IMG/VR virus record: IMGVR_UViG_3300042391_000692
Coordinates: 36,364-100,363 of that record
Source: a virus
Strand: one strand, 5' to 3'
Length of the DNA stretch: 64,000 bases
Position numbers and translations under genes: made by a program. Numbering within the stretch: the first letter of the stretch is position 1; each line of letters opens with the position of its first letter. The notes beneath the pieces are model-generated. The model saw only the letters and a list, made by a program, of their open reading frames with translations, was not told where the DNA came from and searched no databases. Shown in pieces: positions 1-64,000 of the stretch.

Positions 1-132
1 ACCCGCTAGATCCTCTGCAGGATGACGTTCAATCACAGTCATAGCATCACCGTCTTTGAGCATAAAGTACAATTTCTCAGTACCTTCTTCAATTTGATTT
101 TGAAATATATGTTCTAAATCTTCAATGGTCAT
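1..132 (-). CDS. Partial small phage protein, cut by left window edge
   Basis: The reading frame starts with ATG at 132 and stays open for 44 codons to the window edge. Its start overlaps the stop of the preceding gene as ATGA, the junction used throughout this operon. The visible part is acidic and has no motif I recognise; function unknown. Confidence 0.65.
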   Translation of the reverse strand, partial: MTIEDLEHIFQNQIEEGTEKLYFMLKDGDAMTVIERHPAEDLAG

Positions 133-365
133 TCTTTAACTCCGAAATGTTCTTTAACAAACAATTTAATTTCCTGAATTGGTAACTCGTCATCGTCACC
201 ATATCGTTTTATCATACTATGAATTAAATCTTGCACAATCAACTCGGCGAACTTTTTGTATGCTACTTCACATTCCTCGGCACTCATCCATTTAGGCCAA
301 GGGTTACCATTAAGGTCCACATACATTCCTGCTTCTTGAGCAAGTTGTTGAATTCGTTCGTTCAT
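129..365 (-). CDS. Conserved small T4-like phage protein, 78 aa
   Basis: A 78-residue soluble, acidic protein with a central MSAEECEVAYKKFAELIV stretch that looks helical. It resembles small proteins repeatedly found in early regions of marine T4-like phages, but no function is known to me. It overlaps the upstream gene as TAATG and the downstream gene as ATGA, so it is probably translationally coupled to both. Confidence 0.75.
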   Translation of the reverse strand: MNERIQQLAQEAGMYVDLNGNPWPKWMSAEECEVAYKKFAELIVQDLIHSMIKRYGDDDELPIQEIKLFVKEHFGVKE

Positions 366-631
366 TACAAATCACCTTTGAGGGTGTGCCATACCTTGGG
401 GTCACAACCCAAGTAGATGTGATACTTGACGTGATTGCGCCAGCGACTGAATCTATTTACTCGACCTTCAACCCAGTTGAACATACTGTCCCTGAACCAT
501 AGTGGGTTTACAATAGCAACTATCAGCAACACAGCCAAAAAGGGCATGCACACAATTACTGTAACCCAGTGAAAGGTCATGGCCCGATAAAAGCGGCCGC
601 CTTCGGGTGTGAGTGTAATTTCTTTGTTCAT
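365..631 (-). CDS. Small single-pass membrane protein, 88 aa
   Basis: The longest frame begins at 703, but the ATG at 631 (MNKEITLTPEGG) directly follows the stop of the upstream gene at 633 and gives a compact product, so I prefer it. Residues 19-44 form one strongly hydrophobic segment (WVTVIVCMPFLAVLLIVAIV), followed by a basic tail, suggesting an inner-membrane protein with the C terminus in the cytoplasm. Function unknown. Confidence 0.65.
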   Translation of the reverse strand: MNKEITLTPEGGRFYRAMTFHWVTVIVCMPFLAVLLIVAIVNPLWFRDSMFNWVEGRVNRFSRWRNHVKYHIYLGCDPKVWHTLKGDL

Positions 632-632
632 G

Positions 633-1058
633 TTATTCCTCTTCAAAACAGTCGTATTCTTCTTCCTCTTCCTCGTCACCAGTTTCAATTTGAACATGCC
701 CAAACATCAGCAGGCCTTGATCTGATGACACTTCAAAAGGTTCTGTAAATTCAACAAACGCACCGAGTCCTTGCAAAAATTCTTTGGTGTATTCTGTGTC
801 ACGGATATCTTCAACACGGATGCAACCAATTGATCCAGAGTCCACATCGTGCATGGTGCCAACATTGGACCTGTAAGTACCGTCACCGTATGCAGTACCA
901 AAGCTGGCAAAACAACGACCGTCCCGGAGTGTGAACTCGCCGTCAACCCCACGTCCAGGAGCACCCGGAGGGAAAAACAATTCGCAACATTCTTGCCATT
1001 CGGGGTGCATAACATAGCACAAGTCACCAATGTAGTATCGTCCTGCGGGCATAGTCAT
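633..1058 (-). CDS. Conserved phage protein (PAGRYYIGDLCYV family)
   Basis: About 141 residues beginning MTMPAGRYYIGDLCYVM. I recognise this as a conserved phage and bacterial hypothetical family whose members share the YIGDLCYV opening and a central GTAYGDGTY motif. The protein ends in an acidic tail with six consecutive glutamates. A frame extension to 1070 exists, but the ATG at 1058 has a GGTGA Shine-Dalgarno-like sequence five bases upstream and follows the stop at 1064. Function unknown. Confidence 0.75.
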   Translation of the reverse strand: MTMPAGRYYIGDLCYVMHPEWQECCELFFPPGAPGRGVDGEFTLRDGRCFASFGTAYGDGTYRSNVGTMHDVDSGSIGCIRVEDIRDTEYTKEFLQGLGAFVEFTEPFEVSSDQGLLMFGHVQIETGDEEEEEEYDCFEEE

Positions 1059-1063
1059 GTTTA

Positions 1064-1297
1064 TCACCATTCTTTCTTGTTGCCATTGGCTTCGTTGTCA
1101 CGATAACCTGCGGTGTAGGCTACGATTTCATGTGCAGTCATCTGTGCCAACTCAATCTTTGGTGAGTTGTAACTGTCACCTACAAAGTAGTGAGGATTGT
1201 ACTCACGACCGTAGTAGCTGTCTGCTTGTCCGCGATCATAGGGACCTCCATGGCGTTCAGTGTAGTAACCAGTTTGTGTGTGTTCTAACAACATCAT
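1064..1297 (-). CDS. Small hypothetical protein, 77 aa
   Basis: Start chosen at 1297 (MMLLEHTQTGYY) because AAGGAGTTCA lies immediately upstream; the longer frame to 1354 runs into the neighbouring coding sequence. The product is rich in tyrosine and glycine (RHGGPYDRGQADSYYGREY) and polar throughout, with no membrane segment. Not recognised. Confidence 0.6.
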   Translation of the reverse strand: MMLLEHTQTGYYTERHGGPYDRGQADSYYGREYNPHYFVGDSYNSPKIELAQMTAHEIVAYTAGYRDNEANGNKKEW

Positions 1298-1305
1298 TGA
1301 ACTCC

Positions 1306-1677
1306 TTAAGCCGCTTTGCGGAAGTAACCATAGGGCAAGCCCTGGGTGAAACAAAAATATTCATGGTCGCCATTGGCGCCTTCGGCGTCTATGAGCCATG
1401 CAATCACACGCTCACGGTTGGTACCGGTGTGCATGAGACTGGTAACACGATCTTCAAACTTCACAATGGCGTCAGCTTCAGCTACCTGACGATTGGCGTG
1501 TTCACGCTCGATCACAGAGCCCAGACTTGCAAACTCCATCTCAAATTCTGCAAGAGTCCAGGTGCTGGTATCAACACCGCGGGGACGAACGCCATAGGCA
1601 TCCTTGTACATGTCCCAGTACTGGCAAGCATACTGCTCGAGAGTGCTCATTTCTTCCCAGCTTTTGAACTCTTCCAT
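1306..1677 (-). CDS. Conserved phage protein (YACQYWDMYKDAYGVRPRG), 123 aa
   Basis: Start at 1677 is fixed by AAAGGAGCCAAAG just upstream. The motif LEQYACQYWDMYKDAYGVRPRG near residues 12-33 is widespread in phage and plasmid hypothetical proteins. The remainder is helical with conserved aromatic residues. It is the first gene after a near-consensus sigma70-type promoter at 1705-1733, so it probably leads an early transcript running towards the left edge. Function unknown. Confidence 0.75.
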   Translation of the reverse strand: MEEFKSWEEMSTLEQYACQYWDMYKDAYGVRPRGVDTSTWTLAEFEMEFASLGSVIEREHANRQVAEADAIVKFEDRVTSLMHTGTNRERVIAWLIDAEGANGDHEYFCFTQGLPYGYFRKAA

Positions 1678-1704
1678 CTTTGGCTCCTTTGTGTCTATGT
1701 GTGT

Positions 1705-1733
1705 ATTATAGCAGATTGGGATTAATTGGTCAA
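1705..1733 (-). promoter_or_regulatory. Sigma70-type promoter TTGACC-17-TATAAT
   Basis: On the minus strand a TTGACC -35 element (1728-1733) and a perfect TATAAT -10 (1705-1710) are separated by exactly 17 bases. It drives the 123-aa gene at 1306-1677; the -35 overlaps the stop codon of the upstream GIY-YIG-like gene. Confidence 0.8.
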
Positions 1734-2065
1734 ACACCGCGAACATCTGTGTTCAAGTTGGGTCGGTGTGTGCGGATCAAGTCACGTTCAAATGTGTGTG
1801 CTTCAGTTTTACCGCGCATCACAGCCAAAACGTTCACAGTAAAACCGCCAGTGCCACGCTCACGCATGCACTCATACAGTGCCCAAGATTTGTCTTCGCT
1901 ACGTGAGCGATACAAGTGCTTCATGCAACGAGTCATCACGCTCTTTTTCACAGTGCTTGCAGTCTTGGCAGTTACGCCAATGTAAAAATCGCTACCGCTT
2001 GTGAGCATGTAAACAATGTGAGTACGATCTGTACGTTTTTTACGGGCTACTGTTTTTGTGTTCAT
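1730..2065 (-). CDS. GIY-YIG nuclease-like protein, 111 aa
   Basis: The sequence HIVYML near residue 16 followed by DFYIGVTAK near residue 27 matches the two strands of the GIY-YIG fold, with the second element reading FYIGVT. Later residues include conserved-type arginines and a glutamate (KTEAHTFERDLI) that could be the metal ligand. This size fits a single-domain GIY-YIG protein, either a free-standing homing-type or a repair-type nuclease; no DNA-binding domain is visible. The start lies at about +1 of its own promoter at 2072-2100, so the mRNA would be nearly leaderless. Confidence 0.6.
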   Translation of the reverse strand: MNTKTVARKKRTDRTHIVYMLTSGSDFYIGVTAKTASTVKKSVMTRCMKHLYRSRSEDKSWALYECMRERGTGGFTVNVLAVMRGKTEAHTFERDLIRTHRPNLNTDVRGV

Positions 2066-2071
2066 GTGTAT

Positions 2072-2100
2072 ATTATAACCGATCTTGCGTTTTTGGTCAA
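2072..2100 (-). promoter_or_regulatory. Sigma70-type promoter TTGACC-17-TATAAT
   Basis: TTGACC (2095-2100) and TATAAT (2072-2077) with 17 bases between, on the minus strand. The ATG of the GIY-YIG-like gene begins seven bases after the -10, where transcription should start. Confidence 0.8.
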
Positions 2101-2114
2101 CCAGTTTTCACATG

Positions 2115-2142
2115 AAAAGTAGTACTAAAAAGTACTACTTTT
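2115..2142. repeat. 12-bp perfect inverted repeat between tandem promoters
   Basis: AAAAGTAGTACT and AGTACTACTTTT are perfect inverted copies separated by AAAA. T runs on both flanks make it a possible weak bidirectional terminator or attenuator for RNA started at the promoter at 2173-2201; an operator role is the alternative. Confidence 0.6.
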
Positions 2143-2172
2143 TGGGGCTAAAAAGTGTTGTTTTTATGCTAC

Positions 2173-2201
2173 AGTATAAACGATCGGGGTATTTTGGTCA
2201 A
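2173..2201 (-). promoter_or_regulatory. Sigma70-type promoter TTGACC-17-TATACT
   Basis: TTGACC (2196-2201) and TATACT (2173-2178), spacer 17, minus strand. It lies upstream of the 2072-2100 promoter in tandem and fires through the inverted repeat at 2115-2142. The three promoters between 1.7 and 2.2 kb share TTGACC and a GATCG-like sequence before the -10, resembling an early promoter class. Confidence 0.7.
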
Positions 2202-2202
2202 G

Positions 2203-2208
2203 TAAATA
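2203..2208 (+). promoter_or_regulatory. TAAATA box five bases before a start codon
   Basis: TAAATA lies five bases before the ATG at 2214, and no Shine-Dalgarno is present. It resembles the T4 late -10 (TATAAATA) and would yield a leaderless transcript; the role is inferred from similar placements elsewhere in the window. Confidence 0.35.
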
Positions 2209-2213
2209 CCCCT

Positions 2214-3167
2214 ATGGATTACTCGGTTTTTATTGATCAAACATTGACCAAATATAACATTCCCTTTCATGCAGAGTTCAGTGCATATTACACAAACTTT
2301 CATCCTGACCGTGGTTGGCCCGTAAAAATGCCCGACATTGAGCCAGGCAAATTTTTGGTCTTGCACTTGCCCGACTACATTACTTGGAAAGGTCGTCGCA
2401 TACTTGAGCTGGAACAAATTGAACAACGTTATGGTGCTGACGCCAACCGAGTGATTGTACACTATTGGAATCATGGCCTGAGCCGATACTACGCAGGGCC
2501 ACTCAACATTATTGAGTTTAGCAATCACAATCATGGTACTGCAAACAGCCTGCGAGACATTTATCCCGAGTGGAAAGATATTCTAAATCCTCGACGCACA
2601 AGATGGCAATGTTTGAACGGTCGCTATTGTCAACATCGCAGACGTGCGGTGGATGTTCTACAGCACTGGCCTCATGGTGTTCTAAGTTATGGTACAGAAA
2701 TACCACTACCGGACTGGGGGTATGATCACTACATGGGTTGTAACAATCAAGAAAACTTTTTAAAATTAAAGTGGGTTTATGAGTCAGCGGCAATCAACAT
2801 TGTGACTGAAACCATGTATGATGATGCTCCGGGTATTGTGACTGAAAAAACACAAATGGCTTTTGCCGCAGAACAAATACCCATTGTGATTGGCCACCAA
2901 GGTATTGTACAAGACTGTCGTGAACTGGGCTTTGATATGTTTGATGATTTGGTAGATACCAGTTACGATATGTTGCCCAATGATATACGAGTAGAAGAAG
3001 CCCTGCGCAGAAATCAAGACCTTATCTTGGGTCGCGTTGACCTTGAACCTTATCGTGCTAGACTACAGCGTAATAGAGTATTCTTGCTTGACGAGTTTCC
3101 TGAACGTTGCCGATACAATTATGACCGTCAAGTTGCGGCCCTGGCCATGCGTCTAGGTACGATTTAA
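2214..3167 (+). CDS. Glycosyltransferase-like protein (GT10-like C-terminal half)
   Basis: Start chosen at ATG 2214 (MDYSVFIDQ), giving 317 residues; the longer frame crosses promoter DNA. The C-terminal half carries VTEKTQMAFAAEQIPIVIG and GFDMFDDLVDTSYD, the pattern (E-K-x-x near a donor site, then LGF.TFDD..D.SYD) seen in phage fucosyltransferase/exostosin-like proteins and in two paralogs here (30280-31362 and 38504-39562). It is one of four plus-strand insertions among minus-strand genes and overlaps the convergent gene by 15 bases. Likely acts in glycan decoration; acceptor and donor unknown. Confidence 0.6.
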   Translation: MDYSVFIDQTLTKYNIPFHAEFSAYYTNFHPDRGWPVKMPDIEPGKFLVLHLPDYITWKGRRILELEQIEQRYGADANRVIVHYWNHGLSRYYAGPLNIIEFSNHNHGTANSLRDIYPEWKDILNPRRTRWQCLNGRYCQHRRRAVDVLQHWPHGVLSYGTEIPLPDWGYDHYMGCNNQENFLKLKWVYESAAINIVTETMYDDAPGIVTEKTQMAFAAEQIPIVIGHQGIVQDCRELGFDMFDDLVDTSYDMLPNDIRVEEALRRNQDLILGRVDLEPYRARLQRNRVFLLDEFPERCRYNYDRQVAALAMRLGTI

Positions 3168-3518
3168 ATATCTCAAAAACTTTTCAAGATCGCCGTACAA
3201 GGAATACGTTGTGGCTTCCTTGCTACCAAACAATAATAGTTTGGGCTTCTTGCCAAGAAAGATGTAGTAAGGACAGGTGAGCTTGCGATCAAATGTTAGC
3301 AGTTGGCCTGGCAATGCAGGCATACTAGCAGGAATATCAAACTCGTAGTGTGCAATTTCTAACTGACTAAAAACAAAAAAGCCCTCGGCAGTTAAGCGTA
3401 AGCCTGCATGTTCGTCGGGATTTTTCCACCACTCTTGTAGTGCTTGATCTAATGTGGGATTGATCTCCCACTTGAGCTGATCTAATATCTGTTGAGTTAG
3501 AGAGATCTTATTGAACAT
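3153..3518 (-). CDS. Conserved phage hypothetical protein, 121 aa
   Basis: Soluble protein starting MFNKISLTQQILDQLKWEINPTLDQALQEWW. Two short hydrophobic strands near the C terminus (YYIFLGKKPKLLLFGS) suggest a small alpha/beta fold. It overlaps the next gene by 11 bases and the convergent glycosyltransferase-like gene by 15. No function recognised. Confidence 0.65.
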   Translation of the reverse strand: MFNKISLTQQILDQLKWEINPTLDQALQEWWKNPDEHAGLRLTAEGFFVFSQLEIAHYEFDIPASMPALPGQLLTFDRKLTCPYYIFLGKKPKLLLFGSKEATTYSLYGDLEKFLRYLNRT

Positions 3519-3804
3519 TGGGGTACACTTGCGCCCCTTGCGTCAAGAGCACAACTGTGAATTTGTCGGTCTTGAACTGTGTGTTGAGTTTCTTGGCCAG
3601 GTTCTTGGCATGCCCTGGATTTGAAAAGCTGACCTTTTTGTACTTGGGGCCAGGATATTGAGTCAGTAGATTTGACGTCTTGAGGTTGATGGGTTTGGAA
3701 TCGTAGAACACCGCCCACACACCTTCTGAAGCCAGTACTTGCTCAGTCTTGTATGTTTGTTTGTCAGTGTGCTCAACCAGCACTAATGGCTTGGGTCTAC
3801 TCAT
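3508..3804 (-). CDS. Conserved T4-like phage protein, 98 aa
   Basis: The segment VWAVFYDSKPINLKTSN followed by YPGPKYKKVSFSNPGHAKNLAKKLN is one I associate with a conserved small protein of marine T4-like phages. It has basic residues throughout the second half and could bind nucleic acid, but no function is established to my knowledge. The start has CGGAG upstream. Its leader contains a hairpin with a late-type GATAAATA box in the loop, described separately. Confidence 0.75.
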   Translation of the reverse strand: MSRPKPLVLVEHTDKQTYKTEQVLASEGVWAVFYDSKPINLKTSNLLTQYPGPKYKKVSFSNPGHAKNLAKKLNTQFKTDKFTVVLLTQGAQVYPNVQ

Positions 3805-3813
3805 CGTTATCTC

Positions 3814-3840
3814 CGTAGTTTATTTATCTCAAAAACTACG
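3814..3840 (-). promoter_or_regulatory. Leader hairpin enclosing a GATAAATA box
   Basis: CGTAGTTT and AAACTACG form an 8-bp stem with an 11-base loop on the minus strand. The loop and 3' arm contain GATAAATA (3821-3828), and the 3' arm ends on the first G of the GGAG Shine-Dalgarno of the 98-aa gene. RNA read through from upstream can fold; RNA started at the late-type box cannot. This recalls the known control of T4 genes e, soc and 49. Confidence 0.5.
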
Positions 3841-4048
3841 TGCTTTTGAAACTCCCACCCACAAGTTCAATCTCAACAACTTCTTCTTTGGCGGCTGGAA
3901 TTCCACGCAAGATTTCCAAGGTCAGCAACAATTTGGTAATGTCACTGTGTAAATCCTTGGCATCTCGCAAGGTCATTGTTAAATCGCGTTGATTGCGACT
4001 CTCTGCGGCTTTGATAGCGTCAACAAATCGATTTATATGCAAGCTCAT
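3836..4048 (-). CDS. Small helical phage protein, 70 aa
   Basis: Predicted to be a two-helix protein (RFVDAIKAAESRNQRDLTM and KDLHSDITKLLLTLEILRG) with a conserved-looking tail. It overlaps the upstream pyrophosphohydrolase as ATGA. I recall similar short genes in T4-like phages but no function. Confidence 0.65.
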   Translation of the reverse strand: MSLHINRFVDAIKAAESRNQRDLTMTLRDAKDLHSDITKLLLTLEILRGIPAAKEEVVEIELVGGSFKST

Positions 4049-4437
4049 TTTGTTTGCAAGTATGGATCATTTTTGTGAAGATGTGGTTTCAAGTCCGGTG
4101 CTGTCCAGCCCACAGGCTTGAGTACCTTGCCATCTTCGCGCTTGCGAACTTTGCCAGTTTCTCGATCAATCTTGGCAAAGTTAGTGCGCATGACTTCTTT
4201 CCAGCCACCTTCAGCGTCCATGCCTGCTGAGTGGATGGCACCAATTGTCACAACAAGAATATCCAGCAAGGCATCTAAGATTTCTTCATCGTTGTTGTCA
4301 ACTAGAGCTTGTTTGAGTTCTTTGTGTTCTTCTTCAATCAAGGAACAGTACATGTCAAACTGTGTGCCATTGAACTTTTCAACCGACTGGTCGCAGGCCC
4401 GCATGAATTTTTCTTGATCACGAAACGGATTGGTCAT
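4045..4437 (-). CDS. MazG-like nucleotide pyrophosphohydrolase
   Basis: Start set at ATG 4437 (MTNPFRDQEKFM), giving 130 residues; the longer frame extends into the upstream coding sequence. The segment LIEEEHKELKQALVDNNDEEILDALLDILVV holds the EExxE...ExxD metal-binding pattern of the all-alpha NTP pyrophosphohydrolase (MazG/dUTPase-2) superfamily, and the GWKEVMRTNFAKIDRETGKV tail is typical of the phage subgroup. Members hydrolyse (d)NTPs to monophosphates; in phages they may tune dNTP pools or alarmone levels. Substrate not deducible. It overlaps the next upstream gene by 20 bases. Confidence 0.8.
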   Translation of the reverse strand: MTNPFRDQEKFMRACDQSVEKFNGTQFDMYCSLIEEEHKELKQALVDNNDEEILDALLDILVVTIGAIHSAGMDAEGGWKEVMRTNFAKIDRETGKVRKREDGKVLKPVGWTAPDLKPHLHKNDPYLQTK

Positions 4438-4870
4438 TTGCTTCTTCTTTGGTATGGAAAGGACCTGCATACTTGTAGCGTTGCAAGGTAATGAGCTTGG
4501 GGTGCTGTATAGTCTTCCAAGTTCGATGTTGTTTAACACTATACCAACCTGCCGCATACCAGCTCTTGCTTTTGTTGTCACGAGTGAACAATGGTAACTT
4601 TAACTGTACATTCCACAAGGGATTGTACACTTGTCCAGTAACTTCAAAGCCATGAACAATGTTGGCCGGTACTGGGTGAGATTCTACTAAAGGTTCAAAC
4701 TCAATATTGGCCGCTTGACGGGCCATTTTGATAGTTTTGTATTGTGCTACGCTATCGTTAATTCGTATGGTGCAGTTACCATTCTCGGCTACTTCAAGTT
4801 GACCAACCTTGCGGTTATCCTGCTTGAGTATCCAAAACTGGTTCTCTACTACGGGTTTGGCTAATATCAT
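4418..4870 (-). CDS. Conserved T4-like phage protein, 150 aa
   Basis: Contains VHGFEVTGQVYNPLWNVQ then KLPLFTRDNKSKSWYAAGWY and KLITLQRYKYAGPF, a signature I recognise from uncharacterised proteins next to replication genes in cyanomyoviruses. The fold appears beta-rich. A strong AAAGGAGTACTAG precedes the ATG at 4870, and the gene overlaps the end of the exonuclease by 56 bases. Function unknown, though its fixed position suggests a nucleic-acid role. Confidence 0.7.
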   Translation of the reverse strand: MILAKPVVENQFWILKQDNRKVGQLEVAENGNCTIRINDSVAQYKTIKMARQAANIEFEPLVESHPVPANIVHGFEVTGQVYNPLWNVQLKLPLFTRDNKSKSWYAAGWYSVKQHRTWKTIQHPKLITLQRYKYAGPFHTKEEANDQSVS

Positions 4871-5864
4871 CTAGTACTCCTTTATATGTTTCGTTGAGCC
4901 AACGACTAACTTGATCTGCATTGTCACTAAGTTTGGTCAGCTCGTATTTGCCACAGAACTTTAGAAAGTGTGCGCCTACCATGCCTACATCCTTGTGTGA
5001 AATTTGTTCATGGATGCAAGAATCCACTGTGGCTTTGATATCTGCAGGTTGTGCTGTAAGATCAACCAAGGTACAATTACGCTCGTAGTCATCCAACACA
5101 CGATGTTCTTCACCATTGTGGTCAGTCCAACGTTGCAACATTAGATTGTTCCACGAGTAGCCTTTTTTGTCTCGATCCCCATAGGCTTCCTCGAGACCAA
5201 CTTTATTCTTTGTGCCTTTAGTACGTACTCCCGGATATGCAGAAAAGACATTGTCGGATGTGTCTCCACGCATACACTTCTCAAATAACAGCCAGGATGG
5301 ATCCGGAATCGTTTTTGGCTGTTTAGTTTTCTTATCATTGACACGGTTACCTTTAGCATCAAATATGCCCTCCAGAGTAAGTAGTTCATCTGAGATACCA
5401 TTGTACTGCGTGACATTGGCGGCCAATAACTGTACAAAGTCAGTGTCTGAGCTTACGATTGTGTGTTCATCTTGGGGGTGTAATGCAATCCAACGTGCTA
5501 TGATATCATCTGCTTCAGCAGTGGCACAACGGATAACGCTACAATTTGTTTTTGCAGACAAGTATTTAGTCAGCTCATCATACGTTTCCCAGAACAGCTT
5601 GTCCTCTTCTGCTTCTGTTTCAGTCATTGCACCACGTGCTACTGCTCGGTTTGCTTTGTAAGGCTTGTAAAAATCCTTGCGCCAGCTACGACCTTCCAGT
5701 GCGAATACAACATGGTCTGCTTGAAAACGCTTGGCCACTTTGTTGGCAGCCATGATTGTGACATGCAGGGCAAAGCCCAGTTTGGTCCATGTGTCGCTGG
5801 CACGATGTGCGCTGTGGCGAGCACGAAAAAACATGTTGGCAGTGTCAATCAGTAGGTATTTCAT
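4815..5864 (-). CDS. 5'-3' exonuclease, T4 RNase H/FEN family
   Basis: 349 residues with the catalytic landmarks of the FEN superfamily: D7 in LLIDTANMFFRAR, the ALEGRSWRKDFYKPYKANR arch region near residues 55-73, EADD at 117-120, SSDTDF at 138-143, and the helix-three-turn-helix GDTSDN near residue 209. In T4 this enzyme removes RNA primers from lagging-strand fragments and cooperates with the clamp and polymerase. The last 56 bases overlap the next gene. Assigning the exact T4 rnh orthology would need alignment; the family call is secure. Confidence 0.88.
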   Translation of the reverse strand: MKYLLIDTANMFFRARHSAHRASDTWTKLGFALHVTIMAANKVAKRFQADHVVFALEGRSWRKDFYKPYKANRAVARGAMTETEAEEDKLFWETYDELTKYLSAKTNCSVIRCATAEADDIIARWIALHPQDEHTIVSSDTDFVQLLAANVTQYNGISDELLTLEGIFDAKGNRVNDKKTKQPKTIPDPSWLLFEKCMRGDTSDNVFSAYPGVRTKGTKNKVGLEEAYGDRDKKGYSWNNLMLQRWTDHNGEEHRVLDDYERNCTLVDLTAQPADIKATVDSCIHEQISHKDVGMVGAHFLKFCGKYELTKLSDNADQVSRWLNETYKGVLDDISQTRSREPVLDTQAG

Positions 5865-6573
5865 TTGTGGAAATCAAGTTGTTATCGTTGATGTATTGTA
5901 ACACATAATCAGCCCAAAGTCTATGACTTTTGGCATCAAAGTGATAACTTGCGGCATTTGCGTATGTGCCACCGTTGTTTATTAGCCAATTATGGTAGGA
6001 TTCTTCCCGAATATATGGGTGCATATAATTCTTACCCCAATTATAGTGATTTTGGATATCACTGAATGTACTATGCCCGTTAAAGAACAAGTGGCGTATA
6101 CCTTGTTCTTTAAGATATTGGTGCATGGTCCAAATCTTGTTGTGTGCCTCGGGAGTCTTGATATTCCAATCTACACTAATCACAAAGTGTTTATAACGTT
6201 CTTGTAACTCATCTGGTACAGTATCTATGCCCGATGCATTGACCTGATACCACTTTCCATTGTGAAGCCATTCTTCACGTTCCCATGTAGTCCACTGCAA
6301 CACCATAAAGGTGTCTTGAAGTTTATCAGGGTTGTTTTCTATCCAGTTTAGTGTAGTTCGGATTGTGCGGTCATTACTACCACCCGAGCTGGCTTCACAA
6401 ACTAATTCAGCACTTAACTTGTCAGCAACACGCTTACCATAACTGACTGCTAGATTAGCAGGATGTGGTTCGGTGCCCATCTTCCATAGTTGTCCATCAT
6501 CGCAAGCCCATGCATGAGGAACAGCGGCTTCGGCCCCCGCAGAGTGACTGCAACCATTCACATACAGTATCAT
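5845..6573 (-). CDS. SGNH/GDSL-like hydrolase family protein, paralog 1
   Basis: The N terminus MILYVNGCSHSAGAEA has the GxSxS nucleophile-elbow form of phage SGNH-like proteins, and SSGGSNDRTIRTTLNWI resembles block III (GxND). A C-terminal HFDAKSHRLWADYV segment could supply the catalytic Asp-His pair. Five divergent members occur in this window. SGNH enzymes remove acyl or other ester groups from glycans and lipids; substrate unknown. It overlaps its neighbours at both ends. Confidence 0.65.
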   Translation of the reverse strand: MILYVNGCSHSAGAEAAVPHAWACDDGQLWKMGTEPHPANLAVSYGKRVADKLSAELVCEASSGGSNDRTIRTTLNWIENNPDKLQDTFMVLQWTTWEREEWLHNGKWYQVNASGIDTVPDELQERYKHFVISVDWNIKTPEAHNKIWTMHQYLKEQGIRHLFFNGHSTFSDIQNHYNWGKNYMHPYIREESYHNWLINNGGTYANAASYHFDAKSHRLWADYVLQYINDNNLISTNEIPTD

Positions 6574-7046
6574 TTTTGTGGTGATACTTTTTCAGACTCT
6601 GCGGCAACCACACGTTTGCGCAGGCTTGAGCTTGAAAAACTATGATCACGCTTGTTGTAAACGTGTTCAATTTGACGTCCGTGTCCTTCGCTACGACCAG
6701 TAAAGTTGGTATCTTCGTATTCTTCTCCAAGGATCCGCACATCAAGTGGCAGTGTAAGGATCAAGTCGATCAAATCTTGTTCTGTGGTGTACACAACAAT
6801 TTCATCTACAAAACGGCAAGCACTCAATTGAATCTGACGCTCGATGATACTTTGCACCGGGGGATTTTTAACACCCGGGCGATCAATTGATGCATCAGTT
6901 TGCAGGCCTGCAATCAAGTAATCACAATGATTCTTGGCTTCTGCTAACATAGCAATATGCCCTGCATGTAGCATGTCAAATTGACTGAATGTGATGCCGA
7001 TTTTTTTACCCTCGGCTTTGAGTTCTTTGATGTGATTGAATATCAT
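6570..7046 (-). CDS. Cytidylyltransferase-like nucleotidyltransferase, 158 aa
   Basis: The segment IGITFSQFDMLHAGHIAMLAEA contains the HxGH motif of the TagD/RfaE-type cytidylyltransferases, and SSSSLRKRVV near the C terminus fits the ISSTxIR-like motif. Such enzymes activate glycerol-3-phosphate or heptose-type phosphates with CTP or ATP. With neighbouring glycosyltransferases, GalE and DegT, it may make an activated sugar or polyol, but the substrate cannot be read from sequence. Confidence 0.8.
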   Translation of the reverse strand: MIFNHIKELKAEGKKIGITFSQFDMLHAGHIAMLAEAKNHCDYLIAGLQTDASIDRPGVKNPPVQSIIERQIQLSACRFVDEIVVYTTEQDLIDLILTLPLDVRILGEEYEDTNFTGRSEGHGRQIEHVYNKRDHSFSSSSLRKRVVAAESEKVSPQK

Positions 7047-7435
7047 GATACTTCACTCCGTCCGTTACCAATATCTGTAGTCTTAACATATATGCCCGAT
7101 TGTCGCATGGCTTGCTCTTGTTCCCAAGTTTCCATTACAACGTGTCTACACACATTTTGGAACCAACGATCTACAATCTCTCCGTCGGTGTCTGTAGGCT
7201 TCATCATGTAGCCGGCTTTGACCAAGCGAGCCACAAAGATTTCATTCCAGTCTAGTTCAAATGCACCTTGATGCAAGTTGTTTGGATCCACATCCATACT
7301 CAGCACAGCTACATAAGGTTCACCTTTTTCGGTAGCAATCTGCTTGGCAGACTTTTCAGTTGCCTTAGTTACTCGTGGTGTTTTTTCTGTACGCACTGGC
7401 GGCGGTGCAACTTTTTTCTTTAACCAATCAAACAT
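7043..7435 (-). CDS. Conserved phage protein, 130 aa
   Basis: Start placed at 7435 (MFDWLKKKVAPPP) because GGAG precedes it by nine bases; a longer start at 7459 is possible. A lysine/proline-rich N-terminal third is followed by a compact domain with PYVAVLSMDVDPNNLHQGAFELDWNE and IVDRWFQNVCR. This FELDWNE/VCR pattern occurs in conserved proteins of cyanophage-type T4-like genomes. Function unknown. Confidence 0.7.
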   Translation of the reverse strand: MFDWLKKKVAPPPVRTEKTPRVTKATEKSAKQIATEKGEPYVAVLSMDVDPNNLHQGAFELDWNEIFVARLVKAGYMMKPTDTDGEIVDRWFQNVCRHVVMETWEQEQAMRQSGIYVKTTDIGNGRSEVS

Positions 7436-7467
7436 TTCAAATGCTCCATCCAAATACATTATTCAAT

Positions 7468-8184
7468 TTACCCATTTAATGGGTGTATCCAATCTTTCAA
7501 CATTACAGCAAAATTTTTATGCCCTTGCTCACTTAAATGTCCAGTAACTGGATGACTGGCTGCATCGTTTTGTTGAGCCCATTGTAACATACAAAAATCA
7601 TGTAACTGATGAATATTTTTGTTTTCAGAACACCACTTGACTTGGTGCAATGATTCAATATAAGGAAAACTCTGTATAGGTATTTCGATATTTTTAGCTG
7701 CCGAAAAACAAAAAAACTCACAACCCAATGACTTGATAGTGTGTGCCAGCATGTACAAATCTGTATAAAAATCTGTCAGTTGCTTGTGAACAAACAGATC
7801 TTCAGATATCAAACACTTTTGTTCTATAGTAGCTTCTCCTAACGAAGTAAGAACATCTAACGTTACTAACTTTGGCTGAAGATGATCCGGAGCAGAAGTA
7901 CGATCTGGAATTCGTCCTATAACTCGTGGATTATTACCGTAATACCATACTTCGATCCGTCTAATAAAACTCCATCCTATAATAACTAGTGGATTTGAAA
8001 AAGTTTTTTTTAATTCTAATAAATTTTCAAGAGTGCTTCTTACAATCCGTTTGTTATTACTACCGGCTTTTGCAATATTAATAATTGGTATAGCTAAACT
8101 CTCAGCTAAAAATTCACTGTACACTCTGTGTTCAGGAGTTAATTGACTGTAACTATCACCGTTTACTAACACGCAATCAAACAT
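7468..8184 (-). CDS. SGNH-like protein, paralog 2
   Basis: Start at 8184 (MFDCVLVNGDSYSQ) overlaps the queE stop by one base. GDSYS gives the nucleophile block and AGSNNKRIVRSTLENL the GxN block; HPVTGHLSEQGHKNFAVML offers a C-terminal histidine. This gene is visibly more AT-rich than its neighbours, particularly between about 7.6 and 8.1 kb, which suggests recent acquisition. Substrate unknown. Confidence 0.6.
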   Translation of the reverse strand: MFDCVLVNGDSYSQLTPEHRVYSEFLAESLAIPIINIAKAGSNNKRIVRSTLENLLELKKTFSNPLVIIGWSFIRRIEVWYYGNNPRVIGRIPDRTSAPDHLQPKLVTLDVLTSLGEATIEQKCLISEDLFVHKQLTDFYTDLYMLAHTIKSLGCEFFCFSAAKNIEIPIQSFPYIESLHQVKWCSENKNIHQLHDFCMLQWAQQNDAASHPVTGHLSEQGHKNFAVMLKDWIHPLNG

Positions 8185-9029
8185 CACTTGCCCCAGCCGT
8201 TGCCCCAAAGATCAACGTGCAGTCGGGGACTGTACCAGTAACCACGTTTGAGTGCTTCGTCAGCAACGTTGATACGATTACCATCATACACTGACACCAC
8301 ACCGCCCACAGGCATCACAAACACAGGACCAGCAAAGTCACGCAAGCGATATTCATCCACGGCACGATCCAACTCGTCAAAGTCTTCCATCTTTTCAACC
8401 ACAAATTTAAGATATGTGACACCTGAGGTTTCGTAGTCCCACACAATCTCGGGCTTGATAGCATCTTCCCAGGTCTCACCACTGACACTGAGCTTGGGGC
8501 TAACTGAAAATGTAATTTCACCATGCCAGCCACGCAGATACTCTTTGAAGTCTCTATGAAGTTCTTGGGTGCCGTTGGTTTCAAAAGTGATGTGTCGCAG
8601 TCCATTACGATGCAACACATCCAACAACTCTGGATAGGCTTTTTGCCAGCCCAACAGCGGCTCACCGCCAGTGATCACAAGATGCACAGGATTGCCATTG
8701 GGTTGCAACCAATGCTGGTGCGGCAACAATGCTGTGATTTTTTCAACTAGTTCTTCAACTTTGTAGGTGGGGCTTAGATGTTTGAATGCTGGATGCCATG
8801 AAGCATAGCTGTCACAGCCAGTGTTTACCAGCGGAAGTTCTTCAAACGTCTTGTACAGACTCACAGTCTTTGCAACTTCGTCCGCTTCGGGACTCTTCTT
8901 ACCGGGCTTGCAGCCAAACCCCGAGCAGGTAAAGTTGCATCCAAACATACGCAAGAACACGCTGGGAACACCAACATAGCGTCCTTCGCCTTGTGCTGAA
9001 TAAAATAATTCGCTTACTTTAAATTTCAT
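8184..9029 (-). CDS. queE: 7-carboxy-7-deazaguanine synthase QueE (radical SAM)
   Basis: 281 residues opening with SELFYSAQGEGRYVGVPSVFLR, the hallmark QueE start, then C31, C35 and C40, and VITGGEPLLGW. QueE converts 6-carboxytetrahydropterin to 7-carboxy-7-deazaguanine (CDG) using SAM, a 4Fe-4S cluster and Mg2+. The cluster loop reads C-x3-C-x4-C rather than the usual C-x3-C-x2-C, and an insertion with TGCDSYASWHPAFKHLSP follows, as I recall from other phage QueE proteins. With folE, queD and the DpdA-like gene it implies a deazaguanine pathway. Confidence 0.9.
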   Translation of the reverse strand: MKFKVSELFYSAQGEGRYVGVPSVFLRMFGCNFTCSGFGCKPGKKSPEADEVAKTVSLYKTFEELPLVNTGCDSYASWHPAFKHLSPTYKVEELVEKITALLPHQHWLQPNGNPVHLVITGGEPLLGWQKAYPELLDVLHRNGLRHITFETNGTQELHRDFKEYLRGWHGEITFSVSPKLSVSGETWEDAIKPEIVWDYETSGVTYLKFVVEKMEDFDELDRAVDEYRLRDFAGPVFVMPVGGVVSVYDGNRINVADEALKRGYWYSPRLHVDLWGNGWGK

Positions 9030-9685
9030 AGTCTTGTTACCTTTGTCATTCCCGACTTGCGGGGATCTTTATTTAGATTGATACTCTCTTCATGCATTAT
9101 AACACGAGTAGATTGTTTTGTCACCCAGCCAGGCAATACTGCATCCAAATAGGCCAAATGCTCCGCAGGGCTGGGATGTGGATCACCGTTTCTGTTGGGC
9201 CAACTGTTTTGAAACATCACGTTTTGATAGCTAGGCAAAATGCAATCTACAACATCTTGATAGATATTTAGAGAATTGAAATGATCCATGGATAAAAATT
9301 TCCATTGCACTTGCCGGGTTTCTAACAATGTTTTTACTGCTTTGATATAAGCTAGGGTTTTTATTAACAGGCCTCTCTCATCAACGTGTGACGCAAGGTA
9401 GTCTTTGTTGTATATCGGGCAACTAAACATATTGCCTAATGTGTGCCAGCGGTCGTTAACATATCTATCTTCTCGTGTGGCAGTAGTCCAACATACTATC
9501 ACAGTATCTTGCGGGCCAAATTGCTGACGCTGATCGGCTTCCATCACGCTGTTGAATATAAATTCGTTGCCTGCCCCGCTCTGTCCCCAGTTTTCAAAAT
9601 AATCAAATTCTGGGGCAAGGCAGTCGGCCCAGGTGCTCCAACGATAGTTAGTAAAACTGCAACCAAATGCAAACAGTCTTTGCAT
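9026..9685 (-). CDS. SGNH-like protein, paralog 3
   Basis: Begins MQRLFAFGCSFTNYRWSTWADCLA, the FGCSFT..W.TWAD signature of a phage family related to SGNH hydrolases, with SGAGNEFIFNSV as the second block and DPHPSPAEHLAYLDAVLP supplying a typical D-x-H-P-S catalytic end. This is the best-preserved D-x-H triad partner among the five paralogs. It overlaps queE as ATGA. Likely an esterase-type modifier of glycan or lipid; substrate unknown. Confidence 0.65.
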   Translation of the reverse strand: MQRLFAFGCSFTNYRWSTWADCLAPEFDYFENWGQSGAGNEFIFNSVMEADQRQQFGPQDTVIVCWTTATREDRYVNDRWHTLGNMFSCPIYNKDYLASHVDERGLLIKTLAYIKAVKTLLETRQVQWKFLSMDHFNSLNIYQDVVDCILPSYQNVMFQNSWPNRNGDPHPSPAEHLAYLDAVLPGWVTKQSTRVIMHEESINLNKDPRKSGMTKVTRL

Positions 9686-9688
9686 GTA

Positions 9689-10216
9689 TCAATTGTTCCA
9701 CCAGTTTTCCCAGGGAAACACTATCCACTCATCACGTTCACGTTTGTTGATCTGTTTGGCATGGTAGTTGACTCTGGTCATAGAGTTGCTGGCAGCGTTG
9801 TTGTATAAACAAGCAACTCGAACATTGTGACCCCAGATACTGTTCCAGTCTGGGTCATTTGGCATGCAACCACTGGGCCAATCCTCGCGGATCCAGTTTA
9901 GGGTTGCCCCACTGTCATTGATGTCATCTACAATTAAAATATTTTTTCTAAGCTCGGGCACACTCTTGCCATCTTGGTAGCCAAATGCATCCTCGGCCAT
10001 CCAAAGATTACTTTCACACTCGCCGCCATCACGCAGGCTAATTTTGAGTGTTTCCATTCTGCAATGTAGATAGTGCGCTATCATAGTAGCGGGCACTAGG
10101 CCGCCTTTGGTTATCCCAACAATATAATCAGGATACCACTGATCCGAGTGCAGTTCCCTGCACAAGGTTTGTACCTGTTGTTCCACGTCTTGCCATGTTA
10201 GATGCGTTTGTATCAT
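9689..10216 (-). CDS. Purine-type phosphoribosyltransferase
   Basis: 175 residues with YIVGITKGGLVPATMIAHYL near the N terminus and the PRPP-binding motif ILIVDDINDSGATL. These define the type I phosphoribosyltransferase fold, closest in look to xanthine/hypoxanthine-guanine enzymes. Such an enzyme would attach a base to PRPP; in a phage with a deazaguanine pathway a salvage role for a modified base is conceivable but unproven. Its first 89 bases overlap the 3' end of the upstream radical SAM gene in another frame. Confidence 0.8.
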   Translation of the reverse strand: MIQTHLTWQDVEQQVQTLCRELHSDQWYPDYIVGITKGGLVPATMIAHYLHCRMETLKISLRDGGECESNLWMAEDAFGYQDGKSVPELRKNILIVDDINDSGATLNWIREDWPSGCMPNDPDWNSIWGHNVRVACLYNNAASNSMTRVNYHAKQINKRERDEWIVFPWENWWNN

Positions 10217-12137
10217 TGCCCATTCTTTCTACAGTTGATTTACCAAAATTTCTTCGTCTAGCAAAGTAAAACAGTTCCAGGAACTTGGGAAAGCTCATGG
10301 CCTTGTCCTCGGGAAAGTCCAGTTCGTATGTCACTTGATTTTTTTCCAAGGGACGATCAAATGTCAAGTACTCCCAGATGTTGTAGTCTAGCTCTAACTT
10401 CTGTGGATACTCAGCAACAGCATCATACGCAATCAAATACTTGCGCTGAAACTTCATGGCGCTTTCCAACAAGTCTTCAGGCAGGTCGTATCTCAACATA
10501 AACTGCCTTAGCCGGTCGAACATGTTATTATACTGCTTTTCTACATGCAAGTTCAAGATAGTTCGGTGAATTAAGTTCCATCCGTGTATCTCAATTCCGC
10601 CAATGTTGGGGTGGCGAATCTGTCCTTGCGTCATCCAATTGGAAAAATACTGGCGCACTTCAGTTTGTTCTTTGACAAACCAAGGATCCTTTTGCAAGTA
10701 TTCAAACAGGTCTTCATAGAACTCACTGTAGTCAACTTCACAGTACTTGTTGACCAATCTGCTGAGCAAGGTGCTAACACCATTGATGTGGAATGTGTTG
10801 ATGTACCAAGAGAAAATCTCAGCATCCAACATAGTTTCAAAAGGCAAGTCCTTGGTTGACGTAATAATGTCAATGCCTTCTTCAATGTGTTCGTTTGAGT
10901 ATGATCCTGAGAAATAGTCAGTCACACGTTGTGATCCAATTTTGAACAATTTTTTCTGGAGCAGATTCATCTCTGCATTTTCCAACAACTGTGCTTGGAA
11001 CACTGTAAGGCCTGTGTGGTTGCCCATGCGGAACAGTTTCCAAAAATTGTCTTTCCAACTTTGCAAACTTTCGCCAGGTAATCCTAGAATCAGTTCTGTA
11101 TAAGTTGGAATGTTACGTTGTTCGCACAGCTCAAACACTTCTTCCAACTTGTTCATTTCCATGTTTTTTCTACGGATATTTTCCAAGACGTCAACATCAA
11201 GACTCTGTACTGATAACGTAAGACCTTGGTTGAATCCTGGAGCATCAAGAAGTTTCTTGACAATGTCCACAACTTCTTTCTTTTGGTTCTTTGCCCACGC
11301 CACACTGAAAGTTTTTGGGTAGCCGTACTTGCTTTGTATTTCAATAATCTTGTCTGCAATAAGGTTATCACGCTGGGGGAACATACCAAAGTTTGCATCA
11401 GTGATACTGATAAACCCACACCGGTGTGTTGCCATCCATTCCAGTTCATCATAAACTCTTTGTGCATCAAAGTGTTTGACTTTGTTGTAGGTCAAACTGC
11501 CCCAGTCACAGAATGTACATGCAAACGGACAACCACGATTGGTTTCCAATGTACCGTTCCATTCAACGTCGGGATTTTCAGCAACAATCTTGTCAAACAC
11601 GCCTGACAAGTAAGGGCTGGGAATGTCTTCCAGGGCTTCGATACGTTTGGCATCACCAGTGTTGACTGCTTCACCATCTCGATTGACCAGCAGGCCAGGA
11701 ATTTCTTCCCAGTTCTTGTCTTCAAACGCTCGGATAACTTTGCGGAATGTGATTTCGCCTTCAAAGCAAATCACAAGATCCATGTAGGATTCTTTACGGA
11801 ACAGATCTTTGTCGGTGACGGCAGGTTCGGGCCCACCAAATACAATCAAACAGTTGGGGTTGCGTTCCTTGACCAGTCGAGCCAAGGTATAGTTGTACTG
11901 ATGGTTCCACACATAGGTACTAAATGCCACAACATCGTTTTGCGCAAGTTTTTCAGCCAAGGGCTCCACAGCGTCTCTGCGCCATACTATATCAGTACAC
12001 TCAAAGTTTTCTTTGACCCAGGGATCGGTTAGCGCATAACTCCAAATTACTCCTGCCGAATAGGGCAGATAATGAGCGTTGAGCTCTTTGGGGCCTTGTT
12101 GAAAGTTGGGTTGTACCCATGCAATTTTGTATGTCAT
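10128..12137 (-). CDS. B12-binding-domain radical SAM protein, 669 aa
   Basis: An N-terminal Rossmann-type cobalamin-binding-like domain (about residues 1-150, with VAFSTYVWNHQYN and CLIVFGGPEPA) precedes a radical SAM core with C203-x3-C207-x2-C210 in RGCPFACTFCDWGS. A DUF4080/DUF4070-like C-terminal extension follows. I recall full-length relatives in marine T4-like phages. B12-radical SAM enzymes often methylate unactivated carbons or rearrange sugars and lipids; no substrate can be inferred. The final 89 bases overlap the phosphoribosyltransferase. Confidence 0.85.
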   Translation of the reverse strand: MTYKIAWVQPNFQQGPKELNAHYLPYSAGVIWSYALTDPWVKENFECTDIVWRRDAVEPLAEKLAQNDVVAFSTYVWNHQYNYTLARLVKERNPNCLIVFGGPEPAVTDKDLFRKESYMDLVICFEGEITFRKVIRAFEDKNWEEIPGLLVNRDGEAVNTGDAKRIEALEDIPSPYLSGVFDKIVAENPDVEWNGTLETNRGCPFACTFCDWGSLTYNKVKHFDAQRVYDELEWMATHRCGFISITDANFGMFPQRDNLIADKIIEIQSKYGYPKTFSVAWAKNQKKEVVDIVKKLLDAPGFNQGLTLSVQSLDVDVLENIRRKNMEMNKLEEVFELCEQRNIPTYTELILGLPGESLQSWKDNFWKLFRMGNHTGLTVFQAQLLENAEMNLLQKKLFKIGSQRVTDYFSGSYSNEHIEEGIDIITSTKDLPFETMLDAEIFSWYINTFHINGVSTLLSRLVNKYCEVDYSEFYEDLFEYLQKDPWFVKEQTEVRQYFSNWMTQGQIRHPNIGGIEIHGWNLIHRTILNLHVEKQYNNMFDRLRQFMLRYDLPEDLLESAMKFQRKYLIAYDAVAEYPQKLELDYNIWEYLTFDRPLEKNQVTYELDFPEDKAMSFPKFLELFYFARRRNFGKSTVERMGNDTNASNMARRGTTGTNLVQGTALGSVVS

Positions 12138-12144
12138 CAGCTAT

Positions 12145-12978
12145 TTACGCTTTTGTTTTGTGTGGGTTGGCAAACTGCACCATTTGGCTATTAACGTCGT
12201 TTTCGGCTAATCTTTGCCAGGGATCTTGTGTGCCTTTAAAAATGTTTTCAAAGAATTCTATGCTTATACCAACTGAACGCATGTATGTGGCCAGTTTGGC
12301 ACAGTCTCGGTGCCGCAAATCAATTTGTTGCACACTGTGGAAATCTCTAGGATCATCAGGCTTGCCTTCCAGCATGGGACGATTTTGAAAGATTTCGTCC
12401 CCGTTGTTGCCAGTAAGATCAAAGCGATCATGCAACACTTCAACGTTGATACGTTGATAGATGTCCAGCATGTAAGCGGTTTGACTAACCCAACCATCCT
12501 GTGTGGGATGTGGGCTGATGTAACCAAGAATATCGTACCACTTGCGCGGTACAATAGGAAAGATGCTGTAAGGGTGCATGCGATGAGTTTTGAAGCTCAA
12601 CAGTTTGAACTGCCCTTCATAATTCATGATGGTAGTATCCCATCCTTTGCTTTCCATTACAGCATCATCATTCCAGATAACCAACCAACGACTGCTACTA
12701 CCCTTGGCCATGGCATTGTTGTACTTGTGCAGATTCACATAGCCCATGCGCTTGAAACGCATGGCTGTGTAGTTGACATCACGTGCGTCCATCCAAGGCT
12801 GAAGTTCATCCTTGAAATACTTGAATCCAACTTCGTCATCATCGTCAAACGCAAACATCAACTGAACACGACTGGGGTTGTCTGCCAGTTCAATCAAACT
12901 GCGAATACTGCGCCCAAGAATTTCTGTGCGACCACGTGTGGCCAACAGCATAGCAATATCGTATTTTGGTTCACTCAT
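12145..12978 (-). CDS. Glycosyltransferase family 2-like protein, 277 aa
   Basis: The opening YDIAMLLATRGRTEILGRSIRSL and FAFDDDDEVGF match the nucleotide-sugar binding region of GT-A fold enzymes, and WLVIWNDDAVMESKGWD carries a DD motif in place of the usual DxD. A related protein, 46321-47292, is in the structural block. Probably transfers a sugar to a phage or host glycan, or to modified DNA; neither donor nor acceptor is visible. Confidence 0.7.
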   Translation of the reverse strand: MSEPKYDIAMLLATRGRTEILGRSIRSLIELADNPSRVQLMFAFDDDDEVGFKYFKDELQPWMDARDVNYTAMRFKRMGYVNLHKYNNAMAKGSSSRWLVIWNDDAVMESKGWDTTIMNYEGQFKLLSFKTHRMHPYSIFPIVPRKWYDILGYISPHPTQDGWVSQTAYMLDIYQRINVEVLHDRFDLTGNNGDEIFQNRPMLEGKPDDPRDFHSVQQIDLRHRDCAKLATYMRSVGISIEFFENIFKGTQDPWQRLAENDVNSQMVQFANPHKTKA

Positions 12979-12989
12979 CTAAAACTCCA

Positions 12990-13487
12990 TTATGCAAATA
13001 AATCTTCATTCCACTCACGGTGGCCTTCACGGAAAGCCATGTTAGCCTGCGTCTCACGTACTTCCACACGATAGCACCACAAACGTTCTGCTTCGCCTGG
13101 CCCCCACAGTTCAGGAATGTAAACACCATTCACATACTTGTACAGCATGTCAGCAAGACCTTCGCAACCCAATCGAGGTAATACTACCACTTTGGCCATG
13201 TTCCGCTCTTGAAGCAGTTTGTATGTAGCCATTTCTGGATCATCTTGTGCCACAATAAGTGTATGGTCAAACTGATCTTCCAAGGTCTTCTTGAGTTCTT
13301 TTAAACCACCATAGTCGGCAGCCCAGTTGCGCACATCTAGGTCATTGGTACCAAAGTAAAACTTCATACTGAATGAATATCCATGGATCAAATTACAATG
13401 ACTGTCTGCCCTCCACTGTCTATACGCACATGGAAATGCGTCGTGATACTCTTTGGTTGAGGTATATTTGTAAACTACTGGTTGCAT
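12990..13487 (-). CDS. queD: 6-carboxytetrahydropterin synthase-like QueD (divergent)
   Basis: 165 residues with the T-fold pattern: HCNLIHGYSFSMKF near residues 30-43, a DYGGLKELKKTLEDQFDHTLI block (H75), and a C-terminal glutamate-rich strand VEVRET. QueD turns dihydroneopterin triphosphate into 6-carboxytetrahydropterin, the QueE substrate. The canonical HGH zinc pair reads H35-G-Y37 here, and the usual AAH opening is replaced by FPCAYRQW, so the metal site is atypical; I believe other phage QueD-like proteins share this. It has its own promoter (13506-13535) and an AGGAG leader. Confidence 0.78.
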   Translation of the reverse strand: MQPVVYKYTSTKEYHDAFPCAYRQWRADSHCNLIHGYSFSMKFYFGTNDLDVRNWAADYGGLKELKKTLEDQFDHTLIVAQDDPEMATYKLLQERNMAKVVVLPRLGCEGLADMLYKYVNGVYIPELWGPGEAERLWCYRVEVRETQANMAFREGHREWNEDLFA

Positions 13488-13505
13488 GCTGTTTCTCCTA
13501 TGTTA

Positions 13506-13535
13506 ATTATAGCATAGGCTGGCAGAGTTTGTAAA
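13506..13535 (-). promoter_or_regulatory. Sigma70-type promoter TTTACA-18-TATAAT
   Basis: TTTACA (13530-13535) and TATAAT (13506-13511) on the minus strand, spacer 18, in one of the few real intergenic gaps, directly upstream of queD. Confidence 0.65.
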
Positions 13536-13570
13536 GCGGGATGAAGCCAAAGACCGCTGTAAAGAACTAT

Positions 13571-14434
13571 TTACCCAAGTAATTGTGCAAGCAGTTGTTC
13601 TCTAGAGCCCAACAACGCACAATCTCTAGTTCCCCAATATTGCTTGCATTGGTCTCGAATTTTTTTAATATTTGGTTCAAACACATCTCGATGGTACATG
13701 TATTTTGGTCTATGCACTGTGCCGTAAATTTTGGCTTTGTTTTCTTGCATGGTTAGGGCAGTATCCCATTCTGATACAAAACTGGCCATGATCTCAGCGT
13801 TCCAATAATAAAATGCCCAGGGATGTTGGTTTGGCACCAAGGTCTCTACATAGAGGTCAGCTTCTTCCATAACAAAGCCATTGTAGTTGCCCAACACTGG
13901 TCTAAGATATTCCATCTGTTCGTGGTCAGGATAGTATTCAAGTTGAAAGCCAGACACTATGTGTCCACCTAGCTTCTGCACAGTATCCAAGATTAAACCA
14001 TGCGTCACTGTGCCATAACCAAGTCGCGGTTTAATAATCGAAGTATATTGTTTTTCTGTTTTACTGTTGGCATAGTTACCCACGTCAACCACAAGAGGTT
14101 TTATGTTGTTTTTCTTGCACCATTGTTGCGCCCACCACATTTCTAATTTTTGATCATTGTGGCGAGTTGCATCGTATGTTATCAAGATTGGGGTAAACGG
14201 AATACCCATGCGCAAAAACGTGTTGGCAACGTTTTCACTGTCACTGCCACCACTCATGGTAATGTATAAATTTTTATGTGTGCTATATATTTCTTCGGCC
14301 ACGCGGTCGCAAGCAGTGTTAAAGGGCAAGAGCTCTTTGGCCCGGCTGTTGATTTTGACTGCAATGTTTTCAGGACCTTGTCTAGTAGGTAGTCCGTCCC
14401 AGGATAAATCAATCCAGGAATCTTTACAGAGCAT
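13571..14434 (-). CDS. PP-loop ATP pyrophosphatase-like protein, 287 aa
   Basis: The motif SGGSDS at residues 61-66 in LYITMSGGSDSENVAN is the PP-loop of N-type ATP pyrophosphatases (asparagine synthase C-terminal domain, QueC, TilS, PAPS reductase). Such enzymes adenylate a carbonyl or sulfur substrate. QueC is an attractive thought given queD/queE/folE, but the four-cysteine zinc site of QueC is missing: the C terminus has only two cysteines (CKQYWGTRDC). An asparagine-synthase-like or amide-forming role is an alternative. It overlaps the Rieske gene by 11 bases. Confidence 0.7.
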   Translation of the reverse strand: MLCKDSWIDLSWDGLPTRQGPENIAVKINSRAKELLPFNTACDRVAEEIYSTHKNLYITMSGGSDSENVANTFLRMGIPFTPILITYDATRHNDQKLEMWWAQQWCKKNNIKPLVVDVGNYANSKTEKQYTSIIKPRLGYGTVTHGLILDTVQKLGGHIVSGFQLEYYPDHEQMEYLRPVLGNYNGFVMEEADLYVETLVPNQHPWAFYYWNAEIMASFVSEWDTALTMQENKAKIYGTVHRPKYMYHRDVFEPNIKKIRDQCKQYWGTRDCALLGSREQLLAQLLG

Positions 14435-15245
14435 TACGCATCCAATCTCTGTGATGTTGTTTTAATTCGTCAATGTTATCGGTAGCTGGTGCTAGAATAT
14501 TTTTGGCCAACGCACGATCTTGTTCCCACGCTGTTTCCCAAACAATACTGTTGTTGCTCCAGTCCAGCATACTGTATCTGGTGTCACGATATTTGTACAC
14601 CTGCACTCGGCTACCTTGTGGATCGGGCAGTGCTACTGTTACAAACAATGCACCTGGTTGCCACTCAATCATGGTACCTGGATAAACTGCCATCCAACAA
14701 GCCGACATATTGTATTTTAAGTCATCTTCGTGAAGGTATTGATTGTCTTGCACTGGTACAATTTGCAAACTGCCATTGCTGAACAGGCTCCAGTGCAACT
14801 CTTCAACAGTGGTAATACCAATCTTGTCATACACACCCGGATGTGCTACTGGAATGTGCTCGATGTCCAAGAACACATCCATTACAACGTTGGGTGCGGC
14901 TTGCACAATGTCTTCACGCTGTTGCATCAACTGCATGTGCTGGGTGTCAATGGGAAACACACAGTCAACATGCTGGTCAAACAACATGGTTTGATTTGCA
15001 TAACACGGCAAAGTTTCTAACTCAAGCTCATGATCAATACCTTTACCGGCTAATGAGTATTCAAGACCATGATAAGGACATTTTAAATGCTGTGTTGGCT
15101 CACAGGCAATGCGACTGTTTTGATGTGGGCAAACATTGCTGATCATGTAAAATTGATCAACATGAGCAAGACAGAGATTTTTATTGTGTTGCTCTAACGG
15201 CTTTACAGTATGATTGGCAACATCTTGTTTGAGCGCAAGAAACAT
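14424..15245 (-). CDS. Rieske non-heme iron oxygenase-like protein
   Basis: Start taken at 15245 (MFLALKQDVANH), right after the HIT gene stop. Residues 39-59 carry CPH-x14-CPYHG, the Rieske 2Fe-2S ligand pattern (C39, H41, C56, H59). DIEHIPVAHPG at 127-137 matches the D-x2-H-x4-H mononuclear iron site of ring-hydroxylating oxygenase alpha subunits. At 273 residues it is shorter than most such subunits. These enzymes hydroxylate or demethylate; the electron donor would have to come from the host. Unusual for a phage. Confidence 0.82.
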   Translation of the reverse strand: MFLALKQDVANHTVKPLEQHNKNLCLAHVDQFYMISNVCPHQNSRIACEPTQHLKCPYHGLEYSLAGKGIDHELELETLPCYANQTMLFDQHVDCVFPIDTQHMQLMQQREDIVQAAPNVVMDVFLDIEHIPVAHPGVYDKIGITTVEELHWSLFSNGSLQIVPVQDNQYLHEDDLKYNMSACWMAVYPGTMIEWQPGALFVTVALPDPQGSRVQVYKYRDTRYSMLDWSNNSIVWETAWEQDRALAKNILAPATDNIDELKQHHRDWMRNAL

Positions 15246-15246
15246 A

Positions 15247-15648
15247 TTAGGGTTGTTGGTATCCAGGTTTGTGATAGTTGGCCTGACCAGCAACGACCCC
15301 ACGAACGCCGCCTACGGGATCTGCACAATCGCCCGCACGTCTTGGAATAAGATGCACATGCGGGTACATCACTGTTTGTCCAGCCACTTCACCTATATTT
15401 ACACCAACGTTGAAGCCTTGGCATTGTCCAGTTTCTACCAGTTTGCGTCCAATAAGCCAAGCATTGCCCATGGCTACTAAAATATGTTCGTCGCTGTTTT
15501 CTCGTGGCACAAACAACAAGTGGCCCTGTGTGACTGGATAACGATCCTGATACACCATGATGTGTTCGTTACACAGTTCGTCAACTGCAAAGTCCCAAGG
15601 CGCTACGCCATTGGCCTGTGCCATTTTTAAGTTAGCATATCTTATCAT
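15247..15648 (-). CDS. HIT family nucleotide hydrolase/transferase
   Basis: 133 residues with a hydrophobic histidine motif PHVHLIPRR (H97, H99) and the following GDCADPVGGVRGVV segment typical of phage and bacterial HIT proteins. HIT enzymes cleave dinucleoside polyphosphates or nucleoside phosphoramidates. The third histidine of HxHxH is replaced by Ile101, so activity may be altered, although the catalytic middle histidine is kept. Translationally coupled with neighbours on both sides. Confidence 0.8.
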   Translation of the reverse strand: MIRYANLKMAQANGVAPWDFAVDELCNEHIMVYQDRYPVTQGHLLFVPRENSDEHILVAMGNAWLIGRKLVETGQCQGFNVGVNIGEVAGQTVMYPHVHLIPRRAGDCADPVGGVRGVVAGQANYHKPGYQQP

Positions 15649-16322
15649 GAATTTCTCCGGTATATGGGTAAACAGTATTTAGAGTCATTAAAAACTGTGT
15701 GTTTAATTCTAAGTTCCATCCTGGTTTTGCCTTTGTAGATTTTGATATCCACAAGAGCAGGATCAGCTATGCTGGTCACCTGCATGCTTTCACGATTGAA
15801 TTTACAAGACTCTGCTAGATAACCAACAGGTGTGTCTTGCACTTGAAATCCAGCAATAGAACATTCCAGAGTGTCTTTGTTTCTAAATATCACCAACAAA
15901 TAATAGTTTTTAATTGTCCGTGCCTTAGCGAGCCAGCCATCCACAAACATCTGCCACAGCGCCAGCTTGTCTTGTGTTCGAAAATATTCAGCCACACGCT
16001 CAACCTGCAAGTATTGATACATGCTGGCTTCTGTGGTTGACCGTACACCCATCTGCACACTCTTGACATCAAATCCAATGTCTTCGCCGACCTGCACATC
16101 AATAATACTTTTGCCAGCACCACACCAAGTGGCACCGTCAATACTGTCAGCCACAGCATATTCCCAAAGCTCTTTGCCTAGGCTCAGTGGGCGACCTTGA
16201 TCTAGATATTTTTTCAATGGCTGCAACACTGCATCCATTTCTTGTTGAAACCTAGCTACAAAGTCCTTGCCCAAGATCTGTTGTGTTTGTTCAACAGTCA
16301 TTGGCACAAGACAGTAGGTCAT
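15645..16322 (-). CDS. Uncharacterised protein, possible PD-(D/E)xK-type nuclease
   Basis: 225 residues. GAGKSIIDVQVGEDIGFDVKSVQMG near residues 68-92 resembles the ID...xVK core of PD-(D/E)xK nucleases (candidate D75, D85 and K87), preceded by LGKELWEYAVADSIDG. The C-terminal half is beta-rich. No domain is definite. If a nuclease, it could be a restriction-type or repair enzyme. It overlaps both neighbours as ATGA. Confidence 0.4.
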   Translation of the reverse strand: MTYCLVPMTVEQTQQILGKDFVARFQQEMDAVLQPLKKYLDQGRPLSLGKELWEYAVADSIDGATWCGAGKSIIDVQVGEDIGFDVKSVQMGVRSTTEASMYQYLQVERVAEYFRTQDKLALWQMFVDGWLAKARTIKNYYLLVIFRNKDTLECSIAGFQVQDTPVGYLAESCKFNRESMQVTSIADPALVDIKIYKGKTRMELRIKHTVFNDSKYCLPIYRRNS

Positions 16323-17062
16323 CGTGGTGCAAAGTCCTGTTGTAGTTTGATATTGTCAAAGAATTCCTTCTTTACACTTTGGTCAGTTTTAAATAACCCA
16401 CGGAGTACTGTTGTTTGGGTAAGACTACTGTGAGCCATAATACCACGATTCTCGCAACATCCATGGGTAGCCTGAATATAAACTGCCACATCCTTTGATC
16501 CGGTTGCAAATTCAATCTCACGAGCAATGTCCATACAGAGTTCTTCTTGTAGTGTTCCTCGTCTTGCGCACCACTGCGCGATCCGAGTGTACTTGGATAA
16601 ACCAATGAGTTTGGGGCCAGCAATGATTCCAATATAAGCCACACCCGCAACAGGTTGGTGATGATGGCTACACATGCTCTTAAGCTCTGAACGCACCACA
16701 AGCATACCGTCGTATGCTCCGTCCGTATCGTTCGGGAAAGCCGTAGCATTAGGGCTCGTCTCATAACGGCCAGACATGATTTCGTTGAAGTACATTTTAG
16801 CAAGACGCCGGGCCGTGCCTTGTGAGTTTGGGTCATTTTCTCTGTCAATTAGTAGTGCGTCAAGTACACCTTCAAACGCTGTTGTGGCTTCATTGATTAG
16901 TTGCTCTTTCATTGACTCGTCAATGTACTCGCTAACGTTATCGCCAGCCCAGAATCTTTTTCCATCACGTTTGAACTTAAAGCGAAGGTGATCGCAAACT
17001 TTGCCTAGGCCGTAGCCACCGTCTCCAGCCATTGCGTCTAGTGCTGTTTCTTTATTTGTCAT
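16319..17062 (-). CDS. folE: GTP cyclohydrolase I (FolE)
   Basis: 247 residues. C131-SHHH in SELKSMCSHHHQPVAGVAYIG, then GPKLIGLSKYTRI and THGCCENRG (C202/C203), are the zinc and substrate motifs of FolE. The enzyme opens GTP to 7,8-dihydroneopterin triphosphate, the first step towards folate and towards queuosine or deazaguanine. With queD and queE in the same region the deazaguanine route is the likely destination. The conserved domain occupies roughly residues 55-235. Confidence 0.93.
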   Translation of the reverse strand: MTNKETALDAMAGDGGYGLGKVCDHLRFKFKRDGKRFWAGDNVSEYIDESMKEQLINEATTAFEGVLDALLIDRENDPNSQGTARRLAKMYFNEIMSGRYETSPNATAFPNDTDGAYDGMLVVRSELKSMCSHHHQPVAGVAYIGIIAGPKLIGLSKYTRIAQWCARRGTLQEELCMDIAREIEFATGSKDVAVYIQATHGCCENRGIMAHSSLTQTTVLRGLFKTDQSVKKEFFDNIKLQQDFAPR

Positions 17063-17063
17063 G

Positions 17064-17651
17064 TTAGTCCTTGATAGTGATTGTTCTTAAATCTGGATAG
17101 TTAACTTGTCGAGGTGACGGGCAGTGTTCTTTAAGTCCTTCCAGCATTGCAATACCTTGTATAGCTTCTTCTGGTGTGGGCTTGTAGTGATAGCCAACTC
17201 TAAATTCTTTTTGACTAATCCAGGGTTTGATATTTAGATCACGCCCATCATACCGCATACGAATAATTGCATCGTATGCTGCCTTGTCATCTAACAGTAT
17301 AGCACCTCCACGGCCTATATGTAAAGGCTTGTCATGCCCAAAACTCAGGCATTGTATCTGTCCCAGTCGATACATATTCTTTTCTAGCCTACGAGCACTA
17401 TCCCAGATACGTGTGCCATGAAGACGGTACTCGCCTGTCCATTCTTCCTCTTTGTAGTAATACTTGATTCCCAATTTGTGCATGGTCATAGCAATGCTCA
17501 AATATGTGTAAGGAGTCATCACAACTTCTTTCACCCGGTCATGCCGCAAACACAGCTCAATAGCATGTGTACAGCAATCGGTCATGACGGCATAAGGGGC
17601 ACCAGTAAACTCTGCCAGTGCGTCTTCAAACTGTTTGATTTTTTCGAACAT
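17064..17651 (-). CDS. Shortened DegT/DnrJ/EryC1-type aminotransferase
   Basis: 195 residues, about half the usual 370-400. The N terminus FEDALAEFTGAPYAVMTDCCTHAIELCL matches the PLP-phosphate-binding opening, PYTYLSIAMTM the next block, and SFGHDKPLHIGRGGAILLDD the Schiff-base lysine region with K123 or close by. The C-terminal domain is missing, yet the gene is intact, coupled to galE, and ends without decay. Similar short DegT proteins occur in phages; they may be non-catalytic or work as sugar-modifying minimal enzymes. Confidence 0.75.
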   Translation of the reverse strand: MFEKIKQFEDALAEFTGAPYAVMTDCCTHAIELCLRHDRVKEVVMTPYTYLSIAMTMHKLGIKYYYKEEEWTGEYRLHGTRIWDSARRLEKNMYRLGQIQCLSFGHDKPLHIGRGGAILLDDKAAYDAIIRMRYDGRDLNIKPWISQKEFRVGYHYKPTPEEAIQGIAMLEGLKEHCPSPRQVNYPDLRTITIKD

Positions 17652-18585
17652 ACCAATTCCATGCGTGTTGTATCATGTCATCAAGCTCAAAGTTACGCCA
17701 ATGAACCAGTTTGTTAAATTTGTCTGCACAGGCAGTGAGAACAGGGGGATCGCCTTCGCGACGAGCTTCTACACCAATGTAAGGCGTTTTGCCGATGATA
17801 GTTTTTGCCTGCTTCATTACTTGTATAACACTGAACCCCTGATTTGATCCAAGGTTATAGATGCCTGCAGGAACAGTTGGAGACAATGCCAAAACGTGTG
17901 CTTGAGCAATATCTGCAACATGTACATAATCCCTGATGCAAGTACCATCAGCAGTAGGATAGTTATCACCATATACTCTAAATTGTCCATCGTCTCTTGT
18001 GGCTTCTAAAAACCGAGCAATCAAGTGTGTGGCACCCGGTTCTTGTCCGTGCCTACCTTTGGGGTCAGCACCACAGGCATTGAAGTAGCGAAAGCTAACA
18101 TAGTTTAGATTATATGCTTGGCGATAAGACTCCAACATCATATCAATCATCAACTTGCTCTCACCATAGGGACTGATAGGCAAGCAAGGATCAACTTCGT
18201 TGCAGGCATCTAGCACAGGATTGCCATAAGTTGCGGCACTGGAACTAAAAATAACTTTGCAACGTGGCAAACTACGACGTACAACGTCCAGCAGTCGCAA
18301 CGTCTTGACCACATTGTTGTTGTAGTATTCTGCAGGATCCTGCATTGACGGCCCAACAAGGCTGGTGCCAGCACAGTGGATAATAGCATTGGGTTGTTTG
18401 CTGATAATCCAACTTAATGCCGCATCGCTAGCAAAATCTTCACGCAAGAATCCATCACAAACATCTGCCAAGTGTCGTGGCGGTGACCTACGATCAATGC
18501 CGTACACCGAGTGCCCCGAATCTTTCAATAACAGAGCAGTTTGTCCACCAATGTATCCAGCCGAGCCGGTGACAATTACATTCAT
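17626..18585 (-). CDS. galE: UDP-glucose 4-epimerase (GalE)
   Basis: 319 residues from ATG 18585 (AAAGGAAACAAGG upstream). The GSAGYIGG dinucleotide-binding loop is at residues 7-14, SSSAATYG at 114-121 and the catalytic Y140-x3-K144 in SPYGESKLM. The family interconverts UDP-glucose and UDP-galactose, or the N-acetyl forms. In this phage it would supply a sugar nucleotide to the many glycosyltransferases nearby. Overlaps degT-like by 26 bases. Confidence 0.9.
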   Translation of the reverse strand: MNVIVTGSAGYIGGQTALLLKDSGHSVYGIDRRSPPRHLADVCDGFLREDFASDAALSWIISKQPNAIIHCAGTSLVGPSMQDPAEYYNNNVVKTLRLLDVVRRSLPRCKVIFSSSAATYGNPVLDACNEVDPCLPISPYGESKLMIDMMLESYRQAYNLNYVSFRYFNACGADPKGRHGQEPGATHLIARFLEATRDDGQFRVYGDNYPTADGTCIRDYVHVADIAQAHVLALSPTVPAGIYNLGSNQGFSVIQVMKQAKTIIGKTPYIGVEARREGDPPVLTACADKFNKLVHWRNFELDDMIQHAWNWYVRKNQTV

Positions 18586-18779
18586 CCTTGTTTCCTTTGT
18601 GGATAATAGTAGTGGCATTCATGACGATAAGGATACCAATCTCCTGCCATGCCACCCAAGTGTTGTAACGCACACCGAGCTCGATCTTCTGTCTCATTCA
18701 TTTTGGCAATCCAAGGCGTTGCTTTTTGAGCCACAATATACTGCTTGAGATAGCTAAAACTTTGTTCACGAGGCAACAT
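18582..18779 (-). CDS. Small hypothetical protein, 65 aa
   Basis: Frame from ATG 18779 (MLPREQSFSYLKQYIV) to a stop overlapping galE as ATGA. Contains NETEDRARCALQHLGGMAGDW and an aromatic, histidine-rich end (WYPYRHECHYYYP). The packed overlaps on both sides support a real gene. Not recognised. Confidence 0.55.
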   Translation of the reverse strand: MLPREQSFSYLKQYIVAQKATPWIAKMNETEDRARCALQHLGGMAGDWYPYRHECHYYYPQRKQG

Positions 18780-18903
18780 ATCTGCCTTGACTCCTACGCC
18801 ACACAACATCAAATGTATTGGGATTTAACATGACTTCCCAACCTTGAGGAATGTGCTCAGGGAACAGACTTGTTTTGCCGTTGCTGTGTTTGTATAGTTT
18901 CAT
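18766..18903 (-). CDS. Very small hypothetical protein, 45 aa
   Basis: ATG at 18903 overlaps the glycosyltransferase stop (ATGA) and the frame ends with TGA at 18766, inside the next small gene. The product MKLYKHSNGKTSLFPEHIPQ... is polar with normal codon composition and fills what would otherwise be a gap in a gapless operon. Function unknown. Confidence 0.55.
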   Translation of the reverse strand: MKLYKHSNGKTSLFPEHIPQGWEVMLNPNTFDVVWRRSQGRYVAS

Positions 18904-20114
18904 TCTTCGATCTTTACAACATGATATTTAGGTTCGGCAACATGGTCACGGTAACGGTTGCCTGCGCGGTTATATTGCTCACCATTTCCAGAAATGATAT
19001 CAACAACCCGGTCAATACATCTGTTATTCCAATCACTAATGAGACCCATGTTGTGATGAGGTGCTCTAAGAAGGTTTTGTAGTTTGTGATAGGCATCGTC
19101 TATGCTCCATGGTACGTAAAGCCGATTAGGGTCATTTGCAAAAGTTTCAGGGAAACTGCGATAAGCAGGATATAGAACGTTGGCTCCGAGGGTATCTGCT
19201 TCACTGACAGTGTTTGAGACCCAATCTTGTAGAGCACAATTAAACAACACACGAGTATTGTTAAGGTGAGCATAGTATTCGTTCTTTGTGATGTTATCGT
19301 AGATTTTTAGTTTGCCTTCCGCCTCCATACGGCGGGCACGTTCAATATACTCTGGGTTATTGGATCGTAGAGGTCCGCCACTGTATATTGCAAACTCACA
19401 CGGCTCGCTGGTGAGCTCACTATACATTTCAATAAGATCCATGAAGAAGCCAGGTTGCTTTTCCTGATCAAAACGAGCCGCGAAGCCGACTCTACGGGCA
19501 CGTTGAACAAAGGGCGTGATGTTTTCCACGCCACCGATCCGCTCCAGTACTTCTGATTTGCCAAATGCAAGACCGGAAATGTTGTAAATCGGAGCAGTCC
19601 ATCCAGCAATGCGCATGTGCGCGACCATTTCCTCATTGGTTGCCAGTACTGCACCCCCCGAGAAAGCCACCATCTCATTGACCATTTGTTCATACAGTCC
19701 CATCCACTTCTGTAGACCCCACACATGCACAAAGTCATCAGGGTCAATGGCCTGTGCCAAACAACGTACATAGATACGTGGACATTGTTCACGGGGAATC
19801 TGGTTCATGATGTAACCAAGACTTTCAAAGCCCGGCTGAAACATGTCTTCAAAGTAGATCACATCTTGACTAGTTACGTCGCCGTTCTTCATCATCTGAA
19901 CCAAGTTCATCATCTGGCTCATGGCAAAGTAACTGCGGCCATGTGCGTCTAGTACTTGGCCTACCGAGATAGCTTGTGTGTTGTCAATTGTGGTGCCAGG
20001 AACATACACAACATCTAGGCCTCGACGTTCAAACACCCGTCGATTCCACTCAGTTAGCTGTAGTGTGTAACGGGCTTCGTAACTTTCCAAGCCCATGTAG
20101 TATAGTTTTCTCAT
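18900..20114 (-). CDS. GT-B-type glycosyltransferase-like protein, 404 aa
   Basis: Two Rossmann-like halves are visible: the N-terminal half with VIYFEDMFQPGFESL and the C-terminal half starting RRVGFAARFDQEKQPGFFMDL, as in GT-B retaining enzymes (GT4-like), ending with VLFNCALQDWVSNTVSEADTLGANVLYP, the typical donor-site region. I recall related proteins in marine T4-like phages. It could glucosylate DNA, as T4 alpha-/beta-glucosyltransferases do, or act on a glycan; nothing here distinguishes these. Confidence 0.65.
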   Translation of the reverse strand: MRKLYYMGLESYEARYTLQLTEWNRRVFERRGLDVVYVPGTTIDNTQAISVGQVLDAHGRSYFAMSQMMNLVQMMKNGDVTSQDVIYFEDMFQPGFESLGYIMNQIPREQCPRIYVRCLAQAIDPDDFVHVWGLQKWMGLYEQMVNEMVAFSGGAVLATNEEMVAHMRIAGWTAPIYNISGLAFGKSEVLERIGGVENITPFVQRARRVGFAARFDQEKQPGFFMDLIEMYSELTSEPCEFAIYSGGPLRSNNPEYIERARRMEAEGKLKIYDNITKNEYYAHLNNTRVLFNCALQDWVSNTVSEADTLGANVLYPAYRSFPETFANDPNRLYVPWSIDDAYHKLQNLLRAPHHNMGLISDWNNRCIDRVVDIISGNGEQYNRAGNRYRDHVAEPKYHVVKIEE

Positions 20115-20335
20115 TAAAATCTACCCGCCAATCTGCGAGTATCTTCGTCCCACATGTTCTTGGCATTCTTGTTTTGTGAATATTTGTTATACTGTTGCCA
20201 AGCATAACTCTTGAAGTTGTACAAGTCAGCCTCGTTGTAACGATAACCGTAGTCTTGACAGAACTCTCGGTACTGCTCGAGATGCTCAAAGATCTCAGCC
20301 ACACGGGGATTAGAGCGGAGTGTGGGTTTTCCCAT
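20114..20335 (-). CDS. Conserved T4-like phage protein, 73 aa
   Basis: Begins MGKPTLRSNPRVAEIFEHLEQY and continues FCQDYGYRYNEADLYNFKSYAWQQYNK. I recognise this RSNPRV...YGYR.NEADLY signature from a small conserved protein of cyanomyoviruses and related phages, always in the replication region. Predicted all-helical and basic at the end. Function unknown. Confidence 0.78.
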   Translation of the reverse strand: MGKPTLRSNPRVAEIFEHLEQYREFCQDYGYRYNEADLYNFKSYAWQQYNKYSQNKNAKNMWDEDTRRLAGRF

Positions 20336-20346
20336 TTTATTTTCCT

Positions 20347-20799
20347 TTAGATTTTAACTGACATACTAGGGTGAGAAATTTCATATTTGATCAAGGCACC
20401 GTTCTCACCATCTTCGGCAACCTCAATCCAGACTGCGCGGTCAGGATACCTTTCGGCAATCTGCAAGTACAGATCGTCTGAGATCATTTCACAACTTTTA
20501 AAATCTAGTTGCAGGATGTCTCTGTTATATAGACCTTCCAACCAGCGTTTAAACTGAATAAATTCAATGTCTCGATCGTTGTGAAATACATCAATCCAAA
20601 CACGGAAGTGAAAGATATGTCTATGTGCATTGGCTAGGAAGCTAACATCATACTCGCCTGCTGTGCATAGATTAGGATCTGTAGCGGCAGCAGGGTACTT
20701 GTGTATTCCTTCCTTGCGGAAAGTGACCCAGATTTTACGTTCTGCTCGGCTCATGATTCTCTCACGCTGTTCTGCTAGTGCTTGATCTCGTTGATTCAT
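20347..20799 (-). CDS. Conserved T4-like protein, possibly T-fold (PTPS/QueD-like)
   Basis: Central segment AHRHIFHFRVWIDVFHNDRDIEFIQFKRWLEGLY followed by LDFKSCEMISDDLYLQI and VWIEVAEDGENGALIKY. This family is conserved in cyanomyoviruses without assigned function. The H-R-H strand followed by an acidic DIEF element, and an E-D-G-E end strand, look like the tunnelling (T-) fold of pterin/deazaguanine enzymes. Since dpdA lies close by, a pterin or deazaguanine role is plausible but unproven. Confidence 0.65.
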   Translation of the reverse strand: MNQRDQALAEQRERIMSRAERKIWVTFRKEGIHKYPAAATDPNLCTAGEYDVSFLANAHRHIFHFRVWIDVFHNDRDIEFIQFKRWLEGLYNRDILQLDFKSCEMISDDLYLQIAERYPDRAVWIEVAEDGENGALIKYEISHPSMSVKI

Positions 20800-21299
20800 A
20801 ATTTTTGATCCTGTTTATAATCATCCCACGAAGTAAATGTTCTACGGCTCATTAAGCTATGTAGACTATGACACCAGACCCCAGGATTGGTTGCCGCAAA
20901 GTCTTTGTCATCTATTTTTAACATTGTATTATAATTCCACAGCTTTGTATACGGTACACTTACTCGAATTTGTGGAATAAAATTTTGATAGTCGCAAAGA
21001 GGACCATCGTTAAACTCTTCCACGTGCGTGATTGGGATATCCAAACTGCACAAGTGGCCGTCACGCAAGAATGGCTCGATCATGCTTTCCCAATGTTGCC
21101 ATTCTGATCTGTCAACAGGATGAAAACTGTGGTTAGCACCAAAGAAAATGTGTTCACACTGTTCATTGGCTAGATGCTGTTTGATTTCAGTATAAGATTG
21201 AACTCCAACTACAAACAGTGTCTTTTTACCAAATGCTGGTGTGCGTTCAACTTCAGTGCCTACAAAAAAGTTGACGTTGTCGTGACCTTCGCGGTTCAT
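20796..21299 (-). CDS. Conserved T4-like protein upstream of DpdA-like gene, 167 aa
   Basis: Contains NVNFFVGTEVERTPAFGKKTLFVVG and HIFFGANHSFHPVD near the N terminus and PQIRVSVPYTKLWNYNTMLKIDDKDFAATNPGVWCH near the end, a combination I recall from uncharacterised marine T4-like phage proteins. It is a compact alpha/beta protein with no obvious catalytic motif. It overlaps both neighbours by four bases, so it is made together with the DpdA-like enzyme. Confidence 0.72.
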   Translation of the reverse strand: MNREGHDNVNFFVGTEVERTPAFGKKTLFVVGVQSYTEIKQHLANEQCEHIFFGANHSFHPVDRSEWQHWESMIEPFLRDGHLCSLDIPITHVEEFNDGPLCDYQNFIPQIRVSVPYTKLWNYNTMLKIDDKDFAATNPGVWCHSLHSLMSRRTFTSWDDYKQDQKL

Positions 21300-22909
21300 T
21301 GTGTTGCTTCTAATTGATCAAGTTTATCGGTATCCAGATCCTCGGGTTCGGTCTCTGGCTCTTCAAAGCTAAACAATGCATTAAATTGTGTACGTGCGTT
21401 CATGGTCTTCTTGCCTTTAAACCCACGTGTGCCCACAATCTGCATCCAGTAGCCACTGTACAATTGTATGATATCTTCGGCAGTTTGTCTATCCGGTGCG
21501 GCAAAAATAGCTTCCACAATGTCTTCAAAACGAGCATAGTCTCCCCCATCTCTGCGCATCATGGCCGGATGTTCTCCACGATCAAAACGCTGATTGGCTT
21601 CTTGTACCGCAGTTAGGTGCATCCAAACATTGTGTCCCATGAGCAGAGCATAGCTAAAACTATCCCAGGATGTTTTGCCCCACTTGCCGTTTTTGTTAAC
21701 ATCAGGCAACACATCATACAATGCAGGGTCTTGAAAGTTTGCTGGGGTAAGAGTAACGCCGGGTTTTGGAACGCCCGACTTGTAGATACAAATATCCTTC
21801 ATGGTCAACATGTCACTTATAGGACTGTCAGTCCAGTTAGGATAGATACCGTCTGCAACAACGCCAGTGCTCCACTTGCGAGTGTCTGTGCTGTACTTTT
21901 TGTCATCGGCTGAAGGAGCCATACGATAACTCCACTTTGAATCATGTTCAAATACATTTTCGTAGTATACTTGTCCATTGGCTGTGGCAAGGAATGGGCT
22001 GGCACAATCAAAGGAAATAGTAAAAGCCGGGTTAACGTATTTTCTAACTGCCCTTTGAATCACGGTGAGTAGCACAGCCCATTCCAACTTTGATGTTCCC
22101 AAAAAGTGCATCCAGTCATGTTTGCCCTCTTGTAACAAATTATCGTAGCGCAAGGCAACTAGTCGGCGTAACACCAGGTGAACGTCGCACATGTTCTGAC
22201 CACCCATGCTCCACCCATTGAAGTGAGTGTCTGGATACTTTACTGGGTCACAATATTCCTTCATGATCTCATACCATTCGTCTGCACTGGTATGATTGTC
22301 ACCTTGCAGTACATTTAGAATCTTGGTGCCACCATTGGCAACACCTTTACGATGCTTCATGAAGTATTCGTTGTTGAACTTGGTGGCATCCACTGCTTCT
22401 TGCAGTGTGGAGATTTGACAGGCCTTGCTTGCTGTCTTGTCATGAATAACCCAAGTCGGAATATCCAGTGTCATGCAGTAATCAGAAACGTTGTCTAGCC
22501 AGTTAAGAACTAACTCACGTTTCTTTTGAGCCTTGGCACACCCCGAGTTGGCTCGCCAATCACCTTCCCACAAGCCCTTGGCAATCTGGAAACCGCCTGA
22601 ATCTCCCAAGAGAAACGTGCCTGGCTCACGGTTCCGTACCATGTCTTCTGACCAATCTTGTTTGTTAAGATCAAGATTAGCATGGCCCCCAGATGCAAGT
22701 GACCAACGATAAGGAAACAACGCCTTGTTGGAATTAAGCCAGTTAAGCTGTTCTATATCAGCAAGTCCCTGAGGGAATCGTGCTGGATCCACATAGTGTT
22801 CGTTCCTTTGCCGTCCCACAAATGTGGCATAGAATCCCGAGATGGCTGGAAGGAACACAGCGTAGTCTGATTGTTTGGCGGTGAGATTGTCTTGAGTTGG
22901 TTCTGTCAT
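21296..22909 (-). CDS. dpdA: DpdA-like DNA (7-deazaguanine) transglycosylase, TGT family
   Basis: 537 residues with TGT-family landmarks in order: LLGDSGGFQIAKG (D103), CMTLDIPT (D149), WSMGGQN (G236-G237), HFLGTS (268-273) and TISFDCASP (D301, aligning with the nucleophile Asp). I see no CxCxxC zinc site. In bacteria TGT swaps guanine for preQ1 in tRNA; phage paralogs (DpdA) exchange guanine in DNA for deazaguanine derivatives. Co-occurrence with folE, queD and queE favours DNA modification here. Residues 512-516 read LFSFE, the same peptide that ends the DNA polymerase. Confidence 0.8.
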   Translation of the reverse strand: MTEPTQDNLTAKQSDYAVFLPAISGFYATFVGRQRNEHYVDPARFPQGLADIEQLNWLNSNKALFPYRWSLASGGHANLDLNKQDWSEDMVRNREPGTFLLGDSGGFQIAKGLWEGDWRANSGCAKAQKKRELVLNWLDNVSDYCMTLDIPTWVIHDKTASKACQISTLQEAVDATKFNNEYFMKHRKGVANGGTKILNVLQGDNHTSADEWYEIMKEYCDPVKYPDTHFNGWSMGGQNMCDVHLVLRRLVALRYDNLLQEGKHDWMHFLGTSKLEWAVLLTVIQRAVRKYVNPAFTISFDCASPFLATANGQVYYENVFEHDSKWSYRMAPSADDKKYSTDTRKWSTGVVADGIYPNWTDSPISDMLTMKDICIYKSGVPKPGVTLTPANFQDPALYDVLPDVNKNGKWGKTSWDSFSYALLMGHNVWMHLTAVQEANQRFDRGEHPAMMRRDGGDYARFEDIVEAIFAAPDRQTAEDIIQLYSGYWMQIVGTRGFKGKKTMNARTQFNALFSFEEPETEPEDLDTDKLDQLEATQ

Positions 22910-23259
22910 GTTACTAAGTGCTGTGCTAATACCATACAGCTAATCCAAACCCATATAGTGTTAAATCCTACCAAGGTTGGTAATAGTTTTTTCTCACTAG
23001 CCCAGATAAGTGTTAGGCTTGTTGCTAGAGTAAAGAAATATAACCACCAAAGGCTAATACCAAATATCAAACCAGGAATAATGATAACAGCCTTGGCTGT
23101 CCAACTAGCAAACTCTACAGTATTGTAGTCAGTCCAGTATTCCTTTGTAAACCACATGCCATAGCATTCTTTAATCTTATCAAACCCAATGTGGCGATAT
23201 ACAGCACCACACAGAACCAAGAACGCTAAACAAGCGGATAATATTTGTACGTTATTCAT
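22906..23259 (-). CDS. Multi-pass membrane protein, 117 aa
   Basis: Three or four hydrophobic segments: ILSACLAFLVLCGAVY near the N terminus, AVIIIPGLIFGISLWWLYFF, LATSLTLIWA and TIWVWISCMVLAQ at the C terminus. It lies between the clamp and DpdA-like genes and overlaps both. Function unknown; it could be an early inner-membrane protein. Confidence 0.65.
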   Translation of the reverse strand: MNNVQILSACLAFLVLCGAVYRHIGFDKIKECYGMWFTKEYWTDYNTVEFASWTAKAVIIIPGLIFGISLWWLYFFTLATSLTLIWASEKKLLPTLVGFNTIWVWISCMVLAQHLVT

Positions 23260-23981
23260 TATTTAGATTGCGCCGGAAGGATGTAATTGTAAACAGCCAA
23301 GCCAGAATCCACAGTGATCTGTGCGGCACCGTCATCGCTGATGCGCACAACTTTGTCACCAGTCAAGTCCATGATGCTGACAAACTGTTTGGCAGGCCAT
23401 GACCATGTGCGCTTCAATGCACCATTCACTCCGGGATGGAACACAAAGTTACCTGAGTGCGTTGAATGGTCACCAAAGAAAAATTTCAAGTCGCTGTTTT
23501 CAGTCTTGGCTTGAAAGTTGGGCTCTTCAGCGTTGGCGCTCATCTGCCACTTCAGTCGCTGAATAGCGGCATTGGTGGGTTCAAATTCAATGTGCCAAGG
23601 CACAGCTCGCATCTTGGCAGTTTTCAACTTGTCATTCACAATGCCAGCTGACATAAAACGATAGTTGTTTTTGAAGTCGCCCACTTTGTTTTCAAAGCTG
23701 ATGCCGTCAGGATCACCACTTGATCCGCGTGTGATAGCAAGTGTGGCATTTTCTTTGTATTCTTGCAAGTTCAACAAAGTTTTAAGTTTGCTCAAGTTAG
23801 GCATACCAAATGTGCCAATAAAGTCTGCTACAGGGTTTTTAAATTCAGCCTGCACAACCACGCTGAGGTCTTCAGCTAAGCCGCTGACAGTGGTGGTATT
23901 TGTATCTCCAACAATTTTGATCAGGTCAATGCAACCAAGATCAAAAGTGTGTTCAACCAAGTCTAATAGATAATCTTTCAT
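23259..23981 (-). CDS. gp45: Sliding clamp, T4 gp45-like
   Basis: 240 residues, near the T4 clamp length of 228. The repeated alpha-beta character (LEDLVEHTFDL..., then FGMPNLSKLKTLLNLQEYKENATL, and a second half ending in VDSGLAVYNYILP) and its position next to DNA polymerase support the call. The gp45 trimer tethers polymerase and also activates late transcription. It has its own promoter at 24001-24029 and AGGAG six bases before the ATG. Confidence 0.72.
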   Translation of the reverse strand: MKDYLLDLVEHTFDLGCIDLIKIVGDTNTTTVSGLAEDLSVVVQAEFKNPVADFIGTFGMPNLSKLKTLLNLQEYKENATLAITRGSSGDPDGISFENKVGDFKNNYRFMSAGIVNDKLKTAKMRAVPWHIEFEPTNAAIQRLKWQMSANAEEPNFQAKTENSDLKFFFGDHSTHSGNFVFHPGVNGALKRTWSWPAKQFVSIMDLTGDKVVRISDDGAAQITVDSGLAVYNYILPAQSK

Positions 23982-24000
23982 ACAGTTCTCCTAAGTGTGT

Positions 24001-24029
24001 AGTATAAGGGTTTTATTTGGTTTTTGCAA
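24001..24029 (-). promoter_or_regulatory. Sigma70-type promoter TTGCAA-17-TATACT
   Basis: TTGCAA (24024-24029) and TATACT (24001-24006), spacer 17, minus strand. It overlaps the 3' end of the methyltransferase-like gene and drives the sliding clamp. Confidence 0.6.
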
Positions 24030-24957
24030 CCAGTTTGGCTAATGCTTGCCCGCCTTTGAGGCTGGTAAGTTCGCCAGGCTTTCGAAATTCAATCCAACTG
24101 ACATCGCCAGCGCCGTCATGTGAATAAACATATTCCCAACCAATTCGGTCAGCATGCTGTCTAATATAACGCTGTGGTGTGTAGCACATAAAAAATCTTT
24201 CACTTAGTCCAGCGCCTTGCTCTCGGTCAGCATTGTTGTAAGTAAAGATCACATGGCCGCCGGGTCTGCATTTTACAAACAGCTCATTGAGATAACGTTC
24301 AATAACAGACATAGGTTTGTAGTTGAAGAAGTTGTAGGCAAATACCAAGCCAAACGAGTTGTTGGGCAAGTCATCTAAAATGTTGGCTTCTCGACGATCA
24401 TCAATGATATATTGTCTTAGGCGGCGTTGATACTCTGGCGTGAACTGTTGCACAGCAGGATCCAATAGCTCTTGATGATGATCCACCACGTACAGTGGAT
24501 CCAGTGGCACTAGTTCTTCAATGTAGTTTTCTCGGCCTGGCCTAAAAATCAATCCTGGATGGTGCCAGTCTGCTAGATTGCGCAAGTGACTGCGCAGAAT
24601 CATGTTGCTGTCGGGATCAATACTTAGTCTACGATCCAGGATGTACTGATTGGTTTCAAACGGCATCTCATGATCAAAAATGCGCTGACTTTCTCTAAAG
24701 TATTCGCCTTCCATGTCTGCACGTTGATTGTACAGACGCTCGTGCAAGGTGTTTAGAGTGCGACCATAGACATCAATAGAGGCCAACACGTCTTGATAGT
24801 TACGCTCTAGTTCTTTGGCAGTAACTCCTATTTGTATAGGATGAGTGGTTACTCTTTCAAGCACAGCTTCAAGATTGCGCATGGCAGGGCGACACGCAAC
24901 ATCAGCTTTGATGCTGTCTAACAAATTTAAATATGCAACAATTTCACTTAACTTCAT
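24013..24957 (-). CDS. SAM-methyltransferase-like protein downstream of DNA polymerase
   Basis: 314 residues. The N-terminal half is helical; the C-terminal half has FGLVFAYNFFNYKPMSVIERYLNELFVKCRPGGHVIFTYNNADR, the post-motif pattern of class I methyltransferases (acidic/asparagine turn, then PGG and a strand). The glycine-rich SAM loop is not clear, so it could be degenerate. It overlaps the polymerase stop as ATGA. Target unknown. Confidence 0.5.
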   Translation of the reverse strand: MKLSEIVAYLNLLDSIKADVACRPAMRNLEAVLERVTTHPIQIGVTAKELERNYQDVLASIDVYGRTLNTLHERLYNQRADMEGEYFRESQRIFDHEMPFETNQYILDRRLSIDPDSNMILRSHLRNLADWHHPGLIFRPGRENYIEELVPLDPLYVVDHHQELLDPAVQQFTPEYQRRLRQYIIDDRREANILDDLPNNSFGLVFAYNFFNYKPMSVIERYLNELFVKCRPGGHVIFTYNNADREQGAGLSERFFMCYTPQRYIRQHADRIGWEYVYSHDGAGDVSWIEFRKPGELTSLKGGQALAKLVAKTK

Positions 24958-27614
24958 TCGAAACTAAACAGACTAGTAAATGTATTTTCTGTGTTGGTTG
25001 CAGACGCAAGTTCCCAATCCAACACACCCAGCAAGTTGTCAATCTTTTGATCCACAACAGTTGCTTCCATCAAGCCATCATCAAACGGCAATTCTGTAAA
25101 CCACGCAGGCAGTCGTTGCTCATCAGTGGGGTATCCAATTGAAGTCCACCCAAGAGCGTTGCTTTTAAGTTTGCATACAATGGTTTTCATACCATCAACA
25201 ATTTGCATACTGTAGTTGTCGCTGTTCATCTTGCGCATGTTATTCCAGTTGATTGCGGCTCGCACATGACCCGGCATGTTTGCTTTGCCCAGTCGTGTTT
25301 CTTCTGCCGCATACTTGGTCAAGTTGTTCACACGCTTGGGTGAACCTTTCTCCCAACCTGGCCGCTCCATAAACTCATACTTGAATTCACGTATGCGTTC
25401 CACAATCTCATCTTTACCTGCACCAGCAAGTAGTTTATTTAGAATTTCCAACAAGAAGTCTTGAATTACTTTGGGAGTGTCACTGCGTTTTAGATCCAAT
25501 CCTGTGGCCTTGGTCTTGCCAATTTTGCCTTCTACGTCCAGCCGCTTGCCTTCAATGTCAATGGCATTCACAGCATAACGCTTCTTGGTGATAAACAAAC
25601 CACGATCTGCCACAGTCTCACGACCACACTTGATCAATGCGCCCATGTCTCGGGGGCAGTGAAAAGCCTGTTCCATGAAGCCAGGGAAACTTTCGTTGAC
25701 TTGGTCAGCAAGGTTGTCATACAGTTGAATACAAGTTTCTTTCGACCAGGCCATCCTGCCTTCCTCAACTTCCTTCTTGAGTACCGGCCAAGCGGAGAAA
25801 TAACAAGAGTCTGTGTCCCCGTAAATGATTGCTTTACCCACATGGTCGTATTCGCCTGTAATAAGTTCATTGAGGTGGGCATCCATGTGCCTGGCAATAC
25901 TTCTACCAGTGAGCGTAGTGGACTGCCCAATACGCTTGTCAAAGAACCTACAGCCCGGGTTAAGAATAGCCCCGTAGAGACTGTTGAGGTTAATCTTTTT
26001 AACCAGTTGTCGCTTGTCCCAGAATGCAATTTCTTTAGCATCTTTTGCGTCCTTCTTCTTGGCTTGCAGTTCTTTACGTTCTTCATACCAACGCTCTAGC
26101 AAGCCGGGAATGATACCCTTTTTCTCAAATGTAAGGATAGTACCATTGGCAGTGAGGATCCAAGGTTGGTTAGAGTCAAAGATAATCGTCCAAATCTCGG
26201 CAGCTGAGTGTACTGACTCTTCGCCGTTCTCCCAGTCAATGGTAATCTCTGTGCCACGTTGTTGTTCCATCACAGCAGTGTATTCCAGGCTGGCAAAGAT
26301 ACCTTCCCATGCGCCTGCAAAACTCTGTCCCTTGGCCATGTTGGCTTTGATCAAATGATCTGTCATGGTCTGGCGCAGTTGTCCTACCACCGTCTCTGGT
26401 CCCATGTTCATGGCACGAATTGCTGATGGATACAGTGAGTTAATGTCAACTGATCCAATCCACTCATGCACACCCTTCTTGGGATACGCAACATACGCAC
26501 CAGCGGCCTGTGTGTCTTCGTCTGTAAGCCGTTGCTTGCGGTTGGGCACAACCATGCCACGTTCATGAGCTTCATTGATAATAGCTTGCTCAGTCACTGC
26601 CACAGCACCCATTGTGGTTTGTAGCAACACAGTATTGGCATGGGCAAGTTCGTTAGCAAGATCAAGAAACCGCAATTTTTTATCTAATCTTGCAATCAGC
26701 ATTGTATCTTGACGGTTGTATTCAATAAACTTTTTAAAGTGTTGGTTATACAAAGCATCCAAGGTGCCTTCAAACTGTGTTTTGCGCTCGCCCAGTTCGT
26801 GTTCACCAATGGCATCCAGGCTATACGAGTGACGCTCCTCGTATGTGTACTTGCGATACAGTTGCATATAGTCCATATGCACACGACCAATCAAGTCATA
26901 AGTTTCGTTTTCAGCACCAAAGCGTTCAAACACACGCTTCTTGGGCAACTGACCCCACAAGCAGAATTTACGTGTATCATCTTTGCTGAGTACCCGCACA
27001 CATCTGTTGACAGTGTAGGGAATGTCATAGCCTTCAGAGTTCCAGCCTGTTAGAATGTCAGCGTCGTCAATTAGATCCAGGAAGGTCTTGATCATCTCTG
27101 ATTCTTCAGTAAACAGGATTGTATTTTCAAAGTCCTTGACCAAGTCTTGCGCTGTTTCCCAACTCATGTGTGCTGGCGGCACTGCTAGTGTGACTATCTG
27201 ATCCAACCAGTCTAGGTAGACTGAAATAGCAGTGATAGGATTGAACGGATCCGACACAGGACTAAATCCACGCTCCTTGTCAAACGCCACCTCAATGTCA
27301 AAAAACGCTGTGTGTAGTTCAGGCGCATTTTGATCTTTGTAGTTTTCTTCAAGGCATCTAAATATGGGATTGATGTCGCTCTCATAAAGTTGCTTGCCGC
27401 TTTGGATACGTACTTCTTTGCGGAACTCTTTGTTGTTGCGTGTACTAAATCTTGATACAGGTGTGCCGTAGATACTTTGGAATTTGCCACGAGCATCGTC
27501 GTAGTAAAAAATGTAATTTGCTGGATACTCTCGGTAGACTCTTACACCGTCTCGGCGTTCTACAGTATGAATGCGATCGTGTTCACGATCAAAAAGTGCG
27601 TCAATATAACTCAT
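24954..27614 (-). CDS. gp43: DNA polymerase, family B, T4 gp43-like
   Basis: 886 residues. Exonuclease motifs: FFDIEVAFD (D106, E108), GWNSEGYDIPY (190-200) and YNRQDTML (299 onward). Polymerase motifs: DINSLYPSAI (390-399), NLNSLYGA (542-549) and YGDTDSCYF (598-606). This is the phage replicative polymerase with intact proofreading. The last residues SLFSFE fit the clamp-binding C-terminal peptide known in T4/RB69 gp43 (SLFDMFDF). Preceded by GGAG seven bases before the ATG. Confidence 0.96.
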   Translation of the reverse strand: MSYIDALFDREHDRIHTVERRDGVRVYREYPANYIFYYDDARGKFQSIYGTPVSRFSTRNNKEFRKEVRIQSGKQLYESDINPIFRCLEENYKDQNAPELHTAFFDIEVAFDKERGFSPVSDPFNPITAISVYLDWLDQIVTLAVPPAHMSWETAQDLVKDFENTILFTEESEMIKTFLDLIDDADILTGWNSEGYDIPYTVNRCVRVLSKDDTRKFCLWGQLPKKRVFERFGAENETYDLIGRVHMDYMQLYRKYTYEERHSYSLDAIGEHELGERKTQFEGTLDALYNQHFKKFIEYNRQDTMLIARLDKKLRFLDLANELAHANTVLLQTTMGAVAVTEQAIINEAHERGMVVPNRKQRLTDEDTQAAGAYVAYPKKGVHEWIGSVDINSLYPSAIRAMNMGPETVVGQLRQTMTDHLIKANMAKGQSFAGAWEGIFASLEYTAVMEQQRGTEITIDWENGEESVHSAAEIWTIIFDSNQPWILTANGTILTFEKKGIIPGLLERWYEERKELQAKKKDAKDAKEIAFWDKRQLVKKINLNSLYGAILNPGCRFFDKRIGQSTTLTGRSIARHMDAHLNELITGEYDHVGKAIIYGDTDSCYFSAWPVLKKEVEEGRMAWSKETCIQLYDNLADQVNESFPGFMEQAFHCPRDMGALIKCGRETVADRGLFITKKRYAVNAIDIEGKRLDVEGKIGKTKATGLDLKRSDTPKVIQDFLLEILNKLLAGAGKDEIVERIREFKYEFMERPGWEKGSPKRVNNLTKYAAEETRLGKANMPGHVRAAINWNNMRKMNSDNYSMQIVDGMKTIVCKLKSNALGWTSIGYPTDEQRLPAWFTELPFDDGLMEATVVDQKIDNLLGVLDWELASATNTENTFTSLFSFE

Positions 27615-27674
27615 TGTTCTCCGTTTGTGGCCGGGTGGGCCTTGCTACATGCTCGTAATGTGAGCGACTCTTTG

Positions 27675-28772
27675 TTACTTATCAGTGTCAACAAAGTAAT
27701 TGTTAATTTTGCCTTGGCGATTCAAATCATTGGTTATGCAGTGTATGCCAGCGTCCCAGAAGTATCGATGACGGAAATTAGAAACATGTACTTCAATACC
27801 ATGTCTGGCACAAGCCTGTTCGACTTGATCGTTGTGTGAACTTACCACAATGTTCTTTTGATCTATCACAAGTATGTTAACATCAAAAACAGTTTCGCTT
27901 GCGTTGCCGACCCAGGACTCAAAGTAGTGTTCTACTATATGCACAAGATCAGGATCTGATTCAAAGCCCGGAATGTTCCAACGTCCACGATTGTGCTTCA
28001 TGCTGGATCTAAATTCAGCAGTGTCGGCATAGGTAGACGCTGGAAGATACACCACCTCCCAGTCAGGAAATGTATCCGAATAAGTAGGAACGTCACGTAA
28101 ACTTATGATCAGACCCGGCGTCACTGGACAATAGGTGCTATCGCCGTGACCGCCGGCGTTGACAATTTTGTTGCGGGTATTGGGAAACTGTTGATTGATA
28201 CGTGTCAACATCATGCTTTGATCTTCATCATAACTTTGTGTGGCAAAGTATAAGTCTTGTCCAATTCTGCTGACAAAACATCCAGACACCACATCAAGAT
28301 CAGTGTATCGCACTTGATTGCCCTGATCATGAACGTCTTGAAAAATATTTTGATAACATGCCAATTTAGACCGATGCTGATCTAGGTCACGTGCCTGGAA
28401 TGTAGCTAAGTCTAGCTCAGACTGATTGGAAAAAACCCGGTGTGCATGACTACTATTGGGACTTCTTGGAATCCACAACTGATCATGAATCATAACAAAG
28501 TAATCCCTGGGTGTCACAGGTGGGGCATTCCAGCGTCCATGACATTTTAAACTATTGGAATCAGCAGGTATTTCGGGACGCAGGACTTGAATGCCAAATT
28601 GCCCTTGTAATAATTGTATCAACGACTGAAAGTCTTGTTCAGTTTCATCTGCCAACTGTTCAAAATGCCGTCGTGTGTTGGCATTTTGTATCCACGAATA
28701 GAATTCTGGAGGATAACTTTTGCCTACCACACATACTTGCAGTGGATCCCAATGCTGAAACACCGAATACAT
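27675..28772 (-). CDS. Pentein-fold amidinotransferase/deiminase-like protein
   Basis: 365 residues. PVTPRDYFVMI (D90), GGHGDSTYCP (H209, D211) and WDAGIHCITNDLNRQG (C345) match, in order, the Asp, His and Cys catalytic positions of the guanidino-modifying (pentein) superfamily, most like glycine amidinotransferase. These enzymes transfer an amidino group from arginine or deiminate guanidino groups. Placed directly upstream of DNA polymerase and downstream of DsbA. Substrate unknown; possibilities include a metabolite, a host protein or a DNA base precursor. Confidence 0.65.
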   Translation of the reverse strand: MYSVFQHWDPLQVCVVGKSYPPEFYSWIQNANTRRHFEQLADETEQDFQSLIQLLQGQFGIQVLRPEIPADSNSLKCHGRWNAPPVTPRDYFVMIHDQLWIPRSPNSSHAHRVFSNQSELDLATFQARDLDQHRSKLACYQNIFQDVHDQGNQVRYTDLDVVSGCFVSRIGQDLYFATQSYDEDQSMMLTRINQQFPNTRNKIVNAGGHGDSTYCPVTPGLIISLRDVPTYSDTFPDWEVVYLPASTYADTAEFRSSMKHNRGRWNIPGFESDPDLVHIVEHYFESWVGNASETVFDVNILVIDQKNIVVSSHNDQVEQACARHGIEVHVSNFRHRYFWDAGIHCITNDLNRQGKINNYFVDTDK

Positions 28773-29029
28773 TAGAGAGTTTTGCCCACAGTCTCAAGAA
28801 TTGTTTCTAATAGTTCGTGATCTTGTTTGGCTTTACCAAACTCAGCTTTGTGTGCCAGCTTGATAGCCTTCTTCAACACGCCCGGTTTAATTTCAAGCTC
28901 TTCAGCAATGGCCTTGACTGTATCATTCAGGCCGCCAGTTAGAGTCTCAATTTCCTGAGTCACTTGCATTCCTTCGTTGATAAGTTGGGTGAGTTTGATC
29001 TTTTGATCACCATTAAATGTTTTAATCAT
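28772..29029 (-). CDS. dsbA: DsbA-like double-stranded DNA-binding protein
   Basis: 85 residues, all helical and charged, with LNDTVKAIAEELEIKPGVLKKAIKLAHKAEFGKAKQDHELLETIL. Size (T4 DsbA is 89 residues) and the helix-turn-helix-like spacing fit the T4 DsbA family, which binds DNA and assists late transcription. Start after GGAATAAACT; own promoter at 29084-29113. Confidence 0.62.
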   Translation of the reverse strand: MIKTFNGDQKIKLTQLINEGMQVTQEIETLTGGLNDTVKAIAEELEIKPGVLKKAIKLAHKAEFGKAKQDHELLETILETVGKTL

Positions 29030-29083
29030 AGTTTATTCCTTTGTTAAGTTTTTGATCACATCTGCTTTGAGTGTGCAACATGC

Positions 29084-29113
29084 AGTATAACAGACTTTGC
29101 CCAGCGTTGTCAA
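29084..29113 (-). promoter_or_regulatory. Sigma70-type promoter TTGACA-18-TATACT
   Basis: TTGACA (29108-29113) and TATACT (29084-29089), spacer 18, minus strand; transcribes dsbA and probably the pentein and polymerase genes downstream. Confidence 0.65.
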
Positions 29114-29126
29114 GTCCCTTTAGAAT
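29097..29126 (+). promoter_or_regulatory. Possible divergent promoter TTGCCC-18-TAGAAT
   Basis: TTGCCC (29097-29102) and TAGAAT (29121-29126), spacer 18, on the plus strand, interleaved with the minus-strand promoter and about 30 bases ahead of the plus-strand gene at 29160. Both elements are imperfect. Confidence 0.35.
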
Positions 29127-29159
29127 ATTTTTTCCTTAAGTACTCGCACTACATACAAC

Positions 29160-29807
29160 ATGGACATTGTGGTAAACGACTATCTAACGTGGGAACGAGC
29201 AGAACAAGCAGATTTGGCTCCTGCACCTGTGTCGTGTGCTGTGCATTTTCCCGAATGGTGGAAAAATCTACGTGGTGATCTGCGTGAATATTTACCGGCC
29301 AGTGGAGACCACAGAAATCACACTGCAAGATTATGTTTGGGGCTACGCGGGGCAAGTCAATTGGGATGGACTATTCCATTGGATGCTGTGTTGCATAATG
29401 GTATCACAGCCGGTGCCTGGCGGTATGGACATTTGCTACAAGAAATGTTGCATGGAACCGTCTGGGCTCAAAAGGTTGCCGGCGAATATGTGTGGGATAG
29501 GCCAATGATTTTGGCTTGGCCCTGGCGAGCCAAAATGGCACCCGGCTGGAGATTGTTAATGAATGACTATCCGCTGGACTGGCATCAAGATTTTCATTGT
29601 TTTACTGGATACGTGGATGCCAACCATGGATCAGGATTTTGGGGATGGGCTCAGGAAATGCACAAAGAATTCAACTACTACAATGTAGAAACTGTGGTAA
29701 TAATGAAAAAACAAGCTCGCATCAACACAGGGTCAGCAGTGTTTTCAATGGTACCAGTATACGAACCAACCCATGTGCCTAAACCATTCACTGGGTATCC
29801 ATTTTAA
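29160..29807 (+). CDS. Conserved marine-phage hypothetical protein, 215 aa
   Basis: The layout APAPVSCAVHFPEWWKNLRGD, then RLCLGLRGASQLGWTIPLDAVL and a late VVIMKKQARINTGSAVFSMVP, matches an uncharacterised family in marine T4-like phages (often PEWFK...C.P..D....GY.IPL...). Beta-rich, soluble. It is an isolated plus-strand gene whose end overlaps the convergent gene by four bases. Function unknown. Confidence 0.62.
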   Translation: MDIVVNDYLTWERAEQADLAPAPVSCAVHFPEWWKNLRGDLREYLPASGDHRNHTARLCLGLRGASQLGWTIPLDAVLHNGITAGAWRYGHLLQEMLHGTVWAQKVAGEYVWDRPMILAWPWRAKMAPGWRLLMNDYPLDWHQDFHCFTGYVDANHGSGFWGWAQEMHKEFNYYNVETVVIMKKQARINTGSAVFSMVPVYEPTHVPKPFTGYPF

Positions 29808-30247
29808 GGCGTTGTCGGACTTGGTTGGATTGTGAGTGTGCCTTTAAATCTTACCGTTTGTCCGTTGAGTATTTGTAAACTGCCGGGACCGGTGTATGAT
29901 GGATCATCACCGGTATGGCCAGAAATATCATAGGGCTGCCAGCCCAGAGTATCCCACACTGGCTGAGTAGAAATATTAAAATTCCCCAGGGTACAAGTAT
30001 ATCCGCAAATCAATATATCAGTATTCTCGGCCTTGATTTCAAAATCAAAATCCTTGATCTCAAAGATATTACTTGACACCGGCAAATTGATCAAAATTTC
30101 ACGAGAATCTTGCGTGGACGAACTAGGCACCCAGTTTATTGTTGGCACCAGACTGAACTGTTGAGAAGTGCTGTCAAGCACAATTGTGACCAGCGCACTG
30201 GTATCTGGTTTGACATGGCAATTTAATGTCAGAATGGACGTATACAT
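29804..30247 (-). CDS. Beta-rich hypothetical protein, 147 aa
   Basis: Short alternating strands (SILTLNCHV, SALVTIVLDS, TVRFKGTLTI) and many Ser/Thr suggest a beta-sandwich, as in small phage virion or adhesin proteins. No motif recognised. A GAAAGATAAAAT stretch precedes the ATG rather than a clear Shine-Dalgarno. Confidence 0.55.
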   Translation of the reverse strand: MYTSILTLNCHVKPDTSALVTIVLDSTSQQFSLVPTINWVPSSSTQDSREILINLPVSSNIFEIKDFDFEIKAENTDILICGYTCTLGNFNISTQPVWDTLGWQPYDISGHTGDDPSYTGPGSLQILNGQTVRFKGTLTIQPSPTTP

Positions 30248-30279
30248 ATTTTATCTTTCTTTCCACACAAGTTAACTGG

Positions 30280-31362
30280 CTATTTCATCGCCAATGCAAT
30301 CAGACGTTGTTTATTGTGGCTACAGATTTGTCTGCTCTTTTGGTACAATTCAAGTTGTTGATTTACAGGCATACCAGCAACTTGTTGCACTATATTTATA
30401 ATTTTTTGATATCTATCAGGACCTTCTAGTTGATCATAACTTTCGTCCCATAAATTATCAAAAGTTTTAAACCCCAACAATTGCATCTGTTGCAAAAAAT
30501 TCTTGGGAGCATACACCACCATGGGCTTTTGGGCCACCATGGTTCTTATGGTCTTCTCACTGGGAGTAAATGTAGTTCCCCTGGTCATAGTTTCAAATGT
30601 GATTTCAAAAAGATATTTCCCACTAATATCAATTAAATTTTTAGTAGGGACAGCATTTCGATTTTCGCCACAGTTGGCATTGGTGTATTGGTCAATAGCA
30701 TTGTATCCATCTATGGAGTGAACCGGCATGTCAAAACAAAAATTACGAAAGTGTTGGTGCGCGGATATTTTCTCAACAGGATCAACAACTGGCATCCAAT
30801 CACTCAATTGATCATGTATCATGTGGCTGTGATCAAACGGTTGTGATGTAGGAGGCTCTGTTTCGTTCATCTTGCTGAGCAAGCAGGCTTGCTTCAGTGC
30901 CGGGTCATGCCAAATATCATACAAGGCCAGCAATCTGGGAGTAGTTCGTCTTCCTACAAACAATGCCCATGGTTTCCAGTTTGACTCTAGGTGTGTATCT
31001 GCATCATCCCAGTATGCACGACATCTGCTAAATTCGTCACTGACTGTGAACTGTTTCCAAAAGAGATTTGTCCAAGGTGCATCAGTTGACAATGCATTTG
31101 GGCTAAAGATAAAAACAGAATCTGCTGATCTTTCAGTTTCTTTCATGACCTTGTCAACTGCTGACACTACCCCGGCTGTTGATAGACTCAACCCTTCAAA
31201 GCGCACATGAATTACCACATGGTCTGACAACGGTGCATTTCTAAAAGCATTGCAAAATTCTTGTTGGTTGATCCAGTAGTCCCCATCAACCTGTAAATAT
31301 ACCACAGTGACATTGTGCCGCCCGGCCAATCTTTTCATCTGCTCAAGGTCAAAATCTGTCAT
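30280..31362 (-). CDS. Glycosyltransferase-like protein (GT10-like), paralog
   Basis: 360 residues. The C-terminal half contains FTPSEKTIRTMVAQKPMVVYAPKNFLQQMQLLGFKTFDNLWDESYD, the same pattern as the proteins at 2214-3167 and 38504-39562. In fucosyltransferases the SEK region sits at the nucleotide-sugar site. The N-terminal half (YLQVDGDYWINQQEF) differs between the paralogs, implying different acceptors. ATGA-coupled to the downstream edge of the radical SAM gene. Confidence 0.6.
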   Translation of the reverse strand: MTDFDLEQMKRLAGRHNVTVVYLQVDGDYWINQQEFCNAFRNAPLSDHVVIHVRFEGLSLSTAGVVSAVDKVMKETERSADSVFIFSPNALSTDAPWTNLFWKQFTVSDEFSRCRAYWDDADTHLESNWKPWALFVGRRTTPRLLALYDIWHDPALKQACLLSKMNETEPPTSQPFDHSHMIHDQLSDWMPVVDPVEKISAHQHFRNFCFDMPVHSIDGYNAIDQYTNANCGENRNAVPTKNLIDISGKYLFEITFETMTRGTTFTPSEKTIRTMVAQKPMVVYAPKNFLQQMQLLGFKTFDNLWDESYDQLEGPDRYQKIINIVQQVAGMPVNQQLELYQKSRQICSHNKQRLIALAMK

Positions 31363-32201
31363 CTTTGTATCACATTAACACGATGTTCAATTACAGAATT
31401 GGTATCCGCGGCAGTGGGACACTGTTTGCATATGGCATGCACATGCCCAAAATTTTTGGCAAAATGGTTGATTACCACAGGGTCAGATTGCAAGTCAATA
31501 CTGCCATTGGTTGCATGATCAAAGTATTCTTTCCAGGCTGCCTCATTGGCACCGCCGTGGGCTGACCATGCTTCTTGAACAAGAGCCGACGTTGAGCATT
31601 TGTAGATTTTGCCTTTCCATAGCATGGGGCATGTGGCTTGATGACAATTAGCATAGGCCCTGTCAGGATCAGACTGCCAGGGTTGCATGTTGGTGTAAGT
31701 GCCCTGAAATGTTTGTGTAAATTTTGTAGGTGTGTTTATCTGTAATCGTAGGCCAGTGTCGGTTATCCATCGATCTAGTCCATACTCATGTATAGGTGTC
31801 CATGTATAACTGCTACGCAATCGAGTCAGCACTGAATCAATATTGCCAGTATGGTCAGTAATTTTAAGAACAGCATTGCCATCTTGATACAACCATTCTA
31901 CAACTTTCCAGTGTTTTTCGAGCAACAATCCATTGGTAGGAAAACGTATACGACTATCAGGAAGCAATTCGCGAACACCGTTTAACCAGGTCAACACATG
32001 AGGATTGATCAAGGGCTCTCCTCCCATGAATCCAATATCTTCAATTGAAATTTTTTCTAACCACTGTTGTAACCAGTGTTGAGTTGTGGACCAGTCTGCG
32101 TAGCCTTGGTGGCGATAATCACTGTAGGTACTACAGCCGTGACAACTTAGATTGCAGACCTGTGTCAACATTATTTCTAAAAAAGGCAATACAGGTTTCA
32201 T
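31359..32201 (-). CDS. Radical SAM/SPASM-type protein, 280 aa
   Basis: C17, C21 and C24 in LTQVCNLSCHGCSTYSD give the CxxxCxxC cluster motif; FMGGEPLINP is the GGE motif. The end has CPMLWKGKIYKCSTSAL and CKQCP, resembling auxiliary-cluster (SPASM/twitch) cysteines. Such enzymes modify peptides, sugars or cofactors. It precedes the GT10-like gene as a coupled pair, parallel to the radical SAM plus glycosyltransferase series at 36659-39562. Confidence 0.85.
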   Translation of the reverse strand: MKPVLPFLEIMLTQVCNLSCHGCSTYSDYRHQGYADWSTTQHWLQQWLEKISIEDIGFMGGEPLINPHVLTWLNGVRELLPDSRIRFPTNGLLLEKHWKVVEWLYQDGNAVLKITDHTGNIDSVLTRLRSSYTWTPIHEYGLDRWITDTGLRLQINTPTKFTQTFQGTYTNMQPWQSDPDRAYANCHQATCPMLWKGKIYKCSTSALVQEAWSAHGGANEAAWKEYFDHATNGSIDLQSDPVVINHFAKNFGHVHAICKQCPTAADTNSVIEHRVNVIQR

Positions 32202-32203
32202 TA

Positions 32204-32350
32204 CTAGATGTAGGTGCTCACTTTAGGGTACGCAGTAGCGAATTGTTTCCCCAAGGCAGCAGCCGCCTCACACTTACGGTAACAAGTACCGGTCCTAAGG
32301 TGTGTTGGTTTAGCCCCGGCGAGCAAACTCTCTGCGGCGTTGTGCGCCAA
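32204..32350 (-). CDS. Coding-like tail in +1 frame relative to the LysM protein
   Basis: An open frame runs from about 32356 to TAG at 32204, three bases before the radical SAM start. It overlaps the last 15 codons of the 878-aa LysM protein in the +1 frame and reads KPTHLRTGTCYRKCEAAAAL then GKQFATAYPKVSTYI after that stop. No ATG exists; TTG at 32350 or 32326 would be needed. Deleting one G from the GGGG at 32313-32316 would fuse it to the LysM protein. It could be a frameshifted C terminus, a TTG-started gene or a sequence error. Confidence 0.4.
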   Translation of the reverse strand: MAHNAAESLLAGAKPTHLRTGTCYRKCEAAAALGKQFATAYPKVSTYI

Positions 32351-34943
32351 CTTGTGTCACGTGTTCAATCAGTCGATTGCGTACAGCAAAAGCTGATTCA
32401 GTTACAGCACCGTACTTGACAAACGTTTGGTCAATAAACTGTTTGATCTTGGCAACGTCTTCTTTGGTTTCAACCATGTTGAGCATTTCTGCTACGGGTT
32501 TCTTCAATGCATTAAACACACGACTCTCAGGCATGGCAGGAGCACCAATGCGTCTAATGTACTCATCCTTACTTAACTGTCCTGGTTGTGCGGCAGCTTT
32601 TACGCCAGCGCCACCACCTGCAGGTAGATTGAGGTTGTATTTGACACCAGGTGCCTTGGGCGCCGAAGGAGCCGCTGGTGCTGTGGGAGCCTTCATTCCT
32701 GGAATACCAGTCATGGGCTTGACACTCATAGTAGTCTTGCCATAGCCTGTGGGGCCACTTGCAAAACTAGCAGGCTTGGCTGGAGCAGGTGCCTTGGCAT
32801 ACTTTTCCATACCAGGCAAGTTCATTACGTTAGTAGCATTGAAACCAGGTTGTGCAGTTGTAGCAGTCTTGGCGGCTGTGGTAGATGTAGTAGCGGCTGG
32901 TGCTGGTGCTGGTGCTGGTGTTGTGCCAGCTTGTGACTTGGCCTGCAACTCATCATAAGTCCAGGGTTTCTTGGTGGCTGGATTGGTACCATAGAACGGC
33001 ATAGATTTTTGTGCGCCACCAGCAGTGGTTGCTTGTGGTTCAGCGGCTTGTGCCTTGGCTGGGTCAGCCTGCGGGGTATAAGGAATACCCATCTTGCCAT
33101 ACACGCTGGTAACAACTTCTTGTGGTACGCCCTGTTTGGCCAACCAAGCAGCCAATTGATCTGAATCACTGGGCTTGCCAGCCTGGTGCCAGTTCATCTT
33201 GAGTTTTTCTTTTGTGACGTTGGTAGTAAACTGATGTCCAAAATTGCTCAGTGCACCGCCTACTTTTTTAACGCCTCGATCTAGTGCATTAAGACCACGA
33301 CCAATTAGGCCAGGCTTTTTGTCTGGTTTCGTTGGAGCATCCATCATGTCTGGACGATAGTATTCTGGGCGTGTACTTCCAGGAACACCCTTGAGTTCCA
33401 TGATGGCTTTGCGATAACGGTCAACGTTCTCAAACACTGTGTATGTGCCAACCGTGGTTAAATTAAAACTAGTGCTCCGGCGACCAACACTTTCGTTCAA
33501 GGCCCAACTCATCACAGTGCTCTTTTGATCAATCAGTTTGTCAGCTGGCAGCTTGAGCAACCGTACAGCAGGCAACCAACTTTCCTGTACTGGGTTTGAA
33601 AATTCTTGTGGGTTAAAATTCTTGATGTAGGCTTTGTCGCCTCTGATATAAGCAGTTACGTCTTGGCCAGCATAGTTTACTTGAACTGCTTCGCTGCCAG
33701 GGCCAATTCTTGGCTGTATACCACCTTCAGGGAAAGCATAGGCCTGCACTTCTCTTCCGTCTGGAAGAGTCAATGTACCACTGGTGCCACCGTCAGGGAA
33801 AGACAATGAAGGTCCTGAGGGTGTTGTGGCACCAGCAAAATTGGCAGCATCTGGACTACCCAGTTGTTCTGGCCCTTGTGAAGCAGGAGCAACTCCTGGT
33901 GCGCTTGTATCTGTACCTTGCCACACACTTCCTGTGTTTGGTCCACTTGGTGGCAGTTGTAGTTCTGTGCCCACAGGCAATTTGGTCCAGTCGGTAATAT
34001 CTGGATTCATTGCTTGAAGATCTTTAAACGGAACTCCTTGCGCTTGGGCAATAAATCCGCCTTGATCACCTTGCATCACAGTGTATGTGCCACCACCCAC
34101 AGGATCTGTAGCGGCAGCAAAGTTATCAGCAGGAACTGTTGGATCACCTGAGCCGCCAAATATTTTTCCTGCGGCCCAGGCTGTGGCTGCCGCTCCGCCA
34201 GCTTTGAGTGCAATGTCTGACAGTTTATCGCCTTTGATAGATGAATCTAAGCCGTATACCAGAGCTGCCACAGCAGGCAGTCCAGCACCACCTGTGGCTA
34301 AACCAGCAATACCAACCAAGGCCGCTTTGGCCAGGCCAGAGGTCTTGGGATACTGTTTGGCCAGCATGCGATACTTCTTGATGGCCTGCATCACTGCACC
34401 TTTTTGCCCGCCAGACAGTTTGGCCAGCGCATCAGTGGCTTGGTCATAGGCCGCGTCCAATGCGTCCACAGGCACTGAATTTTGTATTCCGGCCCACACG
34501 CCTTTAAGGGCATCAGCTACGCCGCCAGCAAAGTCCATGGTGGTATCTTTGCCACGACCCAGCATGGTACGATTGGCTCCGGTGCCTTTATCGGTCATGC
34601 CTGCTTCGGCATCAGCAAACACTTGTAAGATTTCTTTTTCGCTCATGCGGCGTTCAGCAATGTACTGACCCACACGCTTGAAGTTGCGATAAACAGGGTC
34701 TTCCATTAGACGAGCTTCGTTGAGCCGGCTTTCGCCTAGTCCTCTAGATCTCAAACTCTTTTCGTAGTAGGACTCTTCGTCGTTGGGCGGATCATAATCG
34801 TCGTCTTCAGGTGGATCCACATCGTCGTCTTCGGGGTCTTCAGCGTCACGATCGTTATAGTAATCTACATCGCTGTCATAGTTGCGAGGATCAATCTCGT
34901 TGAGTTTTTTCTTGTCGTCTTCAAATAGTTGGTCTAGTATCAT
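32310..34943 (-). CDS. Large LysM-containing virion-type protein, 877 aa
   Basis: Start at ATG 34943 (MILDQLFEDDKKKLNEID) lies one base after the upstream stop; the longer frame is an overlap artefact. Order: tag-like N terminus, a Asp/Pro-rich acidic stretch (about residues 20-55), a helical region, a glycine/alanine-rich hydrophobic stretch that may span membrane (LAKAALVGIAGLATGGAGLPAVAALVYG), a LysM-like domain (GTYTVMQGDQGGFIAQAQGV to VGTELQLP), Ala/Pro repeats, and a helical end. LysM binds peptidoglycan, so a virion or injected role at the cell wall is likely. Ends within the frame conflict described at 32204-32350. Confidence 0.65.
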   Translation of the reverse strand: MILDQLFEDDKKKLNEIDPRNYDSDVDYYNDRDAEDPEDDDVDPPEDDDYDPPNDEESYYEKSLRSRGLGESRLNEARLMEDPVYRNFKRVGQYIAERRMSEKEILQVFADAEAGMTDKGTGANRTMLGRGKDTTMDFAGGVADALKGVWAGIQNSVPVDALDAAYDQATDALAKLSGGQKGAVMQAIKKYRMLAKQYPKTSGLAKAALVGIAGLATGGAGLPAVAALVYGLDSSIKGDKLSDIALKAGGAAATAWAAGKIFGGSGDPTVPADNFAAATDPVGGGTYTVMQGDQGGFIAQAQGVPFKDLQAMNPDITDWTKLPVGTELQLPPSGPNTGSVWQGTDTSAPGVAPASQGPEQLGSPDAANFAGATTPSGPSLSFPDGGTSGTLTLPDGREVQAYAFPEGGIQPRIGPGSEAVQVNYAGQDVTAYIRGDKAYIKNFNPQEFSNPVQESWLPAVRLLKLPADKLIDQKSTVMSWALNESVGRRSTSFNLTTVGTYTVFENVDRYRKAIMELKGVPGSTRPEYYRPDMMDAPTKPDKKPGLIGRGLNALDRGVKKVGGALSNFGHQFTTNVTKEKLKMNWHQAGKPSDSDQLAAWLAKQGVPQEVVTSVYGKMGIPYTPQADPAKAQAAEPQATTAGGAQKSMPFYGTNPATKKPWTYDELQAKSQAGTTPAPAPAPAATTSTTAAKTATTAQPGFNATNVMNLPGMEKYAKAPAPAKPASFASGPTGYGKTTMSVKPMTGIPGMKAPTAPAAPSAPKAPGVKYNLNLPAGGGAGVKAAAQPGQLSKDEYIRRIGAPAMPESRVFNALKKPVAEMLNMVETKEDVAKIKQFIDQTFVKYGAVTESAFAVRNRLIEHVTQVGAQRRREFARRG

Positions 34944-34944
34944 A

Positions 34945-35709
34945 TCAACGTTCTTCCAGATAATCTTGATTGGCGTCCTGTTGCGCGGCCTCCCTGCGCT
35001 TTTGGAACAAACGCATGGCCATGTCTGCATGACCCAAGCGCGGGAAACGTGTAGCCAACTTGCGATCGCCACGACGTAGTTCATATCCTTGAGTGTCATC
35101 GCCCCAGCATTCTACGCTGGTGCCGTCAGTCATTTCATACACACGAGCAGGACTGCCGACGGCCTTGCTCAAAATTTCTACACCACGATCAGTGTCAGTT
35201 AAGTTTTCGCCTACAGGTGCAGTGGGCTGACTCATGGCCTGTGCCACATGGTCTTCAATGCCGTGTGCAGTTTCTGTGTCTGCGGCATCCTCAGGACCAG
35301 AAACAGGTGCTACATCTGCGTCCCAGGTGGCAGCTTCTTCAGTCTGTGGATCATCGTCAATGTTGAGCTCAGCCTTGGCCTTGCGTATTAGACGCTGATC
35401 AATTTTGTTTTTCTTTTCCAGCGTTTCAAGATAGTCAGCAAAGCGACCCTTGACCTTGCTGATCATGTCTTCTTCAACTTCTTGCATGGCTTCGGCCAGA
35501 GCATTTTCGCCTACCATGTAGCCATCCATGGGATGAGCCTGATAGGGCTTTTTCTTTAGTGTGGGGCTGATGTCACGGGGCTTGAACAAGGCCGGCAACT
35601 GCGGCACACGTTCTTGCTGACCAGTCATGCTGCCGCGAGGGCTGACCGGTACAGTCCTGCCTTCAACCAGAGCCAGGCGCTCTAGTATGCTTCTAATGTC
35701 ATTGCTCAT
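34945..35709 (-). CDS. Virion-type protein with N-terminal tag, 254 aa
   Basis: Starts MSNDIRSILERLALVEGRTVP, resembling other phage proteins with a short helical E-rich leader. A helical middle (ENALAEAMQEVEEDMISKVKGRFADYLETLEKKNKI) is followed by an acidic linker and a C-terminal domain with YEMTDGTSVECWGDDTQGYELRRG. It ends in DYLEER, as does the nucleotidyltransferase at 48001-48726 (DYLEERGGV). Function unknown; likely structural or packaged. Confidence 0.6.
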   Translation of the reverse strand: MSNDIRSILERLALVEGRTVPVSPRGSMTGQQERVPQLPALFKPRDISPTLKKKPYQAHPMDGYMVGENALAEAMQEVEEDMISKVKGRFADYLETLEKKNKIDQRLIRKAKAELNIDDDPQTEEAATWDADVAPVSGPEDAADTETAHGIEDHVAQAMSQPTAPVGENLTDTDRGVEILSKAVGSPARVYEMTDGTSVECWGDDTQGYELRRGDRKLATRFPRLGHADMAMRLFQKRREAAQQDANQDYLEER

Positions 35710-36149
35710 GCTCTATCTTCTTTCAAGAAACTTCTCAGCATCCAGCCGTGCTTTTGATGAGCATCAATGCGTTCTGCTATAAAATTTACAATGCCTTGCT
35801 GATTCTCTTGTTCAGCGGTGGCAAATGTTTCGTTGAGTAGATCAAGCATTTGACCATTGTTGGCCAAGAGCTCTTCAATCATGAGTCGGGCACGTGGAAT
35901 CTTTGTTTGCCCTTTGATAGTGGTGAGTTCACTAAAGCGTTCATAACTGCCGGGTGCATAGTCGCCCAGAGCACGAACGTATTCTGCTGTTCGGTCTATA
36001 CTGTTGTTGTAGACTTCTTCGTACAAGTTACCAAAAAACTCATGCAACTGAGCAAAGTCAGGTCCTTCCACGTTCCAGTGAAACTGCTGAGCCTTGAGAC
36101 TGAAAGCATATTCAGTTGCTAGGAGAATTTTTAAACTGTCCGCGAGCAT
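35706..36149 (-). CDS. dps: Dps/ferritin-like protein
   Basis: 147 residues matching the Dps four-helix pattern: QQFHWNVEGPDFAQLHEFFGNLYEEVYNNSIDRTAEYVRALG, with H24, H36, D52 and E56 at the ferroxidase positions. Dps cages store iron, consume peroxide and can bind DNA. It starts after AAGGAACAAAC and overlaps the 69-aa gene by 38 bases. In a phage it may protect DNA from oxidative damage or bind iron in the virion; either is inference. Confidence 0.85.
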   Translation of the reverse strand: MLADSLKILLATEYAFSLKAQQFHWNVEGPDFAQLHEFFGNLYEEVYNNSIDRTAEYVRALGDYAPGSYERFSELTTIKGQTKIPRARLMIEELLANNGQMLDLLNETFATAEQENQQGIVNFIAERIDAHQKHGWMLRSFLKEDRA

Positions 36150-36321
36150 GTTTGTTCCTTTTGTATTCTTTTGGGGTGTTCGGTGTAGGATCAGAGCCCG
36201 TTACATATTTACCTGTCAACATTGATCCGCCATTTCTAGAAATGGCACCACCCAGGGGCATGGCCACTGTGGCTACCGAGCCAGATGTGGTGGTTTCTAA
36301 AATGAATTCATTGGCTCTCAT
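36112..36321 (-). CDS. Small tag-bearing protein, 69 aa
   Basis: MRANEFILETT at the N terminus is the clearest case in this window of a T4 capsid-targeting-like leader (T4 internal proteins begin MKTYQEFIAE). The rest is glycine-rich then strongly basic (EYKRNKHARGQFKNSPSN), fitting a DNA-binding packaged protein. GGAG lies upstream. Function inferred only. Confidence 0.6.
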   Translation of the reverse strand: MRANEFILETTTSGSVATVAMPLGGAISRNGGSMLTGKYVTGSDPTPNTPKEYKRNKHARGQFKNSPSN

Positions 36322-36619
36322 TGCGTGTCTCCGGTGTATATATTTGGATTTCTCCGGCCTTGGTTATTATGGCTGGACCAGTTTCAATACGCAAGTCGCC
36401 AATGCGCAATCGAGCATGCTCAGGATCAAGGCATTCATAACGCACTTCGTATTTGCCCGGCGGAGCTTCAATCTGTATTGATTCATCAATGTAAAAATCA
36501 TGCCAGATCCAAGTGCGCTCGGCAAACAATTCCCCGCCAACCCAGAGTCTATAACGTGGATGCGGGCCAGTCCAACGCATGTCAACATTGGCTCGTGCTA
36601 TAACAAATTCGTTTTGCAT
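36308..36619 (-). CDS. Beta-sandwich protein, 103 aa
   Basis: Alternating strands (YRLWVGGELFAERTWIW, FYIDESIQIEA, KYEVRYECLD) resemble the small carbohydrate-binding-like phage domains, and the protein at 48742-49185 has a related layout (IRLNGNELYRTDAV). It starts six bases after a GCTAAATA box with no Shine-Dalgarno. Likely a virion accessory; function unknown. Confidence 0.6.
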   Translation of the reverse strand: MQNEFVIARANVDMRWTGPHPRYRLWVGGELFAERTWIWHDFYIDESIQIEAPPGKYEVRYECLDPEHARLRIGDLRIETGPAIITKAGEIQIYTPETRNESQ

Positions 36620-36625
36620 AAATGA

Positions 36626-36633
36626 TATTTAGC
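36626..36633 (-). promoter_or_regulatory. Late-type box GCTAAATA
   Basis: Minus-strand GCTAAATA six bases before the ATG at 36619, with no Shine-Dalgarno between. It pairs with an oppositely directed TATAAATA at 36646-36653 in the same 39-base divergent gap. Confidence 0.45.
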
Positions 36634-36645
36634 GTAATAGACGTC

Positions 36646-36653
36646 TATAAATA
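36646..36653 (+). promoter_or_regulatory. T4 late promoter box TATAAATA
   Basis: A perfect copy of the T4 late -10 consensus, five bases before the ATG at 36659. Transcription should begin at or near the ATG, giving a leaderless mRNA; no Shine-Dalgarno is present. Confidence 0.6.
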
Positions 36654-36658
36654 TTGCT

Positions 36659-37651
36659 ATGTTAAAATCAACGGATATTCGCCGTGTACATATAGAATTG
36701 ACCACTCGTTGCAATGCACGTTGTCCCATGTGTATGCGCAACTATCGAGGCAGTGACTACAATTCTGGTTATCCTGACACAGAATTAAGTCTGGACCATA
36801 TTCAAAAGATATTTCAGCCTGCCTTTTTGGCCCAATTAGAACGAGTTAATTTTAATGGCAATCTAGGTGATTTTGCCCTGGCCCGTGACGCCAGAGAAAT
36901 AGTGCAATTCTTTTTGGCTGCAGGGGTGCAAGTAGACATCAATACCAATGGTAGTTTGCGATCTGAATCATGGTGGGCTAGTCTAGCACAGCCTGGAGTG
37001 TCAGTGGGCTGGGCCATTGACGGCTTGGCAGATACACATGCCCTGTACAGACAAGACACAGACTGGCTCAAGGTCACTGCCAATGCTCGAGCCTTTATTG
37101 AGGCCGGGGGTCGTGCCACCTGGCGCTTTATTCCGTTTGAACACAATCAACATCAGCAAGCAGAATGTGAACAACTCAGTCGTGACTGGGGCTTTTGGCG
37201 CTTTGAAAACATCTGGGACGGACGTGATCGCGGACCTGTGTACACACGTGGGGGAGACTTTAGTCACGATATTGGCAAGCCCTATGAGTCAACTCCCACT
37301 AGAGTAGAGCCGCTACGTGAAAGTCACATCACCTGGTACAATGCACAAACTGTGCAACACGAACGTGACAGTGACAAATTAAATCTTTTCTGTGTACACA
37401 AAAAGAATCAAGAAATATATCTAGCCGCAGATGGCACAGTGTATCCCTGTTGCTATTTGGGGTTCTATCCTGATTCCATGCATCATCCCGGCAATGTCGA
37501 ACTGCGTGAGCTAGTGACAGAAAATAACGCATTGGACTACCCACTGGAGCATTGCTTGAACTGGTTTGACTCAGTAGAATCAAGCTGGGATCAACCCTCC
37601 ATTGCTCAAGGACGCACCTATCAGTGTGTGGCCAGTTGTAACAGACCATGA
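36659..37651 (+). CDS. Radical SAM/SPASM protein, 330 aa
   Basis: TTRCNARCPMCMRN (C18, C22, C25) is the CxxxCxxC cluster motif, and the C-terminal domain has FCVHKKNQEIYLAADGTVYPCCYLGF and CVASCN, matching SPASM auxiliary-cluster cysteines. Related phage proteins accompany glycosyltransferase genes. Probably modifies a peptide or sugar. First gene of a three-gene plus-strand island with 4- and 20-base overlaps. Confidence 0.88.
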   Translation: MLKSTDIRRVHIELTTRCNARCPMCMRNYRGSDYNSGYPDTELSLDHIQKIFQPAFLAQLERVNFNGNLGDFALARDAREIVQFFLAAGVQVDINTNGSLRSESWWASLAQPGVSVGWAIDGLADTHALYRQDTDWLKVTANARAFIEAGGRATWRFIPFEHNQHQQAECEQLSRDWGFWRFENIWDGRDRGPVYTRGGDFSHDIGKPYESTPTRVEPLRESHITWYNAQTVQHERDSDKLNLFCVHKKNQEIYLAADGTVYPCCYLGFYPDSMHHPGNVELRELVTENNALDYPLEHCLNWFDSVESSWDQPSIAQGRTYQCVASCNRP

Positions 37652-38523
37652 CCACACGAATTCTTTTTTTAGCACGTTATAGAATACCGCATGCTTGCTT
37701 TAGCCTGCAATGGGATCACAACCTAGTGGATGTTGATCGCACCATTATTGCCAGCCCTGTGCCACAGGCAGAAATATGGCAGGCATTTCACGCACACGGC
37801 ATTGACTGTAGTCAATTTGAGTACATAAATGACGCAGTAATATTTTCTCAGTATCCTGAAGTTGAAAACTGGGTATTTGCCGATGACTATCGTGGCTGGT
37901 GGTTGCGCCAACAAGCAATCAAATTGGCCTACCTGGATCTAATCAATGCAGACGTCATGCTCATGCACGATCCTGACACGTTTCAGATACAGCCTTACAG
38001 TGCTGTGCAAGCAGACTGTTTGAATCTGCTGGCCATAAAAGACACTGAACAAGGCAGTTACCGCGGAGTATTTGAAGCCATTACAGGTATACCACACCCC
38101 AGCCCACACTGCTATGTAACAGAATTGTGTGCTGTGCGCGGTGCGGACTTTCAAGCCCTAAAGAGTCATTTACTGAATCGTTGGCCAGAAAAGAAATGGC
38201 TGGATGCCATTATTCAAGCAGTGCCCGGCATGCCCACAGTACCGCCCTGGGGTACAGGCAACATTATCAAATGGTTCTCAGAATATGAACTGCTGGGTAA
38301 CTGGGCTGTGACACAAGGTTCTGTTGAACATCAGTGGCAGATTCGACACGAGTATGATAGCTTAAATAAGCTAGCAGACTTTACTAATGAACACACAGCC
38401 GTATGCGATGCTGTGCCAGACTTGAGCTCAAGCATGCGATTAACTGAACAGGGCACAGTAGAGCACTACGCCCAGTACACTGAACTAGTCAAGGAAAGAC
38501 AAAATGAGTTACGAATTATATAA
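37648..38523 (+). CDS. Glycosyltransferase-like protein (DUF6492-like), 291 aa
   Basis: DDYRGWWLRQQAIKLAYLDLINADVMLMHDPDTF contains a D-P-D (DxD) motif after a helix, the layout of GT-A enzymes and of DUF6492 proteins. A second member, 40831-41661, has GWVSQQALKLLCSAMSYNQYVMVLDAKTI. Likely uses a nucleotide sugar; acceptor unknown. Central gene of the plus-strand island. Confidence 0.65.
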   Translation: MTTRILFLARYRIPHACFSLQWDHNLVDVDRTIIASPVPQAEIWQAFHAHGIDCSQFEYINDAVIFSQYPEVENWVFADDYRGWWLRQQAIKLAYLDLINADVMLMHDPDTFQIQPYSAVQADCLNLLAIKDTEQGSYRGVFEAITGIPHPSPHCYVTELCAVRGADFQALKSHLLNRWPEKKWLDAIIQAVPGMPTVPPWGTGNIIKWFSEYELLGNWAVTQGSVEHQWQIRHEYDSLNKLADFTNEHTAVCDAVPDLSSSMRLTEQGTVEHYAQYTELVKERQNELRII

Positions 38524-39562
38524 TCCCTGCCATGGCATCGATGTTGCTGAAGACTGGCGTCTTTACAAAAAACGCACATGGCCCATACGCATTGCCTGTG
38601 TGCAGAGTCTTTGCACTCGTCCTGGACAGCACAGTTATCATGCCGACTACGAGCATCTAGACTGGAGTCAATTTGATCTAGTGTTAATTAGTGACATTGA
38701 AATGAACACTATCGATACCATAGAAACCTGGATCTCTGAAGTGGGCATTGGGCGTTGTTTGATTGCTGTGGGCGGCGTACATGATCATGAAACCCTGGAT
38801 CCTGCACGTCACATCTACAGACCCTGGTGGGCCTATAACTTGATGCGTTGTAACACAGACCCTGTGCCTGACCTGCCACAAAGTCATGTTTGGGCATTTG
38901 ATGTGTTGCTGGGCGCACGTAGACCGCATCGTGACTTTGTGATGCAGTACATGACTCAGCACGGGATGCTGGATCGCAATATTGTGACTTATAGAGACTT
39001 TTTTGGCGGTGCTGTAGTAGACGACGTTAGTGAACGTGTGGCCGCGCACTTTGGCCAGCAGTTGACTCATCCTTATGTGAGCCCGCATCTTGAACAGGCT
39101 TGGGAAGTGCCGGGACCGTTCAACAATTCGATATCCAGTCGCATTCCGCACACCATTTACAGTTTAACAAAATGGAGCATTGTGTCAGAGACTCTGGGCA
39201 CCGGGGGCTGTTTCTTTATGAGTGAAAAGATGGCCAAGGTGATTGCTACCAACAGAATATTTGTGCATGTGGGCGCACGAAATTATCTTGCACAGTTGCG
39301 AGACTTGGGATTTCAAACGTTCGGGCACATCATTGATGAAAGTTATGATTCAATCCCAGACGATATTGAACGCTGGTCTGCCGCAATGGAGCAGGCGCAG
39401 TGGTTGCAGGACAAAGACCATGGCAAATATCAGTTGTTGTGTCGCTCACAGCTGGAAAACAACTACAGGACCTTGGCTACCCTACCCCTGCGCACTCAGC
39501 GACTCATGCTAGACCGGGTATTTGATGCAATTGCATCTGTTGAAACAGCCAATCAGCAATGA
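38504..39562 (+). CDS. Glycosyltransferase-like protein (GT10-like), paralog
   Basis: 352 residues; C-terminal block IVSETLGTGGCFFMSEKMAKVIATNRIFVHVGARNYLAQLRDLGFQTFGHIIDESYDSIPDD is the fullest copy of the pattern shared with 2214-3167 and 30280-31362. Its last 59 bases overlap the convergent SGNH-like gene. Likely a fucosyltransferase-like or exostosin-like enzyme of glycan decoration. Confidence 0.62.
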   Translation: MSYELYNPCHGIDVAEDWRLYKKRTWPIRIACVQSLCTRPGQHSYHADYEHLDWSQFDLVLISDIEMNTIDTIETWISEVGIGRCLIAVGGVHDHETLDPARHIYRPWWAYNLMRCNTDPVPDLPQSHVWAFDVLLGARRPHRDFVMQYMTQHGMLDRNIVTYRDFFGGAVVDDVSERVAAHFGQQLTHPYVSPHLEQAWEVPGPFNNSISSRIPHTIYSLTKWSIVSETLGTGGCFFMSEKMAKVIATNRIFVHVGARNYLAQLRDLGFQTFGHIIDESYDSIPDDIERWSAAMEQAQWLQDKDHGKYQLLCRSQLENNYRTLATLPLRTQRLMLDRVFDAIASVETANQQ

Positions 39563-40325
39563 CTATTTGACTCTGTTCACTGCCATGATATCCAGGATCC
39601 TCACCTGAAAACGGATGCTGTCCTGTGGCCACTTGCGGTGTGCGCTGTGGATCTAGCTGTATGTAATAATCAGGAATAATAGCAGGGAAAGCCGTGCGCC
39701 ATTGTTGAGTGTTGTTGGGATCAAATGGCCACAACAGATTGGGCATTACAATAAATTTAATACCGTCAAGATACATCATTATGATGCCTTCTCTAATGAT
39801 CCATTCATCCTGTTGCTTTTTCCAAGCATTGTCGTAGATACTGTCAATCCAGTGACGCACACCTGTTTGTGCTTGTTTAGTAATTCGAGCCATTCTGTAA
39901 GGATGGTCAAAGTTTTCTGCCAGGGTAAAGATAGTTTCGCAAATCATGTTTGATGGTTCTCGACCGTAGTTGACATTGCGTATGCCATCTTCTCTGCGGT
40001 ACCCGTTGCCTAACGTTCTATTTTGTAAGTGTTGTTCCAGCGGAGGGTTTTCTCCTGCGCTGGGCTTTTGGTTCCAGTCGTAGGGCGCAGAGTCAGCAGG
40101 TATTTCCATTCTGTCCCAGAACGTGGGACTGATCACTGCCAAGTCCGGACGCTGGCGTCGTATTTCATCAATTTGTATGCGTATGCCGCCGTTGCTACAA
40201 CCCTGACGTGCTAGATTAATCAGTTCCCAGTTGCCCAGCTTACGTGCTAGATGTTCACTCCATGACGTGCCGGGGTGCTTTTGTGCCACTGCTGAGAATG
40301 AGCATCCTGCTACCATTAATTTCAT
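39504..40325 (-). CDS. SGNH-like protein, paralog 4
   Basis: Begins MKLMVAGCSFSAVAQKHPGTSWSEHLA, the GCSFS...W.E.LA nucleophile block, with ARQGCSNGGIRIQI as the second block (GCSNG in place of GxGN) and DPGYHGSEQSQIVIADWL at the catalytic end. It opens a minus-strand group with the deacetylase and glycosyltransferase-like genes. Substrate unknown, likely an acylated glycan. Confidence 0.65.
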   Translation of the reverse strand: MKLMVAGCSFSAVAQKHPGTSWSEHLARKLGNWELINLARQGCSNGGIRIQIDEIRRQRPDLAVISPTFWDRMEIPADSAPYDWNQKPSAGENPPLEQHLQNRTLGNGYRREDGIRNVNYGREPSNMICETIFTLAENFDHPYRMARITKQAQTGVRHWIDSIYDNAWKKQQDEWIIREGIIMMYLDGIKFIVMPNLLWPFDPNNTQQWRTAFPAIIPDYYIQLDPQRTPQVATGQHPFSGEDPGYHGSEQSQIVIADWLFQQMQLHQIPGLA

Positions 40326-40843
40326 TGTGTTTCCTTGTAACTGTTGCGATGTTCCTGAGCATGAAAGCTCTGTACAATTTCACCATGCTGGGGTAATTCG
40401 TCTATAGTATATGTACCTGGCGGAATTGTGAATGTCACAGTTCCTTGATCTCTTTTGGCAAATGTCACAAGCCTGGCATGATGCTGTACGCAACTATGCA
40501 CAAACACATGATGTATGTGCCCGTAGTCCCCGTGCTCGTCGTGTGACAACACTAGATCGTAACGTTCAGCAATATTGCCAATTTCCCTACGTGCTTGTTC
40601 CGTGTTGAAACTGATTGATTTGTTTTCAATATCTCTGTAGTCATCTGTGTAACCCAAAAAGATGCAGGGAATTGATCTGCGCTGCCAAAATTCTTTTAAT
40701 TCTTGTGCTCGCGGTTCCCATTCCGAATAGGTTAGATAACAAATGGCCCAGTCCATTTCAGGATGATTGTGAATATAGCTGTAGGCAAATATCACACAGT
40801 CATCAGGGTGTGCCACCATGCACAGAGCTTTTACAGTTGCCAT
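40322..40843 (-). CDS. PIG-L/LmbE-family N-deacetylase
   Basis: 173 residues with AHPDDCVIFA (H14-P-D-D17) near the N terminus and SHDEHGDYGHIHHVFVH at about residues 99-115, the two zinc-binding blocks of the LmbE family. These enzymes remove N-acetyl groups from sugars such as GlcNAc-PI or GlcNAc-malate. Together with nearby glycosyltransferases this predicts an amino-sugar containing product. Confidence 0.85.
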   Translation of the reverse strand: MATVKALCMVAHPDDCVIFAYSYIHNHPEMDWAICYLTYSEWEPRAQELKEFWQRRSIPCIFLGYTDDYRDIENKSISFNTEQARREIGNIAERYDLVLSHDEHGDYGHIHHVFVHSCVQHHARLVTFAKRDQGTVTFTIPPGTYTIDELPQHGEIVQSFHAQEHRNSYKETQ

Positions 40844-41661
40844 GCTGAAGTCAAGCCTTGATCAATCAAATAATGCTGGTATCTCATGCGCTGATCAGGG
40901 GTCATGTGACTCCAAGCGCCGCGATGTATGCTCACAGTGTGCGGCTTGATGCGTTGCATTTCGTCCAGTCTGGCATCTATTCTGTTAACTTCACTGTGAT
41001 CAACGTTGCAGGGAATGATAGCAGGGTCAGCGTACAATGTGTCATAAAGGTTGTGCTGTTGCAGCCAAGCTGAATACAGCACAAATTCTGTTAGCATGCC
41101 CTGTGCTTGAAACCATTCAGGAAAACTTGCGCCTGTACGCTGTTCACAGTCAGCAATCATGGCTCGCACTGTGGCTGTGTGAAAGAAGTAAGGTACGCCG
41201 CCAGGCCCCAGTTGTTGAGTCACTGTGATATTCCACAGCGCACCAGCAATGTCTGCACTGGGCTGAAACACTGGAAATATTGCCATTGTGCCCACCCTGG
41301 GACGCCCGTTGTCTGTTACAGCATCAAGTTCAAAGTCACGTACAAGAATGGTCTTGGCGTCCAGTACCATCACATACTGATTGTAGCTCATGGCCGAGCA
41401 TAACAATTTAAGTGCTTGTTGGCTAACCCAACCGTTGTTGCTCCAGTCTGTGCTGAATGAGCTACAGGGCACAACCATCACACGATCAGCTAGACTGCCC
41501 CACCATGTGGCATCTATTTTGCTGACCACATCGTCTGAGTCATTTACCACAACATAGATGTTGCGTGTGCCCAGGTGACTAGCATAGCGAGCAATGCTTT
41601 CAGCTTGTACTTTTAATGCGGGGAGTTCTTGTTCGAATACCACTGTGCAGATATCAATCAT
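40831..41661 (-). CDS. Glycosyltransferase-like protein (DUF6492-like), 276 aa
   Basis: VSQQALKLLCSAMSYNQYVMVLDAKTILVRDF carries a D-A-K in place of D-x-D, in the same position as the DPD of its paralog at 37648-38523, so catalysis may be altered. The first half (ICTVVFEQELPALKVQAESIARYA) is typical of the GT-A opening. Overlaps the deacetylase by 13 bases. Confidence 0.6.
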   Translation of the reverse strand: MIDICTVVFEQELPALKVQAESIARYASHLGTRNIYVVVNDSDDVVSKIDATWWGSLADRVMVVPCSSFSTDWSNNGWVSQQALKLLCSAMSYNQYVMVLDAKTILVRDFELDAVTDNGRPRVGTMAIFPVFQPSADIAGALWNITVTQQLGPGGVPYFFHTATVRAMIADCEQRTGASFPEWFQAQGMLTEFVLYSAWLQQHNLYDTLYADPAIIPCNVDHSEVNRIDARLDEMQRIKPHTVSIHRGAWSHMTPDQRMRYQHYLIDQGLTSAWQL

Positions 41662-41672
41662 GCACTTATGTA

Positions 41673-41897
41673 TCAGGCTATTTGTACCACGTTGGTAATT
41701 ACTGAATTCTTTCCGTACTGCGCCATTAGTAATTGGCGGGCCATTGAGGGATTTTTGGCAAAAATGGCCACGTCCATTGAATTGGCGTAGAGTTCATTTT
41801 TGACCTTTACTCTGGCTTGATACACATGAAAGCCGGGCACTGCTGATTCTTGTAGGGCATACTGACTGCCCTGTTGACTGTTGGGATACTGTTTCAT
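41673..41897 (-). CDS. Small hypothetical phage protein, 74 aa
   Basis: A compact alpha/beta protein with FHVYQARVKVKNELYANSMDVAIFAKNPSMARQLLMAQYG. This strand-helix-strand layout resembles small cyanophage proteins of unknown role. TAATG overlap with the upstream Cys-rich gene. Confidence 0.65.
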   Translation of the reverse strand: MKQYPNSQQGSQYALQESAVPGFHVYQARVKVKNELYANSMDVAIFAKNPSMARQLLMAQYGKNSVITNVVQIA

Positions 41898-42325
41898 TAA
41901 TCGGCCTTTTTGCCTTTGTCTTTTTCAGTAATGGGCCCACCAGTGACCCAGGCCTTGCATGACCTTGAGCCTGCACATTTGAAATGCAAAAAATTGCAAT
42001 AGCCAAGATCCGCCAAGTTGATACTGGCGTTGGCATCTACCCCCGACTCATCGCCCTGGATGCCATCAGCCATGCATTTTCGCATGCTGTCACTAACATC
42101 AAACGCCGCACAGTTACCGCACTGCATGGTACGAGCAGTTGCCACACTGACCTTGAATATCTTTGCGCTCGTGCTCCAGTAGTCTTCAGCACGTTCAGGA
42201 TTGGCAGGGCCGTAATGATATTCGTCAATGGCTTTTTGACGATTTTTTAGGTTGAGATCTATGTCATGCGTTGCTGTGGGGCAACCATTGGAAATAGCTT
42301 CTAGTAGGTTTAGGTAGTTTCTCAT
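41897..42325 (-). CDS. Cysteine-rich phage protein with tag-like N terminus, 142 aa
   Basis: Opens MRNYLNLLEAISNG, tag-like. The middle holds MQCGNCAAFDVSDSMRKCMADGIQG and LGYCNFLHFKCAGSRSCKAWVTGGP, a cysteine arrangement (CxxC, then C, C, C, C) I recall in several T4-like phage virion-region proteins; it could bind zinc or an Fe-S cluster. Function unknown. Confidence 0.68.
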   Translation of the reverse strand: MRNYLNLLEAISNGCPTATHDIDLNLKNRQKAIDEYHYGPANPERAEDYWSTSAKIFKVSVATARTMQCGNCAAFDVSDSMRKCMADGIQGDESGVDANASINLADLGYCNFLHFKCAGSRSCKAWVTGGPITEKDKGKKAD

Positions 42326-43651
42326 TTAGTGGAACATCAAGTAACTGTCAATCACGTCTAGTCGATTGGCCGCACGATCGCCTGCACCGGGCTGTACAAT
42401 AACGTTCCATTTAGGCTTGGGGCCTTCAGGAGTGGCCAGCATTTGATCGTATGTGATAATGGTGTCCCTGGGCACTTGATACTGTTGTGCCAGTCGATCT
42501 TTAAATGTGTCCAGAGCTTCGGGTGACGCAAACTGTGTGCGACCCTTGGCGTCTTTGATTAGACTGTTGCCCTTACGTGCAATTAAATCAAAGAACATGT
42601 TCTTGGGCACTGTGACGCCTTGCTTGACTGTGTTGCCTGCTTGACGATGCAACTCAACCTTTTTGACTTCGCGGCTCTTGCTACCGGAACTGAAGTTGAT
42701 TATAAAGTTAGGCGGATGCGAGCCTGTGGCCACATCGCCCATTTTGGTATAAGCATAGAATTTAACGTCAGGATTGGCCTTGGCCACATCATATGCTAGG
42801 TCAAGGTATTCTTTACTAAAGAAGTCTCCTGCATCGTGCCAGCGCACCACAAGCTGAATACCAGCTTTATCTGTTTTGTTTTTGAGTGCTGTGATTTCTT
42901 TGTTTACAGCGGCCATGTAGCCTTCAGGCTCATTTACCAGGAAGTTCAAGGCCTGTGCCGCGCTCATGCTAGACGCCGGGAACATTACATAACCGCCTTT
43001 ACGTGCATAGCAGAACAACTGACATTCGCCTGCGCCCGGGCAGGTCTTTATTTCCACAAAGTCACCCGACTCTTCATCTACTACAATACCACTCAGTGCA
43101 GGCAGTGTTAGATCATAAATGATTTCACCTTCGGTCTTGCTCTTTTCCATTTTGGCATTGGTGCCTAGAATAGCTCGAGGACGTGTGGTGATTTGCTTGG
43201 CTAGATCATCTAGATCCCACTCAGTGCCGCCATCGTCCTTGGTAATGGCTTTAATGTTTGAGCCGTGTATAATGGGTGCAAACTTGTCACGCTTGGTCTT
43301 GGTGCCTGTTTTGATACGGTCAGCATAGCCTTGCAATTCATCTCGACTCAGTGTTTGTTGTGGTGCATTGAGCTTGATAGCTTCCGCCACACCTTGCTCG
43401 TTTTTAACTACAAAACTTGTGTGCTGAAGACCAGTAAGGGGGTCCGTGTATGTGCGCTTGAACACCTTACCGCCATGCTCACGTGCATGAGCAAATGCTT
43501 CAGACTTGCTGTCAAACCTGTTTGAGGGAGGCTTAATCATGGGAGACGCTTGTTCATCTACTCCGCTTTGATCTACTGTGACAACAGTAACAGGGAATCC
43601 TCCCAGGGTGCGCGGAGCTTCAGCTTGCTCCACAATGGTTTGTAACTTCAT
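42326..43651 (-). CDS. GP88-family phage protein, 441 aa
   Basis: KTCPGAGECQLFCYARKGGYV (C204, C210, C214) and VVRWHDAGDFFSKEYLDLAYDVAKANPDVKFYAYTK match the GP88 (gene product 88) family. The cysteines suggest an Fe-S cluster; family function is not established to my knowledge. The first ten residues (MKLQTIVEQA) look like the packaging-type tag. Overlaps the four-domain protein as ATGA. Confidence 0.8.
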   Translation of the reverse strand: MKLQTIVEQAEAPRTLGGFPVTVVTVDQSGVDEQASPMIKPPSNRFDSKSEAFAHAREHGGKVFKRTYTDPLTGLQHTSFVVKNEQGVAEAIKLNAPQQTLSRDELQGYADRIKTGTKTKRDKFAPIIHGSNIKAITKDDGGTEWDLDDLAKQITTRPRAILGTNAKMEKSKTEGEIIYDLTLPALSGIVVDEESGDFVEIKTCPGAGECQLFCYARKGGYVMFPASSMSAAQALNFLVNEPEGYMAAVNKEITALKNKTDKAGIQLVVRWHDAGDFFSKEYLDLAYDVAKANPDVKFYAYTKMGDVATGSHPPNFIINFSSGSKSREVKKVELHRQAGNTVKQGVTVPKNMFFDLIARKGNSLIKDAKGRTQFASPEALDTFKDRLAQQYQVPRDTIITYDQMLATPEGPKPKWNVIVQPGAGDRAANRLDVIDSYLMFH

Positions 43652-46299
43652 TTTGCTTCTCCAAATATAGGCCCACGCACAAATTGGCCCAGTTGATTTA
43701 ATATACCATTACGCAGGTTTTCAATCATTTCATCTGTGATATCTCTACGGCGTGTTTGCGCAATAAAGATATGCATTTCAATGGCGTCATCGCCTTCTTT
43801 TTCCAGTATAGCATGGCAACGATGACGTCCGTCATGTCCTTTTACTCGGGCTTCTAGACTAAAGTCACCCTGCTCCCAGGATTCGGGTACAGACACATTC
43901 AAAAATGGTGCGCCAATGCCGCGCTCATTGAGTTCGCCTTTGCAAAACGCAATTGCCTTGCGCTCTTCAGGATCATGTGGGTCCATGGGCAGGGCCAGCT
44001 TTAGAAACATCGACGGGCGCATTTGTACCTGTAGGCCAAAGTAATCAACGTCAGCATTGTAGGGCACAGCACCCACACCTGAAGAGTTGTTGATACGTAC
44101 TTCGTCTAGGCTTTCATTTTTTCTTTTGGCTCGGGCACGACCTGATTTCATGTTGGCCAACCAGTGTGCCAGTTGTCCTTTGCGCCCGCCTGATTTGGCA
44201 GTTTTGCGTAAGCTACTTACACTTGCTTTGGTATTGATACCGTGTCGCTTGGCATCGCCCTTGTCTTGTGGATTACGCCCGTCGGCAAAGTTTTCTGATA
44301 CACCTTGCTTGTCAGCCCAGAGCAAGCGTCCTTCTTCTTGCGCTATACGATGTATGTTGGTTCCCAATTTGGTGGGCTGTATGTCATAGTTGTCGAACTG
44401 TGCTGAAAGTTTTTGAAGTATTCTTACAGCACCAAGATATTGATCGCCCACAAGATCATCAGGCACAACTACCAGGATATCAGTGTCGCTGTTTCTACGA
44501 TGTTTTCCTGTAGCGCGACTACCATGGAACCATATTTCTTGTGCCACAGGCATGACTTTTTGTATGGCATCAACCACTTCTGGCCGTACAGAACCTGGTC
44601 GAGCTTCGTCTACGTTGTATGTGGGATCAGTCTTTTGACGCGGCATGTCTGGGGGCTGATTGGGATCAACAGGGTCAATGTCTGTTGTAGTAAGCCCAGT
44701 GCGTTTCAGCGCCTGTATGTACTGATGTTCAAGATCTTCGTCACCAAAGCTCAGTATGGCGCTGGGAGGTCCGGCACCAAAGTCATGCTTGCCTAGGCCT
44801 TTCATGTTGGAAATATGTTGTCCCAGCTTGTACCAGTCGTAGACATCGCTTACATCTACCTTGACAGTGCCTGCAGGCATAGTGGGCGGAGTTTCTGGGC
44901 CCAAGGGTGCATTTAAATCCCTATTGTTGTTGGGACCTTTACTGGGCTGGGGCAAGCGGTATTCTACCATGTCAACTCGGCCGTCAGCACGTAGCATTTG
45001 TGGGCGACCTTGTGCATCAGTTTTTAGACTCATGCGGTTGGCATTTAATCCTGTGGCGCCGGGACGTACATCCTGTGTTAGAGCCATTTCAAATCTGGGA
45101 TCATTCTTTTCGGCTTCAGTGGGAATATAACCTGAGCTTTCAAACATAGCAGGGTTGCGATCAGCCCAGTCACGCATGATCACACCGGCCACAGCATGTG
45201 CTTGGTTTTCCCAGTCACTGCCGGTGTCGCCTGCTTCGTCAGGCAACTCACTATCTTGATTTTGTCTACAATGTGCCAGCTCGTGTGCAGTGGTGCGCAA
45301 GATATCCATGACATGGCGGTTAACCAGGCTCACTTCTAGTGTGTGCGTTTCAGGCGTGTAGCGTCCAAAGCTGTGGCTTTGGGAACTCCACTCAGGGTCA
45401 GTGTGCAGTTCAATCTGTGGTATTTGTGTTATGCCCAAGCGATCTGCCGCATAGTCAATAAAGTCACGCACCACAGCTTCAGTGTCCCGGGGCTCGTCTT
45501 CTAGGAACATCTTGGTTGAAGGATCCACACCGTCTGGACTTTCTGACATGAAGCCGTAGATTACCGGCGCCATTGGGGTGTTCTTTTCTGCTAGGCTAAG
45601 TTCCTTGGCATGTGCGGCATTGCGAGCGTCAATTAACTGTTTGATAGCACCATGTGCTCGCAACATCTTGAACACCAAGTTGTCGCAGCCAAATTCGCCC
45701 TGCTGTTCCAGGCCAGTTTGGCGCATGGTTTTGATTTTTTGTTGTAGACTACGCATACGATCACTATCGTCACTGGCCACAGCAGATTCTATACGTGCTT
45801 TTAGATCTTGATACTTGGCTTGTACACAGCTATCGTCAATGGTGACTTGTCTGCGTCGAGGAACCTGTATCCAGGCATTGCGCAACAAACTGTAAATGCC
45901 TTGACTGTGATGTTCTTGATCAGAAGGCTGTGCATACAGTTCTACATCAGCGCCGCCAATGCGTATGTTGTGTTGTTCGTTGTACTGATATTTTTTAGCA
46001 TTAAACAGCTCACGATACACTTCGTCATGAACAACATTGGGTATTTCCACCACAATGTGCAGATCAATGTCAGATCCGTCAGTGTAGTTGTAGGCCGCGT
46101 TAGATCCGCTTACCGTGATGTCTTTGACATCAAGATCGGGTACGCCCAAGAATTCTTGAAAGTCTCGGGCCACCTGTAACAGGCGTTCTTTTACCTGGGG
46201 ATGCAGATGTTCTGCACTGTCCCATAACCGAGGGTTGAGTCGGTCATGGAATTTTACAGCATCTGCCAGGTTGAATGATTCCAGTTCAAATATGTTCAT
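43648..46299 (-). CDS. Four-domain polyprotein: NTase, metallopeptidase, NTase, ParB/Srx-like
   Basis: 883 residues. Domain 1, a nucleotidyltransferase fold with SGSNAAYNYTDGSDIDLHIV (residues 64-83; D77, D79). Domain 2, a zinc metallopeptidase with HELAH at 339-343 and a downstream WENQAHAVAG (E364). Domain 3, a second nucleotidyltransferase with FHGSRATGKHRRNSDTDILVV (591-611). Domain 4, a ParB/sulfiredoxin-like end with VKGHDGRHRCHAI near 819-831. The start follows a GGTAAATA box. Looks like an injected or virion-borne effector with several activities. Confidence 0.75.
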   Translation of the reverse strand: MNIFELESFNLADAVKFHDRLNPRLWDSAEHLHPQVKERLLQVARDFQEFLGVPDLDVKDITVSGSNAAYNYTDGSDIDLHIVVEIPNVVHDEVYRELFNAKKYQYNEQHNIRIGGADVELYAQPSDQEHHSQGIYSLLRNAWIQVPRRRQVTIDDSCVQAKYQDLKARIESAVASDDSDRMRSLQQKIKTMRQTGLEQQGEFGCDNLVFKMLRAHGAIKQLIDARNAAHAKELSLAEKNTPMAPVIYGFMSESPDGVDPSTKMFLEDEPRDTEAVVRDFIDYAADRLGITQIPQIELHTDPEWSSQSHSFGRYTPETHTLEVSLVNRHVMDILRTTAHELAHCRQNQDSELPDEAGDTGSDWENQAHAVAGVIMRDWADRNPAMFESSGYIPTEAEKNDPRFEMALTQDVRPGATGLNANRMSLKTDAQGRPQMLRADGRVDMVEYRLPQPSKGPNNNRDLNAPLGPETPPTMPAGTVKVDVSDVYDWYKLGQHISNMKGLGKHDFGAGPPSAILSFGDEDLEHQYIQALKRTGLTTTDIDPVDPNQPPDMPRQKTDPTYNVDEARPGSVRPEVVDAIQKVMPVAQEIWFHGSRATGKHRRNSDTDILVVVPDDLVGDQYLGAVRILQKLSAQFDNYDIQPTKLGTNIHRIAQEEGRLLWADKQGVSENFADGRNPQDKGDAKRHGINTKASVSSLRKTAKSGGRKGQLAHWLANMKSGRARAKRKNESLDEVRINNSSGVGAVPYNADVDYFGLQVQMRPSMFLKLALPMDPHDPEERKAIAFCKGELNERGIGAPFLNVSVPESWEQGDFSLEARVKGHDGRHRCHAILEKEGDDAIEMHIFIAQTRRRDITDEMIENLRNGILNQLGQFVRGPIFGEAK

Positions 46300-46307
46300 T
46301 GAACTGT

Positions 46308-46315
46308 TATTTACC
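46308..46315 (-). promoter_or_regulatory. Late-type box GGTAAATA
   Basis: GGTAAATA on the minus strand eight bases before the ATG at 46299, after the upstream stop codon and without a Shine-Dalgarno. Confidence 0.4.
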
Positions 46316-46320
46316 GCAGT

Positions 46321-47292
46321 TTAGGGTGTAGTGGGTTCTGAACTATTGGTGGCCACAATTTCAGCCACGGGTTCAGCTTCCAGCACATGTGTAGGTACTT
46401 CGTGTCCACCCTGTGGATTCATTGTGATAGTACCGTCAGCATGTGGTGTAACAGCGGCTCGTGCAGTAGAAGGCGCAGGTACTTGTACCACGTCTGTGCT
46501 GATCACCGGGCTGGTCATGGCATTGAGGTCAATCTTGAGTTTTTCCTGTGCGGCCCAGTCAAACACATAAGTGCCCACGTGACGTAGTAACACACGCTTG
46601 TCAACCCAGACCTGCCCACCAAGATCACGCCAGTTTTCACAGAATGTCCAGTCTTCACTGTAGTAGCGGCCTTCGCGTACTGCTGTGTCAAAGTAGGTTT
46701 TCATGTAAGGGTCCAACTCAGGTGGCAAGCCAATGTCGTTTTTAAACGGCTTGGTGGCAGGGTGTGCATTGAGCTTTTCAAACACATCACGCTTGATCAA
46801 CAAAAAGCCTGTGCCGGTCTTGGTAACTTCAATGTGATTTTCTTCCGGAGCAGGTTCAGGAGTTCCAGGAATACCATTAACACACCATTTGATAGGCATG
46901 CTCTTCATGGGGTACAATCCGCCAATAATGTCTTTTTGTGCATCCAACATCACCAACAGGTGCCAGGGTTCCCAGCCAATGTCAGCGTCAACAAACATCA
47001 AGTGTGTGGACTCTTTGGTGTGCAAGAACTTGGCTGTGAGCGTGTTTCTAGCACGGCTAATCAAGCTCTCGTTGGTCATGGTTTCCACGGTCCAGTCAAG
47101 GTTCAATTGACGTGCCATGTTGGCCCATTTGATATAGCTCATGAAGGTTTGTTCAGTAAGCTGACCACCATAACATGGCATACAGATATGCACTCGGGTG
47201 GTACGCAAATAGTCCAAGTTTACTTGAATGTTTTGCTGTTGTGTAGCAGTGGGGTCACTGGGTGGTGTAATAGTAGGTTGGGCGTCAGCCAT
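46321..47292 (-). CDS. Glycosyltransferase family 2-like protein, 323 aa
   Basis: Start at 47292 (MADAQPTITPP) with CGGAGATAAC upstream. HLMFVDADIGWEPWHLL carries DAD at the DxD position and EGRYYSEDWTFCENWRDLGG provides the ED base region, as in GT-A enzymes common in T4-like phages. The last 90 residues are a Ala/Thr/Pro-rich tail. Acceptor unknown. Confidence 0.75.
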   Translation of the reverse strand: MADAQPTITPPSDPTATQQQNIQVNLDYLRTTRVHICMPCYGGQLTEQTFMSYIKWANMARQLNLDWTVETMTNESLISRARNTLTAKFLHTKESTHLMFVDADIGWEPWHLLVMLDAQKDIIGGLYPMKSMPIKWCVNGIPGTPEPAPEENHIEVTKTGTGFLLIKRDVFEKLNAHPATKPFKNDIGLPPELDPYMKTYFDTAVREGRYYSEDWTFCENWRDLGGQVWVDKRVLLRHVGTYVFDWAAQEKLKIDLNAMTSPVISTDVVQVPAPSTARAAVTPHADGTITMNPQGGHEVPTHVLEAEPVAEIVATNSSEPTTP

Positions 47293-47317
47293 GTTATCTC
47301 CGTTAAAAGTGTGCAGA

Positions 47318-47325
47318 TATTTAAT
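47318..47325 (-). promoter_or_regulatory. Late-type box ATTAAATA
   Basis: ATTAAATA on the minus strand 25 bases before the ATG at 47292, with CGGAGATAAC in between; the spacing of a usual T4 late promoter with a leader. Confidence 0.4.
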
Positions 47326-47343
47326 GCAGTACACCCGGTACTA

Positions 47344-48000
47344 TTAAATTCTGTACCATGTAGTATACACTATTTCACGGGCACGTTGCAACCTAGCGTT
47401 GTCATTTGTAGTTTCTTGATCTGTGGCCAACTCACGCACAGCACGTTGATAAATGTCAAGATCACCCGATTCGGGTTCAAACACACAACTGCGACGATAC
47501 TGGTCAAATGCTTGTTCGGCCCCAGCATTAAACAAAAGATTCAAAGTGGTCAGTTCTTTCAAACGTGAAAGAAATTGCTCGGGCTCTTGCCAAATATCAC
47601 ACCATTCTAGATTGAATTGTACGCCTCGACGAATCCAACCTGCATACTGTGCGGCAATTTGGTAACGAACCCCCTGGTCTTCAGAACGACCTGTTTTCTT
47701 TTGTAGATTCAAAAAGAAGTTGAACCAGGCACGATCTGATCCCAGAACAATTTCACAATCGTGCCAGGTAATGCTGTGTTCGCGACGTTGAAAATAATTT
47801 TGATATTTTATTTCTGAATTTGAATTAACAATTGATTCTATTACTGGAAAATCAAAATTGTCAACATCCCCGCTAATGGATTGATTATGTAGCGAGCACC
47901 AGGTCAAATAATTCAACCAAGCGCCACCACTGCCCATGGGATACCATAATTTAGGCAATTGCTGTAACTGTGTCCAGGAACCGTTGACGATCAAGGTCAT
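47344..48000 (-). CDS. Hypothetical phage protein, possible P-loop/sulfotransferase-like
   Basis: YPMGSGGAWLNYLTWCSLH near residues 21-39 resembles the GSGGTWL opening of sulfotransferase-like phage proteins, and a later RRSCVFEPESGDLDIYQRAV has the C-terminal look of that group. The middle (SITWHDCEIVLGSDRAWFNFFL) shows no clear motif. Weak call. Confidence 0.45.
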   Translation of the reverse strand: MTLIVNGSWTQLQQLPKLWYPMGSGGAWLNYLTWCSLHNQSISGDVDNFDFPVIESIVNSNSEIKYQNYFQRREHSITWHDCEIVLGSDRAWFNFFLNLQKKTGRSEDQGVRYQIAAQYAGWIRRGVQFNLEWCDIWQEPEQFLSRLKELTTLNLLFNAGAEQAFDQYRRSCVFEPESGDLDIYQRAVRELATDQETTNDNARLQRAREIVYTTWYRI

Positions 48001-48726
48001 TTAAACCCCGCCACGTTCTTCTAGGTAGTCCTGTACAGGCTGATTTTCTCGGGCCTGATAACTGGCTTTCATTCCACCCACTGACATCTGTCCCAGTGTT
48101 TCGTTTGTGAATGAAGCGGCCCAGCCTTGGTTTTCCGCCACAGTACCAATGGCAGTGTCCAGCATTTTTACAATGTTTGCGGCCAAGGCCGGATTTGACT
48201 GCGTGGCAGGATACAAACTCATGACCAAGGCAGTTTTGCGCTTTTCATTAAGCTGTGGCCATGCATTACGAATTTCTGTGGCTGACGTCATGCCTGGACC
48301 AAACTCCACTGTGGGCAAGTAGGCCATGTAAGCATGCTGACCAAATGGCGCAATGTTTGTTTCACCTGCCAAGGGCTGTAGGTATGCTGGGCTACCATCT
48401 TTTTTGATGCCACCGGGTTGTGGAGGTTTGTTGGCGTCTTTTTCTGAACGCACAAATATCAATCGATCTTTTTCAGGATCAAATTGACTGGTAATTTCTT
48501 CAGCTCTAAATGGTGATTTGACCTGCACAAAATGTCCGGGCTCGACACCAGCTAATTTTGCCAGCTTTTCTTTTACAGCAAAGGGAAATGGTCTACTGGA
48601 GGTATCGTTTGTTGCGGCCACAAACACCTTGGCGCCGGGAAATGCTTTACGGGCAGAATTATACAGTGCAAGATGTCCTGCGTGAAACGGGTGAAATCCC
48701 CCGGGCATGATAACAATGGTACTCAT
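48001..48726 (-). CDS. Cytidylyltransferase-like nucleotidyltransferase, 241 aa
   Basis: IVIMPGGFHPFHAGHLALYNSAR has the HxGH motif (H18-A-G-H) and TSATEIRNAW the ISSTxIR-like motif. A phage-conserved C-terminal extension follows, ending DYLEERGGV, a tail shared with the protein at 34945-35709. Substrate unknown; the extension and location among structural genes suggest a virion or injected enzyme. Confidence 0.78.
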   Translation of the reverse strand: MSTIVIMPGGFHPFHAGHLALYNSARKAFPGAKVFVAATNDTSSRPFPFAVKEKLAKLAGVEPGHFVQVKSPFRAEEITSQFDPEKDRLIFVRSEKDANKPPQPGGIKKDGSPAYLQPLAGETNIAPFGQHAYMAYLPTVEFGPGMTSATEIRNAWPQLNEKRKTALVMSLYPATQSNPALAANIVKMLDTAIGTVAENQGWAASFTNETLGQMSVGGMKASYQARENQPVQDYLEERGGV

Positions 48727-48732
48727 AATGAG

Positions 48733-48740
48733 TATTTAGC
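48733..48740 (-). promoter_or_regulatory. Late-type box GCTAAATA
   Basis: GCTAAATA on the minus strand six bases before the ATG at 48726, just past the upstream stop at 48742 and without a Shine-Dalgarno. Confidence 0.42.
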
Positions 48741-48741
48741 G

Positions 48742-49185
48742 TTACATGTGCTCCAAGAGCCAGAGATAGATAGGGGTAGAAAATGTCAGTATAACTGTGC
48801 CGTTACAGCCCATGGTTCCGTAACAGCGTTCAGTAACTGAGTCACCGGTACCGTTGAAATTGTGCTGATACTGTGCTAGAGTTTGAAATACCTGCGTTAC
48901 GTCAATGTCGTCAAATTCCACAGCGTCTATTCGTAAACAACTGTCGTATTCAAATCGGCCGTCTGCGTCAAGATGCGCATGGCTGTCATTTTTGCCATAC
49001 AGTTCAATTTCCAGCCGGTGTTCGCCGTCTTGATCCGGCATAAACTGATGCAACACTGTTCTTGCTGTGACTGCATCAGTTCTGTAGAGTTCGTTGCCGT
49101 TCAAGCGAATGCACACGCCCAAGGGGCGATCAGGATCTGTGGGCTCAATGGCCAGGGCCAGAGCAATGGTATTTGCGTCAGTCAT
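48742..49185 (-). CDS. Beta-sandwich hypothetical virion-type protein, 147 aa
   Basis: The layout PLGVCIRLNGNELYRTDAVTA then HRLEIELYGKNDSHAHLDADG resembles carbohydrate-binding jelly-roll domains and the 103-aa protein at 36308-36619. Two cysteines lie near the C terminus (RCYGTMGCNG). TAATG overlap with the next gene. Function unknown. Confidence 0.58.
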   Translation of the reverse strand: MTDANTIALALAIEPTDPDRPLGVCIRLNGNELYRTDAVTARTVLHQFMPDQDGEHRLEIELYGKNDSHAHLDADGRFEYDSCLRIDAVEFDDIDVTQVFQTLAQYQHNFNGTGDSVTERCYGTMGCNGTVILTFSTPIYLWLLEHM

Positions 49186-49547
49186 TAGTAAGTAATAGTA
49201 ACAGTGTTAATAGTGCCGCCACTAAAGCCTTCAACTCGCACACGCATCCATGTGAAGTTGCCCAGCACAGTTTCGGGATGATAGTCTGTGAGTGGTATGG
49301 TACTGCCATCGCCATACACAAAAGTGGGGAACCAAGTGGCTTGGCCAGGATCTTGATCCAGAGTTGCTTCTAGAGTCATGTCACCTTCAAATCCTGTCAC
49401 AGTAAACAGCACAGTTTGTGTGCTGCCTTGCCCACGATAGTAGGCAGCAGCCTTGACCGCATCACTGATCCAGTCTTGACTGCTTCCGTCATAGTTGCCG
49501 GAAGGCGTACCATAAACAGTGGTATCAAGAATGGTTTGAGTGGTCAT
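49185..49547 (-). CDS. Beta-rich virion-type protein, 120 aa
   Basis: TVLFTVTGFEGDMTLEATLDQDP and WMRVRVEGFSGGTINTVTITY are long beta strands of the kind found in small phage head or baseplate decorations. I have seen similar T4-like phage proteins without function. One-base TAATG overlap with the 54-aa gene upstream. Confidence 0.62.
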   Translation of the reverse strand: MTTQTILDTTVYGTPSGNYDGSSQDWISDAVKAAAYYRGQGSTQTVLFTVTGFEGDMTLEATLDQDPGQATWFPTFVYGDGSTIPLTDYHPETVLGNFTWMRVRVEGFSGGTINTVTITY

Positions 49548-49711
49548 TATGCTCGTTCTGCTTCTACAACAACACCGGCACCGGCCAGTTCTTCAGCCAC
49601 TGATTGCAGAGCCGCAACAATGTCATCGGTAGCAACTGCTTTGACAGCGTCGTTATCTTTGATCAATTTTGAGAGTTTGATCACAACTACTTCTTCGTGT
49701 ATTTTTGCCAT
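49547..49711 (-). CDS. Small conserved phage protein, 54 aa
   Basis: Opens MAKIHEEVVVIKLSKLIKD and ends VAEELAGAGVVVEAERA, a pattern I associate with a small conserved T4-like phage protein. One-base overlap with the next gene (TAATG), and TAAATA (the upstream stop codon plus three bases) lies seven bases before its ATG; no Shine-Dalgarno. Function unknown. Confidence 0.7.
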   Translation of the reverse strand: MAKIHEEVVVIKLSKLIKDNDAVKAVATDDIVAALQSVAEELAGAGVVVEAERA

Positions 49712-49721
49712 AGTGTATTAT

Positions 49722-50339
49722 TTATTGCTTTTGAATAATGGGCATGGTCTTTCTCACCGTCCCGGGCACAGCTATGTGCAACAGCATGGCGTCTTTTTCG
49801 TCATGATGATCCACAAAGAATGATCTAGTGATGTAGGACTGACGGATCAGGCGCCCTTGCCAATGTTTAGTTAGTTTAAACTGCTGGGGTCTACTGAGTA
49901 GGAATTGACTCAAAATCCTCAGTTGATCTTTGGTATAGTGTTTTTCCCGAAAGTAAGTGCGCCATTGATAACTGCTGTCTTTTAGTAGCACAACATCTCT
50001 AGGAAGATCTACCACGGCCTGTTGAAAGTAGCAGTGACTGACCCCGGGAAAACGCTGTAGGATTTCAAAAAAGCCAGGATCGTTGGTGTAAAAATACTGC
50101 CAGTCAGTGTACACCATGCGCTTGTAAGGTACTTCAATGCTGAGAATAGTGTCACACAGTTCCAGCATGGATTCTATAGGCTTGATGATTTTCTGTCGAT
50201 ACAGTGAAGCAAAAGCCACAGATTCCTGTATGGACTTGTGCGTGAGTGTTCGCATGCGCCCAGATCCTTCAAATCTAAAGCACATGGAATACTCGTACTG
50301 ATCAAAAAACAGTCTATCTTTACTGACTTGTTTATACAT
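49722..50339 (-). CDS. Hypothetical protein, 205 aa
   Basis: Start at 50339 (MYKQVSKDRLFFDQYEYSM) overlaps the Clp gene by eight bases. The N-terminal FFDQYEYSMCFRFEG and HKSIQESVAFASLY suggest an alpha/beta fold with aromatic residues, and the C-terminal third is basic (RLIRQSYITRSFF). Conserved-looking but not recognised. Confidence 0.6.
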   Translation of the reverse strand: MYKQVSKDRLFFDQYEYSMCFRFEGSGRMRTLTHKSIQESVAFASLYRQKIIKPIESMLELCDTILSIEVPYKRMVYTDWQYFYTNDPGFFEILQRFPGVSHCYFQQAVVDLPRDVVLLKDSSYQWRTYFREKHYTKDQLRILSQFLLSRPQQFKLTKHWQGRLIRQSYITRSFFVDHHDEKDAMLLHIAVPGTVRKTMPIIQKQ

Positions 50340-52596
50340 CTGGGAACCTAATAATACCATCGTCAGCTACCACGGGCACCACATGTGTGACCACGTCAAA
50401 CACCACATTGTCATCAACCAAGTTGGCAGTGATGTCACAGTCTGTCAAGCGATCAAACAGGATCCGCTTGCTCAGTGGCACACGAAGCAACTCATCAATC
50501 TTGCGACTCAAGGGTCGAGCGCCCATCTTGGGATCATAGCCCTTGTCGGCCAGCATGTCAACCACGGGCTCACTCAGGTTGAGTTGTATGTTCTTTGTGG
50601 CCAAACTGGTCTTGAGTTCGTCCACAAACTTGACCACAACTTTCTTGATGGCCAAGGTATCCAACTTGGAGAATTTGACAATTTGATCAATGCGGTTGCG
50701 CAGTTCAGGTTTAAAGAACTCCTTGACTGCTTTGTCGTCTTCGCCAGTTTTCTCAAAGCTACCAAAGCCAATGTTGTTGGCTTCACTATCACGTGCGCCC
50801 AGGTTCGACGTCATGATGATAATACAGTTCTTGCAGTTGGCTTTTTTGCCATTGGTGCTGGTCAACACACCTTCGTCCAGCATCTGTAGCAGGATGTTTG
50901 TGACATCAGGGTGTGCTTTTTCAATCTCATCAAACAAGATAATTGAAAAAGGATTCTTGGTAAGATCAGAGATTAGTTTACCACCACCCACATTGCCATC
51001 TTCAAAGCCCACGTAGCCTGGGGGAGCACCAATAAGCCCGCTGACACTATGCCGTTCTTGATACTCACTCATGTCATATTTCAGCAGTTTCATGTCCAAG
51101 TTGTTGGCCAGCAATCTAGCAAGTTCAGTTTTACCTGTGCCTGTTGGCCCTAGGAACAAGAATGACGCCATGGGTCGTGTGGCATTGGCAATGCCGGCAA
51201 AGTTGATATACACACGTTCCAGCACTGAATCCACTGCGCCATCCTGTCCATACAACTTTTGCTTGATGTTGCTTTCTAGTTCCACAATCTTGGTTGATCG
51301 TTCGTTTTGCAGTTTGTCTGCAGGAACACCTGTCACACGAGCTAACTGAGCTTCAATCAAGGCCCGAGTAATGTTTGCTGTGCCAGAGTCTTTCACACGC
51401 TCACGTGCGCAGGCCGCATCAATCAAGTCAATGCTTTTGTCAGGATTCTTTTTGTCGTGAATATATCGATTCGCCAGTTCCACCGCTGAGGTAATCGCTT
51501 CTGTTTCAATAAGAACATTGTGGAATTGCTCAAGCCTAGGTGACAATCCAATGAGGATTTGTTCTGTGGTGCCAGCATCTGGCTCATCGATCGACAAGCG
51601 ATAGAAGCGACGCATAAGTGCGCGATCTTTCTCAAATGACTCATAGTATTCTTCCCAGGTGGTTGATGCTACAACTTTTAAACTGCCCTTGGTAATAGCA
51701 GGCTTGATCATGTTGGCAAGATCCAGGCTGCTGGAACTGTTAGAGCCGGCGCCTTTCATGGTATGTGCTTCGTCAATAAACAAAATGCACTTTTTCTTTG
51801 TTTCCAGGGCCAGCATCACTGCCTTGAACTTTTCTTCAAACTCGCCGCGATACTTAGATCCGGCCAGCAAGCTACCAACTTCCAGGCTCCATACTTCATG
51901 ATCCTTCAAGAACTCAGGCACACGCCCTGCCGCAACTTCCTGTGCCAGGCCTTCCACAATGCAGGTTTTGCCCACACCAGGATCGCCTACCATGAGCACG
52001 TTGGCCTTGAATTTGCGAGCCAGCACAGTGATCATTTCTTCCAGTTCCTTGTTGCGCCCAATCATGGGCTCAAGTTGATTTTTCAGGGCCAACTTGCTGA
52101 GATTCACACAGTACTCAGTTAAAACTTCATCAGCTTGACTAGCGTTCATACGTTCCTCCAGTTTGGCCGCATAATGCTTTTGCCAAAAGTCCACAAATTC
52201 TTGTTTTTTTACACCGTACTTGAGAAAGAAGTAGTGTGCATGACTGTTGGTTTCAGCCATGAGACTCAAGTAAAGATCAATTGTGGTCATTGATCTGCGC
52301 CCAGTAAACATTACCTGTACATTGGCACGGTTGAATAGCCGTTCCAGTGTTTGTGTTTTCTTGGGATGCTGGTCCGGAGTCTTGGACACCAAGCTGGTCA
52401 GACTGTTGAGATAGTCGGTGAGTTCAGTATCAAACTGATCAACTTCTACACCAAATGCATCCAGGCATTTTCTAAACGGTGCATACCGCAAAAGAGCCAG
52501 TGTCAGATGTTCACTAGTAACATACTCATGATTGGCATGTCGAGCCAGGTTCACAGCATTTTCAATAATGTGTTCAATTTCAGGATTGTTTTGCAT
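50332..52596 (-). CDS. clpA: ClpA-type AAA+ unfoldase
   Basis: 754 residues from ATG 52596 (AAGGACTCT upstream), about the size of ClpA. A Clp N-terminal repeat region (1-150) precedes two AAA+ modules: Walker A GDPGVGKT (204-211) and B ILFIDEAH (271-278), then GPTGTGKT (483-490) and IILFDEIEK (552-560). The ClpB middle domain is absent. NNIGFGSF holds I609-G-F611, the IGF/IGL ClpP-docking loop of ClpX/ClpA, so it may recruit host ClpP. Promoter at 52623-52651. Confidence 0.9.
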   Translation of the reverse strand: MQNNPEIEHIIENAVNLARHANHEYVTSEHLTLALLRYAPFRKCLDAFGVEVDQFDTELTDYLNSLTSLVSKTPDQHPKKTQTLERLFNRANVQVMFTGRRSMTTIDLYLSLMAETNSHAHYFFLKYGVKKQEFVDFWQKHYAAKLEERMNASQADEVLTEYCVNLSKLALKNQLEPMIGRNKELEEMITVLARKFKANVLMVGDPGVGKTCIVEGLAQEVAAGRVPEFLKDHEVWSLEVGSLLAGSKYRGEFEEKFKAVMLALETKKKCILFIDEAHTMKGAGSNSSSSLDLANMIKPAITKGSLKVVASTTWEEYYESFEKDRALMRRFYRLSIDEPDAGTTEQILIGLSPRLEQFHNVLIETEAITSAVELANRYIHDKKNPDKSIDLIDAACARERVKDSGTANITRALIEAQLARVTGVPADKLQNERSTKIVELESNIKQKLYGQDGAVDSVLERVYINFAGIANATRPMASFLFLGPTGTGKTELARLLANNLDMKLLKYDMSEYQERHSVSGLIGAPPGYVGFEDGNVGGGKLISDLTKNPFSIILFDEIEKAHPDVTNILLQMLDEGVLTSTNGKKANCKNCIIIMTSNLGARDSEANNIGFGSFEKTGEDDKAVKEFFKPELRNRIDQIVKFSKLDTLAIKKVVVKFVDELKTSLATKNIQLNLSEPVVDMLADKGYDPKMGARPLSRKIDELLRVPLSKRILFDRLTDCDITANLVDDNVVFDVVTHVVPVVADDGIIRFPDV

Positions 52597-52622
52597 AGAG
52601 TCCTTGTGTAATGTCATACGCT

Positions 52623-52651
52623 ATTATACTACTTACACCAAAAAACCACAA
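52623..52651 (-). promoter_or_regulatory. Sigma70-type promoter TTGTGG-17-TATAAT
   Basis: TTGTGG (52646-52651) and TATAAT (52623-52628), spacer 17, minus strand, upstream of the Clp gene. Transcription would start near 52616, which supports the ATG at 52596 over the one at 52617. Confidence 0.62.
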
Positions 52652-52665
52652 CCATTACGGATAGG

Positions 52666-53463
52666 TTATCGGTGTTGTTGAATCGCAGCCATGATGGCCG
52701 GATCCACTTGATCAGGTATTTGTGCTTGTATCTTGACAAAAAGGTCACCACGCTGTCCTGCTCGATCCAGGATGCCTTGCTGTCGCAAACGCAGAGTGGT
52801 GCCAGGTTGACAGCGTTCAGGAATGGTAACTACCAAACTGTTTCCATCCAAGGTGCGTATTTCAGCTGTGCCGCCCACAATCAAATCCCACACCACAATT
52901 TCATGTTCGGTGTAAAGATTAAGTCCTTCTCTGCGCCAACGTCGATCAGGCTGTAGTCTAAACTGTATCACAAGGTCTTGCCCACCTGGAGCAATGCCGG
53001 TGTACTGAACATTGTCTCCGTCGTTGATGCCTTGCGGTATTTCAATTTCCACAGTTTGTTGACCAGAAGCGGTGCCCAGGGCCACTGTGCGGTGACCGCC
53101 ACGTATGCAGTCCAACAAGCTGATCCACAGTGTCATGCGCACATGACTTTGTCGGGGACGCTGAGCAAAGCCCTGTCCAAAAAATGGATTGCCTCCACCG
53201 CCGCCAAACATGCCGCCAAAGATGTCATTGATGTTGACATGCACACCATCACCAAATCCCCCAAACTGTGGCTGTGGGTTGTCATAGGCCTGTCGTTTAG
53301 CTGGATCTCCCAGAGTATCGTATGCGGCTTGAATCTCTTGAAACTTTTGTGTGTTCCCACCCTTGTCCGGATGATGTTGGCTGGCCAGCTTGCGAAAAGC
53401 TCGCTTGATTTCATCTGCTGTGGCTGTTTTGGCAACACCTAATGTTGCATAGTGATCGGTCAT
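52666..53463 (-). CDS. dnaJ: DnaJ/CbpA-type co-chaperone
   Basis: 265 residues: J domain (1-65) with HHPDKGG, a glycine/phenylalanine region (PQFGGFGDGVHVNINDIFGGMFGGGGG), then the C-terminal peptide-binding domain without the CxxCxGxG zinc repeats, so CbpA-like. It activates host DnaK and delivers substrates. With the adjacent Clp gene it forms a proteostasis pair, though each has its own promoter. The start is directly after the terminator/promoter hybrid. Confidence 0.9.
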   Translation of the reverse strand: MTDHYATLGVAKTATADEIKRAFRKLASQHHPDKGGNTQKFQEIQAAYDTLGDPAKRQAYDNPQPQFGGFGDGVHVNINDIFGGMFGGGGGNPFFGQGFAQRPRQSHVRMTLWISLLDCIRGGHRTVALGTASGQQTVEIEIPQGINDGDNVQYTGIAPGGQDLVIQFRLQPDRRWRREGLNLYTEHEIVVWDLIVGGTAEIRTLDGNSLVVTIPERCQPGTTLRLRQQGILDRAGQRGDLFVKIQAQIPDQVDPAIMAAIQQHR

Positions 53464-53464
53464 G

Positions 53465-53497
53465 AAAAAGGCCCTGTATGTTTAATTATACAGGGCC
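53465..53497 (-). terminator. Rho-independent terminator overlapping a promoter
   Basis: On the minus strand GGCCCTGTAT and ATACAGGGCC form a perfect 10-bp stem with an 8-base loop, followed by TTTTT. It would end transcripts from the holin/71-aa operon. Its 5' arm contains the TATAAT of the promoter at 53485-53513. Confidence 0.75.
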
Positions 53498-53513
53498 CGG
53501 TTGCTGATGTCAA
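53485..53513 (-). promoter_or_regulatory. Consensus sigma70-type promoter TTGACA-17-TATAAT
   Basis: TTGACA (53508-53513) and TATAAT (53485-53490) with spacer 17, minus strand: a perfect consensus. The -35 starts directly after the stop codon of the 71-aa gene, and the -10 lies within the terminator stem; initiation near 53478 skips the 5' stem arm. Drives dnaJ. Confidence 0.85.
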
Positions 53514-53729
53514 TTACTTCTTTTCAGGTACCTTGGTACCTTCAAGTTTCTTGTGTTGCTTTACTTCTTTACAGCTTTGCTTGACTTTGCCGGTCTTGGT
53601 GTCTTTGACTGGTTTGCCTTCTTTATCTTTGACATCCACACAGACTTTTTTAGTTTCTTTCTTGGGCTCTTCAGCAATGACAAATTGACTACCTAGTGCC
53701 AAGGCTAGTGCGATTAATAGTTGTTTCAT
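53514..53729 (-). CDS. Small exported lysine-rich protein, 71 aa
   Basis: An N-terminal signal peptide MKQLLIALALALGSQFVIAEE with probable cleavage after AIA/EE, followed by a highly charged lysine-rich chain with two cysteines (KVCVDVKD, KQSCKEVK) that could pair in the periplasm. Placed between holin and dnaJ, after which a terminator follows. No family recognised; a lysis-regulator or periplasmic inhibitor role is possible. Confidence 0.6.
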   Translation of the reverse strand: MKQLLIALALALGSQFVIAEEPKKETKKVCVDVKDKEGKPVKDTKTGKVKQSCKEVKQHKKLEGTKVPEKK

Positions 53730-53733
53730 GATT

Positions 53734-54222
53734 TTATCTTTCTGGAAATGGTGGTATTACAGGGGCGGGTTTTCCACCAAATCCTGTAACAATCTCAGCC
53801 GCTGGCGCTCCAATTGTTGCACTGCTATTACTGCTGCCTGGTGCTGTTGGTGTTGTACCCCAACTTGGTGCTGGTGTAAAACTTGTGCTAGGTGTTGGAG
53901 ACCCGCTTGCAAATCCTGTTGCTGGTGTTTGTATTCCGCCATTGTTAGCCCCTCCTAGTTTTTCTTGTGTGCGACCATACGCCGCAATACCTAGTACTGC
54001 TCCCATGGCAATGTGGAACAAACCAGCACCTTGCAGTGTGAGTGGTTGCCACTGAGTAATAGGTTGCTTGAGCAAGGTCTGTGCCAGGCTCCATAGTATG
54101 GGAAACAGCACAAAGTCTGTTATACAGGTCAGCATATACATCCAGCCCATAGCTGGACGCCACTTTGAGTTCATCCAGTCTTCTTTTTTCTTTTCACTTT
54201 CGCTTTTGACTTCTTCTGTCAT
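53734..54222 (-). CDS. Holin-like membrane protein, 162 aa
   Basis: After an acidic start, WMNSKWRPAMGWMYMLTCITDFVLFPILW is the opening of the three-transmembrane GTA-type/phage holin family (KWRP...), then AGLFHIAMGAVLGIAAYG is another membrane segment, and a long Gly/Ser/Pro-rich cytoplasmic tail. Holins open the inner membrane for the endolysin; the GH19 endolysin and spanins lie just upstream. AAAAGGAGCC before the ATG. Confidence 0.75.
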   Translation of the reverse strand: MTEEVKSESEKKKEDWMNSKWRPAMGWMYMLTCITDFVLFPILWSLAQTLLKQPITQWQPLTLQGAGLFHIAMGAVLGIAAYGRTQEKLGGANNGGIQTPATGFASGSPTPSTSFTPAPSWGTTPTAPGSSNSSATIGAPAAEIVTGFGGKPAPVIPPFPER

Positions 54223-54234
54223 GTTGGCTCCTTT

Positions 54235-54963
54235 TTAATATCCAAATCTTGCTTTGTACTGATTGTACAAAAGCTGTACCTCTGCCAGGGTCAATATGCC
54301 GCTGTAGGCCTTGACAAACCCTATGTCGCCAGTTTGCACTTCACTGCCTGCGGAACGACTGAACAGTCGTATCTGATTGGGCCCGCCGCCACCGCCTAGG
54401 TTAGTGGCTGTGAACGCAGTACCAGTTGGTTGGGCACTTGTTGCTGTGTATACCTGTCCCAGGCCTGTGGTGGCGTTCCAAGTACCCCATATAAAGTTCC
54501 ATACAGCGTTTGTTCCTGAGCTAGGCAAGTTAACTGAATAGTTGGGATAGAACGCATTTACAAAACCGTTGTAGGCGCCCATCATCCAGTCTCTACTGGC
54601 TTCACTTTGTGTGTTCAATAATCTGCCAGAACTTGTGACCGACAACTTGTAGGTTGCAAATACCGAATAGCTTTGCCCAGTACTCCAGTTAGGCCCGCCG
54701 TACATGACGTCAGTGCCCACGCCGTTGCTTTTTCTAAACACCCCACCATTGACAGCTTGCCAACTAATACTGGCGCCAGCATTGGCCACAGTGAGTGTGC
54801 GCTGACCTGTGGTACCTGTGCCAGCAACCACAGTTCCATTGGCAGGCATGGCCGCATAATCGGCTGCATCTAGGTCGTAAACTAGAGAGGCCGAGACTAC
54901 TGCCCCATTTTCAAATGTAATTCCAGGTCCTACTTCAATTCCTGGTCCAATTACTATTGCCAT
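54235..54963 (-). CDS. LamG/concanavalin-like receptor-binding protein, 242 aa
   Basis: SLVYDLDAADYAAMPANG opens the LamG-like sandwich often found in phage tail fibre or adhesin tips, and GDIGFVKAYSGILTLAEVQLLYNQYKARFGY is its usual end. The rest has the alternating Ser/Thr/Asn-rich strands of the fold. Probably binds a host carbohydrate. It is inserted in the lysis block between endolysin and holin. Confidence 0.7.
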   Translation of the reverse strand: MAIVIGPGIEVGPGITFENGAVVSASLVYDLDAADYAAMPANGTVVAGTGTTGQRTLTVANAGASISWQAVNGGVFRKSNGVGTDVMYGGPNWSTGQSYSVFATYKLSVTSSGRLLNTQSEASRDWMMGAYNGFVNAFYPNYSVNLPSSGTNAVWNFIWGTWNATTGLGQVYTATSAQPTGTAFTATNLGGGGGPNQIRLFSRSAGSEVQTGDIGFVKAYSGILTLAEVQLLYNQYKARFGY

Positions 54964-55581
54964 TTATGCTCCAAGAACGTGTAAGGCGTGCTCAGTGTGA
55001 CTGATACGATCTTCAAGACCAATGTAGCCACCATTGATGGCTCGTGTTAGACCTTTTGTATCATTAGCATCAGCAAAGCGATTCAAGTTGTTTTGTTCCC
55101 AGTACCAGCAGGCGCTTTGTGCGGCACCTTCAAATGTGGCTAGATATTCTGCGGCTTCTTCTACACTAATATCCAAGCTGCCTGCAAAGAATGTGTAGTT
55201 GTCTTTGCCTGTGAGTTGAATCAAGCCACGACCGCAATAGAGCCAGCCATCGCCTGACGCTTCGTCGCCGTTGCCCATTCTGTTAGCGTACACTCTGTTG
55301 GCAATCTTTTCCGGGCGTTTTTCGTACTGTGCAGCCAATTCATCTGTGGGGAAATACTTGGCAAATGTTTTTCTCAGGCTCGCGGCCTTGTAGTTGAGGT
55401 TTTCTTTGATGAAAACAAAATTTCCTGACTCATGAGCGCACTGTGCAATAAAATGTGCCACACGTAACGGTGTGTTGATATTGTAATCATCTAACAACTG
55501 ATCCAAGGCGCCGTGCCATTGATTAATGTAAGGGTTCTTGACCATTTGTTTTAGTTGTGATAATGTAAGTATTGAACTCAT
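54964..55581 (-). CDS. GH19 chitinase-type endolysin
   Basis: 205 residues from ATG 55581, ATGA-coupled to the spanin. HFIAQCAHESGNFVFIKENLNY contains the catalytic glutamate pair region of GH19 lysins (AHESG), followed by YANRMGNGDEASGDGWLYCGRGLIQLTGKDNY, the classic second block. Cleaves peptidoglycan glycan strands. No export signal, so it needs the holin. Confidence 0.9.
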   Translation of the reverse strand: MSSILTLSQLKQMVKNPYINQWHGALDQLLDDYNINTPLRVAHFIAQCAHESGNFVFIKENLNYKAASLRKTFAKYFPTDELAAQYEKRPEKIANRVYANRMGNGDEASGDGWLYCGRGLIQLTGKDNYTFFAGSLDISVEEAAEYLATFEGAAQSACWYWEQNNLNRFADANDTKGLTRAINGGYIGLEDRISHTEHALHVLGA

Positions 55582-55847
55582 TTGCTGGCTCCTTCGAATA
55601 TTATTTTTTGTTTTGTGTGCCACTCAATCCATGCGTCTAGTTTGACTGCGCATTCGTAGTACGAGGTGTAGTTTTCAGTAATGGTACGTGCAATAGTGCT
55701 CAAGGCCGCATCATCATTTAATTTTTTGAGATTGGGACAGGGTTGACTGACCAATTGGCCAGGTGCATCAGGAAACTTGGCCACAACAGGAACTACAGTA
55801 CTACATCCTGTCAGGCACAACAATATTGCAATAGCCCAATATTTCAT
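55578..55847 (-). CDS. Outer-membrane spanin-like lipoprotein
   Basis: 89 residues with a lipobox CLTGCS after a hydrophobic leader MKYWAIAILL, giving lipidation at Cys15. A short proline-containing stretch and helical tail follow. Size, lipobox and position beside the endolysin match the Rz1-type o-spanin that links to an inner-membrane spanin, here probably the protein at 57299-57766. Confidence 0.7.
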   Translation of the reverse strand: MKYWAIAILLCLTGCSTVVPVVAKFPDAPGQLVSQPCPNLKKLNDDAALSTIARTITENYTSYYECAVKLDAWIEWHTKQKIIFEGASK

Positions 55848-55848
55848 T

Positions 55849-56730
55849 TTAGCAGTTCCACTTTCTTAGTGCTAGAGCTTTGCGTGTGGGCTTACCATTG
55901 GGCTTTTTCATTGGGCCTTTAACTCCGCCCATTCTTGCACAGAAACTCTTGCGGCGCTTGGCTGCTTTTGATCCTGGCTTGAGCTTGCTGGGCTTTGTGG
56001 TCACTGCCATTTGCAATTTACTACCAGGATTCTCTCTGCGATAGCTGGCAACACCTTTGGCGTTGAGTCCGCCTTTTTTGCTCTTGCCTGCACTGCGTCT
56101 CCAGGCGGCTGTTTCGTATAACACGTTGTCTGGCATGGCTTCAAACTGTTCCCACACTAGGTCTTTACTCACGCGATTTTTAATAGACATTTCTTCAGCC
56201 AACTCGTCCATGGCTTCAAACATGGCGTCTATCTCGGGATCCACTTCGTCTGAGGCTTCTTCTGAATACATGTAATCCCATACCGCAACCAACATTGATT
56301 TGGCCACAGCAATTTTTTCTTGGCACCATTCAGGCAAGTTGTCACCTGATTGAATCAAGTCATCAATGCCTTCAACAGCACGTTGCAATGTTTCCAAGTT
56401 GTTGTCAGCCATGCCTGCTTCGTCATCGTATTCAGGGTTGTAGTTTTCGTCCACGCCTGCTTCTTTCTTTTTAGCAATAGCAATTGCGGCTTGCTGTGCA
56501 GGATTGGCAGCTTCTTCAACACCTTCTGATTTGTTGCCATAACTGCCAGCGCCTTTTTTGCGACACTGAACCAAGCGTCCAGATGCATACGCACTTGGCC
56601 ATACCTTGGCACTTGCTTTGACCTTGTAGTAACAAGCGTCTTTCTTTTCTGTCATCATCATTTCACTAAACATGGGCCCGCCGCAATGCGGACATTTGTG
56701 TGATGACTCTGTTATGTCTTTGAATTTCAT
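55849..56730 (-). CDS. DUF6321-type basic protein with zinc ribbon, 293 aa
   Basis: Start at 56730 (MKFKDITESSHKCPHCGGPMFSE) overlaps the upstream stop as ATGA. N-terminal tag-like leader and one CPHCGG zinc knuckle, a helical acidic middle, then the DUF6321 signature SKLKPGSKAAKRRKSFCARMGGVKGPMK and KALALRKWNC at the end. DUF6321 is common in T4-like phages; I infer DNA binding from the strong basicity. Probably packaged. Confidence 0.75.
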   Translation of the reverse strand: MKFKDITESSHKCPHCGGPMFSEMMMTEKKDACYYKVKASAKVWPSAYASGRLVQCRKKGAGSYGNKSEGVEEAANPAQQAAIAIAKKKEAGVDENYNPEYDDEAGMADNNLETLQRAVEGIDDLIQSGDNLPEWCQEKIAVAKSMLVAVWDYMYSEEASDEVDPEIDAMFEAMDELAEEMSIKNRVSKDLVWEQFEAMPDNVLYETAAWRRSAGKSKKGGLNAKGVASYRRENPGSKLQMAVTTKPSKLKPGSKAAKRRKSFCARMGGVKGPMKKPNGKPTRKALALRKWNC

Positions 56731-57302
56731 TTGCGTTTTCCTTTGGTACTTACATTTATGGCGGCACCCGAACGGTTGGGATTGGGATCTTCTCGGCGTT
56801 TGCGGGCTGCCGCACTGGCACGACCTTTTTTGCCCAGGGCATGTGCTTTGGCTTGAGGCAAACACTTGGGCTTGCCTTCTTTACTACTGCCTCTGGCACA
56901 GTCCCCACGTATCTTGCCGTCGGGTCCAAATCGAACCCACTTTTGTTTAAACCAGTCTCGAAGATTTTCTTCAAGCTCTTGAGTTGACATTTTCTTTTCA
57001 TACCCTTGCACAGCAGTGTTTCTAGCAGGGTTGGGTGCATCTTTAAATTTGGATGCTGGCAAAAACTTGTCAATACTTTTCAATGTTAGTGGACCCATTA
57101 TGCCATCTATGTCCAAGTTGGCATTGTGTTCTTGATTTAGCATTTGCTGTATTCTGCGTACCGAGTCAGAATCTTTATTTTCTTCTTCAAGTTCTGTTTC
57201 ACTCACAGGCACACAATTGGGAACCATTCTAGAGCCTTTTTTCTTCATGCCAGCTTGACGGTATCCGTCCCAGCAGGCTTCTAGTATTTCTCTGTATCTC
57301 AT
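56727..57302 (-). CDS. Peptidoglycan-binding/DUF5872-like protein, 191 aa
   Basis: MRYREILEACWDGYRQAGMKKKG is tag-like. SVRRIQQMLNQEHNANLDIDGIMGPLTLKSI is a PG_binding_1-type repeat, and WFKQKWVRFGPDGKIRGDCARGSSKEGKPKCLPQAKAHALGKKGRASAA with a basic end resembles the DUF5872 family of phage proteins. Likely virion-associated, binding peptidoglycan and DNA. ATGA overlap on both sides. Confidence 0.68.
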   Translation of the reverse strand: MRYREILEACWDGYRQAGMKKKGSRMVPNCVPVSETELEEENKDSDSVRRIQQMLNQEHNANLDIDGIMGPLTLKSIDKFLPASKFKDAPNPARNTAVQGYEKKMSTQELEENLRDWFKQKWVRFGPDGKIRGDCARGSSKEGKPKCLPQAKAHALGKKGRASAAARKRREDPNPNRSGAAINVSTKGKRK

Positions 57303-57766
57303 TTGGGCGGTGCCTCAGCGGCCTGATTGTGGGCCTTGATAAATTCTCGTGGTATTTCACACTGTCCGCCAGGAGCAAACTTGGTGTCATACTTCACAAT
57401 CTCACGGTCAACATACTGAATAATATCTTGTCCGCGTCGAGTAATATACTCGGTTTTCTTTACAACTCGTTCCTGGATTTGTATATTTTCTTTTGCGCTT
57501 TCGGCTTCGGCAACTCGTAGCTTTGCTTCTACTTCAGCCACTCGCTCGCGCCAGGCCATTTCTACGCCGTAGCCGCCGCGAAAATAAACACCTGCTACCA
57601 GCAATAAAACACCAATAATTTTGAATGGCAACTGATATTGCCACAGCAACGGAAAAGGAATACGATGAATAAAAACCCCAGCAATGGTCAGCACAACACC
57701 TATCAGCAATAGAATGTTGCAAAACCAAAGGATTAGTGCATCAGGAAGAAAATGTAAAATCCACAT
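57299..57766 (-). CDS. Inner-membrane protein with coiled coil, possible i-spanin
   Basis: Start at 57766 (MWILHFLPDALILW). Two or three membrane segments (ILWFCNILLLIGVVLTIAGVFI and FKIIGVLLLVAGVYF) precede a charged helical stretch AWRERVAEVEAKLRVAEAESAKENIQIQERVVKK that could coil, and a periplasmic-type end. Located close to the o-spanin-like lipoprotein, it is a candidate inner spanin, but extra membrane segments are atypical. Confidence 0.55.
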   Translation of the reverse strand: MWILHFLPDALILWFCNILLLIGVVLTIAGVFIHRIPFPLLWQYQLPFKIIGVLLLVAGVYFRGGYGVEMAWRERVAEVEAKLRVAEAESAKENIQIQERVVKKTEYITRRGQDIIQYVDREIVKYDTKFAPGGQCEIPREFIKAHNQAAEAPPK

Positions 57767-57774
57767 GCAACTAT

Positions 57775-57978
57775 TTAGTTGCGCCCCCAACGAATGTTAT
57801 TCCAAACACGTTCGTGTGCAAAATACAACAAGGTGTTTACTACCAGCTGAATTACCGCAATTGTGCCAGAAATTGCAAAATCTCCCAGTATTATGTAACT
57901 GATTGCAAAAGTAGCAGTTGACCCTGTAATGCGCCAACTCACCGTCTTTACTAGACTACGAGAAGTGCTGTCACTCAA
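57775..57978 (-). CDS. DUF2061 small membrane protein
   Basis: 67 residues. SRSLVKTVSWRITGSTATFAISYIILG and NTLLYFAHERVWNNIRWGRN match the DUF2061 family, two membrane helices ending in HERVWNxIxWG. In bacteria this family often neighbours or is fused to sulfate-activation genes such as APS kinase; here it sits directly downstream of one, with an 8-base overlap. Confidence 0.82.
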   Translation of the reverse strand: MSDSTSRSLVKTVSWRITGSTATFAISYIILGDFAISGTIAVIQLVVNTLLYFAHERVWNNIRWGRN

Positions 57979-58807
57979 GGCCCAAGGTCTTTCTTATCTT
58001 GGTTGCAGAGATATCGGTGATTGATTGATCAAATGATTCTTGCTCAATTTTATACCCCACATCACGTCCGTAAGTGATATTCACAATGTTGGGCACAATT
58101 TGAATTTCGTACTGCCCTTGATACACCATGTCTAGATCTCTACGTATATAATTCTTTACTTGATCAATAGCAAATGGGTTTGAGCCTTGCCAGCCTTGAC
58201 AGTCGCGAATTTGAATCACAACTTGCCCGGTTTTGGCAATGGCACGTTCAAACAAGGCACGATGGCCTGGGTGCCAGGGCTGCCAACGTCCCAGCATTTG
58301 TACTGTTTCTTTTTGCCAGTCAAACACAGGTCTACGTCTGTTATCTACAATATGCGCGGCAATGAACTCGCCCCATTTTTCTGCATTTTGCTCTGTGATT
58401 CTAAAGTCATAAACTTCAGGCGGAATAAAGGCTTTATTGGTATCTTCGTATCTACCTTTGTCAATGGTATCAACCCACACAGTCCAGTCTGCTTTGAAGT
58501 TGTTGCGCATTTCCACAAGTGGTGCCACAAAGTCACAGATGACATAATCACAATCGGTCATTGTGTCTGCCAGTGTTCTCATGCGAATGCTTTGACGTAT
58601 GCGTCCTGCTTCTGAAAAGTCCCAGTCGTTGTATTCTTTACGCACATCATCGGCGTTTAACCAACCTACCTTGATCTTGGCAAGTGGGGTCAAAGATAGT
58701 TCATTCACTTTGTATGAATCTTGTAAATGATCCACAAGGTGCTGTGCTAGATAAGTTTTGCCTGCGCCAGGCAAGCCCATGATTAAAATACGTTGAGGTT
58801 GTTTCAT
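57971..58807 (-). CDS. APS kinase-like/nucleotidyltransferase fusion
   Basis: 278 residues. N-terminal half: ILIMGLPGAGKTYLAQ (P-loop 11-18), GWLNADDVRKEYNDWDFSEAGRIRQ, the APS-kinase D-x-V-R and DF-S-x-x-x-R block. C-terminal half: MLGRWQPWHPGHRALFERA (H179-P-G-H182) and ISATKIRKTLG, an adenylyltransferase domain. Such fusions occur in T4-like phages. A possible reading is that it makes PAPS or a related activated sulfate for the neighbouring sulfotransferase. Overlaps both neighbours. Confidence 0.78.
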   Translation of the reverse strand: MKQPQRILIMGLPGAGKTYLAQHLVDHLQDSYKVNELSLTPLAKIKVGWLNADDVRKEYNDWDFSEAGRIRQSIRMRTLADTMTDCDYVICDFVAPLVEMRNNFKADWTVWVDTIDKGRYEDTNKAFIPPEVYDFRITEQNAEKWGEFIAAHIVDNRRRPVFDWQKETVQMLGRWQPWHPGHRALFERAIAKTGQVVIQIRDCQGWQGSNPFAIDQVKNYIRRDLDMVYQGQYEIQIVPNIVNITYGRDVGYKIEQESFDQSITDISATKIRKTLGLE

Positions 58808-59406
58808 ATTACTTTTACCTTTATGTCATTTGAGTGATAATTCTGAACATGGTTCAGTGGTGGTGGTTCGAGTGCCAGCATGTTGGCCAAGTCTCGATTG
58901 GTAGCCGGCTCTGCGCCATCATAATTATGCCAGGCCGACAACAGCCCATGATTTTGTTTGCTCACACGATCACACATGGTTTCGAGGTCTTGATAGTAGG
59001 GTTGATAAAAAGGGTATGTGATTGAAAACCCACCAGACCGTACCCACCAGCCCACACAGGCGTCATCAGGTCGGTGTACCAACACAATAGGCGCAGTAGG
59101 CCAATTTCTACGTAGATAATCAATGTTTTTTCTATAACAAAAAATATGACTTTTTACAATGCGATAACCCGTGCCTGAAAAAGGAGCATTCCACGTCTGT
59201 TCAGCCTGCTCGGGTGTCAACTGGTCAAGGTCTTCAGGAACACTAAATTCCATGCCCGGATCCCAGTATGCACCACAGTGTCCAGTTTGTTCATACTGTC
59301 TTAAGTCTGTGTTGTCAGATCTGTCAATACTAGGCGAGAAATAAATGTTGCGGGCCACAGAACTCCATTTGGATCCTGGAGCTCCGGCCAAGAAAATATA
59401 ACTCAT
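58804..59406 (-). CDS. Sulfotransferase-like protein, 200 aa
   Basis: YIFLAGAPGSKWSSVARNIYFS resembles the 5'-PAPS loop of sulfotransferases (GxPxSGTS-like, here GAPGSKWS), and YRIVKSHIFCYRKN followed by WPTAPIVLVHRPDDACVGWW matches the 3'-phosphate-binding block (VLVYRNP-like). Sulfates a glycan, protein or small molecule; the acceptor is unknown. Directly follows the APS kinase-like gene in an operon. Confidence 0.72.
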   Translation of the reverse strand: MSYIFLAGAPGSKWSSVARNIYFSPSIDRSDNTDLRQYEQTGHCGAYWDPGMEFSVPEDLDQLTPEQAEQTWNAPFSGTGYRIVKSHIFCYRKNIDYLRRNWPTAPIVLVHRPDDACVGWWVRSGGFSITYPFYQPYYQDLETMCDRVSKQNHGLLSAWHNYDGAEPATNRDLANMLALEPPPLNHVQNYHSNDIKVKVI

Positions 59407-60356
59407 TGCAGTCGTTGAATAATAGGCGCAAAGCTTCTACGCAGTTGTTCAGCATATCTAGCAGTACCTTGTGGGCTCAGTTGTTGTGGGTCTGTAAAGA
59501 TAAAACTGTCCCCTGCCCAGGCCTGATACTCTGCGCTTTGTATGGCTCGGCCAAATTCACGCTGATACCAGTCTAGTACGTCTTGGCGTGTGCCTGGCAA
59601 CAAGCTCACTACCCATCCTGCATACACAGATATACCGGGCACTGCTGTATTCATCAGCGGTGCATCTTTTAGATTGCGAATATTATGTGCGCCTGTGAGT
59701 CCAATCAGTTTGACTTTGCCAGCTTCGATCAAGGGACGAGCAACAGCCACGGGCATGATGCCAAATTCAGTAGAATTGCTGGCCACGCTTTGCACCGCTG
59801 GCGCTGGTCCAGAATGTTTGATAGCCTGTACTTGATCACTGCCACGCTGTGTGTACATGATATACTCATAGGCCATTTGATGCGCACCTCCGCCAATGGC
59901 CACATTGACCGGGCGTCCTGGACGCTGAATCAACGACACGAATTCTGCAGGTGTGTTTACTGCACTGCTGGTGTGTGCCACCAGTGCCAAGGGCGATTGC
60001 CCCAGGGTAACAACATTGACAAATGTGTTGTACTCAAATTTCTTTGTGTCGCGTTGCCAAATGTCATTGGTGACATACTGGCTCATGTGACTGGGCACAG
60101 CAATAACATGCCCATCTGCTGGCTGTGTGAGAAAATAATTGTGGGCCACAACTGAGTCAGCACCAGGTCTAGTTTCCACCACAAAGTTCACACCTGGGTT
60201 GTTTTGTTGCACTATGCTAGCGGCTTTGCGAAATGAAATCTCATTGCCTGATCCAGGAGCAAATCCCACAATCACTGTGACAGGTCGAGTGGGTTGCCAA
60301 GCCCAGGCAATATTTGTCAGCAGGGCCATGGTCAAAATAAGTAAAATTCTATGCAC
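59403..60356 (-). CDS. Bug/TctC-family periplasmic binding protein
   Basis: A GTG at 60356 with AAGGA six bases upstream gives a typical signal peptide MHRILLILTMALLTNIAWA and mature WQPTRPVTVIVGFAPGSGNEI. The body has the Bug hallmarks GxxxD-like loops (VVETRPGADSVVAHNYFLTQPADGHVIAV) and GWVVSLLPGT. Bug proteins bind carboxylates for tripartite uptake systems and are strongly amplified in Burkholderiales. No transporter partner is present, so it would serve a host system or act otherwise. Unusual in a phage. Confidence 0.9.
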   Translation of the reverse strand: MHRILLILTMALLTNIAWAWQPTRPVTVIVGFAPGSGNEISFRKAASIVQQNNPGVNFVVETRPGADSVVAHNYFLTQPADGHVIAVPSHMSQYVTNDIWQRDTKKFEYNTFVNVVTLGQSPLALVAHTSSAVNTPAEFVSLIQRPGRPVNVAIGGGAHQMAYEYIMYTQRGSDQVQAIKHSGPAPAVQSVASNSTEFGIMPVAVARPLIEAGKVKLIGLTGAHNIRNLKDAPLMNTAVPGISVYAGWVVSLLPGTRQDVLDWYQREFGRAIQSAEYQAWAGDSFIFTDPQQLSPQGTARYAEQLRRSFAPIIQRLQ

Positions 60357-60884
60357 GATCAATCCTTTTTAAATGAATATTTTAGTCAGTACTGGAAGCC
60401 CACTACTGATGCGTTTACTTATAGTGCTTATGGTGCTGTGGCCGCAAAAATACAGCCGCACGAAGAGGTTTTGGATGTGGGCTGTGGGTCTAACCCATTC
60501 AAAGCATTGTTGCCGCGTGTGACCGGAATTGATCCTGCGTTTGATCAAGCCGACATCAAATGCACAATTGAAAGCTTTCGACCAATAAAACTGTATGACG
60601 TTGCGTTGTGCCTGGGATCAATTAACTTTGGTGACCACACTGTGATCAACAGACAAATTGCCAAAGTGATTGATTGCCTTAAACCTCAGGCCAGAGTCTA
60701 CTGGCGACTAAATCCTGGACGAACTGATCATGCCAACAGTGAATGCCAGGCTGTGCCGTTTTATCCTTGGACACATAGCAAACTGCGTAAGCTAGCACTA
60801 TATCATGGATTTGAACAGCGCAATGAACAAACAGAAGGCAATGACCGTGTGCAACGATTATACGCTGAATGGCATCGCGGGTAA
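60351..60884 (+). CDS. Class I SAM-dependent methyltransferase, 177 aa
   Basis: EEVLDVGCGSNPFKALLP (residues 38-55) is the glycine-rich SAM loop, VTGIDPAF the acidic strand, and YDVALCLGSINFGDH the fourth motif. Short, single-domain enzyme. Its start codon overlaps the divergent Bug start by six bases; only a weak Shine-Dalgarno is visible. Ends 27 bases into the convergent SGNH-like gene. Target unknown. Confidence 0.8.
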   Translation: MHDQSFLNEYFSQYWKPTTDAFTYSAYGAVAAKIQPHEEVLDVGCGSNPFKALLPRVTGIDPAFDQADIKCTIESFRPIKLYDVALCLGSINFGDHTVINRQIAKVIDCLKPQARVYWRLNPGRTDHANSECQAVPFYPWTHSKLRKLALYHGFEQRNEQTEGNDRVQRLYAEWHRG

Positions 60885-61523
60885 TTGGTCAGAGATATAA
60901 CGATAGCAGGCCTGGTGTGCATCTGTCAAGGGATGGCACAGGTCACTGATAGCATGCCCTTGCTTGCGACTCCAGTTCACAAAGTTGTCCCCGTCAAATG
61001 TGGTCATGTGCGGCCGTATTGAGTTTTGCATTGCAGTTAACGCTGGAGTGGTGTGAAACTCTGTTTCAAACATCAGATCGTCCATGTAAGTCATGATAAA
61101 TGGCACAGAACGTTTTTGTAGCTGATCCACGCACAGTTGTACCATGCTCAAGGTGCTGAACTTGTCCCTAAACTGTGAATGAAAATTGCGATAGTAATAG
61201 TTGCCGTGGTTGTCGTTTTCGCTGGGGCGCAGAGTTAGCCATTTGTCTGTGCGAAAATCCACGTAGTCAAAACGATCAATCCAGGTCCAGTTCACAACAT
61301 AAAAGTCTGGCTCTGAAGTTGCGGCCAGCGCAGTTAACAAGCGTTCAGCAATGTGCATATTGCCTGCGCCCGGACGTGCATAGCATTGATACCCCCAGCC
61401 TTGACTCTGCGCCAGCAATGCTGGCCATGTCATTTGTGAAGGAGTGGCATAGGCTGTGCCGTAGCCGTCATCGGGTAGCTCGCAGCCAAACATAAAGCTA
61501 CAGCCAAAACTCTTGAGATTCAA
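60858..61523 (-). CDS. SGNH-like protein, paralog 5 (TTG start)
   Basis: TTG at 61523 with AGGATATTAA upstream. FGCSFMFGCELPDDGYGTAY gives the nucleophile block, ARPGAGNMHIAERLL the GxGN block, and HPLTDAHQACYRYISDQL a D-x-H-like end. Related to the 9026-9685 protein (FGCSFT...W). Immediately follows the 256-aa gene, whose stop is two bases away. Confidence 0.62.
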   Translation of the reverse strand: MNLKSFGCSFMFGCELPDDGYGTAYATPSQMTWPALLAQSQGWGYQCYARPGAGNMHIAERLLTALAATSEPDFYVVNWTWIDRFDYVDFRTDKWLTLRPSENDNHGNYYYRNFHSQFRDKFSTLSMVQLCVDQLQKRSVPFIMTYMDDLMFETEFHTTPALTAMQNSIRPHMTTFDGDNFVNWSRKQGHAISDLCHPLTDAHQACYRYISDQLPAMPFSV

Positions 61524-62294
61524 TTAATATCCTGCTTTTGCTATTTCAGCACCGCGGTTAAAACTGTCACTCCATGATGCTGTGCTGACACCGCCGCGAG
61601 CCTTTGACCATTGGTAACCGGCTCTGTGTCCTGAACAGTCTTTTGTACAAGGACTCATGCCCATGAACGTTAATTCTCGCAACTGTTCTTGCCCTTTGAT
61701 GCCAATTACCATGCTTCGTATATAGTCAGTCTCGGGGTCTTCAAGTTTGATTTTGTCTTTGAAAAGAACCTTTTCCAGGGGAAATAGTTCCAGCAATTGA
61801 TCAGGCGAACCAAAATTGTGTTCACTGCTGGCCTGTACATTGTCTCGGCCCTGCAGGACCACAAGAGTTCCTGAAGGTATGTTATCAAACCAGCCATGGT
61901 CAGGAATGTCTGTGGTGCTGGTGTTTATTACCAGGCCAGGATCTTGTAACTGACGATAGTCAATTTGATTGGCATCAGCTCGCATGTGGTCTACACCATC
62001 AATGTTCATGCTCTGTTGCATTTGTTTTCCCTGACGCAACCATTTGGCGTTCTTTTCCACGTCAATGATGCGTTCAATAGGAGTGTTGGCTTTGCGCAAG
62101 ATAGTACTCAAGTTACTGTACCATGAGCCCAGTACATAAGCAACTGGCACAGAGTCAATACCCTGTTTGCGCATGACTTGTTGTAGTTCACGAGCCAACC
62201 ATATCTTGCTCAAGATCAAGTCTGTGGTATAACTGCCGGCCAAGCTGTAGCCAGAACTTTCTTCAAGTGGTGCATACAGCTCGTTTAGAATCAT
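61524..62294 (-). CDS. Methyltransferase-like/virion-region protein, 256 aa
   Basis: MILNELYAPLEESSGYSL is tag-like. VPVAYVLGSWYSNLSTILRKANTPIERIIDVEKN looks like a SAM-methyltransferase opening with an altered glycine loop, and VINTSTTDIPDHGWFDNIPSGTLVVLQGRD the later strands. The end MSPCTKDCSGHRAGYQWSKARGG plus SFNRGAEIAKAGY is a cysteine-containing motif seen in other phage virion-region proteins. Function unknown. Confidence 0.6.
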   Translation of the reverse strand: MILNELYAPLEESSGYSLAGSYTTDLILSKIWLARELQQVMRKQGIDSVPVAYVLGSWYSNLSTILRKANTPIERIIDVEKNAKWLRQGKQMQQSMNIDGVDHMRADANQIDYRQLQDPGLVINTSTTDIPDHGWFDNIPSGTLVVLQGRDNVQASSEHNFGSPDQLLELFPLEKVLFKDKIKLEDPETDYIRSMVIGIKGQEQLRELTFMGMSPCTKDCSGHRAGYQWSKARGGVSTASWSDSFNRGAEIAKAGY

Positions 62295-62455
62295 GGATTT
62301 AGTTTGAAACCTGTGCTTTGCATCACGGGAAAGTTTGATGGCGGTTTCTTTTGCTTGGGACCAAGTTGTGAGGTGCGTGGGTCAACCACAGCATTGGGAA
62401 CTCCTGATGCCACAGGAATAACTCTGTGTGTGCGATTCATTGCGGATTTTCTCAT
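62291..62455 (-). CDS. Small basic protein, 54 aa
   Basis: From ATG 62455 (AGGAACTTAAC upstream) to a stop overlapping the next gene as ATGA. Product MRKSAMNRTHRVIPVASG with later VVDPRTSQLGPKQKKPPSNF; basic and proline-rich, likely unstructured. The tight couplings at both ends support it. Not recognised. Confidence 0.62.
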   Translation of the reverse strand: MRKSAMNRTHRVIPVASGVPNAVVDPRTSQLGPKQKKPPSNFPVMQSTGFKLNP

Positions 62456-62456
62456 G

Positions 62457-64000
62457 TTAAGTTCCTAGTCTTGTGTTACTTACCGACACTGCACCACTCA
62501 CATTGCTGCCACTGGCAGTGTTAAACGGTAGATACGCAAATCTATTGGGACCACCATGCAAAATTTCTTCATTGCTGTAGTCAGTTTGCGATCCTGTGTC
62601 GTAGAGCATGTTGGCTGTGCTGGTGTCGATTACTTTTTGTCTTATCTGTGCTGGTGTGGCAGTGGGATATACCTGTAGCAATTGTGCGGCAAGGCCGGCC
62701 ACCTGTGGTGAAGCCATGGACGTTCCTGAAATACTCATTATTTTATAACTGCCGTTTAGTGGATAAGCTGTGGTTGCGCCAAATGTATTGGTAGTACTAG
62801 TGGTGCTTACAATGTTGGTACCTGGTGCGTAAACATCAACCCTGGGCCCAGATTCACTATCGCCAAGTTTGTGTTCAGGAGTGTCATATCCAGTGCTGAC
62901 GTTGCCCACACAGATTACTCCTGTGGCACTGGCTGGTGAGCCACCACGCATGTAGTATCTAGGAGTGCTTGTTTGGTTAAAATAGTTGTCGTAATCTGGG
63001 CCGCCCAGCACATCTAAAGTTTGATAATAGTTTCCGGCTGCACCAACTAAGACCACACCTGCTGCCAGCAACTCAGCCACATCCACATCCACACTGTCTA
63101 CCCTTACGCCAAAGCGATTGGATGCACTGCCAATCATGCCATAACTGGGTTGTTTGCTACTGCCGGACCAGACTGTTCCACGATATACCCCGCCATTGAT
63201 ACTGGTAAAAGTAGTGATGTAACTCCAGCTCATATTCACAACTGTGGGACGTTTGTAGCCCAAGGCAGGGTCAACTGTTTTGTTGTTGTGCCAACCCTTG
63301 ATGCAGTCAAACACATCAGTTGTTGATATCCCATTGGTAGGCGCCACATTGAGGCCGTCCACAGTCATAACATATATTCTGGCATTTTTAGCACGACCGT
63401 ATGTTTTGCCTGCGGCAATGCCACAACAGTGTGTGCCATGTCCGTCGTAGTCGGTATAAAAATTAGCAGGCATGGTGCCCGCAATCCCTGACGCTGTGTA
63501 CCAGTCTATTTGCTGTACTCTAGTCACACCGGCTGCATCTTGAAAATCAGGATGATCAACCTGACAGCCCGAGTCTTGTACCACAAAATCTACTCCAGTA
63601 CCGTCCAAGGGATAGTTGTAGGTTAATGTGCCTGATGCACCTGGGGTATTCATTGTGGTTGAATTGCATCTAAACAGCCCCCAGTTAATACCAAGATTGT
63701 TGGCAGGATTGGTTCCCGGACTTTTATAATACAAGCCAGTTTGGCTGGCGTTGTTGTGAATTTGAATATCTGAGCGATGTTCAGGAGGGAGTTCTACACA
63801 AAAAACTCTAGAGTCGTTGCGCAGGTTATCTGCTTCCTCATCAGTCAAGTCATACCAGCACTGGCGTAGACTAGTAGGTCGCTCGTTTACAATGTCTATA
63901 CCGCGTTGGGGCACGTATGTACTGCCCGAGCCGTCTGTTTCTATTTCAGTCCAGAAGGCGTCATAGTCAACGCCTTCTTTGAGAGCTACGTTGTATGTGG
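62457..64000 (-). CDS. Subtilisin-like S8 serine protease, cut by right edge
   Basis: The frame is open to the window edge (reading TYNVALKEGVDYDAFW upstream of an internal GTG at 63914), so the start lies outside. VDFVVQDSGCQVDHPDF (catalytic Asp), DGHGTHCCGIAAG (His), VLVGAAGNYYQ (oxyanion Asn) and SISGTSMASPQVAGLAAQLL (Ser) are intact. A propeptide-like N terminus precedes them. T4-like marine phages carry related subtilases near structural genes; a virion-maturation or host-surface role is possible. Confidence 0.92.
   Translation of the reverse strand, partial: TYNVALKEGVDYDAFWTEIETDGSGSTYVPQRGIDIVNERPTSLRQCWYDLTDEEADNLRNDSRVFCVELPPEHRSDIQIHNNASQTGLYYKSPGTNPANNLGINWGLFRCNSTTMNTPGASGTLTYNYPLDGTGVDFVVQDSGCQVDHPDFQDAAGVTRVQQIDWYTASGIAGTMPANFYTDYDGHGTHCCGIAAGKTYGRAKNARIYVMTVDGLNVAPTNGISTTDVFDCIKGWHNNKTVDPALGYKRPTVVNMSWSYITTFTSINGGVYRGTVWSGSSKQPSYGMIGSASNRFGVRVDSVDVDVAELLAAGVVLVGAAGNYYQTLDVLGGPDYDNYFNQTSTPRYYMRGGSPASATGVICVGNVSTGYDTPEHKLGDSESGPRVDVYAPGTNIVSTTSTTNTFGATTAYPLNGSYKIMSISGTSMASPQVAGLAAQLLQVYPTATPAQIRQKVIDTSTANMLYDTGSQTDYSNEEILHGGPNRFAYLPFNTASGSNVSGAVSVSNTRLGT

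Follow-up and report, generated by a model that had tools for sequence, protein, structure and literature searches.

The gap of about 50 bases between dnaJ and the lysis genes upstream of it very probably contains a transcription terminator and a promoter superimposed on the same DNA, so that this promoter would be the sole source of dnaJ expression, irrespective of the transcription arriving from upstream. The element was analysed in a window of 64,000 nucleotides (the whole stretch of DNA under study). Polymerase coming from the lysis genes would transcribe both arms of the hairpin as well as U5 and would stop just before the dnaJ start codon, and a host-type sigma-70 polymerase on the same DNA would start approximately at the first base of the 3′ arm. 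RNA born at this promoter would be without the 5′ arm, so that the hairpin could not form and the T5 tract would be passed; this locally started RNA would encode dnaJ and probably clp. The likely function would be start-dependent insulation, in which read-through RNA is stopped and locally started RNA escapes.

All parts of the composite element are located on the minus strand (53,461-53,516) and were read directly from the sequence. In 5′ to 3′ direction their order is ...GAAAAGAAG, TAA, TTGACA, tcagcaacc, GGGCCCTG, TATAAT, taaac, ATACAGGGCC, TTTTT, C and ATG. The stop codon TAA of an upstream Lys-rich ORF (53516-53514) is followed by the −35 hexamer TTGACA (53508..53513) and, after a spacer of 17 bp, by the −10 hexamer TATAAT (53485..53490). 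The two hexamers show 12 of 12 matches to the sigma-70 consensus TTGACA/TATAAT, for which a spacing of 16-18 bp is usual. The 5′ arm of the hairpin, GGGCCCTGTAT (53488..53498), contributes GGCCCTGTAT (53497-53488) to a 10-bp stem, and the 3′ arm (53469..53479) consists of ATACAGGGCC (53479-53470) and a G-U closing pair. The T5 tract (53465..53469), which is the predicted stop point of the read-through RNA, directly follows the stable stem-loop as in intrinsic terminators and is separated by a single C from the dnaJ start codon ATG (53463-53461). The preliminary description had placed the complete TATAAT inside the 5′ arm; this is correct for TAT, which is paired, but not for AAT, which is part of the loop. 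It had also let the RNA begin in the loop, a position that had to be revised: from the −10 position, and assuming the usual discriminator of 6-7 nt, the start is predicted at about 53479-53478, on one of the first two bases of the 3′ arm. The actual sites of starting and stopping, and the efficiencies of both, are inferred.

The dnaJ promoter is the only perfect TTGACA-N15..19-TATAAT in the 64-kb window, where 0.08 were expected. The read-through segment of 34 nt has a folding energy of −18.6 kcal/mol (z −5.0; equalled by none of 200 shuffles), and for the promoter-born RNA no hairpin is predicted (−1.0 kcal/mol). The earlier claim of a perfect consensus promoter within a terminator was thereby confirmed. 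On the whole contig of 100,363 bases, the dnaJ hairpin is the top-scoring terminator of the minus strand, and the dnaJ promoter is a single instance, with no other strong promoter lying inside a terminator. Five plus-strand composite candidates at four sites of the same contig were dropped; they have weak 9/12 promoters and mostly poor hairpins. The U5 tract is short, and this, like the single occurrence on the contig, counts against the explanation. A comparison with the Rfam regulatory RNA families (riboswitch, leader, attenuator) gave two matches only, both far under the gathering score.

The genes on both sides of the element, all encoded on the minus strand, agree with the earlier assignment of a lysis/holin operon upstream of dnaJ, with a holin, a GH19/chitinase-type endolysin and Rz-like spanins. 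The dnaJ gene (52666..53463) encodes a protein of 265 aa with a J domain and a DnaJ C-terminal domain and is followed downstream by a gene for a ClpA/ClpB-type AAA+ unfoldase (50332..52617). Upstream, the Lys-rich ORF of 71 aa (53514..53729) has a signal-peptide-like N terminus, and no family match was found for it; the holin (53734..54222), the endolysin (54964..55623) and an Rz-like spanin lipoprotein (55578..55847) are encoded further upstream. From general knowledge of phages, the lysis operon would be transcribed late and dnaJ early.

In order to obtain relatives irrespective of their regulatory DNA, phage dnaJ loci were gathered by protein similarity alone, which resulted in 119 distinct upstream regions; a promoter was recognisable in 111 of these. 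In 62 of the 111 (class I) RNAfold predicted a hairpin that straddles the −10 and ends in a T-run, as compared to 1.45 expected from shuffling of spacer and leader; shuffles of the spacer alone reached the observed hairpin stability in 1 of 1240 trials. When the T-run was ignored, a significant inverted repeat around the −10 was present in 61 of the 111 regions (1.1 expected), and at least 5 T within the next 7 bases were found after 56 of these 61 repeats. The class I relatives have −35 and −10 hexamers near consensus and a 17-bp spacer. A Lys-rich ORF of a similar kind ends just 5′ of the element in 60 of the 62 class I loci; its association with the hairpin classes is strong (Fisher p about 4e-17) and confounded by phylogeny. 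For this reason, and because several hairpin-less loci also follow the holin gene, the association was not taken as proof of insulation.

Two further layouts were found at the same boundary. In class II (8 dnaJ loci, 0.56 expected) the hairpin is formed around the −35 and the T-run lies within the spacer, as in AAGGCAG-TTGACTA-CTGCCTT-TTTTT-attg-TATACT-ttatct-ATG (L329). In class III (the four leaderless loci L012, L013, L019 and L322) there is no T-run and the dnaJ start codon lies within the 3′ arm, an arrangement also known from T4 gene e. The distance from the −10 to the ATG cleanly separates the first two classes, with 17-43 bases in class I and 6-7 in class II. About 37 of the 111 regions showed no hairpin in these tests, which indicates that the terminator is not indispensable; these loci are mostly leaderless, with the ATG 5-9 bases past the −10. 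Leaderless mRNA is predicted from a gap of only 5-8 bases between −10 and ATG for L325, L348, L391, L395, L408, L412 and about 20 more loci. Five loci with leaderless dnaJ promoters (L402, L348, L391, L393 and L412) have an inverted repeat inside the −35/−10 spacer (e.g. GCATACAATTTGTATGC), possibly an operator. Since an internal AUG without a Shine-Dalgarno (SD) motif is poorly used, the leaderless hairpin-less loci may reach the same end as the hairpin classes. Judged from their sequences, all layouts would share one outcome, namely that no RNA other than that begun at the dnaJ promoter leads to dnaJ expression. The presence of at least three layouts at one boundary (terminator at the −10, terminator at the −35, start codon in the hairpin) points to real selection for a DnaJ made exclusively from its own promoter in these phages.

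Covariation was analysed in 41 distinct class I elements. Standard pairs accounted for 92.9% of the stem pair cells, compared to 81.0 ± 1.0 after shuffling, and 44 cells were changed on both sides, compared to 10.1 ± 2.5 expected; such double changes were present at 7 of the 10 stem pairs. The covariation score was 0.379 as opposed to 0.166 for shuffled data, none of 500 shuffles reached it, and the signal was destroyed when the partner was slid by 1-3 columns. Thus, the claim that read-through RNA stops and local RNA escapes gains support from the anatomy, from the compensatory stem changes and from the T-run after 56 of 61 repeats, and the function itself would follow from these. The double-duty design appears to have been kept by evolution while its letters changed. 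A tree built from 110 DnaJ sequences required 13 changes for the four layout labels, with at least 4 changes for class II and at least 3 for class III on well-supported branches. Since each change could be either a gain or a loss, and since recombination of regulatory DNA is possible, it is only claimed that the layouts would have been repeatedly exchanged, and not how often they originated.

The placement of the hairpin relative to the upstream gene also fits a terminator. A ribosome represses terminators located a few bases past a stop codon, and a terminator is believed to need 10-15 nt of free RNA (PMC4824070). Among the class I loci where it could be measured, 60 of 61 had a distance of 13-21 nt from stop codon to hairpin, a spacing that would agree with the room needed by a terminator behind a translated gene. 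The −35 hexamer and one half of the spacer fit into exactly this obligatory gap, so that the superposition would add little DNA. The dnaJ element resembles intrinsic (Rho-independent) terminators in its stable stem, its short loop, its U-tract and its location 13-21 nt past the stop codon, but differs from them in that the DNA of the stem doubles as the consensus promoter of the next gene.

Among the alternatives, a translational switch of the type known from T4 gene e survives best, although it is an unlikely account of the element as a whole. In this case the hairpin would hide the RBS or start codon of dnaJ in the read-through RNA, and transcription would not be stopped. The geometry is that of T4 e, soc, 49 and I-TevI and of Aeh1 mobE, where the 5′ strand of the hairpin contains a promoter and the hairpin covers the translation start in read-through RNA (PMC3014915, PMC2988022). 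As in T4 e and I-TevI, the DNA of the hairpin's 5′ strand includes the dnaJ promoter, local RNA would be made without that strand, and read-through RNA would form the hairpin without expressing the gene. In addition, the 3′ arm of the window hairpin contains a weak SD-like AGGG, and in the four class III loci the start codon is part of the 3′ arm. However, the T4 hairpins mask SD and AUG and their promoters are late, whereas the dnaJ element has a T-run after its hairpin and a sigma-70 consensus promoter with a −35, not a late (gp55-type) one. In the window, as in nearly all class I loci, the hairpin does not include the dnaJ ATG, and a hairpin around the −35, as in class II, cannot mask a start codon located past the −10. 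Any of five SD-like motifs tested was present in 19 of the 62 class I leaders and none in 43, unlike in the SD/AUG-masking hairpins of T4. With 43 of 62 leaders being without such a motif and the T-run being kept, a purely translational role is less likely for class I; since some 3′ arms do carry SD-like motifs, translational masking could contribute. The T4 precedent for a promoter in a hairpin is one of translation, and a terminator serving as the hairpin would be a new variation.

An operator, with a repressor or another DNA-binding protein acting on the inverted repeat around the −10 to control dnaJ and the T-run being incidental, is a very improbable explanation. For an operator, a palindrome over the −10 is in a classic position, and one lineage of class I loci with a near-frozen GGTATAG stem (e.g. 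L035, L045, L302) has a pairwise arm identity of 0.88 as opposed to 0.33 in the adjacent spacer, at a mean DnaJ identity of 56%. This stem is more conserved than pairing requires, and the frozen letters would need something besides pairing, perhaps a bound protein by which the palindrome may be recognised as well. In the lineage of the window, by contrast, the arm drifts (identity of 0.42, near the 0.32 of the spacer) while pairing is kept and the −10 is invariant, which makes a pure operator role unlikely there; pairing would explain the drifting arms. Furthermore, the class II stems are largely unrelated in sequence, and stem and T-run occur together. The consensus of the CIRCE/HrcA heat-shock operator is a repeat of the type TTAGCACTC-N9-GAGTGCTAA; the dnaJ repeat, GGGCCCTGTAT..ATACAGGGCC(U), is unlike it and variable among the relatives. 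Least credible of all is that one half only works, as a terminator with a promoter-like AT-rich upper stem or a promoter with a chance hairpin: AT-rich hairpins commonly have TATA-like loops and 8 of 100 shuffled versions of the window contained a perfect consensus promoter, but 62 of 111 protein-selected relatives have both halves conserved together, the stem-less loci retain the promoter, and the −35 has an identity of 0.93-0.95 beside a spacer at about 0.32.

The superimposed promoter and terminator were also found at other gene boundaries of the relatives. The pattern TTGAC-N16..20-TATAAT-N8..24-TTTTT matched in the contigs of 20 of 25 relatives and gave no match in the reversed control, with not all matches being hairpins; as pattern-selected loci are biased to the element, they were used for breadth and never for statistics. 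True stems were located 5′ of a gene for a 79-aa protein starting with MEHPL (G012, G013), 5′ of a gene with a match to a family of phage transcription regulators (L053, L059, L079), behind a phasin-like gene (G008, G013) and elsewhere in G007, G016 and G017, and these stems differ in sequence from the dnaJ stem. The MEHPL gene occurs in both forms, with a leaderless promoter in G001 and G008 and with a promoter in a terminator in G012 and G013. Among 131 near-perfect promoters of six genomes, two of which share the dnaJ region of the window, 9 were inside a terminator and 8 came after a terminator with its T-run at the −35. This second fused layout, in which the T-run ends at or a few bases before the next TTGAC, was seen at G008:42530, 74955 and 120329, at G007:205667 and 91817, and at G001:8190 and 18511.

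Two more promoters on the contig of the window but outside the window itself, at 19098 and 17186 on the minus strand of L051 (G000:C1), have strong inverted repeats around the −10 with 13 pairs each and are without a proper T-run; at 17186 the 3′ arm carries an SD-like GGAG and resembles translational masking of the T4 type. In Ruminococcus and Bacillota contigs (L420, L424, L432, L433) a 12/12 promoter has its −10 in TATAGTATAATTAAACTATA followed by a T-run, and on this evidence bacterial genomes may hold a similar superposition.

Two relatives with long contigs encode a T4-type portal and the Gp23 capsid protein, which places these uncultivated phages in the T4 supergroup; the contig of the window itself is only a fragment and does not contain these genes. 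The Gp23 capsid match at G012:C1:193317-194306 has one in-frame TAA, which could be due to an insertion, to the boundary of an intron or to faulty assembly. A distant DNA search of cultured phages gave endolysin matches only, and the best DnaJ of a cultured phage had 36% identity across the full length. Agrobacterium phage Atu_ph07 and Sinorhizobium phage Phosso were rejected as carriers, since their dnaJ nearly or fully abuts the preceding gene and leaves no space for the element.

In phage vB_SauM-515A1 the early promoter p98 follows immediately after the terminator t97 (PMC7698491). The dnaJ element likewise ends one unit and begins the next in a short space; p98 and t97, however, stand in series, whereas in the dnaJ element both functions are on the same bases and the terminator would be invisible to locally started RNA. 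RNA polymerase has been described to recycle and reinitiate after intrinsic termination in vitro on separate transcription units (PMC6978380, PMC11347151), and the closeness of terminator and promoter at dnaJ could likewise let a stopped polymerase restart nearby; in the available text of these reports a superimposed element is not described. A hand-off, in which the terminated polymerase stays at U5 with the promoter under or beside its footprint, picks up sigma again and begins a new transcript at dnaJ, is conceivable at a low probability. If true, the terminator would be a transcription relay, with the traffic of the lysis operon feeding dnaJ and the lysis RNA kept out. No precedent for a promoter superimposed on a terminator stem was found in a literature search that covered few subscription papers, and priority is not established.

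Annotation that treats promoters and terminators as mutually exclusive will miss such sites. The element could be used as a part in synthetic biology and offers a natural test bed for polymerase recycling. For the phages themselves, it would provide a compact and evolvable separation of two transcription programmes in about 50 bases, in which the birthplace of an RNA decides whether it is stopped.
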